A stretch of 64,000 bases of DNA from Selenomonas sp. TAMA-11512 (GTDB lineage: Bacteria > Bacillota > Negativicutes > Selenomonadales > Selenomonadaceae): contig NZ_AP029018.1 in the NCBI RefSeq assembly GCF_037076525.1, positions 62,001-126,000 of the forward strand, read 5' to 3'. The position numbers and the translations under genes were made by a program. How positions within the stretch are numbered: the first letter of the stretch is position 1; each line of letters starts with the position of its first letter. Below the pieces are notes generated by a model. That model was not told the DNA's origin and searched no databases. It saw only the letters and a list, made by a program, of their open reading frames with translations. Shown piece after piece: positions 1 to 64,000 of the stretch.

Positions 1-568
1 GCGGCTCGATCGCGCCCGCCGCGAGAAAGACGGCGCCCTGAAAGAGCCCGACCGAGACGGCGGAGAAGATGCAGCCCTTTCCGAGCGCTGCCGTGAACAG
101 CATGATGACGACGGCATCGAGCACGCTCTTTGCGAAGAGGACAGACGGGTCGCCGAGCAGGCGGTCATTGATCGAGCCGATGACGGCCATCGCGCCGACG
201 CAGACCGTCAGCGAGGCGGTGACAAAGCCGTCGATGAAATGCGTGTCGCCCGTACTGCCCGATACGCGTTTCAGCCATGCGCCGAACGACGCCATGCGGT
301 CCTCGATGTTGATGAGCTCGCCGATAAGCGCGCCGCCGATGAGCGCGGTGAGCAGCATATTCGCGCCGACGAACGTGAGCTGCCCGTACTGCCCGATGCG
401 GAGCATTTCGCGCAGCGCCCCGCCCATGCCGAGAAAGATGACCGCGAGCGCGCAGGCGCGCATGAGCGTTTCCTGAAACCGCTCCGAGATGAAGCGGCCG
501 AACCCGAGCCCCAATATGCCGCCGAGCACGATGGCGCCGACATTTGCGATGATTCCGACTCCCGGCAT
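1..568 (-). CDS. DUF554 family membrane protein (partial, C-terminus outside window)
   Basis: The reverse strand is open from an ATG at 566-568 to the window edge. A GGGGG ribosome binding site lies about 8 bases before the ATG. The protein begins MPGVGIIANVGAIVLGG and is a highly hydrophobic chain with glycine-rich helices (GGILGLGFGRF, GGALIGELINIEDRM). This matches the DUF554/YdfK family of small integral membrane proteins, which normally have about 230 residues and seven or so helices. About 189 residues are visible, so the last part is missing. The family has no agreed function. The gene is divergent from the AlsT symporter at 808. Confidence 0.75.
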   Translation of the reverse strand, partial: MPGVGIIANVGAIVLGGILGLGFGRFISERFQETLMRACALAVIFLGMGGALREMLRIGQYGQLTFVGANMLLTALIGGALIGELINIEDRMASFGAWLKRVSGSTGDTHFIDGFVTASLTVCVGAMAVIGSINDRLLGDPSVLFAKSVLDAVVIMLFTAALGKGCIFSAVSVGLFQGAVFLAAGAIEP

Positions 569-672
569 GATCTATTCCCCCTTGCATTTATCTGATGGTT
601 CATTGTACTCCATTTTGCGATGCATGTAAAATGAAAGCGCGGCCCGCGAAATCGTTTCATTTTATTTATACA

Positions 673-701
673 TGGACAGACGGGGGATAACGTGGTAGAA
701 T
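673..701 (+). promoter_or_regulatory. Promoter for the AlsT symporter gene
   Basis: TGGACA at 673-678 and TAGAAT at 696-701 are separated by 17 bases, which fits a sigma-70-type promoter reading toward the TTG start at 808. Confidence 0.5.
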
Positions 702-727
702 ACGTGCGTATTTTCATTTTCAAAATA

Positions 728-774
728 GGGAAGCACGGAGAGACAGATTTCATTTTATCAGCGGTTCTTTAGGA
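728..774. repeat. Short internally deleted copy of a MITE-like element
   Basis: The segment joins a left end (GGAAGCACGGA) directly to a right end (CATTTTATCAGCGGTTCTTT). Both ends match the termini of the larger elements at 17942-18098 and 43020-43189, so this looks like a copy that has lost its centre. It lies between the promoter and start of the AlsT gene and would be part of the leader RNA. Confidence 0.5.
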
Positions 775-807
775 AAATGAATGCGAATTTTTTAGGGGGT
801 ATAGACA

Positions 808-2169
808 TTGGAATCATTTCTTCCCATGCTGAACGCCATTGACTCATTTCTCTGGGGCGTTCCGCTCATCACACTGCTCGTGGGGACGGGCATCCTGCTG
901 ACCGTGCGCCTTTCGCTCATACAGGTCGTGCAATTGCCTCTCGCGCTCGGCCTCATCCTGCGTGCAAAGAATCAAGGCAAGGGAGACATCTCGAGCTTCA
1001 AGGCGCTCTGCGTCGCGCTTGCGGCGACCATCGGCACCGGCAACATCGTCGGCGTTGCGACGGCGGTCAAAGTCGGCGGTCCCGGCGCCATCTTCTGGAT
1101 GTGGATGGCGGCGTTCTTCGGCATGGCGACGAAATACGCCGAGGGACTGCTCGCGGTGAAATACCGCACGACAGACGAGCGCGGTGAGATCGCGGGCGGG
1201 CCGATGTACTACATTCAGCGCGGCATGGGTGAGAAATATCGTCCGCTGGCGACCTTCTTTGCGGCGGCGACCGTGCTCGTCGCGTTCTTCGGTATCGGCA
1301 CATTCCCGCAGGTCAATGCCATTGTCGATTCCGTGGAACTCTCCTTCGGCGTGCCGCGCATCGCCACCGACATTGTGCTCACGGCGCTCATCGCGGCGAT
1401 CACCATCGGCGGCCTTCGCAGCATCGCAAAGGTCGCGTCCCGCATCATTCCGTTTATGGCGGTGCTCTACGTCGCCATCAGCATGGGTATCATCCTCATG
1501 CACATCGGCGAAGTGCCGGCGGCGCTCGCCCTCATCCTCGACAGCGCGTTCACGGGGACGGCGGCGGCGGGCGGCTTTGCCGGATCGACCGTCATGATGG
1601 CGATGCAGAACGGTATCGCGCGTGGCGTCTTCTCGAACGAGTCCGGTCTCGGCTCCGCGCCGATCGCGGCAGCCGCCGCAAAGACGAAAGAGCCTGCCGA
1701 GCAGGGACTCATCTCCATGACAGGCACGTTCATCGACACCATCATCATCTGCTCCATGACCGGCCTTGTGCTTGTGCTGACAGGCGCGTGGAATGGGGAC
1801 ACGGCCGGCGCGGCGATGACAGGCGCGGCCTTCTCGAGCCTCTACGGCACCGCCGGCGGCATGCTTCTCACCGTCTCGCTCGCGCTCTTCGCGTTCACCA
1901 CCATCCTCGGATGGAACTACTACGGCGAGCGCGCCGTGCTCTACCTTGCGGGCGTGCGCGCGATCCTGCCGTACCGCCTCGTATTCATCGCGCTCATCGC
2001 GTGCGGCGCGTTCCTGAAGATCGAGGCAATCTGGGTGCTTGCCGACATCGTCAACGGACTCATGGCGATCCCGAACCTCATCGCCCTCATCGCCCTCTCC
2101 GGCATCGTCGTGCACGAGACGCGCCGCTATATCGCAAAAATCCGCCGCGGCGCACGCATCATGAAGTAA
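808..2169 (+). CDS. AGCS-family sodium:alanine (amino acid) symporter
   Basis: This 453-residue inner-membrane protein is a full-length member of the AlsT/DagA family, which co-transports alanine or glycine with sodium. The start is TTG at 808, supported by AGGGGGT at 794-800. Family signatures are present: GTGNIVGVATAV near residue 75, GGPMYYIQRGMG near 130, and the hallmark NESGLGSAPIA near 275. About ten hydrophobic helices can be traced. The gene stands alone, with its own promoter and a hairpin behind it. The exact amino acid carried cannot be read from the sequence. Confidence 0.9.
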   Translation: MESFLPMLNAIDSFLWGVPLITLLVGTGILLTVRLSLIQVVQLPLALGLILRAKNQGKGDISSFKALCVALAATIGTGNIVGVATAVKVGGPGAIFWMWMAAFFGMATKYAEGLLAVKYRTTDERGEIAGGPMYYIQRGMGEKYRPLATFFAAATVLVAFFGIGTFPQVNAIVDSVELSFGVPRIATDIVLTALIAAITIGGLRSIAKVASRIIPFMAVLYVAISMGIILMHIGEVPAALALILDSAFTGTAAAGGFAGSTVMMAMQNGIARGVFSNESGLGSAPIAAAAAKTKEPAEQGLISMTGTFIDTIIICSMTGLVLVLTGAWNGDTAGAAMTGAAFSSLYGTAGGMLLTVSLALFAFTTILGWNYYGERAVLYLAGVRAILPYRLVFIALIACGAFLKIEAIWVLADIVNGLMAIPNLIALIALSGIVVHETRRYIAKIRRGARIMK

Positions 2170-2197
2170 ATGTGGAGTTCCTCTATGTAAATAAGTA

Positions 2198-2229
2198 CCG
2201 CTGTATGAAGTTCCTGCTTCGTACAGCGG
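2198..2229 (+). terminator. Hairpin behind the AlsT gene
   Basis: A 13-bp stem with one wobble (CCGCTGTATGAAG / CTTCGTACAGCGG) closes a 6-base loop. It resembles other 3'-end hairpins in the window that share the GAAG/CTTCGT core. The insertion sequence lies 11 bases behind it, so the original downstream tract has been separated from the stem. Confidence 0.5.
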
Positions 2230-2240
2230 CAAGGGGCATT

Positions 2241-3808
2241 GTAAGTGTAAAATAGTTCTCGGAGGGGGTTGCAAAAAGAGAAAGAGACCAGTACCCTAAA
2301 GTGTATGCTAACGAGGCGAATACACAAGAAGGAAGGTCTCTTATGGAAACTATTGTAACAGAAATCCTGGAAATAATAAAGGGTACAAAAGACAATATCT
2401 CCCAAGAAGAACAACTGCGCAGTTACTTTGAGATCCTGATATGCCGTGCAGTTAGCGAAGCACTCGAACGAATTGACAAAGAACTGGCAAAGCGATACGC
2501 AGCCAAAGGCTGGCACGTGGAACGGCTTGATGCACGGTGCGTGCAAGCAAGCTACGGAACCATGCAAATCCGTCGCAGGCGCATGAAAAAAGAAGGAGAA
2601 GCCGGTATATACCCCTTGGACAAAGAAGTGGGTATTCGCCCTTACCGGAGATACACCGCCTATTTGGAATACGTTATTGCCTGTATTGCAGCCAAGAGCG
2701 TCTACCGTGATACAGCCGCTGTCGTCAACCTGCTGAGTCCCGTCACGATAAGCCACCAACAAGTTGCACATGTCGTGAGACGAGTAGGAGAAACCTATGG
2801 TGCTTGGGAGAAATTGCAGGAAAGCACCGATCCCATGGAAGAGACAGAACTGCGCCGACCGGAAGTTCTCTACATCGAAGGGGATGGACTCATGCTGCAC
2901 GGGCAGAATAAGAAACAGCTCGAGCTCCATCGATTCCAAATCGCCGAAGGCGTGCAAGAAAACGGCAACCGTCGTACCCTTATTGGCACCCACTATGTAG
3001 CGAATCTCGATCACGAGAAAGCCAAAGAGAGTCTGCTGCACTATCTGGGGAGCCACTATGATCTAACCCATACCCTGGTTCTGAGCAACAGTGATGGAGG
3101 TGCCGGTTACACCTGCGGCGTCTTTGAAGAAATCCTTGGAAGCGTCGGCCGGCATGAGCACTTTCTGGATTGGTACCACGTACAAAGAAAATGCAGAGAA
3201 CGCCTTTTATGGGCGAATTCGACCCTGTGTAAGAAACTACACAAAGCGCTGTATATACATGAGCGTGAGGAAGTGGGCCTAGTATTGGATACCGTGGAAT
3301 CTATGTCCCAAGATGAGCGACAAACGGAACAAGTGGAGCTTCTTCGAAAGTACATAGAAAGAAACTGGATATACCTTGCCGGCTTGGAAGAACGAGGGAT
3401 CGGGGAATACAGGAAGCTTTTGGGGACGTGTGAAAGCAACCATAGGCTCTACAGCTACCGGATGAAGAAGCAAGGCAGACGATGGAGTCGAGCCGGCGGC
3501 GAAGCGATGGTAAAGATCATCACTGGATTGAAGAATGGTGATCTGCGAGAGGCCATGGCAGCAAAGGCGGAATTGTTCAATGAGAAGGTAGGAAGAGACT
3601 TCCGCGGAGCCGTGCGAGAGGCATTGAAAAGAAGCAAGAGCACGACGTATGACGGGATCCGACATGGGAGGATTACAGTAAGTGCGCCGATGAGCAGTGG
3701 GATTGGACATTTGTCCAAATGCTTTGCTTAGAGGCAAAAAAAGGCTATGCCACGAAGGCAGACACATCAAGGGTGAAAACTCACCACCGAGAAAATCTTG
3801 ACACATAC
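2241..3808 (+). mobile_element. Complete ISLre2-family insertion sequence with 9-bp target duplication
   Basis: The ends are imperfect 22-bp inverted repeats, 2241-2262 and 3787-3808, sharing GTA-GTGT at the outside and TTCTCGG at the inside. The element is flanked by an exact 9-bp duplication, AGGGGCATT, at 2232-2240 and 3809-3817. Nine bases is the duplication size known for ISLre2. The 1568-bp element carries one intact transposase gene. The duplicated target is the left arm of a hairpin (3810-3841) just ahead of the riboswitch promoter. Confidence 0.9.
2343..3731 (+). CDS. ISLre2-family (UPF0236) transposase
   Basis: The 462-residue protein begins at the ATG at 2343 behind an AAGGAAGG ribosome binding site. 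It shows the conserved blocks of ISLre2 transposases: YIEGDGLMLHGQ near residue 175, SNSDGGAGYTCGVFEEIL near 250, FLDWYHVQRKC, and a C-terminal ESNHRLYSYRMKKQGRRWS block with the glutamate of the presumed DDE catalytic triad. The length is normal for the family and the frame has no interruption, so the enzyme is probably functional. It lies between matched inverted repeats. Confidence 0.93.
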   Translation: METIVTEILEIIKGTKDNISQEEQLRSYFEILICRAVSEALERIDKELAKRYAAKGWHVERLDARCVQASYGTMQIRRRRMKKEGEAGIYPLDKEVGIRPYRRYTAYLEYVIACIAAKSVYRDTAAVVNLLSPVTISHQQVAHVVRRVGETYGAWEKLQESTDPMEETELRRPEVLYIEGDGLMLHGQNKKQLELHRFQIAEGVQENGNRRTLIGTHYVANLDHEKAKESLLHYLGSHYDLTHTLVLSNSDGGAGYTCGVFEEILGSVGRHEHFLDWYHVQRKCRERLLWANSTLCKKLHKALYIHEREEVGLVLDTVESMSQDERQTEQVELLRKYIERNWIYLAGLEERGIGEYRKLLGTCESNHRLYSYRMKKQGRRWSRAGGEAMVKIITGLKNGDLREAMAAKAELFNEKVGRDFRGAVREALKRSKSTTYDGIRHGRITVSAPMSSGIGHLSKCFA

Positions 3809-3824
3809 AGGGGCATTTCTTTGT

Positions 3825-3853
3825 TTGACACAAGAAATGCTCCATGCTATTAT
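3825..3853 (+). promoter_or_regulatory. Promoter of the cobalamin riboswitch operon
   Basis: TTGACA at 3825-3830 and TATTAT at 3848-3853 are 17 bases apart, close to the sigma-70 consensus. The right end of the insertion sequence is only 16 bases upstream, so the core promoter survived but anything further upstream was displaced. Confidence 0.8.
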
Positions 3854-3884
3854 ATTATATAATAGCAATTTCATATGGTTGGGC

Positions 3885-4056
3885 TAGGTGTCGTTAGACT
3901 CAATAGGGAATTCGGTACAAGCCGAAGCGGTCCCGCCACTGTAACAGCAAGCGACTTTGCATAAGAACGGACAGCGTTCTTAGTCACTGGGAGACGGTCT
4001 CTTGGGAAGGCGCAAAGAAGCGATGAACTGAAGCCAGGAGAACTGCCTAGTTGACA
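3885..4056 (+). promoter_or_regulatory. Cobalamin (B12) riboswitch aptamer
   Basis: The landmarks of the cobalamin aptamer appear in order: AGGTGTC near 3886, GGGAATTCGGT near 3906, CCCGCCACTGTAA near 3932, and the closing AAGCCAGGAGAACTGCC near 4031. The last pairs back toward the opening GGCTAGGT. The region lies between a strong promoter and the importer operon. Family knowledge says cobalamin binding turns such operons off. Confidence 0.93.
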
Positions 4057-4163
4057 ATCACCGACTGACCTGCGAGTGACGGGGATGGGGATTTTGCAAG
4101 TGGACGCACGTACTATGCCTGCGCCTATGCGGCATGGGATTTTTCTGCCGCCAGAATCTGCAG

Positions 4164-4199
4164 AGCTCCGTTCCTCCGGGTGAGGAAAGGAGCTTTTTT
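4164..4199 (+). terminator. Riboswitch expression platform: intrinsic terminator containing the ribosome binding site
   Basis: The arms AGCTCCGTTCCTC and GAGGAAAGGAGCT pair around a 5-base loop and run into six or seven T. The right arm also contains AGGAAAGGAG, the ribosome binding site of the next gene (ATG at 4202). One hairpin could therefore both end transcription and hide the start site. Confidence 0.85.
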
Positions 4200-4201
4200 G
4201 T

Positions 4202-5035
4202 ATGTCGAAACGCCGGGAGCTTGATTTTTCCTTCTGGGATGAGAGGTGGAGACAGAACTACAGCGAACGTGAGCAGCGCATACGCGCAAATCCGCTGTTG
4301 GATTATTGGGACAAGCGCGCGCGGGATTTTTCCCTCATGCGCAAGAGCAATGATTATGATTTCGGGCGGAGTGTCTATGCCGCGCTGCAGGATGTTCTCG
4401 GGCCGGATTCCACGATGCTGGATATAGGTGCGGGGCCCGGCTCCTTTACCATTCCCTTCGCCCAGAAGATCAAGTCCGTCACGGCGATTGAGCCGTCACA
4501 GGGGATGAGCGCGATCCTGAAGGAAAATGCGAAGGAGGCGGGGGTGGAAAACTATACCGTCATCGAGGAGCTGTTGGAGGATCTGCCGCAAGAGCCTTCC
4601 TCCGACTTTCAATTTGATCTGGTGGCGGTCTCTCTCGTCTTATGGATGTTCCAAGACGTATGGCCGCGCATCGAGCAGATGGAGCGATACGCCAAAGGCC
4701 ATTGTGTCATTGTGGCGGGCATCCCGGATTGGAAGCATCCGCGCGATGCGTTGAAGTCGGATGTCGAAGAGTTTCAGAGTCTCTGCAACATGCTCATTTC
4801 ACAGGGGCGCTTCCCGGATGTACGCGTCATTGACTATGTATGCGAACGCGCCGTTGCCGATGAAATCGAGTGCAGAAAAATCATGTACGAGCAGTATGAG
4901 GCGGATCTGACGCCGGAGGCGGAGGAAAAAATCCGCCGGGAGGTCGAGGCAAGAGCCAAAGACGGTATGTGCCTGATCACATCCAGATCGGCTGTCATTC
5001 GTTGGAATCCGGGCGAGATGGTTTTAAAAGGTTAA
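4202..5035 (+). CDS. Class I SAM-dependent methyltransferase, first gene of the B12-riboswitch operon
   Basis: The protein has 277 residues. A Rossmann methyltransferase core begins near residue 70 with MLDIGAGPGSFTIPFA (motif I), followed by the acidic VTAIEPSQGM strand and LVAVSLVLWMF. The N-terminus is rich in arginine and tryptophan (FWDERWRQNY). No membrane segment or signal peptide is seen, so it should act in the cytoplasm. It is the first gene after the riboswitch and lies 18 bases from the importer. That position suggests it modifies the imported corrinoid or a related compound, but the substrate is unknown. The fold is certain; the function is inferred from context. Confidence 0.8.
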   Translation: MSKRRELDFSFWDERWRQNYSEREQRIRANPLLDYWDKRARDFSLMRKSNDYDFGRSVYAALQDVLGPDSTMLDIGAGPGSFTIPFAQKIKSVTAIEPSQGMSAILKENAKEAGVENYTVIEELLEDLPQEPSSDFQFDLVAVSLVLWMFQDVWPRIEQMERYAKGHCVIVAGIPDWKHPRDALKSDVEEFQSLCNMLISQGRFPDVRVIDYVCERAVADEIECRKIMYEQYEADLTPEAEEKIRREVEARAKDGMCLITSRSAVIRWNPGEMVLKG

Positions 5036-5053
5036 GGAAAAAGAGGTGCTTTC

Positions 5054-6223
5054 ATGTTTCAGACAAAGAGGTACAAGGGCTTCATCACAGCAGTTCTGCT
5101 GCTGGCTGTCAGCATGCTCTTCACGGCGTGCGGAGGCGGGAAAGACGCGGGCAAGGAGGCGGCGCAGGCGGAAAAGCCTATTGAGATCACGGATGTGACG
5201 GGGCAGACGGTCACATTGAAAAAGCCGGCGGAGCGCGTCATCCTGCAGTGGAGCGGCTCCGGCGGCGCGTTCATCACGATGTCCGCGCTCATGGGGAAGG
5301 ATCTCCCGAATGTCATCGCGGGCCTCGATTCGTCGCTTATGGAGTATCGCGCCGATATGTGGAACCACTTCAAAAAGGACCTGCCGGAGCTGGAAAAGGT
5401 CCCTGTCGTCGGAACTATAAGCGACAAAAACTTCAATGTGGAAAAAGTGCTCTCCTTAAATCCGGATGTCATCTTTATTCCGCTCGATTTGAAAGATCAG
5501 TACGAGTCGGATGTGAAGGCAAAGATGGACGAAGCCGGCGTACCGACCATATACATAGACTATCACTCGGAGACCTTGGAGAATCACCAGCGTTCGATCG
5601 ACGCCATCGGCAAGGCGCTGGGCAAAGAGGAGCGCGCGGCGGAGCTCAAGAAGTTCTACACGGATAAAGTGACGAATGTTCTCGAGCGTGTCAAGAAGAT
5701 CGATAAGCCGAAGCCGACAGTCTATATCGAGGTCGGGATGCAGGGGCCGGAGACCTTCGGGAATAGCTTTAGCAGCAACTATTCATGGGGCGCGTTGGCG
5801 ACTCTGTGCGGCGGCGATATCATCACAAAGGACGTGATCAAGAGATCCGGCCCGGTCAACCCGGAGTTTGTGATTGAAAAGGATCCGGACATCATCATGA
5901 TCATGGGCTCCTACTGGCCGAAGAAGCCGACCTCGATGCGCCTCGGCTTTGAGGCGGACGAGGAGCACTCGCAGCAGCTGCTGAAGGCGTTTACGGAGCG
6001 CGACGGGTGGAGCAATCTGAAGGCGGTCAAGGACAAGCAGGTCTATTCGGCACATCACGGCCTCCCACGCGAAGTCTATGACTGCGCGGTGTTTGAGTAT
6101 CTCGCAAAGACATACTACCCTGAGGAGTTCGCCGATGTCAATCCGGAGGGGACGCTGCAGGAGTTCTACGAGAAATTCCTGCCGTTCTCTTACGGGGGAA
6201 TATGGTTTATGCACCTGAATTAG
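5054..6223 (+). CDS. ABC transporter substrate-binding lipoprotein (FecB/BtuF-type)
   Basis: The 389-residue protein starts with a lipoprotein signal peptide whose lipobox is LFTAC near residues 22-26. The mature domain opens with ITDVTGQTVTLKKPAERVI, typical of the periplasmic binding protein family PF01497. That family captures iron chelates, haem and cobalamin. Two lobes joined by a long helix are implied (KVLSLNPDVIFIP, then the C-terminal lobe). The upstream cobalamin riboswitch makes a corrinoid or its precursor the best guess. A siderophore-like ligand cannot be excluded from sequence alone. Confidence 0.85.
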   Translation: MFQTKRYKGFITAVLLLAVSMLFTACGGGKDAGKEAAQAEKPIEITDVTGQTVTLKKPAERVILQWSGSGGAFITMSALMGKDLPNVIAGLDSSLMEYRADMWNHFKKDLPELEKVPVVGTISDKNFNVEKVLSLNPDVIFIPLDLKDQYESDVKAKMDEAGVPTIYIDYHSETLENHQRSIDAIGKALGKEERAAELKKFYTDKVTNVLERVKKIDKPKPTVYIEVGMQGPETFGNSFSSNYSWGALATLCGGDIITKDVIKRSGPVNPEFVIEKDPDIIMIMGSYWPKKPTSMRLGFEADEEHSQQLLKAFTERDGWSNLKAVKDKQVYSAHHGLPREVYDCAVFEYLAKTYYPEEFADVNPEGTLQEFYEKFLPFSYGGIWFMHLN

Positions 6224-6241
6224 GAGAAAGGGCATTGCATT

Positions 6242-7291
6242 GTGGAAAAGACGACGGAGCATTTTGACTACAAGAAGCACAGTTATCGAAGGATCGGCTT
6301 TATTTTCATCGGTCTTCTGATCTGCATGCTGAGTTTTATGACCGACGTCATTGTGGGGCCGGCATCGCTTACGCCGCACGATGTGTGGCTGGCGGTGATA
6401 CAATCTCCCGAAGTTTCAAAGAATGCCAATATCATCGTCTGGTCGATTCGTCTGCCGACGGCGATCATGGCGCTTCTGGTAGGAGCGTCCTTGGGGATTG
6501 CGGGAGCGGGGATGCAGACGATTCTCGACAATCCGCTCTCCAGTCCCTATACGCTCGGCATATCGGCGGGCGCGGGATTTGGCGCGTCCCTTGTCGTCGT
6601 GGTCGGACTGGGCTCTCTGGAAATGCTGGGCGAGTTCATGGTGCCTTTCGGCGCATTCGTGTTTGCCGGGCTGACGAGCTTTCTCATCTATTCCATCAAC
6701 AAGATCAAAAACTTTTCCTCCGAGACGATGATCCTTGCCGGTATCGGGCTGATGTTCCTATTTCAGGCGCTCCAGTCGCTCATGCAGTACATGGCGACGC
6801 CGGAAGCCCTGCAGAACATTGTTTTTTGGACGATGGGAAGCCTTACAAGGGCAAACTGGCTGAACATTTCCATCGTTCTGGTCACGCTGCTCCTGATGCT
6901 GCCGCTCATGATGCGCGAATCGTGGCGGCTGACCGCCTTGAAGCTCGGCGATGAAAAGGCAGCCGGTCTCGGGATTGATGTCGAGCGGCTCCGGGTCAAG
7001 ATCTTTCTGTTCATATCGATCATCACTGCCGTTGCCGTTTCTTTTGTCGGCACGATCGGCTTTATCGGCATTGTCGGCCCGCATATTGCGCGGATGCTGG
7101 TCGGAGAGGATCAGCGGTATTTTCTGCCGCTCTCGGCCGTGTGCGGGATGGTGATTCTGTCGTTGGCGTCCATCGGCAGTAAAATGCTGATTCCCGGCGC
7201 GATGTTCCCCATCGGCATTGTGACGGCAATCATCGGAGTTCCCTTTTTCTTCTCGCTGGTCTTGACTAGGAAAAGGAGCTATTTCAAATGA
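6242..7291 (+). CDS. FecCD/BtuC-type ABC transporter permease
   Basis: The 349-residue inner-membrane protein starts at GTG 6242 behind an AGGAGAAAGG site. The FecCD family pattern is clear: RLPTAIMALLVGASLGIAG early, NPLSSPYTLGISAGAGFGA near residue 95, and the C-terminal GFIGIVGPHIARMLVG loop that contacts the ATPase. About nine or ten hydrophobic helices are visible. It probably forms a homodimeric channel with the ATPase encoded next, whose start overlaps this stop by four bases. The overlap points to translational coupling. Confidence 0.9.
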   Translation: MEKTTEHFDYKKHSYRRIGFIFIGLLICMLSFMTDVIVGPASLTPHDVWLAVIQSPEVSKNANIIVWSIRLPTAIMALLVGASLGIAGAGMQTILDNPLSSPYTLGISAGAGFGASLVVVVGLGSLEMLGEFMVPFGAFVFAGLTSFLIYSINKIKNFSSETMILAGIGLMFLFQALQSLMQYMATPEALQNIVFWTMGSLTRANWLNISIVLVTLLLMLPLMMRESWRLTALKLGDEKAAGLGIDVERLRVKIFLFISIITAVAVSFVGTIGFIGIVGPHIARMLVGEDQRYFLPLSAVCGMVILSLASIGSKMLIPGAMFPIGIVTAIIGVPFFFSLVLTRKRSYFK

Positions 7292-8064
7292 TTGAAGTGC
7301 ATAATCTGACCTTCGGATACGCGTCCGGGGAGGAAAAACAAATATTGAAGGGCGTCGATTTTGTCGCGCAGACAGGAAAACTGACGGCGGTGATCGGGAC
7401 GAACGGCGCCGGGAAATCCACGCTGCTGAAAGCGATCATGGGGATCTTAAAGGGCAACGGGGATATTCGGCTCAACGGGAAGCCCGCCGCCGCATATACG
7501 TCCCGGGAGTTCAGCAGTACGGTGAGCTATCTGTCGCAGGATAACGACTGCAGAATCAATCTGAGTGTTTTCGAGGTCGTCATGTTGGGGCGTATGGGAT
7601 CGCTGTCCTTCCGCGTCAAGGAGGAGGACCTTCGAGCGACGGAAGAGGTCCTGCAGCGTCTGAACATGCAGGAGCTCGCTTCGCGCAGCATCACGGCGCT
7701 GAGCGGCGGGCAGCGGCAGCTCGTGTTCATCGCGCAGACGCTCGTGAAGGAACCTACGATCTTGCTGCTCGACGAGCCGACAAGCGCGCTCGATCTGCAT
7801 AAGCAATTCAAGCTGCTGACCCTGCTGAAGAGATTGACGCAGGAGAATCAGTTCACGACATTGGTGACCCTGCATCATCTCGATCTGGCCGCGAAATTTG
7901 CCGATGAGATCATCATTTTGCAGAAGGGTGAAGTGTATGCGCAGGGGCAGGCGCGGGAAATCTTTACGGAAGCTATGATGGAGGAGGTATATCGCGTCAA
8001 GACGAAGATCTATGTCGATGAAAGAGATGTGCCTCATGTGATTCCGCTCGAAGCGATTCCCTGA
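7288..8064 (+). CDS. ABC transporter ATPase of the FecE/BtuD type
   Basis: The protein has 258 residues. It shows Walker A (GTNGAGKST, near residues 36-44), the Q-loop SYLSQDND, the signature ALSGGQRQL near 145, Walker B (TILLLDEPTSALD) and the switch histidine in LVTLHHLD. It should power import through the FecCD-type permease. The ATG overlaps the permease stop. A perfect 20-bp hairpin about 100 bases downstream probably ends the operon. Confidence 0.92.
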   Translation: MIEVHNLTFGYASGEEKQILKGVDFVAQTGKLTAVIGTNGAGKSTLLKAIMGILKGNGDIRLNGKPAAAYTSREFSSTVSYLSQDNDCRINLSVFEVVMLGRMGSLSFRVKEEDLRATEEVLQRLNMQELASRSITALSGGQRQLVFIAQTLVKEPTILLLDEPTSALDLHKQFKLLTLLKRLTQENQFTTLVTLHHLDLAAKFADEIIILQKGEVYAQGQAREIFTEAMMEEVYRVKTKIYVDERDVPHVIPLEAIP

Positions 8065-8161
8065 GGCCGTCGGCGTATCGTGATGTATCGCCATGACCTG
8101 CACCGATGTACTTGGATGTGCGGGTGTAAGATCGGTTTATGAACGAGCGCTTGCAGGACTT

Positions 8162-8215
8162 GAAATGGGCTGTGCATAAGTTGAAATCGAATTCGACTTA
8201 TGCACAGCCCATTTC
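8162..8215 (+). terminator. Terminator of the riboswitch operon
   Basis: A perfect 20-bp inverted repeat (GAAATGGGCTGTGCATAAGT and its complement) closes a loop of about 14 bases and ends in ATTTCT. It is symmetrical, so it could act on both strands. Confidence 0.7.
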
Positions 8216-8226
8216 TCATGCTACAA

Positions 8227-8276
8227 AAAGACGCTTCGTCAGCCTGTGTTTAAAAACAGATTGACGAAGCGTCTTT
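8227..8276. terminator. Terminator at the 3' end of the LysR gene
   Basis: A perfect 15-bp stem (AAAGACGCTTCGTCA / TGACGAAGCGTCTTT) encloses a smaller inner hairpin. A-rich and T-rich flanks make it usable by transcripts from both directions. It overlaps the stop codon of the LysR gene. Confidence 0.7.
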
Positions 8277-9165
8277 ATTCCTTCCGATAGTGTTTGACAT
8301 AATTCCAAAATCGGTCAATCAATCCGTTCCGATTCAGATCTGCTCTGCGTATCATGACGATAGACTTGGAAAATTCAGGCTTGGTCGGTATTGCCGTGAC
8401 ATGATCGGATTTATGGAAGTAGACAAAGGCGCTCTCCGATATGATCGAAATACCTAGTCCGGATTTAACGAGATCAAAACGTCGCCCCGCCGTATTGCAC
8501 TGCATGATAATCCGAGGCAAGAAGCCGGCAGCGCGGCATTCCTGCATAAAGATATCATAGGACACATTCTCCGGCGTCGGGAAAATAAAAGGTTCATTCT
8601 GCAGATCTTTCAGCTGCAGTACTTTTTCCTGTGCGCATGCGTGATGCTGCGGAAGTATCACAACGAATGGATCTTCCTGTAAGTGCAGGATTTCGAACTT
8701 ATCCGTGTCCAACTCGGACGGCATTGCGATGAGTGCCAGATCTATTTCACCATTGCTCAACATCTCGCAGAGTGCTTTACTGAGGCGATTGGTCAGCGAA
8801 TATTTCACATCTCCGTATTCCGTGTTGAACTTGGATAGTATTTCTGTAAACGGCAGTTGACCAAGACCGGTAATCACACCAATCCGAAGTATTTTTTCAG
8901 AATCTGTACGATATTTCTGCATGCGCCGTTCCAACTGATTGATGTCCTCGACAATCTGACGTGCGTAGATCTGGAAGTCCTTGCCGGCAGATGTCAATTC
9001 AATCGGATGTACACCACGCCGAATCAGCTTCACGCCCAGATTGCTTTCAAGTTTTCCAATCTGCTGCGACAGAGACGACTGAGAGACATAGAGTGCCTCC
9101 GACGCTTGTGTGAAGTGGCGGGTCTCCGCCACGGCCAGAAAATACTGCAGCTGTCTAATCTGCAT
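8275..9165 (-). CDS. LysR-family transcriptional regulator
   Basis: The 296-residue protein has an N-terminal winged helix-turn-helix (QLQYFLAVAETRHFTQASEAL, then SQSSLSQQIGKLE, residues 4-45). A periplasmic-binding-like effector domain follows from about residue 90, containing LRIGVITGLGQLPFTEIL. It is divergent from the M20 peptidase/DcuC pair with 172 bases between them. The usual LysR arrangement implies that it senses a substrate of that pair and also controls itself. The inducer is unknown. Confidence 0.9.
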   Translation of the reverse strand: MQIRQLQYFLAVAETRHFTQASEALYVSQSSLSQQIGKLESNLGVKLIRRGVHPIELTSAGKDFQIYARQIVEDINQLERRMQKYRTDSEKILRIGVITGLGQLPFTEILSKFNTEYGDVKYSLTNRLSKALCEMLSNGEIDLALIAMPSELDTDKFEILHLQEDPFVVILPQHHACAQEKVLQLKDLQNEPFIFPTPENVSYDIFMQECRAAGFLPRIIMQCNTAGRRFDLVKSGLGISIISESAFVYFHKSDHVTAIPTKPEFSKSIVMIRRADLNRNGLIDRFWNYVKHYRKE

Positions 9166-9278
9166 GGCATCTTCCCTCCCAAGTCAATCATTTATAACAT
9201 ACATCAATTATATTTATTATAGAGGCAGAAGGAAATTTTGACAATCTAAGTTCGTAATAACATTATCACAACTGTGAA

Positions 9279-9308
9279 TTGTACAATACCATACGGAATA
9301 CATATAAT
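9279..9308 (+). promoter_or_regulatory. Promoter for the peptidase/DcuC operon
   Basis: TTGTAC at 9279-9284 and a consensus TATAAT at 9303-9308 are 18 bases apart. They lie in the A+T-rich region shared with the divergent LysR gene. Confidence 0.5.
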
Positions 9309-9337
9309 AAAATAACCGAATATGAAAGGGAAAGGAC

Positions 9338-10480
9338 GTGGTTTTTGTGGAACTGGATTTGCAGCAGTATTTGGGTGAGTTGGAGACATTGGTTAATATT
9401 GACAGCGTCTCTTCACAGCCGTCCGGTGCCGATAGAATAGCGGCATTCATGAAAGGAAAATTTCAAAGCATCGGATGGACAGTGGAGGAAGTGCAGCTGG
9501 ATCCGTCTGTCGGACCATGCCTTACGATTACGAACCGTCCGGCGCAGAGCTACGATGTCCTGCTGCTTGCGCATATGGACACGGTTTTTCCGATCGGCAC
9601 AGCGGCAAAGCGTCCGTTTCGAACAGATGGCGTGCGTGCATACGGTCCGGGTGTGATTGACTGCAAAGGAGGCATGCTAAGTGGCTTTTACGCACTCAAG
9701 GCGCTGGATGAAAAAAAGCTTCTGCAAAATGCCTCCATATGTGTATTCCTGAACAGCGATCACGAAGGAATCAGTTCCAAGTTCTCCGCTCAGATCAACA
9801 GGCAGCTCTCACGCAGAAGCCGTTACGCGCTGGTACTCGAGGCAGGGAGAGCCAACGGCAATTTGGTCTATAAACGCAAGGGAATTGCCCGCTATGAGGC
9901 GACATTTCATGGGGTTGCAGCGCATGCAGGCGTGGATTTCCAAAAAGGGCACAGCGCCGTGGAGGAAATGGCTCATTGGATTCTCGCCCTACAAAGTGCC
10001 ACCGACTTGTCGAAGGAAACAACGGTCAATGTGGGCAGAGCAGAGGGCGGTGTTACAATCAGCGCTGTGCCTGGTGAAGCGCATGCCTCCATTGATATTC
10101 GCTATTATGAGAAGGAGGAGGTTGACCGCGTCACAGGCATTATGAACGAACTCGCTGCGCATCCGCGCACAAAGGGAACACATGCAGAGTACACGGGCGG
10201 AATCACGCGGCCGCCGATGCTGCCCTCCGAGAAAACAATGCAGCTCTGCCATTGGATTGACATGATTGGCAGCGAGCTCGGTATCCCCTTTGGATGGATG
10301 GCAAGCGGCGGAGGATCTGACGGCAGCTTTGCTGCAGAAACAGGTACACCGACCATTGACGGGTTGGGTCCTGTCGGCGGAGGAGCACACAGCGATGGCG
10401 AGTATATGGAGATTGACACCGTCATTCCGCGGTATCGCCTGCTGTGCCGCACGATAGAAAAGATTATTGCATCATCCTGA
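9338..10480 (+). CDS. M20-family metallopeptidase (carboxypeptidase G2-like)
   Basis: This 380-residue cytoplasmic enzyme belongs to the di-zinc M20 family that removes C-terminal residues or deacylates amino acids. Metal-site motifs are present: LLAHMDTVFPIGT near residue 85, PGVIDCKGGM near 107, the catalytic acid in NSDHEGISSKF near 145, LVLEAGR near 168, and the final histidine in GAHSDGEY near 350. The dimerisation domain lies in between (about 185-295). The start is GTG at 9338 or 9347; the ribosome binding sites do not decide. It is followed after 22 bases by a DcuC-type carrier, so it may cleave an imported N-acyl or peptide compound to a dicarboxylate. Confidence 0.85.
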   Translation: MVFVELDLQQYLGELETLVNIDSVSSQPSGADRIAAFMKGKFQSIGWTVEEVQLDPSVGPCLTITNRPAQSYDVLLLAHMDTVFPIGTAAKRPFRTDGVRAYGPGVIDCKGGMLSGFYALKALDEKKLLQNASICVFLNSDHEGISSKFSAQINRQLSRRSRYALVLEAGRANGNLVYKRKGIARYEATFHGVAAHAGVDFQKGHSAVEEMAHWILALQSATDLSKETTVNVGRAEGGVTISAVPGEAHASIDIRYYEKEEVDRVTGIMNELAAHPRTKGTHAEYTGGITRPPMLPSEKTMQLCHWIDMIGSELGIPFGWMASGGGSDGSFAAETGTPTIDGLGPVGGGAHSDGEYMEIDTVIPRYRLLCRTIEKIIASS

Positions 10481-10502
10481 GTATCAGAAAGGAGTGTTTC
10501 GA

Positions 10503-11858
10503 ATGTTAAGCCTCATCATTGCCCTCGTTGTCACCGGAGCCGTAGGTTTTCTGATCATCCGAAAGAACAAGCCGCAGACTGTCCTTCTGGCAGGCGGTAT
10601 TATCCTGTTGAGCATTACCGTTCTCATGGGTTATCCAATCTTGGAGGCAAAGAAGTCGACCGGTCTTTACTGGTTCGATATCTTCAAACTCATCGAGGAT
10701 ATCTTCAGTTCCAGAGTTGCTGAAATCGGCCTTATGATTATGACAGTCGGTGGTTTTGCAAAGTACATGGAGCATATTGGCGCAAGCCGCGTGTTGGTGT
10801 ATATCACGGCACGTCCTCTCCGATATCTGAGATCGCCTTACCTCTTGCTTGCTGTCAGCTATATCATCGGGCAGCTCCTTAACATCGTGATCCCGAGTGC
10901 AGCCGGTCTCTGTGTTCTCCTGATGGCGACTATGTATCCCGTTCTGATCAGCCTCGGGTGTTCCCGTCTCTCTGCCGCGGGGGTCATTGCGACAACGCCA
11001 TGTCTTGACCTCGGTCCCGCATCCGCCACAGCAAACTTTGCGGCGAAAACCTCGGGAATCGATGTCGCCGATTATTTTGTGGGAATACAGGCTCCTATAG
11101 CAGCCATCACGATGATTGTGATCGCGATTACTCATTATTTCATCCAGCGTTATTTTGATCGCCGTGACGGCATAGAAACAACGGCATTTGCCTCGCCTCC
11201 CGATACCCGTCCTGATGACCTGCCGCCTCTTATCTATGCGATTCTTCCCATTATCCCGATCGGGTTAGTCCTCGCCTTCAGTAAGCTGGCGATCGCAACG
11301 ATCAAGATGCCCGTTGTAACAGCCATGCTGATGAGCATTGCGCTCGCGATGGTCTTTGAATTTGTCCACAAGAGGGACATTAAGACTGTCGCTGGCAGTA
11401 TTCAGGTGTTTTTTGACGGTATGGGAAAGATCTTTGCAACGGTTGTATCGCTTATTGTCGCAGGTGAGACATTCGCAAACGGTCTGATGAAGATTGGCGC
11501 GATTGATCAGATTATCGCCATTGCCGAGTCCTCTGGATTCGGTGTCATCGGCATCACGTTCATCATGTTCTTCATCGTCGGTGCCTGTGCGGTGATTATG
11601 GGCTCGGGCAATGCGCCATATTATTCATTCGGCGCATTGGTGCCGGATATTACGGCAAAGATGGGCGTATCCTCTATCTCCATGATTACAACCATGCAGT
11701 TCTCTGCCAGCATCGCAAGAAGCGCTTCCCCTATCACGGCGGCTGTCGTCGCCGTTGCCGGTGTGGCAGAGGTCTCTCCCGTCGACCTGGTGAAGAGAAC
11801 TGCCATCCCCATGGCAGTTGCACTGATTGTGTCATTCATCACAGGAGTATTGCTGTAA
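10503..11858 (+). CDS. DcuC-family anaerobic C4-dicarboxylate carrier
   Basis: The protein has 451 residues and about twelve hydrophobic helices. The first ATG with a good ribosome binding site (AGAAAGGAG) is at 10503, so longer readings from 10467 are not preferred. Motifs fit the DcuC family: VGGFAKYMEHIGASRVLVY, GQLLNIVIPSAAGLCVLL and GACAVIMGSGNAPYYSFGAL. DcuC proteins export succinate or exchange C4-dicarboxylates during anaerobic fumarate respiration. Here it is paired with an M20 peptidase under a divergent LysR regulator, so its substrate may be specialised. Confidence 0.85.
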   Translation: MLSLIIALVVTGAVGFLIIRKNKPQTVLLAGGIILLSITVLMGYPILEAKKSTGLYWFDIFKLIEDIFSSRVAEIGLMIMTVGGFAKYMEHIGASRVLVYITARPLRYLRSPYLLLAVSYIIGQLLNIVIPSAAGLCVLLMATMYPVLISLGCSRLSAAGVIATTPCLDLGPASATANFAAKTSGIDVADYFVGIQAPIAAITMIVIAITHYFIQRYFDRRDGIETTAFASPPDTRPDDLPPLIYAILPIIPIGLVLAFSKLAIATIKMPVVTAMLMSIALAMVFEFVHKRDIKTVAGSIQVFFDGMGKIFATVVSLIVAGETFANGLMKIGAIDQIIAIAESSGFGVIGITFIMFFIVGACAVIMGSGNAPYYSFGALVPDITAKMGVSSISMITTMQFSASIARSASPITAAVVAVAGVAEVSPVDLVKRTAIPMAVALIVSFITGVLL

Positions 11859-11870
11859 GGAGAGGATTTC

Positions 11871-11906
11871 ATGAATATCTGTACACGAATCAACGGCCTC
11901 AGATGA
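11871..11906 (+). other. Eleven-codon reading frame with strong ribosome binding site, possible gene stub
   Basis: AAGGAGAGG and an ATG with ideal spacing follow the DcuC stop directly, but the frame encodes only MNICTRINGLR before TGA. It may be the start of a third operon gene whose body was deleted. No coding frame continues behind it before the terminator at 11942. Confidence 0.35.
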
Positions 11907-11941
11907 TTTGAAGCACCTGTGACACGGAAAGGTTAAATCTG

Positions 11942-11985
11942 AAAATGGGCTACCGCACGTCGAAATTCGTGCGGCAGCCCATTTT
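11942..11985. terminator. Terminator between the DcuC operon and the convergent LysR gene
   Basis: AAAATGGGCT and AGCCCATTTT enclose an inner CCGCACG/CGTGCGG stem. The flanking A and T runs let it serve both converging transcripts. Confidence 0.75.
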
Positions 11986-12061
11986 GCGTGGCCAAAACAC
12001 GGACAAGCGTGTGATAGAGAAGGTCTGAAGGCGTCAATGAGCTTTGTCGGACGTTTCTCCA

Positions 12062-12979
12062 TCACTTCGTGCAGAACGCCTGCAGCTCATCACGGAAGAT
12101 TGTGACGGCACGGGGGAGATAGCGATTCTTTGCGCGGGCGAGGATGATCGTGCGGTGAGGATCGCCCTCGATCGCCGCGTAGCATGGCGGGTTTGCGGGC
12201 GGTGCGGCGGAGATCAGCGTCTCGGGCAGGACGGCGGCTCCGAGTCCCGCACCGGCAAGCGCGTGCGCCGTGTTCATGCTGCGCGTCTCGAGCGTGATTT
12301 GCGGCAGGAAGCCCGCCGCTTCGCAGAGAGTGAAGAGTGTATCGTGGAGCTTCTGCTCGCGATGCATCAGGAGGAACGGCGTCTCCTGCAGAGCATGGAG
12401 GGGGACGGGCGGCGGGTCCGCGCAGTCTCCCGGTGCCAGTCCGAGCGCCGCGCATATGGGATGCGCGGGCGGGAGCGCGAGCAGGAGGCGTTCCTCAAAG
12501 AGGATGTCATAGTCGAAACGACGCTCGTTGATCGGGAGCAGAGAGATGATGCAGTCTGTCTCGTTCGCCTCGGCAAGTTCCTCGAGCCGATGGGTCGTGT
12601 CCTCGCGCAGATGCAGTGTGATCTTCGGATATTTTACGCGAAAGGAGGGAAGCATGGGCGCGAGGAGGTGTGTGCTGCGAAACTGCGTGAGACCGACGGT
12701 CACATCGCCCGCCGCGCCGCGCACGCAGTCGTCCACCTGTTGATGAAATGCCTCATCGAGCGCGATGATGGAGCGCGCCGTCTCAAGGTAAAGCTTGCCG
12801 ACAGCGGTCGGCGTGAGACATGTACCGCCGCGGTCGAAGAGCGGCGCGCCGATCTTCTTCTCCTGTGCGGCAAGCAGCTGCGAGAGCGACGGCTGCGAGA
12901 CGTAGAGCTTCTTTGCCGCAAGCGAGAGTGTCCCCTCCTCGGCAATCTTCAGGATGTAACGAAACTGACGAAATTCCAT
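12062..12979 (-). CDS. LysR-family regulator of the tartrate module
   Basis: The 305-residue protein has a helix-turn-helix at residues 1-60 (FRQFRYILKIAEEGTLSLAAKK, SQPSLSQLLAAQE) and a LysR substrate-binding domain (QFRSTHLLAPMLPSF onward). The ATG at 12979 is preferred because GAGGTG lies 7-8 bases before it; a GTG six bases further upstream is also open. It is divergent from the transporter-ttdAB genes. By analogy with TtdR of E. coli it should activate them in response to tartrate. The effector is inferred. Confidence 0.88.
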   Translation of the reverse strand: MEFRQFRYILKIAEEGTLSLAAKKLYVSQPSLSQLLAAQEKKIGAPLFDRGGTCLTPTAVGKLYLETARSIIALDEAFHQQVDDCVRGAAGDVTVGLTQFRSTHLLAPMLPSFRVKYPKITLHLREDTTHRLEELAEANETDCIISLLPINERRFDYDILFEERLLLALPPAHPICAALGLAPGDCADPPPVPLHALQETPFLLMHREQKLHDTLFTLCEAAGFLPQITLETRSMNTAHALAGAGLGAAVLPETLISAAPPANPPCYAAIEGDPHRTIILARAKNRYLPRAVTIFRDELQAFCTK

Positions 12980-13003
12980 ATACACACCTCGGTATAACTG
13001 TTT

Positions 13004-13022
13004 TCCTATAGCGAAGATAGGA
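13004..13022. promoter_or_regulatory. Candidate LysR operator
   Basis: The perfect inverted repeat TCCTAT-N7-ATAGGA contains the T-N11-A pattern of LysR boxes. It sits 25 bases upstream of the LysR start, in the intergenic region shared with the divergent operon. Confidence 0.5.
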
Positions 13023-13158
13023 TTTTACGTATTCGACTTATAGGAAAGGATAACATATAATCAAGTGTAAGTAAAGGGTCTGTGAGGACTCTTTCAAAGG
13101 AGCGGATGCCGAGGGCATCCATCACTGGGTGTTGTATATCATCGGGGAGGGGACTCTT

Positions 13159-14559
13159 TTGAGCAAGGGAGTACGATGTTTTCTGACGGCGGGACTGATC
13201 GCCGTCCTCTGGTTTCTGCCGGTGCCCGAGGGGCTGACGCCGGCTGCATGGCATCTGTTCGCGATCTTCGCGGGCGCGATATTGGGCTTCGTCCTGCAGC
13301 CGTTCCCGCTGGGGACGGTTGCGCTCGCGGCGATCACGTTCGCGGCGCTGACGAATACGATCAAGCCCGCAGAGGCGCTTGCGGGATTCAGCAATACGGT
13401 CATCTGGCTGATTGTGTCGGCGTTCCTGTTCGCGCAGGGCTTTATCAAGACGGGGCTCGGGCGGCGGATTGCTTACTGGCTCATCTTGAAATTCGGGTCG
13501 AGCAGCCTGAAGCTTGCTTACACACTTGTCCTGAGCGACTTCATCATCGCGCCTGCTACACCGTCAAACACGGCGCGCTCGGGTGGAATCCTCTTTCCCA
13601 TCGTGCGCAGCCTCGCCTCGGTCTTCGGCTCGGAGCCGGGCGGGACGGCGCGAAAGATCGGCGCGTTCCTGCTCGTCGTGTCCTTCCAGGTGGATGCGCC
13701 GATTGCCGCGGCCTTTCTGACGGCGTGTGCACCGAATCCGCTGATGGCGGAGCTGGCACGGGATACGGCGGGCATCGAACTCTCGTGGGGACTATGGGCG
13801 ATGGCAGGCATCGTACCCGTCCTGCTGTCGATGATCGTTCTGCCCTACGTGCTCTACAAGCTCTATCCGCCCGAGATTCAAAAGACGCCCGAGGCACAGG
13901 CGCTTGCCCGTGAAAAACTCGCAGAGATGGGCAGGATGACGCGCGATGAGAAAATCATCTGCAGCATATTCGTCGGCGCGCTTCTTCTCTGGAGCACGTC
14001 GGGCTATACGGGCGTGAACGCGACCATCGCCGCTCTTCTCGGCGTAACGGCAATGCTTTTTACGGGCGTCCTCACATGGGAGGACGTGCTGAAGGAGAAG
14101 GGGGCGTGGGACGGCATGATGTGGATGGGCGGCATCGTGAGCCTCGCGGGCGCACTGAACAAGATCGGCTTCATCCCGTGGTTCGCCGCGAGTGTCACAG
14201 GCGCGATGACGGGTGTTGCATGGGGGCTGACACTCGGCATTCTCTTCCTCGTCTACCTCTACAGTCACTACGGCTTCGCAAGCCTCTCGGGGCACGCGAC
14301 GGCGATGTATGCGGCGTTTCTCGCCGTCGCCGTTGCGGGAGGTGCACCTCCCTATCTCGCCGCACTCGGGCTCGCCTTCCTGTCGAACCTCATGGCGGGA
14401 CTGACGCACTACTCCACGGGAGCGGCGCCCATCTACTTCGGAGCGGGCTATGTGACGCAGGGGCAGTGGTGGCGGCTGGGCTTTTTCTGCTCCGTCATCA
14501 ACATCATCATCTGGATCGGCATCGGCTCTGTCTGGTGGAAGATCCTCGGGATTTGGTAA
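13159..14559 (+). CDS. ttdT: DASS-family anion transporter, probable tartrate/dicarboxylate antiporter
   Basis: The 466-residue membrane protein starts at TTG 13159 behind GGGGAGGGG. It belongs to the CitT/TtdT/SodiT1 group of divalent anion transporters. Signatures include NTVIWLIVSAFLFAQGFIKTGLG near residue 85, SDFIIAPATPSNTARSGG near 130 and GHATAMYAAFLAVA near 385. About twelve helices are present. It lies 45 bases before ttdA, and the trio copies the E. coli ttdA-ttdB-ttdT set. That supports tartrate uptake in exchange for succinate. Citrate or malate remains possible. Confidence 0.75.
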   Translation: MSKGVRCFLTAGLIAVLWFLPVPEGLTPAAWHLFAIFAGAILGFVLQPFPLGTVALAAITFAALTNTIKPAEALAGFSNTVIWLIVSAFLFAQGFIKTGLGRRIAYWLILKFGSSSLKLAYTLVLSDFIIAPATPSNTARSGGILFPIVRSLASVFGSEPGGTARKIGAFLLVVSFQVDAPIAAAFLTACAPNPLMAELARDTAGIELSWGLWAMAGIVPVLLSMIVLPYVLYKLYPPEIQKTPEAQALAREKLAEMGRMTRDEKIICSIFVGALLLWSTSGYTGVNATIAALLGVTAMLFTGVLTWEDVLKEKGAWDGMMWMGGIVSLAGALNKIGFIPWFAASVTGAMTGVAWGLTLGILFLVYLYSHYGFASLSGHATAMYAAFLAVAVAGGAPPYLAALGLAFLSNLMAGLTHYSTGAAPIYFGAGYVTQGQWWRLGFFCSVINIIIWIGIGSVWWKILGIW

Positions 14560-14604
14560 CCATGTGGTTGGTAACTCTGTGTATTATATAAAGGAGAGAT
14601 TTCT

Positions 14605-15504
14605 ATGACAAAGGTTGAAGCCTCGGAGCGCATGACCGATGTGCTCGCGAAGTTCGTGGCGTACACGGGCAAGCGGCTGCCGGACGATGTGCGCGCAAAG
14701 ATCGCGGAGCTCGCCGACGAAGAGGACGCGCCGCTCGCGAAATCCATCTATGAGACGATGGAGAAGAATCAGGAGCTTGCGGTGAAGCTGAACCGACCGA
14801 GCTGTCAGGATACGGGCGCGGCGCAGTTCTTTTTGAAATGCGGGGCGAACTTTCCGTACATGGGCGAGATGGAGGAGATTCTGCACGAGGCGGTCGTGCA
14901 GGCGACGGCGGACGCACCTCTCCGGCACAATGCAGTAGAGACGTTCGACGAGTTCAATACGGGCAAGAATGTCGGAAAGCAGATTCCGTCGATTTTCTGG
15001 GAGATCGTCCCGGGCCGTGACGACATCGAGATCCACACGTATATGGCGGGCGGCGGCTGTACGCTGCCGGGCAAGGCGATGGTGCTGATGCCGGGCGAGG
15101 GCTATGAGGGCGTGACGCGCTTTGTCCTCGATGTCATGACGAGCTACGGGCTGAATGCCTGTCCGCCGCTCCTCGTCGGCGTAGGCGTCGGTACGTCGGT
15201 CGAGGTCGCTGCGCTCCACTCGAAGAAGGCGCTCATGCGTCCAATCGGTTCGCACAACTCGAACCCGCGCGCTGCCAAGATGGAGCAGCTGCTCGAGGAC
15301 GGCATCAACGCGATCGGACTCGGTCCGCAGGGGCTCATGGGCAAGCACTCCGTGCTCGGCGTCAACATCGAGAACAGCGCGCGCCATCCGTCCGTGATCG
15401 GTGTCGCCGTGAATGTCGGCTGCTGGTCGCACAGGCGCGGACATATCGTCTTTGACAGGAACCTCGACTATAAGATTCTCTCGCATACGGAGGTGGATTT
15501 CTGA
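14605..15504 (+). CDS. ttdA: L(+)-tartrate dehydratase alpha subunit
   Basis: The 299-residue protein is the large subunit of an iron-sulfur hydro-lyase that turns L(+)-tartrate into oxaloacetate. It aligns by eye with E. coli TtdA in several blocks: [14 protein letters not shown] near residue 67, APLRHNAVE near 110, [13 protein letters not shown] near 150, [17 protein letters not shown] near 185, and [21 protein letters not shown] near 265. The cysteines in these blocks are the expected 4Fe-4S ligands. A two-subunit class I fumarase is the close alternative. Fit to TtdA/TtdB and the transporter partner favour tartrate. Confidence 0.85.
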
Positions 15505-16115
15505 TGGAGAAGAAAGTTCTGACAACCCCGATTCAGCCCGAAGATCTCAAAGATATCAACGTGGGCGACGTGATCTACCTAACAGGCTATCTCACAACCT
15601 GCCGCGACGTGGCGCACCGCCGCGTCATCGAGGAGGGGAGGAAGCTCCCCGTCGACGTGAAGGACGGCGCAATTCTCCACGCGGGGCCCATCATTCGGAA
15701 GCTCGGCGAGGACAAATATGAGATGGTTACGGTCGGTCCCACGACAAGCATGCGCATGGAGAAGTTCGAGGAGGCGTTTATCAAGGAGACGGGCGTGCGC
15801 CTCATCATCGGCAAGGGCGGCATGAAGGACGGCACGATGCGCGGCTGCCGCGACCACAAGGCACTCCACTGCGTCTTTCCCGCCGGCTGCGCCGTCGTCG
15901 CCGCCGAGTGCGTCGAGGAGATCGTGGATGCGAACTGGCTCGACCTCGGGATGCCCGAGACGCTCTGGACGTGCAGGGTGAAGGAGTTCGGCCCTCTCAT
16001 CGTCTCCATCGACAGCCACGGGCGCAACATCTTCGAGGAGAACAAGGTCGTCTTCAACGAGCGCAAGGAAAAGGCGTGTGAAGGGATCTGTAAGCAGGTC
16101 GGGTTTATCAAGTAA
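15504..16115 (+). CDS. ttdB: L(+)-tartrate dehydratase beta subunit
   Basis: The 203-residue small subunit matches E. coli TtdB closely. Shared stretches include [36 protein letters not shown] and [15 protein letters not shown]. It completes the active site of the heterotetrameric dehydratase in the cytoplasm. The ATG overlaps the ttdA stop by one base, so the two are coupled in translation. A hairpin at 16130-16164 ends the operon. Confidence 0.88.
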
Positions 16116-16129
16116 AGACAGATAGAAAA

Positions 16130-16164
16130 ACGGCGATACATCGTGCTGCGCGATGTACCGCCGT
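16130..16164. terminator. Terminator between ttdB and the convergent MetE-like gene
   Basis: ACGGCGATACATCG pairs with CGATGTACCGCCGT around a short loop, with A-rich and T-containing flanks. Confidence 0.6.
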
Positions 16165-16188
16165 CTTGTGTTTATGCAGAGAAAATCG

Positions 16189-17301
16189 TTACTTCCAGAC
16201 GGATTCGGCGATCTCCCGGATGAAGCGCAGCTTGTTCCACTGCTCCTCCTCCGTCAGGATATTGCCTTCTTCCGTCGAGGAGAAGCCGCACTGCGGGCTG
16301 AGGCAGAGCTGATCGAGCGGGACGTGCTTCGCCGCCTCGTGGATGCGTGCAATAACATCCTCGCGGTTTTCGAGCGCGCCCGACTTCGACGTGACGAGTC
16401 CGAGCACGACGCGCTGATCCCTGATGAAATCGAGCGGTGCAAATCCGCCGGAACGGTCGGAGTCGTACTCGAGGAAGAAGCCGTCGATTTTGCAGCCGCC
16501 GAAGAGAATCTCCGCGACCGGCTCATAGCCGCCGGAGGAGAACCATGTCGAACGGAAATTGCCGCGGCAGATGTGCATCGTGATCGTCATGTCGGCGGGC
16601 TTTGCCTCGAGGACGCGGTTGATCATCGCGACGTAGGTGCGCTCGATGCGGTCGAGGTCGAAGCCGCGCGCCTCGTACGCCGCGCGCTTTTCCGGATCGC
16701 AGAATTCGCCCCATGATGTATCGTCGAGCTGCAGATAGCGGCAGCCCTCCTCGTAAAACGCGCGGATTGCCTTCTGATAGGCGAGGGCGATATCCTCGAA
16801 CAGGGCATCCTCATTCCCGTAGCGCGGGATGGGCGCGTAGTCTGTCGCACGCACGCAGCAGATGAGGTGCAGCATGCTCGGGGAGGGGATCGTCATCTTC
16901 GCGATCGAATCGCCCGCGAGATTGTTCAAAAAGCGGAAGTGGTCGAGGAACGGGTGTGCGCCGAAGTCCACCTTGTCCGTGATGCGCACGGTCGCCGCCT
17001 TCGGCTGCACGCCCTTGAATGCGACCGACCAATGCGCCGCGCCGACCTCCTCGATGCCGTCGAGTTCCGCGAGGAAGTCGAGATGCCAGTAGCGGCGGCG
17101 AAACTCTCCGTCCGTGACGGCGCGGAGACCGACCTCCTTTTCCTTGGCGACGAGGCCGCGGATCGCCGCATCCTCCGCCTGCCGCAGCTCCTCCGCCGAG
17201 GCGTTTCCGCTCGTGTATGCTTCGCGCATCTTCATCAGCGCGGCGGGGCGCAGGAAGCTCCCCACAATATCATAGCGAAAGGGCGCTTTCATGTTTGTCA
17301 T
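16189..17301 (-). CDS. MetE-like cobalamin-independent methyltransferase (YxjG/YxjH type)
   Basis: The 370-residue protein corresponds to the C-terminal catalytic half of methionine synthase II, the form known as YxjG/YxjH in Bacillus. The start is ATG 17301, behind GGAGGAATTGCC. Zinc ligands are visible as HxC in MHICRGN near residue 230 and the later cysteine in SPQCGFSS near 330. An N-terminal RYDIVGSFLRP and DGEFRRRYWHLDFL also fit. It should transfer a methyl group to homocysteine or a related thiol. The first 32 bases overlap the YefM gene upstream, so the two are probably co-transcribed. Confidence 0.85.
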   Translation of the reverse strand: MTNMKAPFRYDIVGSFLRPAALMKMREAYTSGNASAEELRQAEDAAIRGLVAKEKEVGLRAVTDGEFRRRYWHLDFLAELDGIEEVGAAHWSVAFKGVQPKAATVRITDKVDFGAHPFLDHFRFLNNLAGDSIAKMTIPSPSMLHLICCVRATDYAPIPRYGNEDALFEDIALAYQKAIRAFYEEGCRYLQLDDTSWGEFCDPEKRAAYEARGFDLDRIERTYVAMINRVLEAKPADMTITMHICRGNFRSTWFSSGGYEPVAEILFGGCKIDGFFLEYDSDRSGGFAPLDFIRDQRVVLGLVTSKSGALENREDVIARIHEAAKHVPLDQLCLSPQCGFSSTEEGNILTEEEQWNKLRFIREIAESVWK

Positions 17302-17545
17302 GGCAATTCCTCCTTGCTGCACGTCCCGCGCGCAGCTGCTCGATACCCTCCACGATGTGGGCATGGTTGCGCCGATCGCTCATCAGAAAGACATTCTCCA
17401 TGAGATTGTTATAGCTCTCGAGGCTCATCAGGACGACATTCTCCTCATTCCGGCGCGTCACGATCACGGTCTCCGCGTCACGAGCTACCGCATCGCAGTA
17501 GCTCTTCAGATTGCTGCGCAGGGTCGAGAAATTCACCGCTACCAT
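17270..17545 (-). CDS. YefM/Phd-type antitoxin without a visible toxin
   Basis: The 91-residue protein begins MVAVNFSTLRSNLKSYCDAV and continues VIVTRRNEENVVLMSLESYN, the DNA-binding half of YefM. Family antitoxins end near residue 85 and are followed by a YoeB-type toxin. Here the last 20 residues (RAGRAARRNCHDKHESALSL) are unlike the family, and the next gene is the MetE-like enzyme. A ribosome binding site AAAGGATGTG and a perfect palindrome lie upstream. It may be a stranded antitoxin or an adopted local repressor. Confidence 0.8.
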   Translation of the reverse strand: MVAVNFSTLRSNLKSYCDAVARDAETVIVTRRNEENVVLMSLESYNNLMENVFLMSDRRNHAHIVEGIEQLRAGRAARRNCHDKHESALSL

Positions 17546-17570
17546 CCGATCACATCCTTTCGCCTATATT

Positions 17571-17586
17571 GTACCATATATGGTAC
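17571..17586. promoter_or_regulatory. Perfect 16-bp palindrome, candidate YefM operator
   Basis: GTACCATATATGGTAC lies 26 bases upstream of the YefM start. YefM proteins repress their own promoters at palindromes, so autoregulation is likely. Confidence 0.55.
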
Positions 17587-17614
17587 GCACGACAACATCT
17601 TTTTTCTGTTCATA

Positions 17615-17781
17615 TTACGTACTCCTCTCAAACTGCTCCTTTACAAGCGCCGCAAAATATTTGATGTATGTCTTTTCATTATCGGCGCGCCAAAACGCAT
17701 AGCAGGGACGACAGAGCGGCTCTCCGTGCCGGAAAAACGGCGCTCGGCGATGGCCGGCACGCAGGAAAAATATGGTGGGAG
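17615..17781 (-). other. Open frame without start codon, possible gene remnant
   Basis: On the reverse strand a frame of about 54 codons between stops reads AGHRRAPFFRHGEPLCRPCY, then AFWRADNEKTYIKYFAALVK and ends EQFERST. The Cys-x2-Cys pair and regular composition look protein-like, but there is no usual start codon and no family was recognised. Apart from this, 17590-17915 shows nothing else. Confidence 0.25.
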
Positions 17782-17918
17782 TTTAGAGCGAAAATAAGAA
17801 AACGCGGATTCTAAGCACTTAGCGATGGACGGCATAGATGCTTATGTTCCTCCATGCAGGAGCAGCGCTGTAAAAGCTTCCTGTGCATCAGAATTTAATC
17901 CAAGCCTTCGGACGGGTG

Positions 17919-17927
17919 TGATATAAT
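17919..17927 (+). promoter_or_regulatory. Extended -10 promoter element
   Basis: TGATATAAT (TG-n-TATAAT) lies upstream of the AraC/TIM-barrel gene, with the MITE-like element between it and the start codon. The same element precedes genes at 32800 and 34151. Confidence 0.4.
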
Positions 17928-17941
17928 GAGAGAAGTTCAAG

Positions 17942-18098
17942 TTAAGAAGCACGGATGCATGCCGTCCGATCTACCGGTTCATTCTTTTCATTCGCTCTTC
18001 GCCTTCGAATCCTTCACAGAGCAAAGCTTTGTCTTCGACTTGCTGTTGTGTTCGGATGAACAATCGTACCGATCCGACAGTATCAGCGATTCCTTTAC
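17942..18098. repeat. MITE-like element, copy 2
   Basis: The left end (TTAAGAAGCACGGATGCATG) and the inverted right end (TATCAGCGATTCCTTTAC) match the ends of the element at 43020-43189. The interiors share AATCCTTCACAGAGCA-like and TTGTTCGGA-like blocks. No coding frame is evident. It occupies most of the leader before the gene at 18169. Confidence 0.6.
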
Positions 18099-18168
18099 AT
18101 TATGATGCCGAGGATGGAGTATAGTTCGATGTGCACGGCGGGGATGCAGTGGCACGGGAGGTGTGTAT

Positions 18169-19374
18169 ATGGTTCCATATGAGGCCTTGCTGGAGAGGCT
18201 GAACGCGCAGCTTCGTATCCACGGTCATCTCCTCGGCGTCGTGTCGGGGGCGGGGCTTACGGCGCGGTACGCGATGATGGGCGGTGCGGATTTCCTGCTT
18301 GCGCTCAGTTCCGGGCGCTGCCGCATAATGGGACGCGGTTCTTATGCGGGTTATTATTGCTACGGCAACAGCAACGAGATCACGATGGAGTTCGGTACGC
18401 GGGAGCTGCTGCCCATCCTGCCCGATGCGCCGGTTCTCTTCGGCATCGCGGCGAGCGACCCGTTCATCCATCTCTACGAGTATTTGAAGGAGATCAAGGC
18501 GCGCGGCTTCTCGGGCGTGACGAATTTTCCGACGATGGCTCTGATTGACGGGAAATTCCGTATGGCTCTCGAGGAGGACGGGAACAGCTACGAACGAGAG
18601 GTCGAGGCGATCGGGCTTGCGCATCATCTGGGACTCTTTACCGCCGCCTTTGTGACGAAGGAGGAGGAGGCTGACGCCATGCTTCGCGCCGGCGCCGATG
18701 TGATCTGCGTGCATCTGGGGCTGACCAAGGGCGGATTTATGGGGGCGAAGAAGTACATCTCCATCGCGGAGGCAAAGCATATCAGTGATCGAATCTTTGC
18801 ACTCTGTGCGCGGATGCGTCCGGAGGTGATCCGCATGATCTACGCGGGACCTGCAAATACGCCGATGGATGTGGACTATCTCTATCGTCATACGGCGGCG
18901 CAAGGTTACATCGGCGGGTCGACGTTTGATCGGATTCCTGCCGAGAAGGTAATCTTACAGACAGTGCGTGCATTCAAAAATGCGGGAACGGGGGGCTTGT
19001 CGGCGGCGAATATTACTGCGGAGGCGAACGCGGCGGATGCGGTGGACTTCGTAAAGAACTACGTGCACGAGCACTACGGGCGGGAGATCCGTCTGCGGGA
19101 TCTGGCGATCGTGCTCCACATATCGCCGTCTTATCTGAGTACACTCTTTAAGCAGGACACGGGTATGAGCTTCACAAGTTTTCTCCTGTCCTATCGCATG
19201 GAGCGTGCGCGCGCCCTGCTTGCAGAGGGCAGACTTTCCTGCAGGGAGGTGGCGGAGCACTCCGGCTATCCGGATTACGCGCAGTTCTCGAAGATGTTCC
19301 GCAAGTATCAGGGGATGTCACCGAGTGATGTACTGGCGTCGGATATAAACACAAGTCCGAATTCACGGAATTGA
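18169..19374 (+). CDS. AraC-family regulator fused to a Tm-1-type TIM-barrel sensor domain
   Basis: The 401-residue protein starts at ATG 18169, 8 bases after GGGAGGTG. Residues 1-280 form a PF09370 TIM-barrel domain (GAGLTARYAMMGGADFLL, SSGRCRIMGRGS, NFPTMALIDGKFRMALEE) clearly paralogous to the protein at 20750. Residues 300-401 are an AraC helix-turn-helix pair (LAIVLHISPSYLSTLFKQDTG, then REVAEHSGYPDYAQFSKMFR). Where the stand-alone protein has VICHGGPI, this one has MIYAGPAN, so a conserved histidine is lost. It is best read as a ligand sensor derived from the pathway enzyme. It should control the two genes that follow. The ligand is unknown. Confidence 0.88.
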   Translation: MVPYEALLERLNAQLRIHGHLLGVVSGAGLTARYAMMGGADFLLALSSGRCRIMGRGSYAGYYCYGNSNEITMEFGTRELLPILPDAPVLFGIAASDPFIHLYEYLKEIKARGFSGVTNFPTMALIDGKFRMALEEDGNSYEREVEAIGLAHHLGLFTAAFVTKEEEADAMLRAGADVICVHLGLTKGGFMGAKKYISIAEAKHISDRIFALCARMRPEVIRMIYAGPANTPMDVDYLYRHTAAQGYIGGSTFDRIPAEKVILQTVRAFKNAGTGGLSAANITAEANAADAVDFVKNYVHEHYGREIRLRDLAIVLHISPSYLSTLFKQDTGMSFTSFLLSYRMERARALLAEGRLSCREVAEHSGYPDYAQFSKMFRKYQGMSPSDVLASDINTSPNSRN

Positions 19375-19398
19375 CAGAAATAAAATATAAACACAAGT
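19343..19398. promoter_or_regulatory. Direct-repeat operator candidate for the AraC-type regulator
   Basis: The exact 14-mer ATATAAACACAAGT occurs at 19343-19356 and 19385-19398, 42 bp apart, or four helical turns. The pair ends about 100 bases before the UPF0261 gene; the first copy lies in the end of the regulator gene. AraC proteins usually bind such direct repeats. Confidence 0.6.
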
Positions 19399-19498
19399 TT
19401 CTAAAATTAAAACACATATACGTTCAGCCGAAAAAATGCTAGAATGTACTTGTAAGCAACATAGTCTCATATTTCTTCTGTCGAAAAGGAGGGATTCG

Positions 19499-20725
19499 AT
19501 GAAAACAGTTGCACTTGCCGGTACGTTCGACACGAAACGCGAAGAGCTCCTCTATGTGAAGGGGCTGCTCGAAGCGCTGGGACTGAACGTGTTTGCGGTC
19601 CATACGGGCGTGTTCGACGCCGGCGTCTCCGTGGACGTGGCGAATACACAGCTCGCCGCAGCGGTCGGAGAGGACATGGCGGCAATCGCACAGAAGCGGG
19701 ATCGGGCAAAGGCGACGGCGGTTCTTTCGGAGGGGCTTGCGAAGGTTCTGCCGCAGCTTTACGCAGAGCGGCGGTTCGATGGCGTCCTTTCGTTCGGCGG
19801 CTCCGGAGGCACGGCACTCGTCACGCCCGCCATGCGCGCGCTGCCGATCGGGACGCCGAAGGTCATGGTATCGACGATGGCGTCGGGGAATGTCTCCCAG
19901 TATGTCGGCACAAGCGACATCATCATGATACCGTCCATCGTCGATGTGGCGGGGCTGAACGAGATATCGCGCACGATCTTCCGCAATGCGGTGCTCGTGA
20001 TCGCAGGCCTTCTGCGGCTAAAGGATGAACTGCCCGCCGAGGAGGGATCGAAGAAGCCGCTTGTCGCCGCAACGATGTTCGGCGTCACGACGCCCTGTGT
20101 GGATTTTGCCCGCGAAGCATTGGAACGACGCGGCTATGAGGTGCTCGTGTTTCATGCGACGGGGACGGGCGGCAAGACAATGGAGAGCCTGATCGCGTCC
20201 GGGTATTTCAAGGGCGTGCTTGATCTGACGACGACGGAGTGGTGCGATGAACTCGTGGGCGGTGCTCTCGCCGCAGGGCCCCATCGCTCTGAGGCGGCGG
20301 TGCTGGGCGGTGTGCCGCAGGTCGTCTCCGTGGGCGCCGTGGACATGGTGAACTTCGGCGCGCCGGAGACGGTGCCCAAGCAGTTTGAAGGGCGCAATTT
20401 TTATCGGCACAATCCGACGGTGACGCTCATGCGCACGACTGCCGAAGAGAATGCCGCCATCGCGGCGAAGCTGGCGGAAAAGCTCAACATGGCAAAGGTC
20501 GGAGGGCGGAGCGTTCTGCTCCTGCCGAAGAAGGGGGTCTCCATGCTTGATGCCGAGGGGCAGGCATTCTACGGGCCGGAGGAGGACGCGGCGCTCTTTG
20601 GTACACTGCGGGAGAAGATTGACCCTGCAAAGACGGAGATCGTCGAGATGGACTGCCATATCAACGATCGGGAATTTGCAGAGACGGCGGCGGAGCGCCT
20701 CGTGCAGATGATGGAAGCAAAGTGA
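19499..20725 (+). CDS. UPF0261 / Tm-1-like ATP-binding protein
   Basis: The 408-residue protein starts at ATG 19499, behind AAAGGAGGG. It is a full-length PF06792 protein: VALAGTFDTKREELLYVKGLL at the N-terminus, FDGVLSFGGSGGTALVTPAMR near residue 100, and VLDLTTTEWCDELVGG near 240. In tomato the Tm-1 virus-resistance protein has this domain fused to the TIM-barrel type found in the next gene. Here the halves are separate neighbours 24 bases apart. The tomato domain binds ATP, and the bacterial reaction is not established. It should be cytoplasmic. Confidence 0.9.
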   Translation: MKTVALAGTFDTKREELLYVKGLLEALGLNVFAVHTGVFDAGVSVDVANTQLAAAVGEDMAAIAQKRDRAKATAVLSEGLAKVLPQLYAERRFDGVLSFGGSGGTALVTPAMRALPIGTPKVMVSTMASGNVSQYVGTSDIIMIPSIVDVAGLNEISRTIFRNAVLVIAGLLRLKDELPAEEGSKKPLVAATMFGVTTPCVDFAREALERRGYEVLVFHATGTGGKTMESLIASGYFKGVLDLTTTEWCDELVGGALAAGPHRSEAAVLGGVPQVVSVGAVDMVNFGAPETVPKQFEGRNFYRHNPTVTLMRTTAEENAAIAAKLAEKLNMAKVGGRSVLLLPKKGVSMLDAEGQAFYGPEEDAALFGTLREKIDPAKTEIVEMDCHINDREFAETAAERLVQMMEAK

Positions 20726-20749
20726 TTGTAGTGAAACGGAGGAACAGAG

Positions 20750-21580
20750 ATGTTTAGAAAATCCAGACAGGAGATTCTGCAGGACTTCAAAAATCAGGTA
20801 AAGGAAGGCAAGATCCTGGTCGGCGTCGGCGCCGGCACCGGAATCACGGCGAAGTGCAGCGAGAAGGCCGATGTGGACATGCTCATCATCTACAATTCAG
20901 GCCGTTTCCGTATGGCGGGGCGTGGATCTCTCTCCGGGCTTCTATCGTACGGGGATGCGAACCAGATCGTGCAGGAGATGGGGCGCGAGGTGCTGCCCAT
21001 CGTGAAAAAGACGCCGGTGCTCGCGGGCGTGTGCGGAACCGACCCGTTCCGTGTGATGGATCTCTTCCTTGCCGATCTCAAAGCGCAGGGATTCAACGGC
21101 GTGCAGAACTTCCCGACGGTGGGGCTGATCGACGGCAAGTTCCGTGCAAATCTCGAGGAGACGGGTATGGGCTACGGTCTCGAGGTCGATATGATCCGCA
21201 TGGCGCATGAGCTCGATATGCTGACCTGCCCCTATGTCTTTGATCCGGAGCAGGCGAAGGCAATGGCGGAGGCCGGTGCGGACATTCTCGTCGCGCATAT
21301 GGGTCTGACAACGAAGGGCTCGATCGGCGCGGAGACGGCCGTGACGCTTGACGACTGCTGCGACAGGATTCGCGCGATTATCAAAGCGGGACGCAGTGTG
21401 CGCAGCGACATCATGGTCATCTGCCACGGCGGTCCCATCGCCGACCCCGAGGATGCGGCGTACGTCATCAAGCACGTTCCGGAGATCGACGGATTCTTCG
21501 GCGCCTCCTCCATCGAGCGTCTCGCCTCCGAGCGCGGCATGACGACGCAGGCGGCGGCATTCAAGGCGATTCGAAAATAA
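20750..21580 (+). CDS. Tm-1-type TIM-barrel protein (PF09370, PEP-hydrolase-like)
   Basis: The 276-residue protein matches the second half of plant Tm-1. Landmarks are [65 protein letters not shown] and [14 protein letters not shown], all on a TIM-barrel plan. It begins behind CGGAGGAACAG and ends in a strong terminator. It probably works together with the UPF0261 protein, since plants and fungi fuse them. Family names mention phosphoenolpyruvate hydrolase, but I see no direct evidence for that substrate here. Confidence 0.88.
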
Positions 21581-21596
21581 AAAACTGTTTCCGTGA

Positions 21597-21635
21597 AGGG
21601 TGTCGTGCTTTTTGCAGAGCACGGCACTCTTTTAT
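21597..21635 (+). terminator. Terminator of the Tm-1-like operon
   Basis: AGGGTGTCGTGCT pairs with AGCACGGCACTCT and is followed by TTTATTTATT. Confidence 0.8.
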
Positions 21636-21638
21636 TTA

Positions 21639-21667
21639 TTGGAAAAATTGCGCAATAGGTCTATAAT
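21639..21667 (+). promoter_or_regulatory. Promoter of the purine permease operon
   Basis: TTGGAA at 21639-21644 and TATAAT at 21662-21667 are separated by 17 bases, directly behind the preceding terminator. Confidence 0.65.
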
Positions 21668-21713
21668 AAAAGTGTTCTCAATTTTTATGATTACCGTTGG
21701 GAGGTCATATCTG

Positions 21714-23042
21714 ATGAATTCATTCTTGCAGGATCGTTTTGAGCGGCAGTTCCGGATGCGGGAGTACAACTCCTCGGTCAGTACGGAGATCATCGCGGGG
21801 CTGACGACGTTCGCGACGATGGGCTACGTGCTTGCGGTCGTGCCGCACATGATGGGCGAGGCGGGCGTCCCGCAGGGGGCGATGCTCACGGGCATGGTGC
21901 TCATGATTTTCGTTACGTCGATGGCGATGGGGCTCTACACGAACCGCCCGTTTGCTCTCGCACCCGGCATGGGCAGCGTCGCGATCTTCTCGATCACGAT
22001 GGTGCAGCTCCAAAATGTGCCGATCGGCGTCGCAAGCGCCATCGTCTTTCTGAGCGGTGTGCTGTTCATCCTCGTGACGGTGCTCGGCATCCGTAAGCTC
22101 ATCGTCATGACGATCCCGCGCGGCATCAAGATATCGATCAGCGCGGGCGTGGGTATCTTCCTCGCCGTGATCGGCATGCGCAATGCGAAGCTGCTTGCGG
22201 TCAACGCGAAAAAGGTTGCGCTCTCGTTCGGCGATCTGACGCAGCCTGTCGTCATCCTCGCGGCGATCACCTTCGTCATCCTCCTCGTGCTCACGGCGCG
22301 CAAGGTGCGCGGCGCCGCGCTCATCAGCATCCTGGCGGGGACGGTCATCGGTATCCCGATGGGCATTACGAAGATTCCGGAGAGCATCTTCCGCATGCCG
22401 GACAGCATCGCGCCGATTTTCTTCAATTTTGATCTTATGGGCGCGCTCGACCTGCAGTATCTGCCGTTCCTCTTTGCGTTCTTCCTGCCGGACTTCTTCT
22501 CGAGCTTCGGCACGGCGATCGGCATCGGCGGAAAGGCGGGCTTCCTTGACAAGAACGGCGACCTGCCCGGGCTCGACAAGGTTTTCCACGTCGACTCGAT
22601 TGCTGCGACGGTGGGCTCCTTCTTTACGATTCCCGTGCTCATCACCTATCTCGAATCCGGCGCGGGTGTCGAGGCAGGCGGACGCACGGGGCTGACGGCA
22701 TGCACGACGGCTGTCGCGTTCCTGCTCATCCTCGCGGTGACGCCGCTCGCGCTCATGATTCCGGCGGCAGCGACCGCGCCTGTCCTCATCTACGTCGGCG
22801 TCAGCATGATGGCAGGTATGCGGAACCTCGACTACACGGACATCGCCGAGTACATCCCCGCATTCCTCTGCATCGCCTTCACCGCGTATACGTTCAACAT
22901 CGCGAACGGCATTTCCGTCGCCTTCATCGCGTTCGTGCTCATGAAGGTCGCCGCTGGGCGCATGAACGAGCTGCACAAGGGGCACTATATGCTCGCGCTC
23001 CTGCTCGCGTACTACTTCTACGCCATCGCGGGCGTGAAATAG
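21714..23042 (+). CDS. NCS2-family purine permease (AzgA/PbuG-like)
   Basis: The 442-residue membrane protein starts at ATG 21714, behind TTGGGAGG. It shows the AzgA branch signatures: EIIAGLTTFATMGYVLAVVP at the start, APGMGSVAIFSITMVQLQNV near residue 90, and ESGAGVEAGGRTGLTA near 315. The family imports adenine, guanine or hypoxanthine with protons. Adenine deaminase follows after nine bases, so adenine is the likely main substrate. Confidence 0.87.
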   Translation: MNSFLQDRFERQFRMREYNSSVSTEIIAGLTTFATMGYVLAVVPHMMGEAGVPQGAMLTGMVLMIFVTSMAMGLYTNRPFALAPGMGSVAIFSITMVQLQNVPIGVASAIVFLSGVLFILVTVLGIRKLIVMTIPRGIKISISAGVGIFLAVIGMRNAKLLAVNAKKVALSFGDLTQPVVILAAITFVILLVLTARKVRGAALISILAGTVIGIPMGITKIPESIFRMPDSIAPIFFNFDLMGALDLQYLPFLFAFFLPDFFSSFGTAIGIGGKAGFLDKNGDLPGLDKVFHVDSIAATVGSFFTIPVLITYLESGAGVEAGGRTGLTACTTAVAFLLILAVTPLALMIPAAATAPVLIYVGVSMMAGMRNLDYTDIAEYIPAFLCIAFTAYTFNIANGISVAFIAFVLMKVAAGRMNELHKGHYMLALLLAYYFYAIAGVK

Positions 23043-23051
23043 GAGGCTGTT

Positions 23052-24785
23052 ATGAACATAGACGCGCTGCTGACGAATGGGCAGATCTACAACAGTTATC
23101 TCAAAAAATTCATTGTCGGAAATATCGCGGTCAGCGGCGATCGCTTCGCCTATGTCGGCACGGACGAGCTGCCGCTCACGCCGCAGCGTACGGTCGACCT
23201 CGCGGGGCAGTATGTGATCCCGGGGCTGATCGACTGCCACATGCACATCGAGAGTACGATGTGTGCGCCCCGCACATTTATGAACGGAGCTGCGCGCAAC
23301 GGTGTGACGACGCTTATCGCGGAGCCGCATGAGATCGCGAACGTGTTCGGGCTCGAGGGCATCCGCGCTTTGATGCGGAGCGCGCTGGACGGGCCCTGTG
23401 ACGTGCGGATTGCGATTCCCTCGTCTGTCCCGTCGACGAATGACGCACTCGAGACTGCGGGCGCCGCGATCGAGAACGACGATGTCGAGGCGCTTATGCA
23501 CATGGAGCAGGTCATCTGCCTCGGCGAGGTCATGAACTGCCGCGAGGTCATCGCGGACGCGCACTCCAAGACGAACCGCCTGATCCGGCAGATTCAGAAC
23601 GGGCGGCCGGACTTCTCCATCGAGGGGCACTGCCCGCGCTTCGTCGGCTGGGAGCTGGCGCAGATCCTCTATAGAGGCGTTCGCTCCGATCATACGGACC
23701 AGTCGCTCGAGGGGCTTGCGCAGCGCGCGGCGAACGGGATGTTCATCCAGCTGCAGGAAAAGACGCTGAAGAAGGAGTTCCTCGATTACCTCATGGAGCA
23801 CAATCTGTCGGGCAGGTTCGCCCTCGTAACGGACGACACGATGCCGGACGCATTCATGCAGCACGGGCAGCTCAACCATCTCGTGCGGCGCAGCATGGAG
23901 CTCGGACTTGCGCCCGAGGAGGCGATCTACGCGGCGACGTATGCGCCCGCACAGCACATGGGCCTCAGGGACAAGGGCACGATTGCGCCCGGACGCATCG
24001 CCGACTTCGTCGTGCTCTCCGATCTGCGTGAGTTCTCCATTGAGAGCGTATGGCGCGCGGGCCGGCAGGTCTTCGCGCGCGGCGGCGCGTGGGAGGAGCC
24101 GGAGCGAGACACGTCCTTCCCCGCGCATTTCTATCACAGCGTACATCTCGCGCCGCGCACGGCGGAGGACTTCGTCCTGCGCGCGCCGATTGCGGAGGGA
24201 ACCGTGCTCTGCCGCATCCTCGAGGTGCAGGAGCACACGACCTTTGTCGCGGAGGGGCAGGCGGAGCTGCCCGTGCGCGGCGGTGTGATTGACTGGGAGA
24301 GTAGCCCCTACAACCTCGCCTGCGTCTTTGAGCGCCACGGGAAAAACGGCGGCTGCGGTATGGCTCTTGTCGGCGGGACGGCGCTCACGCGCGGCGCGGC
24401 GGCGACAACGTATGCGCACGACAGCCACAACCTGCTCGTCCTCGGGCAGACGGCGGCGGATATGCTGGCGGCGGCGAACGCCGTCATCGAGGCGCAGGGC
24501 GGCTTTGCCGCGGCACGGGACGGCAGCGTCGAGGCATTCGCTCCGCTCCCGATCGCGGGCATCCTCTCCGATCGCCCGCTTCCCGTTCTCGGCGAACAGA
24601 TCGGACGCGTCCGCCGCGTTCTTGCGGACTGCGGCTATCGTCACGACAACGTCATCATGTCTCTGAGCACGCTCTCCCTGCCCGTCAGCCCGTACTTCAA
24701 GCTGACAGACAAGGGCATCATCGACGTGAAGAAGGGTGTCATTGCGCCGCTGATCCTGGAGACGAAAGAAAATTCGTTGGCATAG
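23052..24785 (+). CDS. ade: Adenine deaminase
   Basis: The 577-residue amidohydrolase converts adenine to hypoxanthine and ammonia. Metal-binding and catalytic motifs are in place: GLIDCHMHIEST near residue 58, LIAEPHEIANVFG near 90, IEGHCPRFVGWE near 190 and LVTDDTMPDAF near 260. The C-terminal domain contains the family GMALVGGTALTRG-like block near 440. Length and order are normal for bacterial Ade. It lies between the purine permease and a nicotinamidase-like gene in one operon behind the promoter at 21639. Confidence 0.93.
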   Translation: MNIDALLTNGQIYNSYLKKFIVGNIAVSGDRFAYVGTDELPLTPQRTVDLAGQYVIPGLIDCHMHIESTMCAPRTFMNGAARNGVTTLIAEPHEIANVFGLEGIRALMRSALDGPCDVRIAIPSSVPSTNDALETAGAAIENDDVEALMHMEQVICLGEVMNCREVIADAHSKTNRLIRQIQNGRPDFSIEGHCPRFVGWELAQILYRGVRSDHTDQSLEGLAQRAANGMFIQLQEKTLKKEFLDYLMEHNLSGRFALVTDDTMPDAFMQHGQLNHLVRRSMELGLAPEEAIYAATYAPAQHMGLRDKGTIAPGRIADFVVLSDLREFSIESVWRAGRQVFARGGAWEEPERDTSFPAHFYHSVHLAPRTAEDFVLRAPIAEGTVLCRILEVQEHTTFVAEGQAELPVRGGVIDWESSPYNLACVFERHGKNGGCGMALVGGTALTRGAAATTYAHDSHNLLVLGQTAADMLAAANAVIEAQGGFAAARDGSVEAFAPLPIAGILSDRPLPVLGEQIGRVRRVLADCGYRHDNVIMSLSTLSLPVSPYFKLTDKGIIDVKKGVIAPLILETKENSLA

Positions 24786-24798
24786 AGGAGAAAAGATC

Positions 24799-25323
24799 AT
24801 GCGCAAGGCAATTGTCGTCGTGGATATGCAGAACGACTTCATCGACGGGGTGCTCGGAACGCGGGAGGCGCAGGAGATGCTGCCGCGTCTCGTGGCAAAG
24901 CTCGAAAAGGAGCAGGCGGCGGGCACGGAACTCGTCTTCACGATGGATACGCACGATGCGGACTATCTCACAACGCAGGAGGGGAAAAAGCTCCCCGTCG
25001 AGCACTGCATACGCGGCACCGTAGGCTGGCAGATCACAGACGCGCTCCAATCGTTCGTCTGCATGGCGACAGCGGTCATCGAGAAGCCCGCCTTCGGTGC
25101 GACCACACTCCCCGCAGCGCTCGCGGACTACAACGCGATCGAGCTCGTCGGGCTCTGCACCGACATCTGCGTCATCTCCAACGCCCTCCTCCTCAAGGCA
25201 TTCTACCCCGAGACATCCATCTCCGTCGACGCCTCCTGCTGCGCGGGCGTTACTCCCGAGAGCCACGCGAACGCGCTCGCCGCGATGCGGATGTGCCAGG
25301 TGGAAGTGCGAGGCGCTTGGTGA
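24799..25323 (+). CDS. Isochorismatase-family hydrolase, nicotinamidase-like
   Basis: The 174-residue protein has the cysteine-hydrolase triad of the family: aspartate in VVDMQNDFIDG (residue 9), a central lysine in IEKPAFGATTL, and the catalytic cysteine in GLCTDICVISN. The DTHDADY segment gives metal-binding residues as in PncA. Nicotinamide deamidation is the likely reaction, though related amides are possible. It ends the purine operon, 13 bases after ade. Release of ammonia from purine and nicotinamide amides would be a common theme. Confidence 0.8.
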   Translation: MRKAIVVVDMQNDFIDGVLGTREAQEMLPRLVAKLEKEQAAGTELVFTMDTHDADYLTTQEGKKLPVEHCIRGTVGWQITDALQSFVCMATAVIEKPAFGATTLPAALADYNAIELVGLCTDICVISNALLLKAFYPETSISVDASCCAGVTPESHANALAAMRMCQVEVRGAW

Positions 25324-25428
25324 TGATTCAAATCGTATGGGATCGTGCTGCTTGACGAAAAGAGGAAGAATTTGTGCTACAGTCTTCATGTAAAAGTGGG
25401 AGATAAGATTATGTGAGGAGGATTTCAT

Positions 25429-26362
25429 ATGAAAAAGATATTGTTGGTTGCGGCATTCCTGTTATGCCTTGTTCCACAGACCTGCTTTGCCATCATGTAC
25501 GCGAACGGGGACGCGAACTATCCGATATGGAACACAGGCAATCGGGGCGGCTCTGCGCGCGATCTTTCCTCGTGCGTCATTACGCAGGATACGGAGTCGG
25601 ATACAGATCCGTTCTCTTTACGCTGATCCTAGCCGTTTCCTTACTCACAAGTCTCTGTGTTCCGCAGCCCGCACACGCCGCGCAGATGGAGCAGCAGTAC
25701 GTGACGAAGGTGCTGAACCTGATGGAGGGCGACTGGTACGATACGAACGGCAATCGTGTCCTGCAAATCGCGGGAGGCTATATCAACGGATGCCGCGTGC
25801 TTGCTGCGTATGACTTTGCGGGAGCAAGCGCAAACGGCGTCGGGTGCTTTGACATCTTGGAGAGCACGGGAAGCCTACGCTCTATCTCAGCTGGGACATC
25901 CGGCACTCGGACAAGGACAGCATCAAGCTGAACGACAGTCAGATGCTGCACCGCACGACAACGCCCTCGTTCAACGAGTCGATTGCGGGCATCCACCTCG
26001 GCATGACCTCGGCAGAGGTGACGGCGGTAATCGGTGCGTCCCCGCAGATGGTCAATCTGAGCCCCTATGTGAATACGTACGGGTGGTACTACCCCGATCT
26101 GCGCATCGCCGTCACATTCGACGCGGATACGGTCGATCGCATTCTCCTCTTGCAAGGAAGTCGAGCGGTGCTCGCGCGCTCGGGGCTGAACTGCATGAAT
26201 GAGCCGTATGAATTCGCACGTGCCTATCACCTGAAGAGTGTTCCTAAAATAAACTATGATGATCGGTATTCCGATAGTGGAAATTATGCCATCGGCGGCG
26301 AGGAGTATCTTTCCTTCGGCAATCGCATGGAGTGCATCATGCTGAGCAAGTATTGGAATTAA
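25429..26362 (+). pseudogene. Broken gene for a secreted protein of unknown function
   Basis: A good start (GAGGAGG, ATG 25429) begins a signal peptide MKKILLVAAFLLCLVPQTCFA, but this frame stops at 25626. A second frame then carries another signal-like stretch (LFTLILAVSLLTSLC, PAHAAQ) and a domain (KVLNLMEGDWYDTNGNRVLQ) with no start codon. Near 25860 the reading must shift again into a third frame (KPTLYLSWDIRHSDKDSIKL), which runs to 26362. At least two lesions are needed to explain this: probably a deletion joining two signal-peptide genes, and a one-base frameshift. The protein family was not recognised. Confidence 0.65.
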
Positions 26363-26441
26363 GGAGGAAGAAGTTGGTTTGTAGAGATGTTGAGTAGCTA
26401 GGGAGATTATGTTCCTTTTTCCTATGAGAGGAGTATGCTGG

Positions 26442-28670
26442 ATGATTACTCGTATTGTAATTAAAGATGCAGCTACGTTTGATGCTTCTGAACATGTTAT
26501 GCAGGATTTGGGAAAGTTAAACTTTATTTTTGGAGCAAACGGTTCTGGCAAAACGACAATTAGTCGTGTTCTAAAAAAACCAGAAAATTATCCTTCTTGT
26601 ATTCTTTCATGGAAAGAAAATATAGAAACAGAACGGCGTGTATATAACTCGGATTTTGTTGAGGAAAATTTCGTTCCCGAAACTGGAATGCCCGGAATTT
26701 TCACACTGGGGAAGGAGGAGAGTGACACCAAACAAAAGATAAAAGAGCTTGAGGAAAAACTGAAGAAACTGGAGGACGATAAAAGGAAAATCGAAGTAAT
26801 GATCTCAGGAGAAGACGGTAGTGGTGGAAAAGCAGCAGAACTAAAGGCATTTCAGAAAAACGCTGTCGATGAAATTTGGGAGGAAACACAATCTTATAGG
26901 ACGGGTTCTATTAAAGGTGGTTTGGCTGGATACTTAAATAGTAAAACGAACTTTTTTGAAATGATTCTTGGTGAATGCAAAAAGAATAAAGTTACGCCAG
27001 CTAACTATGATGAATTAGAAAAAAGAGCTACCATCGTGTTCACTGGAAATCATGAGACATTAGAAGAATTTCCAGCGGTAAACTTTTCGCCCATAGAGAG
27101 CATGAGCAATGAACAGATACTATCGAAGAAGGTCATTGGTAAAGAAGATGTGGATATTGGTGCTCTGATAAAAAAGTTAGGAAACAGTGATTGGGTTCAA
27201 TCCGGGACAAAATATCTGAATGACAGTAATGGAATGTGTCCTTTTTGTCAACAACCTTTACAAGAGAGATTTCGCGATCAAGTAGAAGAATATTTTGATG
27301 AAACTTATAGTGCCGATTTGCTTGCAATAGATACTCTTAAAAATAAGTATCAGAATGAATCATATAAACTAGAAGAACAAATAAACAACATACTCAAGCA
27401 AAATAGTGATAAAATCAACAATGATGAATTGAAACAGGCGGCGATAATTTTAACAGGAATTTTCAAGACTAATCATAAAAAGTTGGAAGATAAAAAGAGA
27501 ACGCCAAGCATTTCTATTGAGCTTGAGGACTATCAAGGAATTCCTAAAAAGATAGCATCTCTTATTTCGGATGCGAACAAGGAAATTAAGCAACATAATG
27601 ATATGGTTGCAAATCTTATAAATGAGAAGAAGAAACTAAAAAAGGAAATTTGTCAATTTGTTGCACATCAAACTGAAGCTAAGGTTGATGAGTATCGTGC
27701 GGAATGCCAGAAGCGCAAGAAGGAGCTTTTGGATTTACAGCAACAAAATGAAGATCGTACAAAAGAAATCCAACGAGAAAAAACAGAATTAAACATATTG
27801 CAATCAAAGCTGACCAGCGTCATTCCTATGCGAGATCAGATCAATCAACAGTTGGAACGATTTGGATTTTCAGGATTTCGGCTTGCGTTAGGCAATGACG
27901 AGCATAGTTATAAAATCGTACGCGAGAACGGTGTCGCAGCCGAAAAAACATTGAGTGAGGGTGAGCGCAACTTTGTTGTGTTCCTGTACTTCTATGCACT
28001 CTTACAAGGTAGTAATGATGGCGCTGGGACAGTCCGTTCTCAAATCGTTGTGATCGACGACCCTGTATCAAGTATGGATAGCGATGTTCTGTTTATTGTC
28101 TCAACCCTTATACGAAAACTGGTTTGGGATATGGAGCAAGATAATACCAATATACAGCAGTTGTTTGTTGCTACACATAATCTTTATTTTCACAAAGAGG
28201 TCTCGTTCCTTCGAGGACTGCCCGCAGGAACGAAAGGAAAAACTCGTTTTTGGGTCGTACGAAAAACAAATGGCTTATCGACAATTATTTCATATGCAGA
28301 TAATCCGATTAAATCCACGTATGAAACATTATGGGCTTCTGTCAGATCAGCGGTACAAGACCCTAGCTCAGCAGAACAAACATCTTTACAAAATATAATG
28401 AGGAGAATATTGGAGCATTATTTCACCTTTTATGGAGAGATTCCACTCAATAACTTCTATATGAAGTTTGAAGGGGATGATCGCCCCGTTGTAAAAATGT
28501 TACTCTCATGGCTAAATGAGGGATCACATAGCAGCATGGATGATTTTTATTATATACCGGCGATGTCAAATGGGATCGAGAAGAATCTTAACATATTCAA
28601 GAGTGTGTTTGTAAAAGCGGGACATATTGCACACTATAATATGATGATGAAGATTAAAAAGGAGGACTGA
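26442..28670 (+). CDS. AAA_13-family ATPase with zinc hook, RloC/PrrC-like putative tRNA anticodon nuclease
   Basis: The 742-residue protein has Walker A FGANGSGKTT (about 30-39) and long coiled coils (about 100-160 and 290-480). A zinc-hook motif CPFC lies at 266-269, the signature LSEGERNFVVF near 504 and Walker B VVIDDPVSSMD near 536. The C-terminus has R654-x3-E658 (MRRILEHYF) and H696 (NEGSHSS), matching the Arg-Glu-His triad known for PrrC/RloC nucleases. ABC-type head plus hook plus this tail is the RloC plan. The gene is visibly A+T-rich and sits beside a restriction-modification system, which points to a transferred defence gene. Nuclease activity is inferred. Confidence 0.7.
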   Translation: MITRIVIKDAATFDASEHVMQDLGKLNFIFGANGSGKTTISRVLKKPENYPSCILSWKENIETERRVYNSDFVEENFVPETGMPGIFTLGKEESDTKQKIKELEEKLKKLEDDKRKIEVMISGEDGSGGKAAELKAFQKNAVDEIWEETQSYRTGSIKGGLAGYLNSKTNFFEMILGECKKNKVTPANYDELEKRATIVFTGNHETLEEFPAVNFSPIESMSNEQILSKKVIGKEDVDIGALIKKLGNSDWVQSGTKYLNDSNGMCPFCQQPLQERFRDQVEEYFDETYSADLLAIDTLKNKYQNESYKLEEQINNILKQNSDKINNDELKQAAIILTGIFKTNHKKLEDKKRTPSISIELEDYQGIPKKIASLISDANKEIKQHNDMVANLINEKKKLKKEICQFVAHQTEAKVDEYRAECQKRKKELLDLQQQNEDRTKEIQREKTELNILQSKLTSVIPMRDQINQQLERFGFSGFRLALGNDEHSYKIVRENGVAAEKTLSEGERNFVVFLYFYALLQGSNDGAGTVRSQIVVIDDPVSSMDSDVLFIVSTLIRKLVWDMEQDNTNIQQLFVATHNLYFHKEVSFLRGLPAGTKGKTRFWVVRKTNGLSTIISYADNPIKSTYETLWASVRSAVQDPSSAEQTSLQNIMRRILEHYFTFYGEIPLNNFYMKFEGDDRPVVKMLLSWLNEGSHSSMDDFYYIPAMSNGIEKNLNIFKSVFVKAGHIAHYNMMMKIKKED

Positions 28671-28736
28671 ATAGGGGCATCTATCGATCCGCCTTGCTGA
28701 TGGGGCATATGTGGATCTTTTTATTTAGTTGAAATA

Positions 28737-28745
28737 TGCTATAAT
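28737..28745 (+). promoter_or_regulatory. Extended -10 element before the methyltransferase
   Basis: TGCTATAAT (TG-n-TATAAT) lies about 30 bases before the chosen ATG at 28774. This argues against the TTG at 28729, which would fall upstream of the transcription start. Confidence 0.45.
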
Positions 28746-28773
28746 AACTCCAAGGGGGCAGAGCGACGAGTAT

Positions 28774-30669
28774 ATGACAGCATCAGCGAATATAGACATA
28801 ACAGAAGAATATAAGGCGAAGCCCATCCTAAAGTGGGCGGGCGGGAAGACACAGCTGCTCGAGGAGTTGTGCGCGAAGGTGCCGCCGTGCTATGGGAAAT
28901 ACATTGAGCCGTTTTTTGGCGGCGGGGCACTCTTTTTTGCGTTGGAGCCGGAGCAGGCGGTTCTTGCAGACAGCAATCCCGAGCTCATCAATATGTATCG
29001 TGCGGTTGCATCGGATGCGGAGCAGGTGATCACTCATCTGGAGCAGTATGAGAATACGAGCGCACTGTTCTATGAGGTGCGTGCGCTTGACTGGGAGCAC
29101 CTGTCATCTGCGGAGGCAGCGGCGCGGACGATCTTTCTCAACAAGACGTGCTTTAACGGGCTTTATCGCGTTAATCAAAAGGGGCAGTTCAATGTCCCGT
29201 TCGGACGGTATAAAAATCCAAAAATTTGTGATCGTGCGACGATCCTTGCGGCGTCGCGCGTTCTTTCGCGTGCGGAGATCCTCTGCGGCGATTATCTGGA
29301 TGTATTGGAGCATCATGCGGCAGCGGGGGATCTGATCTTCCTCGATCCGCCGTATCTGCCGATCTCGGCGTATGCGGATTTCAAGCGCTATACGAAGGAA
29401 CAGTTCTACGAGGAGGATCATGTGCGCCTCGCGGAGATGGTTGCGCGTCTCCATGAACGCGGCTGCTATGTGATCCTCACGAACTCGAATCATCCGCTCG
29501 TGCATGAGCTCTATGCGCGGTACCCGATCGATATCGTCCAGACGAAGCGGCATATTTCCTGCAATGGGAAGCGCCGCACGGGAGAGGATGTGATCGTGAC
29601 GGCGGCACCCGTAGATCGTCCGCGCATTATGCTCGGGGAGGAGCCCCTTTCGCCGCAGGTTTCGCAGTACCCGCCGACGCGCTTCATGGGCTCAAAGCAG
29701 AAGCTCCTTCATGAGGTGTGGTCGATCGCGGCGCAGTTTGGCGCAGAGACGATCACGGATCTCTTTTCCGGCTCGGGGATCGTCAGCTATATGTTCAAGG
29801 CGCAGGGCAAGACGGTTCTGAGCAACGACTATATGGCGATGTCGGCGACGTTCGCGAAGGCGATGGTGGAAAACAATGCCGTGACGCTGCCGCGCGATAC
29901 TGCGGAATATTTGCTCGATGCGCAGAGAGAATCGGATCACTTTGTTGCGCGGACGTTTCAGGGGCTTTACTACACCGATGCAGAAAACGATCTGATTGAC
30001 ACCTTGCGTACGAATATCACGCATCTGCGGAATCCCTATGAGCGTGCGATTGCGATGACGGCACTCATCCGTGCGTGCATCAAGAAGCGTCCGCGTGGTA
30101 TATTCACATATACGGGACATCGCTATGACGATGGCAGGAAAGACCTCCAAAAGACACTGGAGGAACAGTTCCTTGCGGCGGTGGAGCTTGTAAACATAGC
30201 GGTCTTTGACAACGGTCGGGCGAACCGCGCGCGCTGGGGCGATGCGATGTCGCTCCGAACGCCGGCGGATCTCGTCTATATGGACCCGCCCTACTACTCG
30301 CCACTCTCGGACAATGAGTATGTGCGCCGCTATCATTTTGTGGAGGGTCTTGCACGCAACTGGGAGGACGTGGAGATTCAGGAGCATACGCTGACAAAGA
30401 AGTTCAAATCCTATCCGACGCCCTTTTCGACGCGTCTCGGAGCGGCGGAGGCGTTTGACCGTCTGTTTCGGAAGTTCGCGCGGAGCATTCTCGTTGTGTC
30501 CTACTCATCGAACAGTCTGCCGACGCAGGAGGAAATGCTTGCTCTGATGGCAAAGTACAAGGAGCATGTCGAGGTGATCCCTGTGGACTACAAATATTCG
30601 TTTGGGAATCAGGCGGCGGCAAAGACGCATCGGAATGCAGTGCAGGAGTATCTGTTCGTCGGATATTGA
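28774..30669 (+). CDS. Type IIS adenine-N6 methyltransferase with two fused D12 domains
   Basis: The 631-residue protein joins two complete D12-class DNA adenine methylases. The first has KWAGGKTQLL near residue 15, EPFFGGGALFFAL and DPPY at 191-194. The second has FMGSKQKLL near 305, DLFSGSGIVSYMF and DPPY at 504-507. Fused pairs of this kind, as in M.FokI, protect the two strands of an asymmetric site, one domain per strand. The next gene, 12 bases on, is an AlwI-type endonuclease, which also recognises an asymmetric site. The recognition sequence cannot be read here; GGATC-like is a guess from the endonuclease family. Confidence 0.88.
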   Translation: MTASANIDITEEYKAKPILKWAGGKTQLLEELCAKVPPCYGKYIEPFFGGGALFFALEPEQAVLADSNPELINMYRAVASDAEQVITHLEQYENTSALFYEVRALDWEHLSSAEAAARTIFLNKTCFNGLYRVNQKGQFNVPFGRYKNPKICDRATILAASRVLSRAEILCGDYLDVLEHHAAAGDLIFLDPPYLPISAYADFKRYTKEQFYEEDHVRLAEMVARLHERGCYVILTNSNHPLVHELYARYPIDIVQTKRHISCNGKRRTGEDVIVTAAPVDRPRIMLGEEPLSPQVSQYPPTRFMGSKQKLLHEVWSIAAQFGAETITDLFSGSGIVSYMFKAQGKTVLSNDYMAMSATFAKAMVENNAVTLPRDTAEYLLDAQRESDHFVARTFQGLYYTDAENDLIDTLRTNITHLRNPYERAIAMTALIRACIKKRPRGIFTYTGHRYDDGRKDLQKTLEEQFLAAVELVNIAVFDNGRANRARWGDAMSLRTPADLVYMDPPYYSPLSDNEYVRRYHFVEGLARNWEDVEIQEHTLTKKFKSYPTPFSTRLGAAEAFDRLFRKFARSILVVSYSSNSLPTQEEMLALMAKYKEHVEVIPVDYKYSFGNQAAAKTHRNAVQEYLFVGY

Positions 30670-30681
30670 GGAGGTGCGGGG

Positions 30682-32451
30682 ATGGCGGAGAACATTGATA
30701 TCTGGCTCGTCGGGAATACGGGACTGCGCAGCCCGAACCGCATTCAGGAGGGATTTCGCGTCTATGCGGAATCGTCGTTCGTAGGGAATTTTCGCGGGCG
30801 TGCGGGTGAGATCGGCTTTATGAATCTCCTGAACGAACGCGGGATCATCCACAATGAGACGGGCAAGGACGCATCCGGCAGTCATGCGCGCAAGTGGCGA
30901 CTGATGTTCGCAAAGAACGGGCTGATCTATCCGCAGTTGAAAAAGGCGGATGGGGCGCAGGCATCGCTCGGTACACTGGATGCGATCACACCGTTTGGGC
31001 GCACTTTTCTCATGGCAGATACATACCCCGCGATGCAGGAATGCTTTCTCCGTGCGATGAGCGTGGCGCAGTTTCCGTTGCCCGAAGGCGGTTATTTTTC
31101 GCCGCTGCGTTGGGTGCTGGCGCTCATGCTCGAACTCGAGCGGCACACGGGCTCGTCCGAGATCAGCCGCATTGAGTTTGCGCTATGGGTACAGACGACG
31201 ACCCCACAGGATGATCTTTCTGACGTTGTAGATCATATCCTTGAACTCAGGGCACGCCGTCAACATGCCCTGTCGAAGAAGAAATTTGACCGCATGGAGA
31301 TCGCACAGCGCGCGGAGCACTATGCCAAGAAATCGGATAATTTTCTCGACTATGCGGATATGAATATGCGCTATCTCAGGATTACGGGCATCCTGCAGCG
31401 CAGAGGCAGAGGACTGATGATTCTGCCGACGAAGCATGTTCTGGCAGAACAGCTTGCGCGGTCATCGGTGTTGGAGGATTCGCTCCTGCACGCATATCAA
31501 ACGCTGTGTGCCGGTGCGCCTTTGCCGACGGACGATGTTCCCGTTGCGCGGAAGCTCTTGGACGAACTGCAAAAACTCCTGAAGGAGCGCCATATTGCAT
31601 TTGAGCCGCCTGTGCCACCGCTTGAAACAGCAATGCAGATCAATATCGCGCGCCAGCGGCTTGAACAGCTTTTGGCACAGACGGACGAAGTGCAGTATGC
31701 GAGCCGCCAATGCCATGCATGGCGTGAGATCTCGGACTATATGACACTCATTCTCGGTGGCGGCGGGAAAAAGATCTATGATGAGGACAATGCGATCGAG
31801 GTGCCAAAGGATGAGCTGCCCGTGTATCTTGAGTGGGTCCTGTGGCGTGCGATTCTTGCCATCAATCATCTGACTACGATGCCGTATGAGGTGCGCGGGT
31901 TTAAGATGGATGCGGACTTTATGCCGATTAGTACGGCAGGAGGCGGCAAGGGGGATCTCTACAGCGAGTTTGACGACTTTGCGATCCTCACGGAGGTCAC
32001 GATATCCTCGTCCTCGCGGCAGGAGGCGATGGAGGGGGAGCCGGTGCGCCGCCATGTTTCCGATGCGGTTCTCCGATGGGCGCCAAAGCCGGTCTACGGG
32101 CTCTTCATTGCGGTGAAGATCGATACGAATACCGCCGAGACATTCCGGCACGGGATATGGTATACAAAAGAGGACGCGCGGCAGGAGCTGCAGATCGTCC
32201 CGCTGACGCTTGCGCAGTATCAGCAGTATTTCGACGCGATGTTTATATCCGGCACAGCGACGCCGATGCGCGTGCGCGAGTTGCTGCACTCCTGCGCGGA
32301 AAAGCGCGCAGAGATGGATGCGCCCGCGTGGAAGCGGCATATTGGGCACGTTGTTCAGCGGCGTACACAGGAACTTCGGAGTCCCTATGCCTATGAATCG
32401 CCCCCCATGCAGGAGGAGGCGGATTCGTTTTCCCCGTACGGGAAAGAGTGA
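30682..32451 (+). CDS. AlwI-family type IIS restriction endonuclease
   Basis: The 589-residue protein resembles the AlwI/BstNBI group. Its N-terminus holds GNTGLRSPNRIQEGF and ARKWRLMFAKNGLIYP, the DNA-recognition part. The C-terminal half has the nuclease-like segment YSEFDDFAILTEVTISSSS with E438. A basic patch and LRITGILQRRGRG lie in the middle. Members cut outside asymmetric GGATC or GAGTC sites. The gene follows its methyltransferase closely. Family assignment is by recalled pattern, so the exact specificity is unknown. Confidence 0.75.
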   Translation: MAENIDIWLVGNTGLRSPNRIQEGFRVYAESSFVGNFRGRAGEIGFMNLLNERGIIHNETGKDASGSHARKWRLMFAKNGLIYPQLKKADGAQASLGTLDAITPFGRTFLMADTYPAMQECFLRAMSVAQFPLPEGGYFSPLRWVLALMLELERHTGSSEISRIEFALWVQTTTPQDDLSDVVDHILELRARRQHALSKKKFDRMEIAQRAEHYAKKSDNFLDYADMNMRYLRITGILQRRGRGLMILPTKHVLAEQLARSSVLEDSLLHAYQTLCAGAPLPTDDVPVARKLLDELQKLLKERHIAFEPPVPPLETAMQINIARQRLEQLLAQTDEVQYASRQCHAWREISDYMTLILGGGGKKIYDEDNAIEVPKDELPVYLEWVLWRAILAINHLTTMPYEVRGFKMDADFMPISTAGGGKGDLYSEFDDFAILTEVTISSSSRQEAMEGEPVRRHVSDAVLRWAPKPVYGLFIAVKIDTNTAETFRHGIWYTKEDARQELQIVPLTLAQYQQYFDAMFISGTATPMRVRELLHSCAEKRAEMDAPAWKRHIGHVVQRRTQELRSPYAYESPPMQEEADSFSPYGKE

Positions 32452-32478
32452 AGGAATCGTTTTACAAAAATAGAGAGA

Positions 32479-32510
32479 CGGTTGAGCGAAATGATAAGTT
32501 CGTTCAGCCG
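32479..32510 (+). terminator. Weak hairpin behind the endonuclease gene
   Basis: CGGTTGAGCGAA pairs with TTCGTTCAGCCG with two wobbles; only a weak T-rich tail follows. The rest of 32510-32757 shows no convincing gene. Confidence 0.4.
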
Positions 32511-32757
32511 CCTTATTGTTTGGGAATATGGATTTGTATTGTGTCGCCGTGTTCTCTTCCTCGTCCGTCACATCATGCAAAAATGGCGGTGCAGTGCTCA
32601 TGAGTCTTATGGTCCGGTTGGGGGGATGTACTGGATGCCGCCGCCCGCGCGTCCGAACCACGGGGCGATTTTCCTCGGTAGATGCGTCCGTAGTATAGAA
32701 TACCGAAGCAGTTCCCTATAACACTGTCATCCAAACGGTTCCTCTTGTGGGCGAATA

Positions 32758-32766
32758 TGATATAAT
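32758..32766 (+). promoter_or_regulatory. Extended -10 promoter element of the RelB-like gene
   Basis: TGATATAAT, 33 bases before the start codon at 32800. Confidence 0.45.
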
Positions 32767-32799
32767 AGGGTAAATCGGATGAATATGGAGGTGCAGATT

Positions 32800-33063
32800 A
32801 TGACCCGATTGGAACTGACGGTTGACGATCATCTGAAACAGGAAGCGGATGACCTCTTTGCCAGTCTCGGGCTGGACACGCCGACGGCAATCCGGATTTT
32901 TTTGCAGGCATCCATTGCACATGCGGGGATTCCGTTTGCCGTGCAGCAGCGCGGAATACCGGAAGATCTGATGGAAACTGTGCATGACAGCCGTATGGGG
33001 AAGAACCTGCATGGACCGTTCGACTCTGCCGAGGAAGCGGTTGCGTCGATGCTGGAGGACTGA
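32800..33063 (+). CDS. RelB/DinJ-type antitoxin without a visible toxin
   Basis: The 87-residue protein opens TRLELTVDDHLKQEADDLFA and continues LGLDTPTAIRIFLQASIAHA, the ribbon-helix-helix dimerisation and DNA-binding part of RelB/DinJ. GIPFAV is the usual start of the toxin-binding tail. The start is the ATG at 32800 with GGAGGTG before it. A strong terminator follows at 33123 and no RelE/YafQ-like toxin lies on either side. It may be an orphan left after toxin loss or act on a toxin elsewhere. Confidence 0.85.
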   Translation: MTRLELTVDDHLKQEADDLFASLGLDTPTAIRIFLQASIAHAGIPFAVQQRGIPEDLMETVHDSRMGKNLHGPFDSAEEAVASMLED

Positions 33064-33122
33064 CGTGTATCATCGATGGGGCGCTCGGGATGAACGAGGT
33101 GCGCTGACGGCGCACATACAGG

Positions 33123-33160
33123 AAGAGCCCGTCTCTGCAAAAGCAGGGGCGGGCTCTTCT
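33123..33160 (+). terminator. Terminator behind the RelB-like gene
   Basis: AAGAGCCCGTCTCTGC pairs with GCAGGGGCGGGCTCTT around AAAA, one of the strongest stems in the window. Confidence 0.75.
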
Positions 33161-33267
33161 CATGAATGCGAGAACGAATTTTCATGCCGGATGTGAGAGC
33201 GATTTTTTTATATGTTTGCATGGAAGCGGCCTTACCTCCGGCCTCCTCGTCGATGCGGACATTGTTC

Positions 33268-33849
33268 TCAGCGATGGTCGGCATAGAGGCTTATGGATGC
33301 GTATGTGCCGATGCCCATGTAGTCGGAGCCCATCAGCTGCTGCCGCGCGCTGCAATAGACGCGGCTGGCCTTGAACGTTGTCTCCGGCGTCAGCCATTGC
33401 AGATCATCGGGGGCGTATATCTCCTCGGCGGGCTTCCACAGGAACAGCTCGGACATCTCGTCGTGCGTCATGCCGCTTGCGAGAGCGACGGCGGCAATCA
33501 CCTCGATCGCTTCGTTGATCCCCTGCACATCGATTACGTCCATGTTTGCCGATACGCGGTGGACATAGGTTCTGTCGGGCGTCATATAGAGGTTGACCGC
33601 GACTCCGCTCGGCGTATAGGCCGTATAGAGCGGCGTCATGAGGTCGGATTTCACTTTATTGTATTCGGGCGGCGTCAAGGCAACAGATGTATTTTCTTCG
33701 TGCAGAACCTCGTTCACGCGAGTGACAAATGCCGCCGCATCCGCGCCCTCGATCAGCGGAAACTCCTGCTCGGCGGCATGCACCGTTCCGCCGTACAGGA
33801 GCAGTGCCGCGGCAAGGAAGAAAAATGAAAATAAAAGATGTTTATGCAT
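33268..33849 (-). CDS. Secreted or periplasmic protein of unknown function
   Basis: The 193-residue protein has a clear signal peptide (HLLFSFFFLAAALLLYGGTV, cleavage after VHA-A near residue 25). The mature part is about 168 residues, mixed alpha/beta by composition, with INEAIEVIAAVALASGMT near the middle. The start codon has AGGAAACG upstream. No family was recognised. It faces the ABC pair at 34151, and 33850-34059 holds nothing else recognisable. Confidence 0.6.
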   Translation of the reverse strand: MHKHLLFSFFFLAAALLLYGGTVHAAEQEFPLIEGADAAAFVTRVNEVLHEENTSVALTPPEYNKVKSDLMTPLYTAYTPSGVAVNLYMTPDRTYVHRVSANMDVIDVQGINEAIEVIAAVALASGMTHDEMSELFLWKPAEEIYAPDDLQWLTPETTFKASRVYCSARQQLMGSDYMGIGTYASISLYADHR

Positions 33850-34059
33850 CAGGATCGTTTCCTTTCTGTGGCGAGGAATGCTTCCTCAAATATCTGTGCA
33901 GCATGAAATACCGCCTTATAACTTCGATCCGCCTGCGGAATACTCCTGCACAGGGGAAGCATAGAGGGGAAGAAGATATGCCGGGACGGCTGTGCCGCAT
34001 GTATCCGTGATTCTGTGCTGAATTTATAGTGATTCCTAATCCACACTTTCGGATGCGTA

Positions 34060-34068
34060 TGATATAAT
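34060..34068 (+). promoter_or_regulatory. Extended -10 promoter element of the ABC pair
   Basis: TGATATAAT, about 80 bases before the start at 34151, with no good -35 match, as is common for extended -10 promoters. Confidence 0.45.
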
Positions 34069-34150
34069 AGAGGAAATCGAGTTTTATCGGATTTGTCCGC
34101 TCTATCATTGATAATGAGTTTTAATCGCTTGATTCCATAGGAGGCATACA

Positions 34151-35896
34151 ATGGAAAACACAAGCCCTATGCGGCGTCTGTGGCGTCTCGCCGCAGAGGA
34201 GCACGGAAGACTGCGCGCCGCGATTGCGCTCGCGGCGATCGGCGTGCTTGCGGGGATGGTGCCCTACTGGGCGGCGGCGGAGATGATCACGGCGCTCCTC
34301 TCCCGTACGGCGGCAGAGCCGCGCGTTTACCTGTGGCTGTGCCTCGCCGCGTGCGCCGGCTATGTTCTGCGCAGCATCCTGTATGCCGAGGCGCTGGCAC
34401 TGTCGCATCGCGCGGCGTTCGCCACCCTGCGCGGCATCCGCACGCGCGTGCTCGAAAAGCTGCCGAAGCTCCCGCTCGGCGCCGTAATCGATCAGGCAAG
34501 CGGCGGGATGAAGCACACGATCGTCGATCAGGTCGAGAGCATGGAGCGCACGATCGCGCATCTGTGGCCCGAGATGACGGCAAACACGTTCGGGCCTCTG
34601 TGCATCTTCGTCTATCTGCTCACACTCGACCGGCGCATGGCGCTTCTCTCACTCATCTCCATCCCGGTCGGCATGGTCTTCATGGCGATCATCATGCGTG
34701 ACTACGAGGAAAAATACGCGGGCGCCGTGCGGATGACGAACGAGATGAACGCCGCCATCGTCGAATACATCGGCGGCATCGAGGTCATCAAGGCGTTCAA
34801 TCAGGGGGCGGCGTCCTACGAAAAGTTCTCGGAAAAGGTGTTTGCGAACGCCTGCTATTACTACCACTGGATGCTGCACTGCCAGCTGCCGATGTCCGTC
34901 GGCAAGGTCGTAGCCCCGACGACGCTCATCACGATTCTGCCCGTGGGCTGGATGCTGTATCAGGACGGCACGCTGCCGATGGGCGTCTTTATACAGACGA
35001 TCATCCTTTCCCTCGGCGTGGCAGGTCCTCTGCTTGCTTCGCTCAGCTTCATCGACGAGCTGGCAAAGGTCGGCACGACGGTCGATGCCGTGGAGGATTT
35101 CCTATCCGCCGAGGAGCAGCGGCACGCGAGCGATATGGTATCCATTACGGGAACGGAGATTGATGTGGAGCATGTCTCTTTCGCTTATGACGGAAAGAGC
35201 AATGTCCTGAACGACATCAGCCTCACGATCCCGAGCGGTACATTGAATGCCTTCGTCGGCGCAAGCGGCAGCGGGAAATCGACGCTTGCGCGTCTCATCG
35301 CCGGCTACTGGGACGTGACGTCCGGCGAGATCCGCATCGGGGGGCACGACCTGAAGGATATCCCGCTCACGCAGCTCTACGATATGGTCTCCTTCGTCGC
35401 GCAGGATACGTATCTCTTCGACGATACGATTCGCGAGAACATCCGCCTCGGCAGGACATCGGCGACGGACGCGGAGGTCGAGCGCGCGGCGGAGCTGGCA
35501 GGCTGCGCGGAGTTCATCCGGCAGCTCGAGTGCGGCTACGAAACGATTGTCGGCAGCGGCGGCAGTCATCTCTCGGGCGGCGAGCGTCAGCGCATCGCCA
35601 TCGCCCGCGCCATGCTGAAGGACGCGCCCATCGTCATTCTCGACGAGGCGACGGCGTATATCGACCCGGAGAACGAGGCCATGATTCAGCGCGCCGTATC
35701 GCGGCTGATCGCGGGAAAGACGGTCATCGTCATCGCACACCGGCTCTCCACCATCACTGATGCGGACACGATCTTTCTCATCGCGGACGGCACGGTCGAG
35801 GCAAAGGGAACGCACGCGCAGCTGCTCGACGGCTGCGCGTCATACCGCGCGATGTGGCAGGCGCACATGAGCGCAAAGGACGGTGAGATAAAATGA
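34151..35896 (+). CDS. ABC transporter, fused membrane and ATPase domains (first half of a heterodimer)
   Basis: The 581-residue protein has a six-helix exporter-type membrane domain (about 1-320) and an ATPase domain (about 335-575). The latter has Walker A GASGSGKST, the Q-loop VSFVAQDTYLFDD, signature HLSGGERQRIAIARAM, Walker B IVILDEATAYIDPE and the switch VIAHRLSTI. It overlaps the next half-transporter by four bases, so the two form a heterodimer. The IrtAB/YbtPQ group, which despite the exporter fold imports siderophores, is a plausible relative. Substrate and direction are not shown. Confidence 0.85.
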   Translation: MENTSPMRRLWRLAAEEHGRLRAAIALAAIGVLAGMVPYWAAAEMITALLSRTAAEPRVYLWLCLAACAGYVLRSILYAEALALSHRAAFATLRGIRTRVLEKLPKLPLGAVIDQASGGMKHTIVDQVESMERTIAHLWPEMTANTFGPLCIFVYLLTLDRRMALLSLISIPVGMVFMAIIMRDYEEKYAGAVRMTNEMNAAIVEYIGGIEVIKAFNQGAASYEKFSEKVFANACYYYHWMLHCQLPMSVGKVVAPTTLITILPVGWMLYQDGTLPMGVFIQTIILSLGVAGPLLASLSFIDELAKVGTTVDAVEDFLSAEEQRHASDMVSITGTEIDVEHVSFAYDGKSNVLNDISLTIPSGTLNAFVGASGSGKSTLARLIAGYWDVTSGEIRIGGHDLKDIPLTQLYDMVSFVAQDTYLFDDTIRENIRLGRTSATDAEVERAAELAGCAEFIRQLECGYETIVGSGGSHLSGGERQRIAIARAMLKDAPIVILDEATAYIDPENEAMIQRAVSRLIAGKTVIVIAHRLSTITDADTIFLIADGTVEAKGTHAQLLDGCASYRAMWQAHMSAKDGEIK

Positions 35897-37647
35897 TCGA
35901 CGCACTGCGGAAAATCTGGGCGTTCGCGGGCAGCGAACGAAAAAATCTCAACCGCTCTGTGCTGCTCGGCGTGCTCTACGCCATGTTCCACGCACTGCAG
36001 CTCGCGGCGCTCTACGTCGTCCTGAAGGGCCTCGTGGAGCATGCGGACGGGCCGGAGACGGCAGTGCAGGCACTTGCGATCCTCGCTGTCGGCATCCTCG
36101 GCAAGTCCGTCATCGAATACGTCTCGCAGCTCCAGCGCGTCCATGCGGGCTACTTCATGGCCGCGAACAAGCGCATCGCGATCGGAGACCGACTCAAGCG
36201 CGTTCCGATGGGTTATTTCAACGAGACAAGCCTCGGGCGGATCACGGGTGTCGCCACGACCGTGCTCGGCGACGTGGAGGAGACGGCCTCGCGGGTGCTC
36301 GTCCGCACGCTGACCGGCTTTTTGAACACGATCATCCTCATCCCGATGCTGCTCGTCTTTGATTGGCGCATCGGCGCGGTCTTCCTCGCGGGCATCGCCG
36401 TCTATCTCTACATCACGGCGGCCATGGAGGCAAAGTCCCGCAGGCTCGCTCCGAAGCGGCAGGAGGCGCAGGCAGCGCTTGTCGAAGCGGTGCTCGAGCA
36501 GCTGCACGGCATGCACGTCATCAAGGCGTTCAATCTTACGGGCAGAGGCGATCGGCGCGTGCGCGGGGCAATCGCCGGGAGCGAACGCGCCAATCTGGCG
36601 ATGGAGCGCCTCTTTACCCCATACACCGTCGCGCAGGAGGTTACGCTGCGTCTCTTCAGCGTGCTGATCATCGCCGCCGCGATCTATGCGTATCTCGCGG
36701 GCACGATGGCGCTGCCGGACGCGATCATGTGCATCGTGTTCTCCTTCATCGCCTACGAGCAGCTCGAGTCCGCGGGGAGTGCGCTCGCCCTGCTCCGCGT
36801 CGTATGCGCCTCCATTGACGAGGCGAACGCGACGGACGACGTTCCGCAGCTTGACGAAGACGGCCGCGCGATCGTCCCGACGCACCATGGGATCACGTTT
36901 GACCGTGTTTCCTTTGCCTACGGTGAAAAGCCCATCCTCACCGACATCTTCGCGGACATCCCCGAACGAAGCCTGACCGCGATCGTCGGGCCGAGCGGCT
37001 CCGGTAAGACGACGATGTGCCATCTCATCGCGCGGTTCTGGGATGTCGATGCGGGTACGATTTCCATCGGCGGACACGATGTAAAAGAGTATACGCTGGA
37101 GTCCCTGATGGCGATGATCAGCATCGTCTTCCAGCGCGTCTACCTCTTCCGCGATACGATCGAGAACAACATCCGATTCGGACGGCCGCAGGCGAGCCGC
37201 GAGGAGGTCATCGAGGCGGCGAAGAAAGCGGCGTGTCACGATTTTATCATGCAGCTGCCGGACGGCTACGAAACGATTGTCGGCGAGGGCGGCGCGAATC
37301 TCTCAGGCGGTGAGCGCCAGCGCATATCCATCGCCCGCGCCATATTGAAGGATGCGCCCGTCATTATCTTCGACGAGGCGACGGCGAATGTCGATCCCGA
37401 GAATGAGGATCGGCTGCAGCAGGCAATCGAGGCGCTGACGCGGGACAAGACCGTCATCATGATTGCGCACCGACTGAAAACCGTCCGGAATGCCGCGCAG
37501 ATTCTCGTTGTGGCGAACGGTGGAATCGTCCAGCGGGGCACGCATGACGAGCTCGTCTCCGAGGGCGGCATCTATGCCGACTTCATCGCCGCGCGCAAGA
37601 GAGCCGTCGGCTGGAGACTGTCGTCGCCGGCGGATAAGGGCGCATAG
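35893..37647 (+). CDS. ABC transporter, fused membrane and ATPase domains (second half of a heterodimer)
   Basis: The 584-residue partner has the same layout: helices in residues 15-310, Walker A GPSGSGKTT near 367, FQRVYLFRDTIENNIRFG, signature NLSGGERQRISIARAI near 475, Walker B VIIFDEATANVDPEN and the H-loop MIAHRLKTV. Both halves keep intact catalytic glutamates (DEAT), so neither site looks degenerate. The gene starts inside the end of the preceding one and ends before a bidirectional terminator. Confidence 0.85.
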   Translation: MIDALRKIWAFAGSERKNLNRSVLLGVLYAMFHALQLAALYVVLKGLVEHADGPETAVQALAILAVGILGKSVIEYVSQLQRVHAGYFMAANKRIAIGDRLKRVPMGYFNETSLGRITGVATTVLGDVEETASRVLVRTLTGFLNTIILIPMLLVFDWRIGAVFLAGIAVYLYITAAMEAKSRRLAPKRQEAQAALVEAVLEQLHGMHVIKAFNLTGRGDRRVRGAIAGSERANLAMERLFTPYTVAQEVTLRLFSVLIIAAAIYAYLAGTMALPDAIMCIVFSFIAYEQLESAGSALALLRVVCASIDEANATDDVPQLDEDGRAIVPTHHGITFDRVSFAYGEKPILTDIFADIPERSLTAIVGPSGSGKTTMCHLIARFWDVDAGTISIGGHDVKEYTLESLMAMISIVFQRVYLFRDTIENNIRFGRPQASREEVIEAAKKAACHDFIMQLPDGYETIVGEGGANLSGGERQRISIARAILKDAPVIIFDEATANVDPENEDRLQQAIEALTRDKTVIMIAHRLKTVRNAAQILVVANGGIVQRGTHDELVSEGGIYADFIAARKRAVGWRLSSPADKGA

Positions 37648-37663
37648 TCCCCTTGCATATAGA

Positions 37664-37710
37664 AAAAAGAGGTCACCTCCCTGAAAATCTGCGGGATATG
37701 ACCTCTTTTA
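37664..37710. terminator. Bidirectional terminator between the ABC pair and the CobW operon
   Basis: AAAAAGAGGTCA pairs with TGACCTCTTTT around a 23-base loop. It overlaps the stop codon of the convergent CobW gene. Confidence 0.75.
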
Positions 37711-38739
37711 TTTAGTGACTTTGCCATACGGGTTCGCGTTGATCTCTTCGATCACCGGCGCGGCGCCCAGGATCTCCTGAAACGCGGTCAGCGAATCCAT
37801 GATGCGCTCCGGCTCCAAGTCTTTCATGATAAAGACGATCTGCGAGCTGCGCTCTTCCCCGTGCCAGTCCGGCAGGTGCTGCGGCGGATGAATGACGTGC
37901 TGCACCCCGTTGATGACGATGGGGCCGCGCTCACCCACGTCGACGATCCCCTTGACGCGCAGCATCCGCTCTCCGTGGGTGTAGAGGAGCATGCTCATCC
38001 ACAGCCCGAACGCTGTCCAGTCGAGCGCCTCATAGAAGCGGATCGACATGGAGCGGACGCCGCTGTCGTGACAGCTCTCCGTCCGCGCTGCCTGCACGAT
38101 GCGCGCCTCTCTGTCCGGCGGCAAGCCCTCTTGCGCGCCGAAGACGATATGAGGATCGATGCCGCCGTACGCGCTTTCGCGGATCACCGCCGCCGGATTG
38201 AGCTGCTGCAGCCGTGCGTGCATCGCCGCGACTTCGGCAGCGGCGACCATATCCGTCTTTGTGATGACGACGGTGTCCGCCGCGACGATCTGCCGCAGGG
38301 ACTCCGCGTGATTCTGCAGGTGCAGGGCGCCGTTCACCGCGTCCAGGCAGCAGACGACATTGCCGACATAGTAGCGCTGGCTGAGCAGCGGGTCCATGAG
38401 CACGGAGAACAGGATCGGCGCGGGATCGGCAAGCCCTGTCGTCTCGATGGCGACGCGATCGATCACGGTCTCGCTGCGCTCGTATTCATTGAGGATCTCC
38501 TTCAGCACGGCGATGAGATCCTCGCGCATATTACAGCAGATGCATCCGCCGCTCAGGAGCCGCGTCGACTCCTTGACGCGCCGGATCAGGCGGTGATCGA
38601 GCCCCGCTTCGCCAAATTCGTTGATGATCGTCGCCGTGTTTTGGAAGCGCGCGTCCTTCAGGACATTCGCGAGGAGCGTCGTCTTTCCGCTGCCGAGAAA
38701 GCCCGTCACGACGGTGATCGGAAGTCTGCGGTCATCCAT
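37708..38739 (-). CDS. CobW/COG0523-family GTPase, putative metal chaperone
   Basis: The 343-residue protein starts at ATG 38739 and begins with the P-loop TGFLGSGKTTLL (residues 12-23). The metal-binding GGCICCNM follows near 66, then ETTGLADPAPI near 100 and the guanine-specific ITKTDM. A CobW_C domain lies after residue 225. COG0523 proteins deliver zinc, cobalt or nickel to specific enzymes, often neighbours. It is the last gene of a four-gene operon with two hydrolases. The deacetylase-type enzyme, a metal hydrolase, is the obvious client. That link is inferred. Confidence 0.88.
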   Translation of the reverse strand: MDDRRLPITVVTGFLGSGKTTLLANVLKDARFQNTATIINEFGEAGLDHRLIRRVKESTRLLSGGCICCNMREDLIAVLKEILNEYERSETVIDRVAIETTGLADPAPILFSVLMDPLLSQRYYVGNVVCCLDAVNGALHLQNHAESLRQIVAADTVVITKTDMVAAAEVAAMHARLQQLNPAAVIRESAYGGIDPHIVFGAQEGLPPDREARIVQAARTESCHDSGVRSMSIRFYEALDWTAFGLWMSMLLYTHGERMLRVKGIVDVGERGPIVINGVQHVIHPPQHLPDWHGEERSSQIVFIMKDLEPERIMDSLTAFQEILGAAPVIEEINANPYGKVTK

Positions 38740-38744
38740 GGCGC

Positions 38745-39089
38745 TCACGCGCTTTTTCGGATGGCGCGCAGGAAATTGGGATCGAGCGGATCCAGCGTCC
38801 TGCGGCACATCTGCGAAGCCGTGCTCCACATATCGCCGAGGTCGCTTACAATCCGGCTGTTGCCCTTCTTATCGGCGATCACGTATTTGCTGCCGTTCCA
38901 GTCCCGTATGCTCAGGCCATAGTACCCCAGCACCTTATCCGCAACCGCCACACGGCGCAGGCGCATCCGACGCCGGTCGCGCTGTCCCTCGCCGGCGACA
39001 ACGCGCTCACGCCGGCCGTATTCCGCATCGTGGAACGGCTGATCCGTCCAGTGCACATGCATGATCAGCTCACCGCACAGGACACACAT
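38745..39089 (-). CDS. Small CxxC protein of the sigma-54 operon, function unknown
   Basis: The 114-residue protein begins MCVLCGELIMHVHWTDQPFH, with a Cys-x2-Cys pair and three nearby histidines that could hold a metal. A strongly basic patch (GQRDRRRMRLRR) and a soluble C-terminus follow. The start at 39089 has AGGAGG behind it, and the stop is five bases from CobW. That spacing suggests the two work together, for instance in metal transfer. I did not recognise the family. Confidence 0.7.
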   Translation of the reverse strand: MCVLCGELIMHVHWTDQPFHDAEYGRRERVVAGEGQRDRRRMRLRRVAVADKVLGYYGLSIRDWNGSKYVIADKKGNSRIVSDLGDMWSTASQMCRRTLDPLDPNFLRAIRKSA

Positions 39090-39171
39090 AGCGCCTCCTC
39101 CTCTCTGTTTGTATGACGCTGAGGCAGCCGCCGAAGAGATTTTCTCCGCAGCGCCGCCTCCGCAAAGATTC

Positions 39172-40056
39172 TTATGACTTCTTCGGGAACCGCGCAAGGA
39201 ACGCGTCCGCCATCTCGTCGAGCGTGCACCAGCGGATGCCCTCATGCTTGTTGATGTGGTCGATGAGGTGCTGGTGGCAGCCGATGCATTTCATGCGTCC
39301 GGAGACATCGGGATGGATGGTCATCGGGAATACGGCGAAGTCATAGTTCTCATAGACATAGTCGAAAGAATCCTCCCACATGCCGAAGATATCGCGCGGA
39401 TTGTGGAAGCCGAAGCTGTTCGGCGACTTCTTGATGAACATCAGCGGCGGGAGATCATCGAGATCCCAGTTCGCCGGAATCTCCACCAGATCCGTCTCCT
39501 CTCCGCGTACCAGGGGCTTCATCCATGTAGACGCCGGCGCCGCGTAGTCGATCTTGCTCCAGCTGTCGCCGATCCGCACATAGTAGGGCATGCAGTCGTG
39601 ATGCATCAGGGAGTGATCGTATTTGATACCGTATTTCTTCAGAAGCTTGTCCGTGACGTTGGAGAACTCCCACCATGGAGCGACGTAGCCTGTCGGGCTC
39701 TTGCCGGTCAGTTCCTTGATGAGCTCGATGCTCTTCACGAGCACGTCTTCCTCCTGCTGCGGGGTCATAGCGATCGGGTTCTCGTGCGAATATCCGTGCG
39801 CGCCGACCTCATGCCCGTCCGCTACGATCATCTTCATCTGCTCGGGGAATGTCTCGATGGAGTGCCCCGGCGCAAACCACGTCGCCTTGATGTTGTTCTT
39901 CTTGAACAGCTTGAGCAGGCGCGGGATGCCGACCTCGCCCGCAAAGAGGCCGCGTGAAATATCATCCGGGGAGTCTTCGCCGCCGTAGGAACCCAGCCAC
40001 CCGGCTACCGCATCGATATCTACGCCATAGCCAACGAGAATCTCTTTCTTTGCCAT
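39172..40056 (-). CDS. Polysaccharide-deacetylase-fold hydrolase (PuuE/PgdA-like, possible imidase)
   Basis: The 294-residue protein has the NodB-type layout seen in allantoinase PuuE and H. pylori Pgd[13 protein letters not shown] supplies the catalytic aspartate pair near residue 12. [16 protein letters not shown] follows near 58, and the metal histidines lie in [11 protein letters not shown] near 85. [11 protein letters not shown] is near 120 and a C-terminal [12 protein letters not shown] supplies another histidine. No signal peptide is present, so a cytoplasmic small-molecule substrate is more likely than a cell-wall polymer. Relatives open cyclic ureides and imides. It sits between a nitrilase-type amidase and a metal chaperone. 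Confidence 0.8.
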
Positions 40057-40096
40057 TGCAAAAACCTCCTATACATTTCAAGAACAGTAAGCCACA

Positions 40097-40894
40097 TCAA
40101 AACATCTCATTGCGCAGCTTGGGATGCAAATCGCGCAGATACGGCAGCGTCCTTCGCATCGTCGCCGCCTCATCCGAATCAATCTCCGCGCAGACAACAG
40201 CCTCGCCGTCCGCCTCCGCCGCCGCGAGCAGCGACGCGTCCGGCGCCACGATACGGCTCAGTCCGCCGAACGAGGTGTCCTGCTCCTGACCGCAGCGATT
40301 GCATGCCACGACGTATACGCCGTTCTCCAGCGCCCGGCTCCGCGACGCAATGTCCCAGACGTAGTCGCGCGCCCGTCCGAACGCCGAGGAGTAGAGCAGC
40401 ACATCTGCGCCCTTGAGCGTCTGAATCCGCGCCATCTCGGGGAAGCCGATCTCATAGCAGATGAGCAGGCCGACCGTCGCAAACGGCAGCCGGTATACGC
40501 CGATCTCCTCGCCCTTTGCGAAGCGGCTGTTCTCCGCATCCCAAAGGTGCATCTTGCGGTGCCGGCCGATGAGCCCTTCCGCGCCGACGAGCACCGCCGT
40601 GTCGTAGACAAGTCCGTCCTCCCCGCGCTCGAGCAGCGCGCCTGCGAGATAGATGCCATAGCGCTGTGCCGTGTCCTGCATCCATTGTGACGTACGCCCG
40701 GTAAGGCTCTCCGCGAGCTCCGTGTCGCGCGTCTCGACGCGGTAGCCCGTATTGAACAGCTCCGGCAGAACAACGAGCTGTGCCCCTCGCGACGCGGCAT
40801 CCGCGACCAGCTCCGCCCCATGCCTCAGATTGGCGTCCTTGTCATACGGGACGCAATCCATCTGCACGGCGGCAACGTTCCATTTATGTGCCAC
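40097..40894 (-). CDS. Nitrilase-superfamily carbon-nitrogen hydrolase (amidase/carbamoylase type)
   Basis: The 265-residue enzyme carries the Glu-Lys-Cys triad: E in VVLPELFNTGY near residue 46, K in GRHRKMHLWD near 115, and C in LLICYEIGFPE near 147. This family hydrolyses linear amides or N-carbamoyl compounds to acid and ammonia. It is the first gene behind a sigma-54 promoter. In context it could act on the half-amide made by the next enzyme. The exact substrate is not shown. Confidence 0.88.
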   Translation of the reverse strand: MAHKWNVAAVQMDCVPYDKDANLRHGAELVADAASRGAQLVVLPELFNTGYRVETRDTELAESLTGRTSQWMQDTAQRYGIYLAGALLERGEDGLVYDTAVLVGAEGLIGRHRKMHLWDAENSRFAKGEEIGVYRLPFATVGLLICYEIGFPEMARIQTLKGADVLLYSSAFGRARDYVWDIASRSRALENGVYVVACNRCGQEQDTSFGGLSRIVAPDASLLAAAEADGEAVVCAEIDSDEAATMRRTLPYLRDLHPKLRNEMF

Positions 40895-40942
40895 AGCCTC
40901 ACCTCCATTGGATTTACATCGATCTCTCTACTCTTATAATAC

Positions 40943-40957
40943 GCAAGTTTCGTGCCA
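40943..40957 (-). promoter_or_regulatory. Sigma-54 (-24/-12) promoter
   Basis: On the reverse strand TGGCACG-AAAC-TTGC matches the sigma-54 consensus TGGCACG-N4-TTGC at every defined position. It lies about 50 bases before the nitrilase-type gene, with a sigma-54 activator gene directly upstream. Confidence 0.9.
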
Positions 40958-41007
40958 ACGTGAAAAGCCGTATAAATACAGCATTTACGATGAAAACACA
41001 CATAAAA

Positions 41008-41046
41008 ATATGCGCTAATGCATAGAATTTATGCATTAGCGCATAT
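41008..41046 (-). terminator. Perfect 17-bp hairpin after the sigma-54 activator gene
   Basis: ATATGCGCTAATGCATA and its complement close a 5-base loop. On the reverse strand it follows the activator stop and runs into TTTTTAT, so it should terminate that transcript. It lies 50-100 bases upstream of the -24/-12 promoter, so it could also be the activator's binding site. Confidence 0.75.
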
Positions 41047-41047
41047 G

Positions 41048-42796
41048 CTATCTTCGTTTCAATTTTCGGCTGATCGTGCTCTGATCCACGCCCAGAGCTT
41101 CGGCAATGCGCGTCGTCGTCCTGTACTGCCTGCGCGCCATCTCAATCAGCTGCTCCTCCACAAGGCGCTGCGCCTCGCGCAGAGGGATAATCGCCTCCAC
41201 CCGAACGGGCTCGCTGCACAAATCGGACTGCAGGGATTCCGGCAGACTGTCGACGCCGATCACATCCTGCGGCGCGAGAACCACCATCCGCTCAATCGCG
41301 TGCTGCAGCTCCCGCGTGTTCCCGTCCCATCGGCTGCGCGAAAAGGCGTCCATGACATCGGCGGAGAGGCGGCGGTTCAGCCGGTATTTCGCGTTGTATT
41401 TTTTCAGGAAAAAGAGGGACAGAGGCAGTATGTCCTCCTGCCGCTCGCGCAGCGGAGGTATGCGGAAGTGCACGACGTTCAGCCGGTAGTACAGATCCCT
41501 GCGGAACAGACCCTTGTCGATCTCCGCCGGCAGCTCCTTGTTCGATGCGGCGATGATCCGCAGATCCAAGGGGATCGTCTTCGTTCCGCCCACGCGCATG
41601 AACTCGTTGTCCTGCAGCACGCGCAGAAGTTTTGCCTGCAGGCCGACGGGAATCTCGCTGATTTCGTCCAGGAACAGCGTGCCGGACTGGGCGAGCTCGA
41701 ACAGCCCCGGCTTGCCGCTGCGCTCCGCCCCCGTAAAGGCGCCGCGCTCATAGCCGAACAGCTCCGACTCGAAGAGCGTCGGCGGCAGCGCGCTGCAGTT
41801 GATCTTGATGTACGGCTTTTCGGCGCGCGGGCTCTTGGCGTGGATGAAGTTCGCGAGCACCTCTTTGCCGACGCCGGAATCCCCCGTGATGAGTACGGGG
41901 ACATCGGTCTCGCTCACCTTCAGCGCCATGACCGCGATCTTCTTCATTGCCGGGCTCTCCGCGATGAACGCGTTGTTCTGCTCCTCCTGCATCTGACTGC
42001 GCGCGAGCTCGCGCTTATAGCCTTCGAGCAGGAGGCGCGTCTCGTTCAGCTCCTGCGAGAACTCGCTCTCATCCACGATGAGCCGCGACGTATTGATCAC
42101 GCGGACAATCCGATTTTCCTCGTCGAATATGGGCGTCCCCATGACGAGGAGCTTCTTTCCCGTCGCCGTCGTCTGAATCGCCTGCACACGGCGCTTCGAT
42201 TCGAGCACCATGCGCGTAATGGACGGATAGAAAATGCGCTCCTTTTCCAGCTCATAGACGCTTTTGCCGACCAGCTGCTCGGCGTCCACACCCCAGATCG
42301 CGGTCGCAGCCGAGCTCACCTCGAGAGTCCTGCCCGTATCGTCCGAGGCGTAGATCACGTCCCAATTGGTCTCAAACAGCTTGTGGATGTCCTCCGCCAT
42401 GTGGCTGTAGCTCATTTCCATCGCGGCAACATCAGCCATGCCGCGGTGGTGGAAGCGCATCTCCATCGCGCCGACGCGCTTGCCGTCCGAAAAGATGCTG
42501 CTGAGGGCGACGATATCATTGTCTTCCTGAAAGACCAGCTTCGTCTCGGTCGGGTACTCCAGCGCTTTGAGGATGGAGTCCGCCTTGCCGCACGCTTCGA
42601 TCGGCATCCCTAAGATCTGTGCGAGGCTCGCGCCCCGCGCCATGCAATACGCTTCATTCGCCTTGACAATGCGCTTTTCCGTGTCGATTACGACGATCTC
42701 GCAGAGGAACGCGTCCAGCAGCATTTGCTCCGAAATCTCGGCAGGTCTTATGTTGTCATCCGCGGATGGGATATTGCGTCTTTTATTCATGTGCAT
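41048..42796 (-). CDS. Sigma-54-dependent transcriptional activator with two PAS domains
   Basis: The 582-residue protein has PAS domains at about 25-130 (FLCEIVVIDTEKRIVKANEA) and 150-265 (WDVIYASDDTGRTLEVSSAA). An AAA domain covers 300-530 with Walker A GDSGVGKE, the sigma-54 contact GAFTGA and Walker B TLFLDEISEIP. A Fis-type helix-turn-helix ends it (TRIAEALGVDQSTISRKL). The PAS pair should sense a small molecule or redox state. It almost certainly drives the -24/-12 promoter at 40943, which begins the downstream four-gene operon. The start is ATG 42796 or 42790. Confidence 0.92.
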   Translation of the reverse strand: MHMNKRRNIPSADDNIRPAEISEQMLLDAFLCEIVVIDTEKRIVKANEAYCMARGASLAQILGMPIEACGKADSILKALEYPTETKLVFQEDNDIVALSSIFSDGKRVGAMEMRFHHRGMADVAAMEMSYSHMAEDIHKLFETNWDVIYASDDTGRTLEVSSAATAIWGVDAEQLVGKSVYELEKERIFYPSITRMVLESKRRVQAIQTTATGKKLLVMGTPIFDEENRIVRVINTSRLIVDESEFSQELNETRLLLEGYKRELARSQMQEEQNNAFIAESPAMKKIAVMALKVSETDVPVLITGDSGVGKEVLANFIHAKSPRAEKPYIKINCSALPPTLFESELFGYERGAFTGAERSGKPGLFELAQSGTLFLDEISEIPVGLQAKLLRVLQDNEFMRVGGTKTIPLDLRIIAASNKELPAEIDKGLFRRDLYYRLNVVHFRIPPLRERQEDILPLSLFFLKKYNAKYRLNRRLSADVMDAFSRSRWDGNTRELQHAIERMVVLAPQDVIGVDSLPESLQSDLCSEPVRVEAIIPLREAQRLVEEQLIEMARRQYRTTTRIAEALGVDQSTISRKLKRR

Positions 42797-43019
42797 CGCC
42801 TTTTCATGTCAACAGCGACAAACCGGATTATTCACAGAGGAGGCGCTTGACGCTGACGGTAGTCTGCGCCGCCTCCTTTTCAGCTTCAGCTCCATTATAC
42901 CGTGCGTATTTTTGTGCGTCAATGCAGGGCTGTCCGAGAGAAGCAAACAAAAGAAGTAAGCGGAAAACGGACACGGCTCTGCCGAATTTCACTTTATCAA
43001 AGGCTCCTTAATAAATCCT

Positions 43020-43189
43020 TTAAGGAAGCACTGATAAATTCAGCCCGATCATCTTGGCGCATCTTTTCCGCCCGCACTTCGGCGGCAAATCCTCCACAGA
43101 GCACCACTCTGCGTCCGGTTTGCCACCTTTGTTCGGACGAAAAAATCTGCACCAATCTGACAGACTTCATTTTATCAGCGATTCCTTAA
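43020..43189. repeat. MITE-like element, copy 3 (best preserved)
   Basis: Ends are inverted: TTAAGGAAGCACTGATAAA on the left, and TTTATCAGCGATTCCTTAA on the right, inverted relative to it. The 170-bp interior has no coding frame but shares blocks with copy 2 (CACAGAGCA, GTTCGGA, CTGACAG). A further right-end-like segment (TTTATCAAAGGCTCCTTAA) lies at about 42993-43012, as if two elements abut. It fills most of the space between the activator and flavodoxin genes. Confidence 0.65.
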
Positions 43190-43300
43190 TAATGAGAAAA
43201 ATTTTCAAAATAGATTGCATCGAATAAGGAGAAATGTTATCATCAAAGAGTAAGTAAATGGAAATCAATATATATATGCATAAAAGAGGAGGATTTTCAG

Positions 43301-43735
43301 ATGGCAAAGGCAGCAGTTGTATTTTGGAGCGGAACGGGCAACACCGAGGCGATGGCGAACGCGGTCGTTGAGGGTGTGAAGAAGGGCGGCGCGGAGGTCG
43401 AGCTGATCCGTGTCGGCGATTTCTCCGCCGATCGGATCGCGGATTACGCGGGCGTGCTCTTCGGATGCCCCGCCTGCGGTACGGAGGAGCTGGACGATAC
43501 GGAGTTCGAGCCGTTCTTCGCCGAGGCGGAGGGCAAGCTTTCGGGCGTGAAGGTCGGACTTTTCGGCTCGTACGGATGGGGCGGCGGCGCGTTCATGGAG
43601 ACGTGGGCGGAGCGCACGGAAGCGGCAGGCGCCAATATGGTCGCGGACAGCGTGACTTGTGAGACAGAGCCGGACGCTGCCGCCATCGCACAATGCGAGG
43701 CGCTGGGCGAAGCGATGGCAAAGGCGATTGCGTAA
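43301..43735 (+). CDS. Flavodoxin
   Basis: The 144-residue protein begins AAVVFWSGTGNTEAMANAVV, whose SGTGNTEAM loop binds the FMN phosphate. VLFGCPACGTEELDDTEFEP and GLFGSYGWGGGAFMETW supply the isoalloxazine-binding loops. The length is that of a short-chain flavodoxin, a soluble one-electron carrier that replaces ferredoxin in anaerobes. It is a single gene with a GAGGAGG ribosome binding site and its own terminator at 43761. Confidence 0.93.
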   Translation: MAKAAVVFWSGTGNTEAMANAVVEGVKKGGAEVELIRVGDFSADRIADYAGVLFGCPACGTEELDDTEFEPFFAEAEGKLSGVKVGLFGSYGWGGGAFMETWAERTEAAGANMVADSVTCETEPDAAAIAQCEALGEAMAKAIA

Positions 43736-43760
43736 AAACGGCATATACATCGCTGCATAC

Positions 43761-43815
43761 AAAAGACCCGCCCCCGAACGTCGGATTTCCAAGTCCGAAC
43801 GGGGGAGGGTCTTTT
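43761..43815. terminator. Terminator behind flavodoxin
   Basis: AAAAGACCC-CCCCCG pairs with CGGGGG-GGGTCTTTT and holds an inner TCGGA/TCCGA stem. Confidence 0.75.
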
Positions 43816-43857
43816 GATGTATGGGGTGAGGTGCTTTCGTGACATTCTTACAGAGCA

Positions 43858-43896
43858 CAAAAAGCCGCCGGTCGAAGCACAGCCAGCGGCTTTTTG
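43858..43896 (-). terminator. Terminator of the peptide/nickel-type ABC operon
   Basis: CAAAAAGCCGC pairs with GCGGCTTTTTG, 14 bases behind the stop of the double-ATPase gene. Confidence 0.75.
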
Positions 43897-43909
43897 TTTA
43901 TGTCCGCCA

Positions 43910-45613
43910 TCAGAGGACGGCGCTCAAGAGCGATTTCGTGTATTCGCTCGCGGGATTCTCGAGCACGCGGCTCGTCTCGCCCTGTTCGACGATGTGACCG
44001 TTCTGCATGATGAGGACGCGCGAAGCGATGGAGCTGACGAGCGGCAGATCATGCGAGATGAAGAGGAGACTCATCCCGTGCTCGCGCTGCAGGTGCAGGA
44101 GGAGGGAGATGATCTTCGCCTGCACGGAAACGTCGAGTGCGGATGTCGCCTCGTCGCAGATGAGGATCTCGGGGTGGACTGCCATGGCGCGAGCAATTGC
44201 GGCGCGCTGGCACTCGCCGCCGCTCATCTCGTGCGGATAGCGCTCGGCATAGGAGGCGGGAAGCCCGACTTCGTTGAGGAGCTCGGCGACGCGATGCTCC
44301 GTCTGACGCCCGTCGGGGGTGCAGAGACGGCAGATGGTCTCGCTGATCATCGCGCCGATTGTGCGGCGCGGGTTGAAGGAGCCGGGCGCGTCCTGAAACA
44401 CCATCTGGATGCGCGTATAGAGGGCGCGCCGCTCTTTGCCCGATGCGTGTGTGACGGGTCTGTTCCTGAAGAGGATATTCCCGCTCGTCGCCGTGTGCAG
44501 TCCCGTGATGAGCTTTGCGACGGTGGACTTGCCGCTGCCGCTCTCGCCGACAATGCCGAGGAGTTCGCGGCGCGCGAGGGAAAAGGAAATGCCGTCGACG
44601 GCCTGTGTCTGCCCCGCGGCGTCATCAAAGTACATGGAGACGTTTTCAAAGCGGATGAGCTCGGCGCTTCCGCCGCCGCGCTTCCCATGACTCGACGCAG
44701 GAAGGTGCGGATCGCGGTGCTTCTGTAAACGGGGGAAGCGGCGGGAGGGGAGGGTCGACAGGGAGACGCGGTGCAATGTCCTGCCCTCGGTGTGCAGCGC
44801 GTGGCTCCGCCGGTCGCAGCTGCCGATATGCGCGGCGGCGTACATCCGCGGGACCGCGGCGAGCAGGGATTTCGTATAGTCGTCCTGCGGATTTTCCAGC
44901 AGCTCCCGGGCGCCGCTCTGCTCGACGATGCGCCCGTCCTTCATGACGGCGACACGGTCGGCGATGTGCCGCACGACCCCGATGTTGTGCGTGATGAGGA
45001 GGATCGCCATGCCCGTCTGCTCCTTGAGGGCGCGCAGCTCATCGAGCACCTGCAGCTGCACCGTAGCGTCGAGCGCCGAGGTCGGCTCATCGGCGAGCAG
45101 CAGCTGCGGGCGCAGGATGACGGCAAGCGCGATGGCGGCGCGCTGCGCCATGCCGCCCGACAGCTCGAACGGATAGGCGGAGAGTACGCGGTCGATATCG
45201 GAAAAGCCCATACTGCCGAATATATCCGCGGCGCGTGCGTGAATTTCATCCGAGGAGAGCGCGGTGTGCGCGCGCATGGTTTCGGCGAGCTGCGTGCCGA
45301 TCCGCCGCGAGGGATTCAGTGACGCGCCTGCGTACTGGAACACCATCGCGAGCTCTGTGCCGTACAACCGCCGCCGCTCGGATTCTGAAAGCGAGGTGAT
45401 GTCCCGTCCCGCAAAGGCGACTGTGCCCGCGTGAATCTCGGTGGAGAGGCCGCGAATCTGTGCGACGGCTTTGAGCAGGGTGGACTTCCCGCTGCCGCTC
45501 TCGCCGACGATGCCGAGCACCTCGCCCGCATGAAGGCGCAGGCTGATGTCCTCGATGACAGCACTGCCGTTGTATCCTGCCGTCAGGTGGTCGATTCTCA
45601 GCAGTTCTTTCAT
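43910..45613 (-). CDS. Double ATPase of a peptide/nickel-type ABC importer
   Basis: The 567-residue protein contains two complete ATPase modules in tandem. The first has GESGSGKST near residue 37 and ELSGGMAQRAAIALA near 150. The second has GESGSGKST near 355 and EMSGGECQRAAIARA near 460. They correspond to DppD/OppD and DppF/OppF, normally separate proteins; fused forms such as GsiA exist. It should energise the two permeases upstream in the same operon. It lies 34 bases behind the binding-protein gene. Confidence 0.88.
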   Translation of the reverse strand: MKELLRIDHLTAGYNGSAVIEDISLRLHAGEVLGIVGESGSGKSTLLKAVAQIRGLSTEIHAGTVAFAGRDITSLSESERRRLYGTELAMVFQYAGASLNPSRRIGTQLAETMRAHTALSSDEIHARAADIFGSMGFSDIDRVLSAYPFELSGGMAQRAAIALAVILRPQLLLADEPTSALDATVQLQVLDELRALKEQTGMAILLITHNIGVVRHIADRVAVMKDGRIVEQSGARELLENPQDDYTKSLLAAVPRMYAAAHIGSCDRRSHALHTEGRTLHRVSLSTLPSRRFPRLQKHRDPHLPASSHGKRGGGSAELIRFENVSMYFDDAAGQTQAVDGISFSLARRELLGIVGESGSGKSTVAKLITGLHTATSGNILFRNRPVTHASGKERRALYTRIQMVFQDAPGSFNPRRTIGAMISETICRLCTPDGRQTEHRVAELLNEVGLPASYAERYPHEMSGGECQRAAIARAMAVHPEILICDEATSALDVSVQAKIISLLLHLQREHGMSLLFISHDLPLVSSIASRVLIMQNGHIVEQGETSRVLENPASEYTKSLLSAVL

Positions 45614-45647
45614 CGGTATGTGCTCCGCCGTAATATTGACAGGAACA

Positions 45648-47177
45648 TCACTTCTTATCCAGATCCTTTGTCACATGATAGTAGTCACTCGGGGTGCAGA
45701 GGAAGCCGGTGACATTCTTCGAGATACCGACCTGCATCGTGTGGAACCCGATGAAGTCCATCGCTGCATCGTCGATCACTTGCTGCTGAATGCGGTTGAC
45801 AAGCTCGACGCGCTTTGCCGGATCGAATGTGTTTGGCAGATCGGCAAGTGCCTGCTCGACCACGGGATTCGTGTAGTGTCCGAAGTTCGCAACGCCCTTT
45901 GCACTCAGTGCGTCGCGCAGGAAGGCATACGGGTCGCCCGTCGGCGTGGTGACGACGGAGTAAAGACCGATTTCAAAATCGCCCGGCTTGAAATACGTGG
46001 CTTTCTCATGTGAGACGATGTTGACGTTGATACCGATTTTTTTGAGCTGTGACTGCATCTCCGTTGCGATGCTTTCAATCATCAGGCGCTTGTAGATGCC
46101 CAGTTCGACGGTCAACGGCTTGCCGTTTTTCTCAACAATACCGTCGCCGTCCGTATCCGCATAGCCCGCTGCAGCAAGTACTTGCTTTGCCTTTTCGAGA
46201 TCGAAGGAGCGCGCTTTGAGTGCAGGATCACCATATGGAGTCGATGCAAGGAAGGCGCTGTTCGATGCTGTCATCGCGCCCTTGAGGTACTGATCAGCGA
46301 TGGTCTTCTTGTCCACGCCGTACATGATCGCCTGACGCACAGCGGGATCGGTGAGTTTTTCAAGGTTCATGTAGAGCTGATAGGTGCGTGTCTGCGGCGT
46401 GTTGATGACTGTGAGCTTATCGTCTGCGACAACGGTCTCTGCCGCCTCGGGAGTGAGTCCGAGCGCCACGTCGATCTCGCCCGATTTAAGCGCCATTGCG
46501 GTTGTGGCTACGTCTGCGATTTTCGTGTACTCTACACCGTCGACCTTCACCGCGCCGCCCCAATACTTCGGGTTCTTTTCCATCGTCGCTTTCTTGTCCG
46601 ACTCGAATGCGGTCAGGATGAATGGCCCCGTGCCAATGGGGGCATTGTCAAAGTCCTTCGTGCCGGAGACATCGAGAATGACAGCGTACGGGTCGCAGAG
46701 ATCGTTGACGAGGGTCGCATACGGCTCCTTCGTGCGAATCGTGAGAACGTTGCCATTCGCTGTGTATTCCGCATCCTTCAGATAGGAGGCGCGCTCGTTC
46801 AGCTCCGCCGTGCGCTCCAGGGAGGCGATGACCTTCTCTGCCGTCATCTTCTCGCCGTTCGAGAAGGTGACGTTGTCCTTCAGTGTGATACGCCATACGG
46901 TCGGCTCGACATTCTCCGCCTTCTCCGCGAGCCACGGCTGCGGCTTCATTTGCTCGTCCAGACGGAAGAGCGTCTCGCCCACGCCGTAGCGCACGGCATA
47001 CCAGCCGTTCCACTCCTTCGCAGGATCGAACGAGCCGCTCAGCACCGCGTTCATGCCTCCAACGTGGACGATCTTCTTGGTGTCGGATGCCGCTTGATCA
47101 GAGCCGCCGCAGCCGCTCACGGCAATCGGCATCGCAAGCAGAAATACGACGCATAGAATTTGAAAGAATCTGTTCAT
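45648..47177 (-). CDS. Family 5 solute-binding lipoprotein (peptide/nickel class)
   Basis: The 509-residue protein starts at ATG 47177, behind AGGAGGAACCCT. A lipoprotein signal precedes a cysteine in IAVSGCGG near residue 24. The SBP_bac_5 fold is shown by WLAEKAENVEPTVWRITLKD, the KVIASLERTAELN block and GTGPFILTAFESDKKA. Nickel, opines and short peptides are all carried by this class, so the substrate is open. In the operon order it lies between the permeases and the ATPase, an unusual place since binding proteins often come first. Confidence 0.87.
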   Translation of the reverse strand: MNRFFQILCVVFLLAMPIAVSGCGGSDQAASDTKKIVHVGGMNAVLSGSFDPAKEWNGWYAVRYGVGETLFRLDEQMKPQPWLAEKAENVEPTVWRITLKDNVTFSNGEKMTAEKVIASLERTAELNERASYLKDAEYTANGNVLTIRTKEPYATLVNDLCDPYAVILDVSGTKDFDNAPIGTGPFILTAFESDKKATMEKNPKYWGGAVKVDGVEYTKIADVATTAMALKSGEIDVALGLTPEAAETVVADDKLTVINTPQTRTYQLYMNLEKLTDPAVRQAIMYGVDKKTIADQYLKGAMTASNSAFLASTPYGDPALKARSFDLEKAKQVLAAAGYADTDGDGIVEKNGKPLTVELGIYKRLMIESIATEMQSQLKKIGINVNIVSHEKATYFKPGDFEIGLYSVVTTPTGDPYAFLRDALSAKGVANFGHYTNPVVEQALADLPNTFDPAKRVELVNRIQQQVIDDAAMDFIGFHTMQVGISKNVTGFLCTPSDYYHVTKDLDKK

Positions 47178-47232
47178 AGGGTTCCTCCTGTGGGGTAAAA
47201 TTATGGATATGGAAAAATATGGAGACGCGCAG

Positions 47233-48063
47233 CTATGCGCGTTTTTCCCTTGTCTTCGGGTCAAGCAGATCGCGCAGCTGATCACCGAACATGTTGAACA
47301 CCATCATGACGGCGACCATCGCCGCACTCGGGGCGAGCACCACGTGCGGCGACTGCTGGAGATACTTCTGCCCCTCGCTGATCATGGCGCCCCATTCGGC
47401 TGCGGGGATTTGGACACCGATGCCGAGATAGGAGAGCCCTGCAAGGCCCATCATCATCGTGCTGACGTGCAGGACGGCGGTGACGATGAGCGGCCCCGCG
47501 ATGTTCGGCAGGATATGTCCGAAGAGTATGCACAGGTCGCTGCAGCCCGAGAGACGTGCCGCGTGGATATAGGTCTCCTCCTTTACCGCGATTGTCGCGC
47601 CGCGCGCAATGCGTGCGTACTGCGTCCATGCGGTGAGGATGAGCGCGAGTACGGCGTTGAAGAGTCCGCCGCCGAGTACACCAGCGACAGCAATCGCGAG
47701 CACGATGTCGGGAAATGCCTGAAACACGTCGGTTATGCGCATGAGCACGCCGTCCGGCCGCCCGCGATAGTAGCCGGAGAGCAGACCGATCAGGCTGCCG
47801 AAGGTGCCCGCGATGAGGATGATGAAGATCGAGGCGAAGATGGATGTTCTCCCGCCCGCGAGAATGCGCGAGAGGATATCCCTGCCGTAGTTGTCCGTGC
47901 CGAGGAGGTGCGCCGCCGAGGGCGCCTTCAGGATCAGCTGCGAATCGGTTGCGTACGGATCGTACGGAGCGAGCTGTGCGGAGAAGAGACTCACGATGAG
48001 TATGAGCGCCGTGAGCAGCGCGAGTACGCGGAACAGGCGCGATGTTTTAAGAAAGAAAGACAT
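47233..48063 (-). CDS. ABC permease, DppC/NikC type
   Basis: The 276-residue protein has about six helices. The N-terminal segment carries the DppC-type APYDPYATD motif and LLGTDNYGRDILSRILAGGR. The EAA loop lies near residue 170 (AARLSGCSDLCILFGHILPN), where the ATPase docks. It should pair with the DppB/NikB-type permease whose stop is one base upstream. It starts at ATG 48063. Confidence 0.9.
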   Translation of the reverse strand: MSFFLKTSRLFRVLALLTALILIVSLFSAQLAPYDPYATDSQLILKAPSAAHLLGTDNYGRDILSRILAGGRTSIFASIFIILIAGTFGSLIGLLSGYYRGRPDGVLMRITDVFQAFPDIVLAIAVAGVLGGGLFNAVLALILTAWTQYARIARGATIAVKEETYIHAARLSGCSDLCILFGHILPNIAGPLIVTAVLHVSTMMMGLAGLSYLGIGVQIPAAEWGAMISEGQKYLQQSPHVVLAPSAAMVAVMMVFNMFGDQLRDLLDPKTREKRA

Positions 48064-48064
48064 C

Positions 48065-48997
48065 TTAGAGATCCTTGATTTTCGGATTGAAATAGCGGTA
48101 AGAGCAGTCGGCGATGAGGTTCACGAGGAAGAATGCGAGCGCCATCCAGACAACGACCGCCTGAATGACGGGATAGTCGCGGCTCGTGATCGCCGTCAAG
48201 AGAAGACTGCCGACGCCCGGCCAGTTAAAAATCGTCTCGATGATGACCGTCCCGCCGAGCAGCGAGCCGACAGAGATGCCCGTGAGGGTGATGACGATCA
48301 CCATGATGTTTTTAAGCACGTTGCAGAACAGGATGACGCGCTCCGATATACCGCGTGCGCGCAGACCGATGACGTAGTCCTTCGCCAGCTCGTCGAGGGC
48401 CGCCGCTCGGATTTGACGGATGTAGCGCGCGGACATGACGAGAGCGAGGGACAGCGCGGGCAGCACCATGCCGATGGGCTTCGTTGCTCCCAGCACGGGA
48501 ATCCAGCCGAGCTGATACGAAAAGACGAACATGAGGACAAGCCCGATAATGAAGCCGGGTGTCGCGTTCAGAGCGAAGGTCAGGAGACGGACAAAATAGT
48601 CCATACGACTGTTGCGGCAGGCGGCAATGGCGATGCCGAGCGGCAGCGAGATGACGAGCGTGAGAAGCATTGCCGCACCAGCCATGCGCAGGGTGTAAGG
48701 GACGGCTTTCCAAAAGGCCGCTGCGACGGGAAGATCCGTTATGTAGGAGGTCCCCATATCGCCCTGCAAAAAGGCGGTCAGCCAGTGCACGTACTGTACG
48801 AGAAACGGCTGATCGAGCCCCATCTCCGCGCGCATCCGGGCGACAAGCTGCGGATCGGCGGCGATGCCGCCCGCGGAGAGGCGGATGCCGACGGGGTCGC
48901 CGGGGGCGATGTGGATGAGGGTAAATGAGAGCAGAGTGATGCCGAAAAAGACGGGGATGAATTGCAGGCATCGCGCAAGAAGCATTCTTCGTGTCAT
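48065..48997 (-). CDS. ABC permease, DppB/NikB type, first gene of the operon
   Basis: The 310-residue protein begins TRRMLLARCLQFIPVFFGIT and contains HIAPGDPVGIRL, the family N-terminal block. An EAA loop (RARGISERVILFCNVLKN) lies near residue 200 and about six helices are seen. The ATG at 48997 is chosen because GGAGACC precedes it; ATG codons at 49009 and 49021 are also open. It is the first gene of the operon, followed by permease, binding protein and double ATPase. Confidence 0.88.
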   Translation of the reverse strand: MTRRMLLARCLQFIPVFFGITLLSFTLIHIAPGDPVGIRLSAGGIAADPQLVARMRAEMGLDQPFLVQYVHWLTAFLQGDMGTSYITDLPVAAAFWKAVPYTLRMAGAAMLLTLVISLPLGIAIAACRNSRMDYFVRLLTFALNATPGFIIGLVLMFVFSYQLGWIPVLGATKPIGMVLPALSLALVMSARYIRQIRAAALDELAKDYVIGLRARGISERVILFCNVLKNIMVIVITLTGISVGSLLGGTVIIETIFNWPGVGSLLLTAITSRDYPVIQAVVVWMALAFFLVNLIADCSYRYFNPKIKDL

Positions 48998-49261
48998 AGG
49001 GGTCTCCATTATACTTTGCATGTGGGCATGCAGGGGGATACGAGAAGAAAATAGTTATTTTCACAAGCGATCTATTATCAAATAGATTTTAAGTATACTT
49101 CCATATACGCAATTTGTCAATCCTTTGTCTGAACATTTCATGTATTTATAGCGGCAAACCGAGGGGGGCGCAGTTCTTCTCGACAGCGTCCGCTTTATGC
49201 AGGGGGAATGCATGCGGAGGAAGGACTACGGTTTCATAATCAATATTGCGGCAGCCTCTGC

Positions 49262-49436
49262 TTAGATATGCTTGATCGAGGCTACTACAATATTTGACAG
49301 AGAACCAAAAGCCTTGAAGATTCCTGCTTCAGCAAGATATGCTTTTACGATCCTCAGTTTACAGTCCATACTGTATTTTCCATAATAAGATACCCCCAAA
49401 AGTTAGATTTTCTAAGTCTGACTTTTGGGGGTCAAA
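49262..49436 (-). mobile_element. IS3-family remnant: one terminal repeat plus the start of the first transposase frame
   Basis: On the reverse strand the segment opens TGACCCCCAAAAGTCAGAC, the TGA-CCCCC-AAAAGT type of end common in IS3 elements. A frame then starts at 49369 and reads MDCKLRIVKAYLAEAGIFKA before stopping at 49262, like the start of an IS3 OrfA helix-turn-helix protein. The rest of the element is gone. The hairpin ACCCCCAAAAGTTAGA/TCTGACTTTTGGGGGT (49392-49432) may now serve as terminator of the permease gene. No gene is seen from 49022 to 49261. Confidence 0.5.
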
Positions 49437-49483
49437 TCAGTCACGACATCGCGTGAATTCCTTTTATTTTGTGGGAGTTTGTA

Positions 49484-50920
49484 TTATCCGTTGATCTGCT
49501 TGAGGATTTGTTCATCCGCCGCGGCATCGGGCAGAATTCGATAGATGACAATATAGACGATGAAGGAGATGATCATCGCAAAGACACCGGACGGGAACTC
49601 ACCGGGCAGCGTTACGCCGTACGAGCAGTAGAGAGCAATCGCGGCACCGACAGCGAAGGAGAGAAGTCCCGCCCAGCGGATGGCGGGCTGATAGGGCAGT
49701 GCTGCCGCATTGTACTTTCGATGACGCCCGGATACGAAGTAATCCGCCAGAATCGGAGATGCAATGGGCGGGCCCATGATGCCAAGTACGTTGATGAAGT
49801 CCGCGAAGAAGAGCTGATAGAATGCAAGACTCCCGAGAATCGATCCGAGGACGCCGATGACAATGACAACCTGCCTGCGGCTTACATCGAACCCGTACGA
49901 CCGAAGAACTGGCCCTGTGTAGAGTGCATTGCAGTAGAGCTCGCCATTGTCTGTTGTCCAGAGCGCGGATGTCCATACAATGATGCCAAGAATTGCTACC
50001 GGAATGCTGACCTGCAGCATATACATCACATAGTTAAAGTCGCCCGTCTGAACGGCGCCAATATAGCCGACGACGTTCAGAATCGGATTGGTGAAGATAA
50101 AGCATGCTGCTGCGCACCACCAAACGGCGCGGATGTTTTTGTTGAAGCGGAAGAGCTCGGTTCCCATGATGGCACCCGCAATCCAGCTTCCGACGACCGC
50201 CGTAATCGCGGTACCCATGCTCATGCCGCTGAGCATGCCCGCCTTGCTGAGGAATGGAGACAGCCCGCCCGCCTGGGAGATATAGACGAACCCCATGACG
50301 ATGGCGACGATCATAATGAACGGTGCGAAGATGTTGGCGACCTTCTCGATCGCGCCCATTCCGCGGACAGCCGTATAAGTAAATATGAGACCCCAGACGA
50401 ATGTAGAGAGGAACTCCTCCAGTGTAATCGCCGCAACCCCGTGGAAGCCGTGGGCATTCGGGTCAAAAACGACCACGCCGGACGGATTCCCGATCCATGC
50501 GCCCCAAATCTGCCCGATCATGCCCGCGATGCTTGCAAACCAGCCGAGTGTCATCAGCGACATCATGGCGAGCGGCAGGGTAGAACCACGTTCACCATAG
50601 CTGAAGCGGCAGAGCAGGGATAGGTTGTATCCGGTCTTTTGTGAGGCGATCCCGAGGAAGGAGGTCAGGAAAAACAGAAAACCCATCCCAAGCGCAACGG
50701 AAAGAAATGCTGCGAGCGGAGGCAGTCCTGCACCGCCTTGTCCTCCGATCTGTCCGCCGACGACAAGACCTGTCACAACGTAGCCAAAGCCGATCCAAAC
50801 CATGAGTTGATCTTTTGTAGAATGCCGCTTGCTCATAGGAACAGGTTCTGACATGAATTCCTGGTCGTCGTGAGATTCATTACGCAGGGCAGTCTCTTTC
50901 ACAGAGAATTCTCTATCCAT
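49484..50920 (-). CDS. NCS1-family cytosine/purine-type permease (CodB-like)
   Basis: The 478-residue protein has twelve likely helices. NCS1 landmarks are VWIGFGYVVTGLVVGGQIG in helix 1, GYNLSLLCRFSYGERGS near residue 95, and GPPIASPILADYFVSGR near 385. Members carry cytosine, allantoin, hydantoins or related heterocycles with protons or sodium. It is divergent from a GntR regulator and close to a creatininase-family hydrolase, so the substrate is probably an N-heterocycle. The choice is open. Confidence 0.85.
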   Translation of the reverse strand: MDREFSVKETALRNESHDDQEFMSEPVPMSKRHSTKDQLMVWIGFGYVVTGLVVGGQIGGQGGAGLPPLAAFLSVALGMGFLFFLTSFLGIASQKTGYNLSLLCRFSYGERGSTLPLAMMSLMTLGWFASIAGMIGQIWGAWIGNPSGVVVFDPNAHGFHGVAAITLEEFLSTFVWGLIFTYTAVRGMGAIEKVANIFAPFIMIVAIVMGFVYISQAGGLSPFLSKAGMLSGMSMGTAITAVVGSWIAGAIMGTELFRFNKNIRAVWWCAAACFIFTNPILNVVGYIGAVQTGDFNYVMYMLQVSIPVAILGIIVWTSALWTTDNGELYCNALYTGPVLRSYGFDVSRRQVVIVIGVLGSILGSLAFYQLFFADFINVLGIMGPPIASPILADYFVSGRHRKYNAAALPYQPAIRWAGLLSFAVGAAIALYCSYGVTLPGEFPSGVFAMIISFIVYIVIYRILPDAAADEQILKQING

Positions 50921-51031
50921 TATCTTACCTCCTTATCATATTCTAGAAAGAGCGCTGACTGTAAGATCATCTGCCATTACCTCCTTAGCGATTGCTGCAA
51001 TTGTGAAAAAATGATGACTTTTAAATTATGC

Positions 51032-51058
51032 GAAGAATATTTTAAAGATATATTCTTC
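51032..51058. promoter_or_regulatory. Inverted repeat, candidate GntR operator
   Basis: GAAGAATAT-N9-ATATTCTTC is a perfect 9-bp inverted repeat midway between the divergent permease and GntR genes. Confidence 0.5.
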
Positions 51059-51155
51059 ATATATTTATCATGATACGTAAAAGTTGTATAAATGTCAATA
51101 AGTACTTGCAAGAATTATTGGAAAAATTTGTTAAATACATTGAAAATATTTTTGC

Positions 51156-51184
51156 TTGAAAAACTGAAACAATCAAGGTATACT
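51156..51184 (+). promoter_or_regulatory. Promoter of the GntR gene
   Basis: TTGAAA at 51156-51161 and TATACT at 51179-51184 are 17 bases apart, 45 bases before the start codon. Confidence 0.6.
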
Positions 51185-51229
51185 AAAAAAAGATTCGATT
51201 ATTCTGAATGTAGAACGGGAAGGTGTATT

Positions 51230-51943
51230 ATGGACGCTGAACAACCCCAAAAACCTTCTATTACTTCGACTGTTCTGGGGGCTCTGCGCAAAGAAATTTG
51301 CAGCAACGTATATTCAGATGGGCAGTTTATCACGGAGGTCGAAGTTTCGCAGAAGTATGGAGTCAGCAAAACACCTGCGAGAGAGGCGTTAACCATCCTT
51401 TGTCAAGAAAATCTGATGCATAAGATTCCCCGCAAAGGATATATGGTCAAGAAGCTGACACTGGAGGAGCTGCGTAAACTCTATCAGTTTCGTGATATTT
51501 TGGAGAGAGCATCCGTTGAATTTGCTGTTCGGCATGCCGACGATGAGGAGATTTGGAAGCTTGAGGAGTTGGCAAACGTTTCGATAGACACAGAAGGTCC
51601 CGAGTGGATCCGGGAATATCATCGAGCGAATACGGCATTCCATATCGGGATGGCGGCATTGACTCAGAACGACTATTTAGTGGATGCGCTTCGCAAGGTA
51701 CTGAACATCCTGCAGCGTGATCTTATCGAGGATATGAAATATATCGGCGTTGAGAAAACGCTTGGCGCGCATAAACTCATCGTGGAAGCAATCAAGGCGC
51801 GCGATCTTGAGACGGCGTTGCGCATCTCTACGGAGCAGATCAATATCATCGACCGCAAAACGCAGATCTTCCTGACCGCATATGCATCTGAATTGACATA
51901 TCATGGTCAGCAGGACGCGCGTTATTGCATAAATAATGAGTAG
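51230..51943 (+). CDS. GntR-family regulator (FCD type)
   Basis: The 237-residue protein starts at ATG 51230 behind GGGAAGGTG. The helix-turn-helix is at residues 13-75 (YSDGQFITEVEVSQKYGVSK, TPAREALTILCQENL, RKGYMVKKL). An all-helical FCD effector domain follows (YQFRDILERASVEFAVRH and YHRANTAFHIGMAAL), whose histidines hold a metal or ligand. It is divergent from the NCS1 permease and 61 bases before the creatininase-family gene, so it probably regulates both. Confidence 0.88.
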   Translation: MDAEQPQKPSITSTVLGALRKEICSNVYSDGQFITEVEVSQKYGVSKTPAREALTILCQENLMHKIPRKGYMVKKLTLEELRKLYQFRDILERASVEFAVRHADDEEIWKLEELANVSIDTEGPEWIREYHRANTAFHIGMAALTQNDYLVDALRKVLNILQRDLIEDMKYIGVEKTLGAHKLIVEAIKARDLETALRISTEQINIIDRKTQIFLTAYASELTYHGQQDARYCINNE

Positions 51944-52004
51944 CGGCAGCCGATCGAGTGTTGCCGACACTGCTCGCATCATACGGTACAAAGGAGGAAG
52001 TGCC

Positions 52005-52760
52005 ATGTTAAACGAATTGTGGAAAATGACAGCCCATCAGGTAAAAGAGGGGAATTTTAAAAAGGCCGTGCTTGCTGTCGGTGCCTGTGAAGCACATGGC
52101 CAGCATTTGGCTGAAGGGTGCGATACGATCGTTTCCTATAAGCTGGGGAAGGCGATCGCGGACGAGCTCGGCGATATGCTTGTGCTGCCGCCGATCCCGG
52201 TCGGATACAGCGGCCATTACGATTCCTTCCCCTTTACGCTGACCCTGCAGTATGATACGGTGACGCAGGTGATTTATGATATTGTCGAGTCGGTGCTCCG
52301 CAACGGCATCGATACGATCATGATCATCAACGGGCATGACGGCAATATCGCACCGATTGAGGTAGCCTCACGCAAGATCAAGGAGAAGTATCCCCATGCG
52401 CGCATTGCCGCGCTTGACCAGTGGTGGGTCACGGCGGGCGAGCTTCTGCCCAAAGGAACCTTTGAGGTCTGGAACGGACTCGGCCATGCGGGCGAGGGCG
52501 AGACCTCAATTGCCTACTATCTCTTCCCCGAGTGGTGTGAGCCGGAGCAGGCAACCTGCCGTGTACCGAAGAATCTGCCGGATCTTATGGGGATTAAGTG
52601 GGACTTCTCCGAGCTTACCAACACGGCGCAGACCGGCGATGCAACGAAGGGAACGGCAGAGAAGGGCGAGAAGATGTTCAAAATTCTGCTCGAGTACTGC
52701 ACAAAGACAATGAAGCAGCTTGACGCCGCAAACTGGAACTTTGAGGCGGAGCGTAAATAA
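52005..52760 (+). CDS. Creatininase-family amidohydrolase
   Basis: The 251-residue protein starts at ATG 52005, behind AAAGGAGGAAG. Metal ligands of the creatininase fold are seen in CEAHGQHLAEGCDT near residue 32 and in MIINGHDGNIAP near 110. A glutamate follows in GHAGEGETS near 170. The family includes creatinine amidohydrolase and enzymes that open formamide or lactam bonds in pterin and mycofactocin pathways. Together with the nearby heterocycle permease it may open a ring amide. Its true substrate is not shown. Confidence 0.85.
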   Translation: MLNELWKMTAHQVKEGNFKKAVLAVGACEAHGQHLAEGCDTIVSYKLGKAIADELGDMLVLPPIPVGYSGHYDSFPFTLTLQYDTVTQVIYDIVESVLRNGIDTIMIINGHDGNIAPIEVASRKIKEKYPHARIAALDQWWVTAGELLPKGTFEVWNGLGHAGEGETSIAYYLFPEWCEPEQATCRVPKNLPDLMGIKWDFSELTNTAQTGDATKGTAEKGEKMFKILLEYCTKTMKQLDAANWNFEAERK

Positions 52761-52779
52761 TAGGCATCTGCCAAGCAGA

Positions 52780-52817
52780 AGGCGCATGAAGTTTTTACTT
52801 CGTGCGCCTGTCCTTTT
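52780..52817 (+). terminator. Terminator behind the creatininase-family gene
   Basis: AGGCGCATGAAG pairs with CTTCGTGCGCCT and is followed by GTCCTTTTA. Confidence 0.75.
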
Positions 52818-52910
52818 ATACTCGAGATAGGGCAATATAACCGCGAATATACTTTAAATTTTTCCTGATAAAACATGACCGACGGTCATCACATCTGTCC
52901 ACGTCGGCAG

Positions 52911-52952
52911 AAAACCCCGCACATCGGAGCGTTTCCCGACGTGCGGGGTTTT
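52911..52952 (-). terminator. Terminator of the aldolase gene
   Basis: AAAACCCCGCAC and GTGCGGGGTTTT form a strong stem, 19 bases behind the aldolase stop on the reverse strand. Confidence 0.8.
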
Positions 52953-52971
52953 GCCTGTGAGGGCATCCCGA

Positions 52972-53811
52972 TCACGAATGCCCAAAGATGCCGATATACT
53001 TCTTGACCGCCGTCTTCACATAGTCCGTCTGACGCAGCGAGAGGACGGAATAGTGCGGCTTCTCGCTCGTGAGCAGCTCTGCCGTCTGCGCGACAACCGC
53101 GCTTGAGATCTCGGTGTTGACGTTGATCTTCGCGATGCCGCGTGCGATGCAGGCGTGCAGGTCGTCCTCGGGAGTGCCGGAGCCTCCGTGCAGGACGAGC
53201 GGAACATCCACTGCGCGATGAATCTCTTCCAATATATCTGTGCGGATATCGGGATTCCCCTTGTAGAGACCGTGCACCGTCCCGATCGAAACGGCGAGCG
53301 CGTCCACCTCCGTCGAATCGACGAACTCCCGCGCCGCCTGCGGGTCGGTGTACTGCTCCACATCCTCCGCGCGTCCCTCGTGCGAGTCCGCGCCTACGGC
53401 GAGACTGCCCAGCTCCGCCTCCACCGAGACGCCGCACGCATGCGCCACTTGGCAAACCGTGCGCGTATTGGCGACATTCTCCGCAAAGGGGAGCATCGAG
53501 CCGTCATACATGACCGAGCCGAAGCCCGCCTTGATTGCACGATAGATCACATGCATATCGCTGCAGTGATCGAGGTGGAAGCAGACAGGCACGCTCGCCT
53601 CTTTTGCAAGCGACGCCACAATCGCGTGCGCCGTCTCAAGCGACATATTCGCCAGATACGCCGCGCCGAACGCCGCAATTACGGGCGTCCCCGTCTCCTC
53701 CCCCGCAGCAATCACGCCGCGAAACGTCTCGTAGCTGTAGCAGTTAAAGGAGCCGACGGCATAGTGCTCCGCATAGGCGGGCGTGAGAATTTCCTTCAGA
53801 TTTACCAACAT
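52972..53811 (-). CDS. Class II ketose-bisphosphate aldolase (GatY/KbaY/FbaA-like)
   Basis: The 279-residue zinc enzyme has the metal site HLDHCSD near residue 80, VSVEAELGSLA near 128, the histidine of SIGTVHGLYKG near 178, VLHGGSGTPEDD near 205 and the substrate loop AKINVNTE near 230. These fit aldolases that split tagatose- or fructose-bisphosphate to triose phosphates. It lies behind the cyclase and aquaglyceroporin genes, separated from them by a terminator hairpin. About 190 bases upstream (53812-54002) show no gene. A second, different member is at 61591. Confidence 0.85.
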   Translation of the reverse strand: MLVNLKEILTPAYAEHYAVGSFNCYSYETFRGVIAAGEETGTPVIAAFGAAYLANMSLETAHAIVASLAKEASVPVCFHLDHCSDMHVIYRAIKAGFGSVMYDGSMLPFAENVANTRTVCQVAHACGVSVEAELGSLAVGADSHEGRAEDVEQYTDPQAAREFVDSTEVDALAVSIGTVHGLYKGNPDIRTDILEEIHRAVDVPLVLHGGSGTPEDDLHACIARGIAKINVNTEISSAVVAQTAELLTSEKPHYSVLSLRQTDYVKTAVKKYIGIFGHS

Positions 53812-54002
53812 TTCGATACAGCTCCTTTTCTCTGCACAAGCTTACGCAAAATCACTTTTAGCAGGGGCTCCTTGTGCAGGAACCGTCTGCAGAAATTCTG
53901 CGAACCGCTTTTTCCACCACTTTGCCCGAGGCCGTAGAATACGTCGGCAGACTGCGGTCTGATCCGTATAGTTTTCGTCCTGTCACGAAATGTAACCTCT
54001 CT

Positions 54003-54043
54003 ATATAATAGCCTCTCCTGCTGTAAAGGAGAGGCTATTATAT
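54003..54043 (-). terminator. Perfect 17-bp terminator hairpin behind the cyclase gene
   Basis: ATATAATAGCCTCTCCT and its complement close a 7-base loop, 18 bases behind the stop of the cyclase-family gene. Confidence 0.75.
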
Positions 54044-54060
54044 TTCTCGGTATTTTCCGC

Positions 54061-54750
54061 TCAGTCCTCTATTTCTGCAATGCAGACCACCTGGCTGGAG
54101 TCAAGTCCTACAATACGGAGCGGTGCATTGAAGAAGCGCTTGATTTTCTTTCCCTTCGGCACCTCAGACAGGTGCATGTCCTCGATCGCCGTGCAGAACT
54201 TTCCGGTGTAGTATCCGAGCAAATGCTGATGGCAGTGCACGGGCGATTCACTCTCCGGCACCTTTGTCGACGGGGAGCCGACCGCTAGGAAGTCCATCCC
54301 GATTACGCGCAGATTCGGAAACGTCTCCGTCAGATAGTCTCCGGCGCTTGGAGCAATATAGGAGCCCTCATGCTGATACACCGTCGGCTCTTCTGTCCGA
54401 TACCGCTCGAGACCGGTGCGAATCAGCGCGGCAGAGACACGGCCGAGGACATCGGCAAACGGTTCCAAATCCTCCTTGGTGACGCCTTCTGCCAGCCCCT
54501 TCGGAATATCGAGCACAGCAACTTCTTCGTGACAAAAGTAGTCGATCGGCAGCTGATTGATATTTAGTCCGTCCTTGACAAAGTGACGCGGCGCATCCAT
54601 ATGTGTGCCGCAGTGATTCGGCAGCTCCGTAATGAAGCTTGCAAACGGCGTCTTCTCACAAACATCAGTGCACTGTGTCGTCTTCACGACAGGCTCGCCC
54701 GGCCATGCGAGATCTTTTGGATCGAGCGGATGAGAGAGAAACATAAACAT
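54061..54750 (-). CDS. Cyclase-family metal hydrolase (kynurenine formamidase-like)
   Basis: The 229-residue protein has the defining HCGTHMDAPRH motif near residue 46, which binds manganese or zinc. LIRTGLERY and GMDFLAVGSPSTK lie near 108 and 152. The family hydrolyses N-formyl, lactone or cyclic substrates such as formylkynurenine or isatin. Here it is co-transcribed with an aquaglyceroporin (37 bases upstream) under a GntR regulator, which points to a small organic acid or polyol pathway. Substrate unknown. Confidence 0.82.
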   Translation of the reverse strand: MFMFLSHPLDPKDLAWPGEPVVKTTQCTDVCEKTPFASFITELPNHCGTHMDAPRHFVKDGLNINQLPIDYFCHEEVAVLDIPKGLAEGVTKEDLEPFADVLGRVSAALIRTGLERYRTEEPTVYQHEGSYIAPSAGDYLTETFPNLRVIGMDFLAVGSPSTKVPESESPVHCHQHLLGYYTGKFCTAIEDMHLSEVPKGKKIKRFFNAPLRIVGLDSSQVVCIAEIED

Positions 54751-54787
54751 AATAGTGCCTCCTTTGCATTTCTAGCCAACAAAAATT

Positions 54788-55519
54788 TTATCCCCAAAGC
54801 TGCCATCGAAACAGCACATTATAGAGAATCCCGGCAGCTGCGCCGCCGAGCATGGGGCCAACGATGGGAACCCACGCGTACCCCCAATCCGAATCGCCCT
54901 TTCCGCGGATGGGAAACATCGCGTGCACAATGCGCGGTGCGAGGTCACGCGCCGGATTAATCGCATATCCCGTAAGACCGGCGAACGCCATGACGCCGCC
55001 TGCCACGCCGGCAAAGACAAAAAACAGTGCGACGCCGTTTGCGGGCTGCAAATGTGAAAGCGACAGGATGATGAACATCAAGCTGAACGTCGCGGTCGCC
55101 TCAGCGAGGCAGTTGCGCATGGGATTCCGGATGGACGGTGCCGTCGCGAATACGCCGAGCTTTGCTCCCGCCTCGGGCTCCTCATCGAGATGATCCTTCC
55201 AGACAAACCATACAATGACTGCCCCTACATAGGCACCCAGAAACTGTGCGATGAAGTAGCCGGGCACCAGCTCGAGCGGAAAATCCCCGCCGATCAGGAA
55301 TCCGATCGTCACCGCCGGATTGACATGCGCGCCCGTGAGCGGAGCAAAGATGGCTGCTACTGCGACCATCCCAAGACCCCAGCCGCACGCTGCCATTAGG
55401 CCGCCGGCACCATACATCCCCGATTTTTTCAAGGAAATATTGGCAATCGTTCCAAGACCCAAGATCATGAAAAAGGCGGTTCCTACAAATTCGCCAAGAT
55501 ACTGTTGAAAGTGTTCCAC
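54788..55519 (-). CDS. MIP-family aquaglyceroporin (glycerol facilitator type)
   Basis: The 243-residue membrane protein has six helices and the two half-helix motifs: HVNPAVTIG near residue 65 and INPARDLAPR near 185. The aspartate after the second NPAR is typical of glycerol-conducting members. It starts at GTG 55519 with AAGGAGG before it; this ribosome binding site overlaps the end of the truncated dehydrogenase frame. It should pass glycerol or a similar small polyol passively. Confidence 0.88.
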   Translation of the reverse strand: MEHFQQYLGEFVGTAFFMILGLGTIANISLKKSGMYGAGGLMAACGWGLGMVAVAAIFAPLTGAHVNPAVTIGFLIGGDFPLELVPGYFIAQFLGAYVGAVIVWFVWKDHLDEEPEAGAKLGVFATAPSIRNPMRNCLAEATATFSLMFIILSLSHLQPANGVALFFVFAGVAGGVMAFAGLTGYAINPARDLAPRIVHAMFPIRGKGDSDWGYAWVPIVGPMLGGAAAGILYNVLFRWQLWG

Positions 55520-55531
55520 AGCAAGCCCTCC

Positions 55532-55675
55532 TTATACAAGATCAATACACAGGACTTTCGCCTGCACAGCATCCGTCGCCACGTCAAAGACAGTAACCGC
55601 AAACCCGGCCTTCAGCAGACTGCGCACCATGGGCTTACCCATGATTCCGAGCCCGATAAATCCGACGTTCTTCAT
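55532..55675 (-). pseudogene. N-terminal stub of a 3-hydroxyisobutyrate/tartronate-semialdehyde dehydrogenase
   Basis: From ATG 55675, behind AGGAGG, a 47-residue frame reads MKNVGFIGLGIMGKPMVRSL and LLKAGFAVTVFDVATDAV, the NAD(P)-binding start of the GarR/HIBADH family. It then runs into unrelated codons and stops at 55532, twelve bases before the aquaglyceroporin start. Normal members have about 290 residues, so roughly 250 have been deleted. The stub keeps a good start site, and its translation may still feed the next gene. Confidence 0.8.
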
Positions 55676-55712
55676 GATATCCTCCTCTCGTTCAGCGAAA
55701 ATTCCCTTCAGC

Positions 55713-55727
55713 AGTATGTAGCATACT
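55713..55727. promoter_or_regulatory. GntR operator before the aquaglyceroporin operon
   Basis: AGTATG-TAG-CATACT is a palindrome closely matching the site at 56492-56504 upstream of the gntR gene itself. Confidence 0.6.
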
Positions 55728-55792
55728 ACTCTTTTTTAAAAAAGAGCGGGTCACTGCCCGAACTCCTTTTTACCCTATGAAAGCCCGCTTTT

Positions 55793-56473
55793 CTAGTGAA
55801 GCATTCGTGCGGAGCGATACACCGTCCCCACCCCGAACACGCGCGCGGTCTCCCGCATATGCACCATAAACGCGCGCATCGCATCCGCCTCATCGCGCCG
55901 CTCGAGCGCGGAGAGAATCGCCGCGTGCTCCTCCCAAGCCTCCGCATGACGGCGGCGATGATGCAGCGACGTGAAAATCGCCTGTTCAAGCTTCGTGCGC
56001 ATCTGCTCATAGATGCGGATGAGATAGCTGTTTTCCGTCGCCGCAACCAGCAGCGTGTGGAACTCCGTATCCAGCTTCATGAACTCGTAGTGCGTATGAT
56101 CGTCTGCGATGTACGGGCGGCTCTGTTCCTGCACAGTGTCCAGCCGTGCAAGTGTTTCCTGCCACACCGGTTCCAATGCCTCCGCCGTGAGCCAGCGGAT
56201 GCTGTAGCCCTCGATCGCAATGCGAGCCACGATGATCTCACGCAGATCATCCTCGGACACGGGACGCACCGTCCAGCCGCGATTTGCGAGCACTTCGAGC
56301 ATTCCCTCGTTCGTCAGCTGCATCACCGCCTCACGCACCGGCGTGCGCGACACATTCAGCTGATCCGCGACCTGCTGCTCCGAGTAGATTTCGCCCGTTC
56401 GCAGCTCGCCCTTGATGAGCGCCGTTTTGAGATATTGATACACCTGTTCCTTGTAGGATACCTTTTTAATCAC
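55793..56473 (-). CDS. GntR-family regulator (FCD type) of the aquaglyceroporin operon
   Basis: The protein has 226 residues from GTG 56473. An ATG nine bases earlier (56482) directly abuts GGAGG, too close for initiation, so the GTG is preferred. The helix-turn-helix covers residues 5-70 (YLKTALIKGELRTGEIYSEQ, VSRTPVREAVMQLTNEGML, NRGWTVRPV). The FCD domain has VARIAIEGYSIRWLT and KLDTEFHTLLVAATENSYL. Matching palindromes before this gene and before the downstream operon argue that it controls both. Confidence 0.87.
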   Translation of the reverse strand: MIKKVSYKEQVYQYLKTALIKGELRTGEIYSEQQVADQLNVSRTPVREAVMQLTNEGMLEVLANRGWTVRPVSEDDLREIIVARIAIEGYSIRWLTAEALEPVWQETLARLDTVQEQSRPYIADDHTHYEFMKLDTEFHTLLVAATENSYLIRIYEQMRTKLEQAIFTSLHHRRRHAEAWEEHAAILSALERRDEADAMRAFMVHMRETARVFGVGTVYRSARMLH

Positions 56474-56491
56474 GTTCCGCATCCTCCATTT

Positions 56492-56504
56492 GTATGTAGT
56501 ATAC
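56492..56504. promoter_or_regulatory. GntR operator before its own gene
   Basis: GTATG-TAG-TATAC, nearly the same as the palindrome at 55713-55727, lies 18 bases before the GTG start. Confidence 0.6.
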
Positions 56505-56621
56505 TAGTCAGGATGAAAAAATGCAATTGGAACAAAAGTAGGAATATTCGACAAAATATCTTTTTGTCATGCTGCGCATACATCTGCCGGTACCGTTCGA
56601 AACGTATACGCTTCCATAAAA

Positions 56622-56664
56622 AACAGGGTGCTGCACAAAGGTTTACTTCGTACAGCACCCTGTT
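56622..56664 (-). terminator. Terminator of the dps gene
   Basis: AACAGGGTGCTG pairs with CAGCACCCTGTT around a 19-base loop. Confidence 0.65.
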
Positions 56665-56691
56665 CATATATGGGAAATGTAGGAGGATAAA

Positions 56692-57135
56692 TTAAGCAAG
56701 CATGGAGCGGAGGAACCAGATCTGCTTTGCGTAGTTCTCGATGTGATCTTCCATGAGGTTTGCAGCGCTGAAGCAGTCGTGCTCATTGGCAGCCTTGCGA
56801 ATCTTGAGTGCCTGATCGCGCAGGAGTTCAAGGTCTGCAAGGGTGATTTCGAGAGCCTTCTTCTGATCAACGGCTGCATCGTCGAGCTCCTTGATCGTTG
56901 CGATGGCAAGGTAGCCCTTCAGGCTGGCGACCGGCTGCTCACCGTTGATCTTCAGAAGCTCCGCGGTCTCGTCGAGCACGTCCGCAAATGCGTCATAGAG
57001 CGACTCGAGATACTCGTGGACGGCCTTGAACTGCGAGCCGACGACGTTCCAGTGAAGATTGTGAAGCTTGATGTAGCCGACGCCGATGTTGGCGATGTAG
57101 CTGTTGAGTTCTTTCGTAAGTTCCTGCTGATTCAT
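56692..57135 (-). CDS. dps: Dps-family ferritin-like DNA-protection protein
   Basis: The 147-residue protein starts at ATG 57135. It has the Dps ferroxidase residues across the subunit interface: LHNLHWNVVG near residue 24 (histidine), then VHEYLESLYDAFADVLDETAE near 40-60 (histidine, aspartate, glutamate). The sequence is a four-helix bundle of normal length. It stores iron and protects DNA from peroxide in the cytoplasm. The region upstream is very A+T-rich and holds a palindrome that could be a PerR or Fur box. Confidence 0.9.
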   Translation of the reverse strand: MNQQELTKELNSYIANIGVGYIKLHNLHWNVVGSQFKAVHEYLESLYDAFADVLDETAELLKINGEQPVASLKGYLAIATIKELDDAAVDQKKALEITLADLELLRDQALKIRKAANEHDCFSAANLMEDHIENYAKQIWFLRSMLA

Positions 57136-57238
57136 AATAAATTTCTCCTTTCGGTTGATTACCACTGCAGATACCGATGTATCTGTTTCATATCTTGTTT
57201 ACATGCCTTATTATATATTTCAAACTTTTATTTGTCAA

Positions 57239-57250
57239 TAATAATTATTA
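57239..57250. promoter_or_regulatory. A+T palindrome upstream of dps, possible PerR/Fur site
   Basis: TAATAATTATTA is a perfect 12-bp palindrome about 105 bases before the dps start, similar to the core of PerR boxes (TTATAATNATTATAA). From 57251 to 57415 nothing else is seen. Confidence 0.35.
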
Positions 57251-57415
57251 AATATACGAGAAATTTTTTCAAAAAGAAGATGTCTGATTTAGTGCAGTGT
57301 AGATTTTATCTATAATATATAGGCATTTCCAAGTTCTGGAGAGACGGCTTTGCCGCAAAAGTGCATGGGGAAGGATACGGCTGGGGTTCAGTTCAGCGCA
57401 ATAGAATTTTGTGAT

Positions 57416-57451
57416 AAAAAGAGAGGAGTCTCCGCCGGGAGAGCTCCTCTC
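57416..57451 (-). terminator. Terminator behind the zinc-ribbon gene
   Basis: GAGAGGAG and CTCCTCTC form the outer stem with an inner CTCC/GGAG pair; on the reverse strand it runs into TTTTT. Confidence 0.65.
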
Positions 57452-57465
57452 ACATTCGTTTCCTC

Positions 57466-57492
57466 AGATTTTCTAAGTCTGATATTGGGGGG
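57466..57492. repeat. Solo end resembling the IS3-type terminal repeat at 49392-49436
   Basis: AGATTTTCTAAGTCTGA followed by TTGGGGG repeats the order found at 49407-49432. No transposase frame is attached. Confidence 0.45.
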
Positions 57493-57531
57493 CACTTTGT
57501 ATCGCAGTCCTTTTCTCTGACTTTGATGTCG

Positions 57532-58821
57532 TCAGCCCCCGAAGAGTGAGCGCAGGCGTGCGCCGAATGATTTTTTCAGCACCTTTTCAAGCGGCAGGGT
57601 ACGGTGCAGGAACGGCGAGCCGATGCGCTTGACCGCGACGGGCGGCGTGCGGACGGTATGCTCCGTTGACATCGCCCTCGGAAGGGACGGCGCGAGGGTG
57701 ACGTAGCGTTCCTCTTTGCCATAGTGATAGAGGAGCGCGGCGGCTTTGCCGGTCTGCCCGTTCACCGCGATGCGTATCTGCCGTGCTCCCGCCCCATCCT
57801 CTGTGCGTCGGTCCAGATAGTAGACGGGCAGGAGGAAGTGTGCGCTCTTGTGTTTACGGAAGTCCTGTCCCCAGAGCACGATTTTTGTCTTTTTCAGATC
57901 AAATGTGTCCTTTATATCGGAGACAAGGCGTTCTGCGAGGAGGTTGTCGATCACATCCGCGCGCGAAGCATTGTTTGCCACAGCTGCAATGCGGAAGACA
58001 CCCTCGGCAAAGGCGGGATCGAACGGCGTGACTGCGCCGAAATCCCACGGGTCGAGTCGGTCGAGCAGGTGGATGTCATAGAGCGTCGTGTCGGGACACG
58101 CCCAGTTGACGATCTCCTCATATGCTTCGAAATCGCCGCGCTCACTGCGGACGGACATCTTGACACTGAGATCGGCAAGTGAGAACGGGATGTAGATCGC
58201 CGTCATCTCGGCACGGATGCGCCGCTCGATGTCCTGTCCCGCAAATACCTGCGGGAATTTTTGTACGAGCGCCCGCACGGCGCTTTGTGCCTGCACCGGT
58301 GTCACGGCAAACGGAATCGCTCGGTCCGGCACATTCTCCGCACCGACACCCATGATGAACTCCCGTCGGTAGCCGCCGGGACGCACCAGCTCCTCGTCCT
58401 CGAATGTGTTGCTGCAGTAATCGCATGTAAAGAAATGCTGCGTCGATTCGCCCGAGAATTCGCCGCCGCAGAAGGGGCAGCGGAACGTGAGCCGGCAGAC
58501 TCCCGCGAACGCCGCCGTCGTCGTCTCGTCCCAGAGCGTGAGTTTGTCGGCGACACTGTTTTGGCGGTATTTCTGACTCAGTACACGTTCGTCGTGCGGG
58601 TCAACTTCCGTCATCACCTCGACGTGCCCCAGCTTCATCGCGCCGTCTATAATCTGCACAGGCTTGTGACGGAACGTGATCGGCGATGCCCAAAAGACCT
58701 GCTCGTTCGTCCACGGAACCGACGTGCCGCAGAACGCGCAGATATATGCCGCCGCCTTCTGGTCCGAGTACATCGCTCCTCCGCAGCTCTGACACTGTAT
58801 TGCCCGAATCTCCTCCGGCAT
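57532..58821 (-). CDS. Double zinc-ribbon protein of unknown function
   Basis: The 429-residue protein starts at ATG 58821 with AAGGAGGTG 8 bases before it. It has one zinc ribbon at residues 9-31 (CQSCGGAMY, ICAFCGT) and a second at about 113-140 (FRCPFCGGEF, FTCDYCSNTF). The C-terminal 280 residues look like a soluble mixed domain (YIPFSLADLSVKMSVRSERG, then HFLLPVYYLDRR). No enzyme motif is recognised. Similar 'TFIIB-type zinc ribbon' proteins occur in Firmicutes without known role. Confidence 0.7.
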   Translation of the reverse strand: MPEEIRAIQCQSCGGAMYSDQKAAAYICAFCGTSVPWTNEQVFWASPITFRHKPVQIIDGAMKLGHVEVMTEVDPHDERVLSQKYRQNSVADKLTLWDETTTAAFAGVCRLTFRCPFCGGEFSGESTQHFFTCDYCSNTFEDEELVRPGGYRREFIMGVGAENVPDRAIPFAVTPVQAQSAVRALVQKFPQVFAGQDIERRIRAEMTAIYIPFSLADLSVKMSVRSERGDFEAYEEIVNWACPDTTLYDIHLLDRLDPWDFGAVTPFDPAFAEGVFRIAAVANNASRADVIDNLLAERLVSDIKDTFDLKKTKIVLWGQDFRKHKSAHFLLPVYYLDRRTEDGAGARQIRIAVNGQTGKAAALLYHYGKEERYVTLAPSLPRAMSTEHTVRTPPVAVKRIGSPFLHRTLPLEKVLKKSFGARLRSLFGG

Positions 58822-58864
58822 GGGGACCACCTCCTTATTAGGATGGAAATATTTTGTGATTCCT

Positions 58865-58924
58865 TCAATTCATGTGCCGATTTGTGAAATCCGCGATTTC
58901 CTTCGCGAATGAAAATCCTGTCAT
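58865..58924 (-). other. Possible 19-residue leader peptide with strong ribosome binding site
   Basis: AAAGGAGCGCAAGTA precedes ATG 58924, and the frame reads MTGFSFAKEIADFTNRHMN then TGA, 43 bases before the zinc-ribbon gene. The site is convincing, the peptide is not recognised. A weak TTGACC (-35) and TATATT-like (-10) lie further up near 59110-59145. The rest of 58925-59196 shows nothing. Confidence 0.3.
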
Positions 58925-59196
58925 TACTTGCGCTCCTTTTCTTGAAAGCGAATGGCGCTGAAGGCGGCTTGTCCGTCCTGTTCTCAAGGAAGACACGCAT
59001 ACGCGCTGCCGAGCTTCACATTTCGCATTCGCCGGCAGAATTCCCGTTTATTTTCTTTTCATCAGGTGTGCGCCCGCTCTTGCGCGCTTCCTCCATTCGG
59101 AAAATCACAATATAACCTTACGACATTTTGCAGTGCGGGTCAAGCATGAGCCTGGCCGCTTTTTGCGTACGCTGTTTATCATTGTTTATGTTCGCA

Positions 59197-60306
59197 TTAC
59201 AGTCCGGTGAGGAACAGGACGAGGAAGGTAGCTCGGTCGATGTCGTCGATGTGATGCACCGGCTGCGGGACGGCGATGTCACGGTCGGAGAAGACGGCGA
59301 CGACGTCGTTCGGGAAGTGGGGCTCCCCCAGTCCGCGGAAGAGGCCGATGGCGGGAAAAATCCCGTGCGCGCGGCTCTCGAAGAGGATCAGGTCGACATT
59401 TTCCAGCTTTTCGGCGAGCTCAAGGAGAGTCTTCTGCTCGTCGGTGCGCTGAAAGAGGAAGTAGCCGTCTTTGGACGTGAGCGCGACGGCGTGCGCGCCC
59501 GCCTTGAAAAAGCGGTCGGTGTCTTTGCCCTCGGTGTCGAGTGTGAAAGCGTGCGCGTCGCTCTTGACGACGCCTGCGTATATGCCCATCTCCGCAAGTC
59601 TCGGCAGGATGCGCTCGATGAACGTCGTCTTGCCCGTATTCGATTTCGGCGCCGTAATCGTGACGAGAGGCACCTTGCGGGAGAGGTTGATTGCGCGCCC
59701 GATCGCGAGGCGGAGATCGGCGGGCGTGTTGATGTTGAAGAAGCGCGTGTCTTTGCCCTGGATATCGACGTAGAGCGCAGAGGTCGACGCGGCCTCGATG
59801 ACCTCGCCGAGCTTCAGCATCCTGCGGGCAATCGCCGTATGGAAGGCAACGCCGAGCGATCTGTGGTAGAGACTGGCTAGCGGCTGTCTGCGTCCCGCGG
59901 CGCAGGAGATGACGGCAAGCGGATGCCGATCCCGCTTCCAAGCCATCTCGAGTGCCGTAATGAGAGGGGAGAGCAGCGAAAATGTGTAGAAGGGCATATC
60001 GGTCGAGAGGACGAGCACCCAGTCGGTATTGCTCGCGGAGAGGCCCAGAGCCAGGCCCTCCATGGGGCCGCGGCCCGGCTCGCGGTCAAATACGACGTGT
60101 GCGTTATACTTTTCGGCGAGATTTGAGATGCCCGCAAAGGAGCGGTCGACGGACAGGATGACGGAGCGGAAGCCCTGACGACTTGCTTTTCTGAGGATCC
60201 CTTCGAGGAGGGTTTCTCCCGAGAGTTCGATGGTTCGCTTGTCGTATCCCATGCGGGTGGATTGCCCGCCGGCGACGATGAGGCAGGAGATGTCGGATAT
60301 CTTCAT
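59197..60306 (-). CDS. mobAB: MobA-MobB fusion for molybdopterin guanine dinucleotide synthesis
   Basis: The 369-residue protein joins two enzymes. Residues 1-200 are MobA-like, with LIVAGGQSTRMGYDK at the GTP-binding loop, VVFDREPGRGPMEGL and LSTDMPFY. Residues 212-369 are MobB-like, with the P-loop APKSNTGKTTFI and later GYFLFQRTDEQ. MobA adds GMP to molybdenum cofactor, and MobB is a GTP-binding helper. Fusions of the two are known in some bacteria. No other molybdenum gene is visible in the window. Confidence 0.87.
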   Translation of the reverse strand: MKISDISCLIVAGGQSTRMGYDKRTIELSGETLLEGILRKASRQGFRSVILSVDRSFAGISNLAEKYNAHVVFDREPGRGPMEGLALGLSASNTDWVLVLSTDMPFYTFSLLSPLITALEMAWKRDRHPLAVISCAAGRRQPLASLYHRSLGVAFHTAIARRMLKLGEVIEAASTSALYVDIQGKDTRFFNINTPADLRLAIGRAINLSRKVPLVTITAPKSNTGKTTFIERILPRLAEMGIYAGVVKSDAHAFTLDTEGKDTDRFFKAGAHAVALTSKDGYFLFQRTDEQKTLLELAEKLENVDLILFESRAHGIFPAIGLFRGLGEPHFPNDVVAVFSDRDIAVPQPVHHIDDIDRATFLVLFLTGL

Positions 60307-60337
60307 AGGATGACCTTTCTTTGTGTGGATTTCGTGG

Positions 60338-60452
60338 AAGCACGGATGAAAGGAAGCGCTCCGGTTTGGCAGTGACCTATCCGGGAGACGAACCGGGCGC
60401 AGAGAGGGCAGAAAGATGTGTCAAGACGACGGGGATGCATGCATCCGTGCTT
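60338..60452. repeat. MITE-like element, copy 4, with perfect 11-bp ends
   Basis: AAGCACGGATG at 60338 is matched by CATCCGTGCTT at 60442. The left-end sequence is shared with the element at 17942. Inside, GCGCTCCGGTT pairs with AACCGGGCGC, so the RNA would fold strongly on either strand. It lies just upstream of mobAB and could affect its leader. Confidence 0.5.
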
Positions 60453-60558
60453 ATCTATTCTGATTTTCGTCGAAACGGAACCGTTTGTAAAGGGATTTCC
60501 AAAGATTTCCCACCGCATCTTCTGCTTGGAGATGCGGTGTATAGTGCGTACAGAAAAA

Positions 60559-60593
60559 AAGCATATGCCTCCGCGAGATGAAGGCATATGCTT
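60559..60593 (-). terminator. Terminator of the PHP gene
   Basis: AAGCATATGCCT pairs with AGGCATATGCTT; on the reverse strand seven T follow. A second hairpin (CACCGCATCT/AGATGCGGTG) lies at 60511-60539. Confidence 0.8.
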
Positions 60594-60624
60594 CGGATTA
60601 TGGACATGAAGGTGCCGGATCGCA

Positions 60625-64000: not shown

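Follow-up and report, generated by a model that had tools for sequence, protein, structure and literature searches.

The question raised by this locus is why a transcription regulator should carry a whole TIM-barrel domain when a stand-alone barrel of the same family is encoded two genes further on. The window, by which we mean the entire stretch of 64,000 nucleotides analysed (Selenomonas sp. TAMA-11512, contig NZ_AP029018.1, positions 62,001 to 126,000), holds the regulator, a UPF0261 gene and the free barrel in a row. Our results suggest that the regulator's barrel is apparently an old, inactive copy of an enzyme that now serves as a chemical sensor for the two genes behind it.

Genes of the locus

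18169..19374, + strand: REG, a PF09370 barrel (sensor) fused to an AraC-type HTH (Pfam, AlphaFold model, PDB match)
18163, + strand: alternative start of REG, GTG
19499..20725, + strand: UPF, a UPF0261 (Tm-1-like) protein of 408 aa (Pfam, PDB 3wry/3wrw/9mpy, structure model)
20750..21580, + strand: BAR, a stand-alone PF09370 barrel of 276 aa (Pfam, PDB match)
21595..21632, + strand: intrinsic terminator-like hairpin 3' of BAR (hairpin scan, folding energy)

The Pfam results agree with the preliminary description, which had named a UPF0261 protein, a PF09370 protein and an AraC regulator with an N-terminal PF09370 domain. PF09370 matches BAR with 416.8 bits (E 4e-125) and residues 9-273 of REG with 307 bits (E 1.3e-91), against a curated cut-off of 33.8, while the AraC-type HTH lies within REG 302-391 (PF12833, 77.1 bits, cut-off 33.6). 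UPF contains both the N- and the C-terminal UPF0261 domains (PF06792, 199.6 bits, and PF23189, 315.9 bits), and its start is best placed at 19499, preceded by AAAAGGAGGG, in preference to 19436. The structure models of REG and UPF have pLDDT values of 83.9 and 88.5, and the top PDB match of the REG model is 2p10 (Z 37.2). The hairpin behind BAR has 17 pairs, an MFE of -27.3 kcal/mol and a z of -5.9, in a scan that returned 3 terminator-like sites where shuffled sequences gave 3.4. A third PF09370 gene and a second UPF0261 gene of the same genome lie at C1:1.73 Mb; their operon also encodes a RuBisCO-like protein, and the 16-kb stretch read there showed no fused regulator.

A histidine that separates the two barrels

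21425..21427, + strand: codon of BAR His226, in CHGGPI (barrel alignment)
18841..18843, + strand: codon of the REG Tyr that replaces BAR His226 (barrel alignment, model)

The difference between VICHGGPI in BAR and MIYAGPAN in REG, from which the loss of a catalytic histidine had been proposed, is real. BAR His226 aligns with a tyrosine that is Tyr227 when numbered from 18163 and Tyr225 from 18169. In the AlphaFold model it is the last residue of beta7, which places the changed position at a strand end in the barrel mouth. As for the sequence blocks said to be shared by the barrels, NFPT--LIDGKFR is as quoted, and the other is properly SGR-R--GRGS, with A in BAR and M in REG where M had been given for both.

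In the trio loci used, window included, the position is His in 66/66 BAR and Tyr in 66/66 REG, a split far beyond chance. Among 83 free barrels 37 columns are invariant, and of these only His226 is missing from every one of the 77 regulator barrels compared (83/83 against 0/77). This comparison leaves out the lone L055 barrel, the Selenomonas free barrels without the histidine, short partial barrels, the four late-found trios, the L156 and L160 barrels and, except for L036 and L039, the barrels of further relatives. A recount over every fetched locus, with five pieces of <200 profile positions set aside, found His in 0 of 95 AraC-fused barrels (all 95 Tyr) and 0 of 11 sigma54-type barrels, and in 111 of 120 free barrels (the others 7 Cys and 2 Tyr); it includes near-copies, and the loci of further relatives overlap the 80 related loci, so some genomes are counted twice. 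The two Tyr cases (L053, L124) are REG frames broken ahead of the HTH, and the seven Cys barrels are of the Selenomonas ruminantium type, from 5 different genomes. That the REG barrel is a paralog of BAR lacking an otherwise invariant histidine is thus supported; His226 is a putative catalytic residue.

Much of the remaining barrel is preserved. REG retains R54, N71, G228, G251, S253 and R257 (BAR numbering) of the conserved mouth, and 16 of the 37 invariant columns persist in all 77 regulators. Such retention would also be expected if the regulator barrel were still an enzyme using Tyr or Glu in place of His, the fusion being a bifunctional enzyme-regulator; the residue that substitutes for His226 varies in type among regulators (Y, E, G or A), and we regard this explanation as very unlikely. 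Hardly more probable is that the exchange is the divergence usual among paralogs, with no bearing on function, in which case REG would sense some unrelated signal and might do so at a different site. Differences between the sisters are indeed numerous: 33 conserved columns distinguish BAR from AraC-type REG, and without the four free barrels that diverge most, 12 columns are near-invariant in the remaining 79 yet lost in the regulators. Against divergence of this kind stands that His226 is the one column invariant even among the most diverse free barrels that every regulator has lost; in genomes without UPF0261, free barrels have lost it a second time.

Age of the sensor lineage

A single branch divides regulator barrels from free barrels (support 99/97; 100% of 200 bootstrap trees), and the regulator side carries either AraC or sigma54/Fis-type output domains. 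The preliminary description held that the histidine was lost while ligand binding was kept. The histidine is indeed absent and most other invariant residues are kept, but the loss is not a recent event of this locus, since the barrel tree and the comparison of regulators place it throughout an old sensor lineage. A single early loss is the simpler account because all regulator barrels fall on one side of the branch; the alternative of separate losses in the AraC and the sigma54 regulators was set aside on the same grounds. The AU test gave p 0.5 for the sigma54-type regulators as one clade. Two of these, L036 and L039, have GAFTGA or GSFTGA together with Walker A, and a -24/-12 word lies directly upstream of UPF; in a pattern search, 9/9 alphaproteobacterial sigma54-type regulators had no GAFTGA-like word and 7/9 no Walker A word.

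Association of the regulator with the gene pair

REG, UPF and BAR are all present in 69/80 related loci, in the order REG>UPF>BAR on one strand in 66, UPF>BAR>REG in 2 and with UPF in two pieces in 1. Longest-ORF calling had given 65; whole-genome and six-frame searches recovered the trios of L069, L079, L107 and L145, which lie under long antisense ORFs. Flanking genes of the Bacillota trios are mostly unconserved. Together with the operator described below, these counts uphold the earlier claim that the regulator belongs with the pair. The same claim would have been weakened by relatives that keep UPF and BAR and lack the regulator, and some do: of 19 stretches from relatives that keep the pair, 5 have no fused regulator (one of these stretches, L059, stops immediately before UPF), and in other loci the pair has a TetR or GntR gene nearby. 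The fused regulator is therefore a strong but replaceable partner. UPF0261 and PF09370 are likewise not obligate partners, since a six-frame search found no PF09370 within 7-9 kb of UPF0261 in L155, L157, L158 and L159.

Predicted operator and promoter between REG and UPF

19345..19356, + strand: operator copy 1, ATAAACACAAGT, within the REG 3' end (repeat search)
19387..19398, + strand: operator copy 2, ATAAACACAAGT, 42 bp after copy 1 (repeat search)
19408..19416, + strand: operator copy 3 (proximal), TAAAACACA, 21 bp after copy 2 (repeat search)
19440..19445, + strand: -10 element TAGAAT, 32 nt from the start of the proximal copy (alignment of loci)

The predicted WTAAACACA operator between REG and UPF is new here. 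The 12-mer was first spotted in the window, where both of its exact occurrences in the 2.59-Mb genome are found. With the exact counted word fixed after the repeats of other loci had been seen, and with near-identical loci included, its density in the REG-UPF stretch (+ strand) of 65 loci is 5.9/kb, compared with 0.138/kb in the remainder of those loci, and 37 of 44 within-locus spacings fall within 1 of n x 21 bp (6.3 expected). At least one site occurs in 59/66 loci, window included, and none in the other 7. Of 49 dereplicated loci, 43 have T at +32 after the last site and 41 have A at +33. As sequence, this arrangement, with direct repeats in tandem close to the -35 and a constant distance from the -10, is that of a class II promoter. 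Because the operator is enriched, spaced by n x 21 bp and held at a fixed distance from the -10, it is very probable that REG activates UPF-BAR directly.

Allowing <=1 mismatch, the genome has 10 operator matches (the 2 exact ones here and 8 more) and 8 matches to a reversed control pattern, and we therefore claim no wider regulon. Autoregulation of REG through the motif is unsupported, a site being present in the 300 bp upstream of only 5/79 REG genes.

Candidate substrates

Neighbouring genes point two ways, to aromatics and to sugar acids. In Selenomonas ruminantium the REG operator precedes hexuronate operons, either a tagaturonate reductase/glucuronate isomerase/KDPG aldolase operon or a KDPG aldolase-led cluster, so that KDPG aldolase belongs to both arrangements; UPF0261 is absent from 3/3 genomes of this species searched, and its free barrel is degenerate, with Cys in place of His226. 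Sugar ABC transporter genes also lie near several rhizobial UPF0261/PF09370 pairs. REG might thus sense a hexuronate or a 2-keto-3-deoxy sugar acid such as KDG or KDPG, with UPF-BAR as an alternative kinase plus lyase. We consider this rather unlikely as it stands: the operator evidence comes from one species group, whose ligand preference may have shifted with the rewiring, and the unconserved flanks of the Bacillota trios offer it no help.

The other direction starts from PDB 9mpy, a UPF0261 protein with bound acetovanillone. A close relative of that protein holds the kinase position in a hydroxyacetophenone-type pBAR1 operon of a bisphenol degrader, together with carboxylase, phosphatase and BKACE genes, and some Lachnospiraceae trios have arylsulfotransferase and DASS transporter genes nearby. 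That UPF-BAR processes phenolic or aryl-ketone compounds which REG senses is, in our estimate, just as doubtful as the sugar-acid proposal, since the sphingomonad UPF0261 branches far from the window UPF, with which it shares 32% identity by structural alignment, the pBAR1 copy has no PF09370 within 9 kb, and the genes scanned around the window trio include none of an aromatic pathway. The ligand of 9mpy and the operon position of its relative nevertheless suggest, by analogy, that UPF could be an ATP-dependent small-molecule kinase. According to excerpts of PMC11837543, homologs of VceA/VceB were not found in N. aromaticivorans F199, which leaves room for Saro_1862 and proves nothing; Saro_1862 was not found in the literature searched.

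Proposed mechanism

We think it likely that the trio forms a self-contained module of sensing and metabolism, with REG as sensor and activator and with UPF and BAR as two enzymes of one short pathway. UPF would probably use ATP to phosphorylate a small molecule, and the product would be converted by BAR, a TIM barrel of the phosphate-binding type. REG would be made separately, upstream. Its barrel, having Tyr for His226, should be incapable of BAR's chemistry while keeping much of the conserved mouth, and its ligand would most plausibly be the substrate of UPF and BAR or their phosphorylated intermediate. With the barrel filled, REG may bind the tandem WTAAACACA repeats 21 bp apart, of which the proximal one adjoins the -35 region, and recruit RNA polymerase by class II AraC-type activation to an activator-dependent promoter at about 19440, from which UPF-BAR would be transcribed. 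Sequence comparison supports the gene set, the operator, the promoter geometry, the sensor lineage and the absence of His226 from all regulator barrels examined.

A broader reading is offered only tentatively, as possible but not probable: UPF0261 would be an undescribed family of ATP-dependent small-molecule kinases, PF09370 barrels would convert the phosphorylated product, and the sister barrel without His226 would act as sensor of the pathway, with a sigma54 or AraC output. Some bacteria would then drive the same operon by way of sigma54 and others by AraC class II activation, and the sensor would have been re-used for the hexuronate operons of Selenomonas ruminantium after the enzymes were lost.

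Comparison with known systems

Among known systems close to this one are the sigma54/Fis-type PF09370 fusions, which fall on the same side of the tree, lack His226 and lie near UPF and BAR; their output domain is unlike the AraC HTH of REG. The older domain name, 'TIM-barrel signal transduction', suggests that signalling was suspected, and no functional study of these regulators was found in the literature searched. The solved PF09370 structure 2p10 (Mll9387, Mesorhizobium) is titled 'putative phosphonopyruvate hydrolase', which, like the Pfam name PEP_hydrolase of the family, is a name only. In that strain pMLa carries a PF09370 gene, probably Mll9387 itself, alongside UPF0261 and a regulator barrel of the sigma54 type. 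BzdR resembles REG in using an enzyme domain as the effector domain of a transcription factor; REG differs in that its sister enzyme is presumably its own target gene. The BzdR domain is reportedly shikimate-kinase-like and not a TIM barrel. Its recruitment from an enzyme as effector-binding domain is described in excerpts of PMC3602430. The present locus would add a clear natural series from enzyme to sensor, with a presumed active sister adjacent, two output machineries and one rewiring.

In the HpeHI/Acv hydroxyphenylethanone pathway, carboxylase and phosphatase genes match the order of the sphingomonad UPF0261 operon, where UPF0261 occupies the kinase position (excerpts of PMC12167813 and PMC9618137). 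HpeHI itself is described there as a PEP-synthase-like two-component dikinase. Homology of UPF0261 to HpeHI was rejected (excerpts of PMC12167813); UPF has no PEP-synthase-like ATP-grasp or swivel Pfam match.

Both families occur in bacteria, archaea, fungi and plants (excerpts of PMC5028733) and include a tomato virus-resistance protein, and no established reaction for either was found in the literature searched. With its mapped predicted operator, a sensor that probably recognises the compound of its own pathway would offer a direct route to that compound. Plant Tm-1 and Tm-1-like proteins join the same two families in a single chain, whereas here they are two separate genes with a dedicated regulator; the window UPF model superimposes on the N-terminal region in 3wrw over 387 residues (Z 44.0, rmsd 3.3). 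This likeness does not imply an antiviral role for the trio. The earlier view of the bacterial genes as a 'split' Tm-1 has to be reversed, since the plant fusion is the derived state, arising from two transfers (excerpts of PMC5028733). If the broader reading were true, plant Tm-1 would descend from a metabolic kinase and its partner enzyme.

The three genes and a second pair in the same genome

The three genes recognised in the preliminary description are all real and had been correctly read.

18169-19374: REG, a PF09370 TIM barrel with an AraC-type HTH C-terminal to it
19499-20725: UPF, a full UPF0261 protein
20750-21580: BAR, a stand-alone PF09370 barrel
21595-21632: stable terminator-like hairpin 3′ of BAR

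The UPF start was placed at 19499 instead of 19436 because a strong ribosome site lies in front of 19499. The closest named relative of REG is that of Centipeda periodontii, with 81% identity. The host genome, a single contig of 2.59 Mb, has one more UPF0261 and PF09370 pair, in C1 at about 1.73 Mb (L006 4779-10058); the same operon encodes a RuBisCO-like protein, an Amidohydro_2 amidohydrolase and a metallo-beta-lactamase-fold protein. In the 16-kb stretch read around this pair no barrel fused to a regulator was found; its own barrel retains His226 (BAR numbering) and is divergent in other blocks.

Upstream of the trio, in what appears to be a separate unit, a DASS transporter gene is followed by those for the alpha and beta subunits of L(+)-tartrate dehydratase (13129-16115). 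A methionine-synthase-II-like gene (16189-17304, minus strand) adjoins a small ORF (17367-17545, minus strand) that we take, by eye, to resemble a YefM-type antitoxin.

Conservation of the trio

Named bacterial genomes were scanned with 16 aligned regulators and the best 80 of 228 relatives were taken, all from Bacillota wherever the record title gives a group. Six-frame profile searches found the complete trio in 69 of these 80 loci, in the order REG-UPF-BAR in 66 and UPF-BAR-REG in 2, with UPF in two pieces in the remaining one; the gap between REG and UPF is 2-5 kb in three (L076, L078, L081). The other 11 comprise four Selenomonas ruminantium loci, one decayed locus (L105), four in which a short contig stops a little way past REG or UPF (L101, L104, L111, L120), one with a REG frame lacking the HTH (L124) and one with only REG and BAR (L146).

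A PF09370 match was present in 30 of 150 genomes related to that of the window, and above the cut-off in 25. The second sample, 25 stretches from these relatives with some genomes shared with the 80-locus set, contained the AraC trio in 12 (REG being split in one), UPF and BAR together with a sigma54-fused barrel in 2, UPF and BAR with no fused regulator within the stretch in 5 (one, L059, stops just upstream of UPF), two barrels without UPF, one barrel being REG or its remnant, in 4, and a single gene in 2. Coevolution of the two families has been reported with a Mirrortree r of 0.886 (PMC5028733).

The flanking genes are mostly unconserved. Near some Lachnospiraceae-type trios there is an arylsulfotransferase-like gene, in six loci (L071, L076, L078, L081, L082, L124), with a DASS-type transporter in five of the six; DUF1097 is nearby in five loci. 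One member of each of these three groups was checked by Pfam. Short partial PF09370 proteins of about 166-209 aa (L061 8058-8648, L149 2216-2806, L068 4254-4883, L153 4620-5120) lie near rhizobial, Azospirillum and Qingshengfaniella UPF0261 or regulator genes, and are possibly a third component. Another UPF0261 and PF09370 pair (L038 874-10124) is near an RraA-like aldolase identified by Pfam, together with what we take by eye to be a tripartite tricarboxylate transporter and a PrpR-like regulator.

A probable operator and promoter ahead of UPF

Between the REG and UPF genes, including the 3′ end of REG, ATAAACACAAGT occurs at 19345 and 19387, and a third copy, TAAAACACA, at 19408. The exact 12-mer is found only twice in the host genome, at these two positions. 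We first noticed it by eye in the window, ahead of any comparison with other loci; the word used for counting, WTAAACACA with both C fixed and no more than one mismatch, was chosen once similar repeats had appeared in those loci. In the 65 other loci with REG ahead of UPF, the REG-UPF stretches total 15.6 kb and contain this word 92 times on the plus strand (5.9/kb) and 7 times on the minus strand, against 0.138/kb (plus) and 0.194/kb (minus) in the other 988 kb. Counting the window as well, one or more sites are present in 59 of 66 loci and two or more in 29; of 44 spacings, 37 are a multiple of 21 bp to within 1, compared with 6.3 expected. Of 79 REG genes, only 5 have a site in the 300 bp upstream of REG itself.

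After removal of similar loci, the last site in the remaining 49 (the window's 19408 copy having been entered by hand) is followed by T at +32 in 43, A at +33 in 41 and T at +37 in 32. These conserved bases read as a -10 box at a fixed distance from the operator; in the window it is TAGAAT at 19440, 32 nt past the start of the proximal copy. This arrangement is the class II geometry of AraC-family activators. Judged from sequence, REG very probably activates UPF and BAR directly. Its ligand is likely to belong to their pathway.

Position 226 and the regulator lineage

In 65 trio loci and the window, position 226 is His in all 66 BAR proteins and the aligned REG residue is Tyr in all 66; 33 columns switch in this way between BAR and AraC-type REG. 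The comparison was widened to 83 free (stand-alone) barrels by adding 17 from Negativicutes, rhizobia, other alphaproteobacteria, Streptomyces, Vibrio, Halalkalicoccus and the RuBisCO-like operon. Across these, 37 columns are invariant, and 36 of them are kept by at least some of 77 regulator barrels (66 AraC, 11 sigma54). His226 is kept by none, being replaced by Tyr (68), Glu (6), Gly (2) or Ala (1); the next least kept are Phe249 (6/77) and Tyr162 (10/77). His226 stands alone in this respect only when the four most divergent free barrels are counted. Once these are set aside, 12 columns (Y48, M55, A70, A92, G96, Q119, N134, M140, P161, H226, A252, Q267) are near-invariant among the other 79 and lost from the regulators. 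Sixteen columns are kept in all 77, including G31, D43, R54, N71, E145, G228, G251, S253, R257, E261 and K272. In a recount over all the loci retrieved, with near-copies included, Tyr was present in 95/95 AraC-fused barrels, His in 0/11 of the sigma54 type and His in 111/120 free frames, the exceptions being seven Selenomonas-type barrels with Cys and two broken REG frames with Tyr.

TIM-barrel active sites lie at the C-terminal ends of the strands. In the AlphaFold model of REG (pLDDT 83.9 overall, 81 over residues 221-230), strand 7 spans residues 221-225 and Tyr225, numbered from 18169, is its final, C-terminal residue; the His183 equivalent ends strand 6. The model matches 2p10 (Z 37.2, 268 residues, 3.5 A), and its best other neighbours are phosphate-handling barrels, among them 4ml9 (Z 20.9), whose title mentions a conserved phosphate site, indole-glycerol-phosphate synthase, tryptophan synthase alpha and Pdx1. 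From the fold of these neighbours, G228, G251 and S253 may form a phosphate grip.

A tree of 78 barrel domains, with trio barrels thinned at 80% identity and the long L006 branch excluded, separates all regulator from all free barrels by a single branch (support 99/97, 100% of 200 bootstrap trees). AraC-type regulator barrels group in a single clade (100/97); the tree does not resolve those of the sigma54 type. On a quick 79-row tree, the state of position 226 requires two changes, at the free/regulator divide and in Selenomonas free barrels. What the preliminary description observed is right. Its proposal that REG is a dead paralog of BAR is strengthened, but as an old sensor lineage instead of local decay.

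Both Negativicutes sigma54 regulators retain Walker A and GAFTGA or GSFTGA, and a -24/-12 word (one mismatch) lies just before UPF in each (L036:4266, L039:9405); the scan covered 3.94 Mb of strands and gave 16 such words, 14 of them elsewhere. Pattern searches of nine alphaproteobacterial sigma54-type regulators found a GAFTGA-like word in none and no Walker A in seven, which argues that these probably do not act as standard sigma54 activators.

Apparent rewiring in Selenomonas ruminantium

At the four Selenomonas ruminantium loci (L095, L097, L098, L102) a free barrel with Cys at 226 precedes REG, and its FGASS segment is unrecognisable by eye. Whole-genome searches found no UPF0261 in the genomes behind L095, L097 and L098; among five other genomes searched it was missing only from the one with the decayed L105. 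Loss of UPF0261 thus accompanies loss of His226 from BAR. Operator copies lie 3′ of REG in all four loci, and the scan detected the fixed -10 in L097, L098 and L102. In one arrangement, scanned on L056, apparently the genome of L097, the operator precedes genes for tagaturonate reductase, a galactarate-dehydratase-family protein, glucuronate isomerase and KDPG aldolase and an alpha-galacturonidase-like gene. In L095 and L102 it stands ahead of a cluster led by KDPG aldolase, followed by what we take by eye to be a KDG kinase-like gene and, in L095, KduI and KduD-like genes. This arrangement suggests that the sensor and operator can be coupled to another pathway once the UPF and BAR enzymes are gone.

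Chemistry and comparison with known systems

No reaction for UPF0261 or PF09370 was found in the literature searched. Structural matches of the UPF model include Tm-1 (Z 44.0) and 9mpy (Z 32.9, rmsd 6.9); the title of the latter names it as Saro_1862, with a UPF0261 domain and acetovanillone bound. Saro_1862 was not found by name in the papers searched. The plasmid pBAR1 of Sphingomonas bisphenolicum carries a gene for a protein very near 9mpy (E 9e-173), and the gene order there is thioesterase, BKACE, UPF0261, biotin carrier, biotin carboxylase, carboxyltransferase-type protein and HAD phosphatase-type protein.

L155 7581-14350: pBAR1 hydroxyacetophenone-type operon with BKACE; UPF0261 at the place expected for HpeHI

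Two reports on the Hpe pathway give the order kinase HpeHI, carboxylase HpeCBA and phosphatase HpeD, with a carboxylase active on phosphorylated ketones only (PMC9618137, PMC12167813). Compared with that pathway, the pBAR1 operon has UPF0261 at the kinase position, and a search of the plasmid gave no PPDK_N (HpeI-type) match. UPF0261 proteins could plausibly be ATP-dependent small-molecule kinases and, more tentatively, BAR might act on the phosphorylated product. We found no account, in the literature searched, of PF09370 as an AraC sensor, of its operator, of its two output types or of the rewiring; a transcription factor with an enzyme fold as its sensor is of a kind already known.

Follow-up and report, generated by a model that had tools for sequence, protein, structure and literature searches.

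IS5-type MITEs of Selenomonas sp. TAMA-11512 and a strongly supported candidate for a conserved structured RNA in their interior

An element between two divergent genes and its copies in the genome

The window, the whole 64,000-nucleotide stretch analysed here, covers positions 62001-126000 of a genome that consists of one contig of 2,593,422 bases. Between a sigma-54 activator gene (41048-42796, minus strand) and a flavodoxin gene (43301-43735, plus strand) lies a divergent gap that holds an element of exact layout, GGAAGCACTGAT...ATCAGCGATTCC, bordered on each side by TTAA (Table 1). A preliminary description of the window had proposed a family of MITE-like elements with related ends, and this family is not only real but was understated. 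Its places 17942-18098 and 60338-60452 hold a diverged full-length copy and a diverged, shortened one, the latter giving no match to the RNA core model described below, while 728-774 is a marginal, ends-only remnant. Among its further end-like pieces, that near 61574 stands as a single end, whereas the one near 42993, adjoining the window element, found no statistical support. The remnant of another end had been missed altogether. The window also contains a cobalamin riboswitch (3869-4064, 89.4 bits).

Table 1. Coordinates and properties of the elements and related features (window positions unless prefixed C1)
Feature	Position	Strand	Remarks
Full-length element, 162 bp	43024-43185	minus (RNA sense)	one of about 65 full-length genome copies
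Target-site duplication TTAA, left copy	43020-43023	none	
Target-site duplication TTAA, right copy	43186-43189	none	
Terminal inverted repeat GGAAGCACTGATAAATTC	43024-43041	plus	common to IS5-family transposon ends
Terminal inverted repeat GGAATCGCTGATAAAATG, as read on minus strand	43168-43185	minus	
Conserved core, predicted structured RNA (model R1)	43048-43161	minus	119.8 bits, E 4e-30
Diverged full-length copy	17945-18093	minus	element profile E 5e-14
Core of this diverged copy	17969-18078	minus	RNA core model E 1.8e-4
Diverged copy, internally shortened, GGAAGCACGGATG-type ends	60336-60452	plus	element profile E 1.8e-6
Ends-only remnant, internally deleted	729-771	none	element profile E 0.009, marginal
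Remnant of one end, missed in the preliminary description	33964-34013	plus	element profile E 3.3e-4
Single end-like piece TAAGAAGCGCTGAT	61580-61593	minus	3 mismatches
Second-repeat insertion in MITE (L115)	C1:133239-133345		
Second-repeat insertion in MITE (L132)	C1:622957-623062		
Second-repeat insertion in MITE (L165)	C1:1912899-1913004		
Second-repeat insertion in MITE (L048)	C1:2328464-2328570		
Intact IS5 copy of a relative (L087)			1,244 bp, 343-aa transposase
Intact IS5 copy of a relative (L089)			1,263 bp, TTAA duplications

When the genome and its relatives are searched for the ends, it is clear that the copies extend far outside the window, contrary to the concern that they might be confined to it. 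A search of this genome for the end pattern GGAANCNCTGAT gives 189 occurrences, as compared to a single one for a reversed-pattern control, which rules out base composition as a chance explanation. We have placed 182 of these ends and searched the stretches around them with a profile built from 45 end-paired copies, giving 109 distinct loci at E <= 0.01 (94 at E <= 1e-5), with 31 more perfect ends outside these loci; 40 scored places, out of 165 candidates, match the window element at 85-100% identity. Counted in this way, from the searches and the stretches around their matches, the family comprises at least 109 recognisable loci. About 65 copies are full-length (158-163 bp). The remaining size classes comprise remnants of 38-72 bp that retain only the ends, and four copies of 266 bp, in each of which a second repeat occupies an identical position.

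This second repeat, of about 107 bp (ACCATGAAACCCCAAGAGGTC...), sits at the same point within four MITEs of two subfamilies (Table 1), lies in reverse orientation inside another one (C1:165162-165268, in L117), and occurs at 14 places in the genome. Its diverged copies fold (z about -2.5 to -4.5) and it has no Rfam match; this MITE may be the target of what would then be a further structured, mobile repeat. Two genomes of the same genus (G185 and G186) have one element copy with identical surroundings (L256 and L258), and this old shared insertion should be useful for measuring decay after divergence.

Target duplications and an IS5-family source

The preliminary description had called for a search for target duplications and for a full transposon with matching ends, and both have been found. 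Exact 4-bp duplications flank 25 of the 65 full-length copies, compared with 6.9 in shuffled flanks (maximum 14 in 500 shuffles), and 4 bp is the only duplication length with a strong excess around these copies. The commonest duplicated sites include TTAA, CTAG, CTAA and TTAG, and YTAR is the target of the IS5 group. With its length of 158-163 bp (below about 400 bp), its lack of a transposase gene and its 4-bp YTAR duplications, the element has the characters of an IS5-type MITE. One copy, at C1:1830583, interrupts an ISL3 transposase pseudogene and is flanked by TTCA duplications; its two flanks can be joined in frame, upon which the ISL3 match rises from 45.9 to 55.8 bits and reaches profile position 234 instead of 225. 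The surrounding stretch (C1:1829724-1830900, L056) consists of nested remains, in which a frameshifted IS5 copy adjoins the ISL3 pseudogene that holds the MITE.

A search with DDE_Tnp_1 and DUF772 detected in this genome a broken IS5-type transposase with the same left end, GGAATCGCTGATAAATTC, and a protein search returned nothing but fragments from this genome, and intact copies from relatives. The intact copies L087 and L089 have the termini GGAAACACTGATAAAT and GGAAACACTGATTAA; ends of the GGAANCNCTGATAAAT type are common to the MITE and to both of them, and the shared terminal repeat is about 18 bp. The relatives' transposase carries PF05598 and PF01609, and is assigned to the IS5 family by NCBIfam with 293.6 bits (cut-off 140). 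Thus, the earlier suggestion of a transposase elsewhere that moves the copies holds in that an IS5 transposon with the same ends is present in relatives, although only broken copies were detected in this genome. The element and its type of mobility are as certain as sequence allows, and we infer from these footprints that the element itself has transposed. Spread by plasmids or phages was considered and rejected, since blastn gave no match in plasmids to the window copy or two relatives and none in phages to one relative, and viral contigs contained no exact pattern match.

A conserved rod-shaped core with changing ends

The interiors are devoid of a conserved coding frame, as had been proposed. 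A frame of 48-49 codons from ATGAAG runs open in one subfamily, but 28 copies have a stop after codon 7 and 12 lack the frame; in 43 of the 65 copies the longest shared frame is likewise short or missing, so that a protein-coding interior was discarded. That the interior could fold as RNA is supported far more strongly than originally proposed. On the minus strand, 43020-43189 folds into a single long rod (-93.7 kcal/mol, z -11.4), and on the plus strand it folds more weakly (-56.3 kcal/mol, z -5.8); the same, sense strand folds better in 64 of the 65 full copies, with means of -73.8 versus -45.4. We aligned 47 copies, drawn from this genome and from relatives of several genera, and obtained 53 pairs with 97.3% of the cells paired. 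Compensatory changes are found in 29 of these pairs, compared to 14.5 +/- 1.9 in shuffles (none of 500 as high), and sliding the pair partners by 1-3 columns produced no comparable signal in this alignment.

In order to separate the core from the ends, we have built a covariance model of the core alone (R1, 113 positions), which matches 92 of 380 genomes of the window genome's class, probably Negativicutes, in 27 of 102 genera and at least eight families. The number of core copies per genome reaches about 100, with 101 in G282 (another family), 23 in G194 and 32-39 in two genomes of another family, and an exact core search found it in Centipeda periodontii, Selenomonas massiliensis, Selenomonas sp. 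FOBRC6 and Mitsuokella sp. oral taxon 131. A class-wide alignment based on sequence alone, with 48 cores that come mostly from different genera and families, shows compensatory changes in 39 of 40 pairs as compared to 29.0 +/- 2.1 in shuffles, and 354 compensatory cells as compared to 103 +/- 9. The class-wide consensus energy is -63 for the sense strand versus -44 for the other, and some unpaired core positions are kept in 80-100% of the sequences, across genera and families. Rfam 15 contained no relevant match to the element, either for the window at the gathering score or for three locus sets at E <= 1 to 5.

The ends behave differently from the core. Beyond the window's family most are still IS5-like (GGGAACCGCTGATTTAATGA in G282 and GGGAGCCACTGACTCAATGA in G194), and other ends on the same core are GGGCGTGTTGATTAAAT in genus g17 and GGCCTTGTTTAATAAAT in G110. 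Comparison of MITE ends with the IS5 copy of their own genus gave a match in g9 and g3 and failed in g7 and g25, where the IS ends differ or were not found; the IS5 copy examined in g7 lacks the MITE's ends, and GGCCTTGTTTAATAAAT of G110 likewise differs from the ends of the IS5 copy examined there. An IS5 transposase with matching ends is thus indicated for some lineages and not for all. Since the same core occurs with differing ends across genera, the core outlasts its ends, which may have changed by gradual drift alongside the resident transposase or through exchange. Two copies, each the single one in a genome of another family, L277 (G300) and L278 (G292), reach only 41-45 bits with the core and have quite different ends (TTCAAAAAGGTTCAGATGC...CAGATGGGCCTTTTTCAA in L277); they possibly form a separate, wider superfamily that shares the apical motif CCGGAGGCGTAC.

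Strand asymmetry, level of selection and relation to known repeats

We have also counted mispairs, with G.U and A.C given equal treatment in the pairing register. In the copies of this genome there are 499 G.U versus 146 A.C cells, and by majority the consensus pairs (G.U:A.C) stand at 8:1 in this genome and at 7:2, 8:2, 5:0 and 6:2 in other consensus sequences. Over 34 class representatives the counts are 186 G.U and 111 A.C, with G.U commoner in 24 and A.C in six, and the sense strand is the more stable in all 34. For the private mutations, those on Watson-Crick pairs in this genome went 18 times to G.U and 16 times to A.C, and overall 43 G.U versus 33 A.C were found (p = 0.30), with no clear strand preference in this test of limited power (76 events). 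A strand-specific mutation bias would be expected to mark the private mutations too, and since none is clear, the asymmetry belongs to the propagating consensus. Selection thus seems to act on the propagating lineage, with resident copies not clearly held to the structure, although weak selection on them is possible.

Taken together, these patterns argue that the element is probably a MITE moved in trans by an IS5-family transposase, with one conserved, rod-shaped RNA of about 113 nt as its payload that is selected in the transposing lineage. The transposase would act on the MITE ends, and the payload would be a single structured RNA read from one fixed strand of the element. From the covariation, the strand-asymmetric pairing, the conserved unpaired bases and the class-wide distribution, a structured RNA is strongly supported by sequence comparison and folding models, and the core presumably works as RNA. 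A point against this is that no enrichment of -35-like sequence turned up ahead of the element. The RNA would be selected in the lineage that keeps transposing, with landed copies decaying almost neutrally; because selection is visible on this lineage and not clearly on residents, the RNA would most likely serve the element's own spread or tolerance and not the neighbouring genes. The transcript may fold and aid in this, for instance through a factor of the host or of transposition that it binds. A farther-reaching version is unlikely in our judgement. In it, what selection preserves over the long term is the conserved RNA instead of the ends, so that the RNA would be a selfish element of the whole class that has swapped or re-evolved its terminal repeats between IS5 lineages. 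Its folded transcript would be required for the DNA transposition of the element, or would promote it (RNA-assisted DDE transposition).

It is similarly unlikely that this is an ordinary MITE, with a palindrome that is a feature of the DNA alone (its fold-back arms being held alike by replication slippage, arm conversion or cruciform constraint) and an RNA fold that is its by-product. Palindromic MITEs are common, both strands can fold, and the residents have neither clear strand-specific selection nor an orientation bias to genes, all of which would suit such an origin. Arm conversion, however, would yield perfect palindromes, whereas each element retains about 12 mismatched positions, and these lie at conserved places; moreover, the imperfections of the consensus are G.U and not A.C on one strand, and unpaired bases are kept across genera and families.

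A slightly less probable account is that the sense strand is used as structured single-stranded DNA in replication or transposition, as in hairpin-recognising systems. The structure does sit within a DNA transposon, and DNA tolerates G.T mismatches better than A.C, so that G.T would be preferred to A.C in a hairpin of single-stranded DNA as well, and the RNA form is not proven. IS5, on the other hand, belongs to the double-strand DDE systems and has terminal repeats as well as target duplications, and the copies have no clear replication-strand bias (about 28 leading and 37 lagging, from binned counts), which does not favour a role at the replication fork. A DNA form has also been raised by the authors who described a comparable mobile motif (PMC11109978).

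The least probable of the alternatives, and a very improbable one, is a cis-acting regulatory repeat of the ERIC/NEMIS kind that alters the stability or termination of the mRNAs containing it and is kept for that effect: the very stable hairpin does lie in intergenic gaps (all 65 full-length copies, by a simple codon-usage gene caller that is crude), and for ERIC of Yersinia an action as RNA hairpin has been reported (PMC2267715), but the RNA sense is the same as that of the upstream gene in 29 copies and opposite in 36, where an ERIC/NEMIS-type cis hairpin would be expected to show a bias of orientation or position relative to its genes, no enrichment of -35-like sequence relative to shifted controls was found upstream for a promoter completed by the flank, the residents show no clear structural selection, and no terminator-like site was found around the window copy. 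The lack of orientation, promoter or replication bias argues against such a role, and an effect of the copies on the genes that they precede, as first suggested, is not supported.

Returning to the IS5-moved MITE with an RNA payload, comparison with known repeats places it close to the IS5-derived MITEs, which are likewise short, non-coding, intergenic and of high copy number, with ends of about 18 bp common to an IS5 transposon and 4-bp YTAR duplications. Typical IS-derived MITEs have lineage-specific interiors, whereas the interior here is a class-wide conserved structured RNA and not an IS remnant. ERIC, NEMIS/Correia and BOX are also mobile intergenic repeats with transcripts that fold into hairpins, but their sequences, hosts and termini are different and these families are confined to narrower host groups, whereas the present core spans a class with changing termini. 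REPINs, too, are short, palindromic, mobile repeats with many copies, and the transposase that moves them is encoded at another place; however, they depend on RAYT (Y1) transposases, consist of paired REP hairpins and lack the 4-bp YTAR duplications. The closest published kind of structured mobile motif is the 'mobile/repeat sequence candidate' class (PMC11109978). Its example MRSC-65-2 shares the single long covarying stem, the dozens of copies per genome, the lack of consistent gene orientation and the occasional nearness to transposases; it carries conserved UYCCGG repeats, which are absent from 33 of 34 representatives here, and is set apart by this description, although a distant relation is possible. 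A literature search, of incomplete coverage, found no Selenomonas-type MITEs.

As a rule, MITEs are regarded as passengers without content, with only their ends to define them. In the present case, both the structure and the unpaired sequence of the interior are kept across many families of one class, with ends that change. R1 provides a covariance model for an RNA that is now missed in the annotation of Selenomonas-like and related genomes, and, as the constraint is visible in the consensus and not clearly in settled copies, the question of whether an RNA is needed for a bacterial DNA transposon to spread becomes testable.
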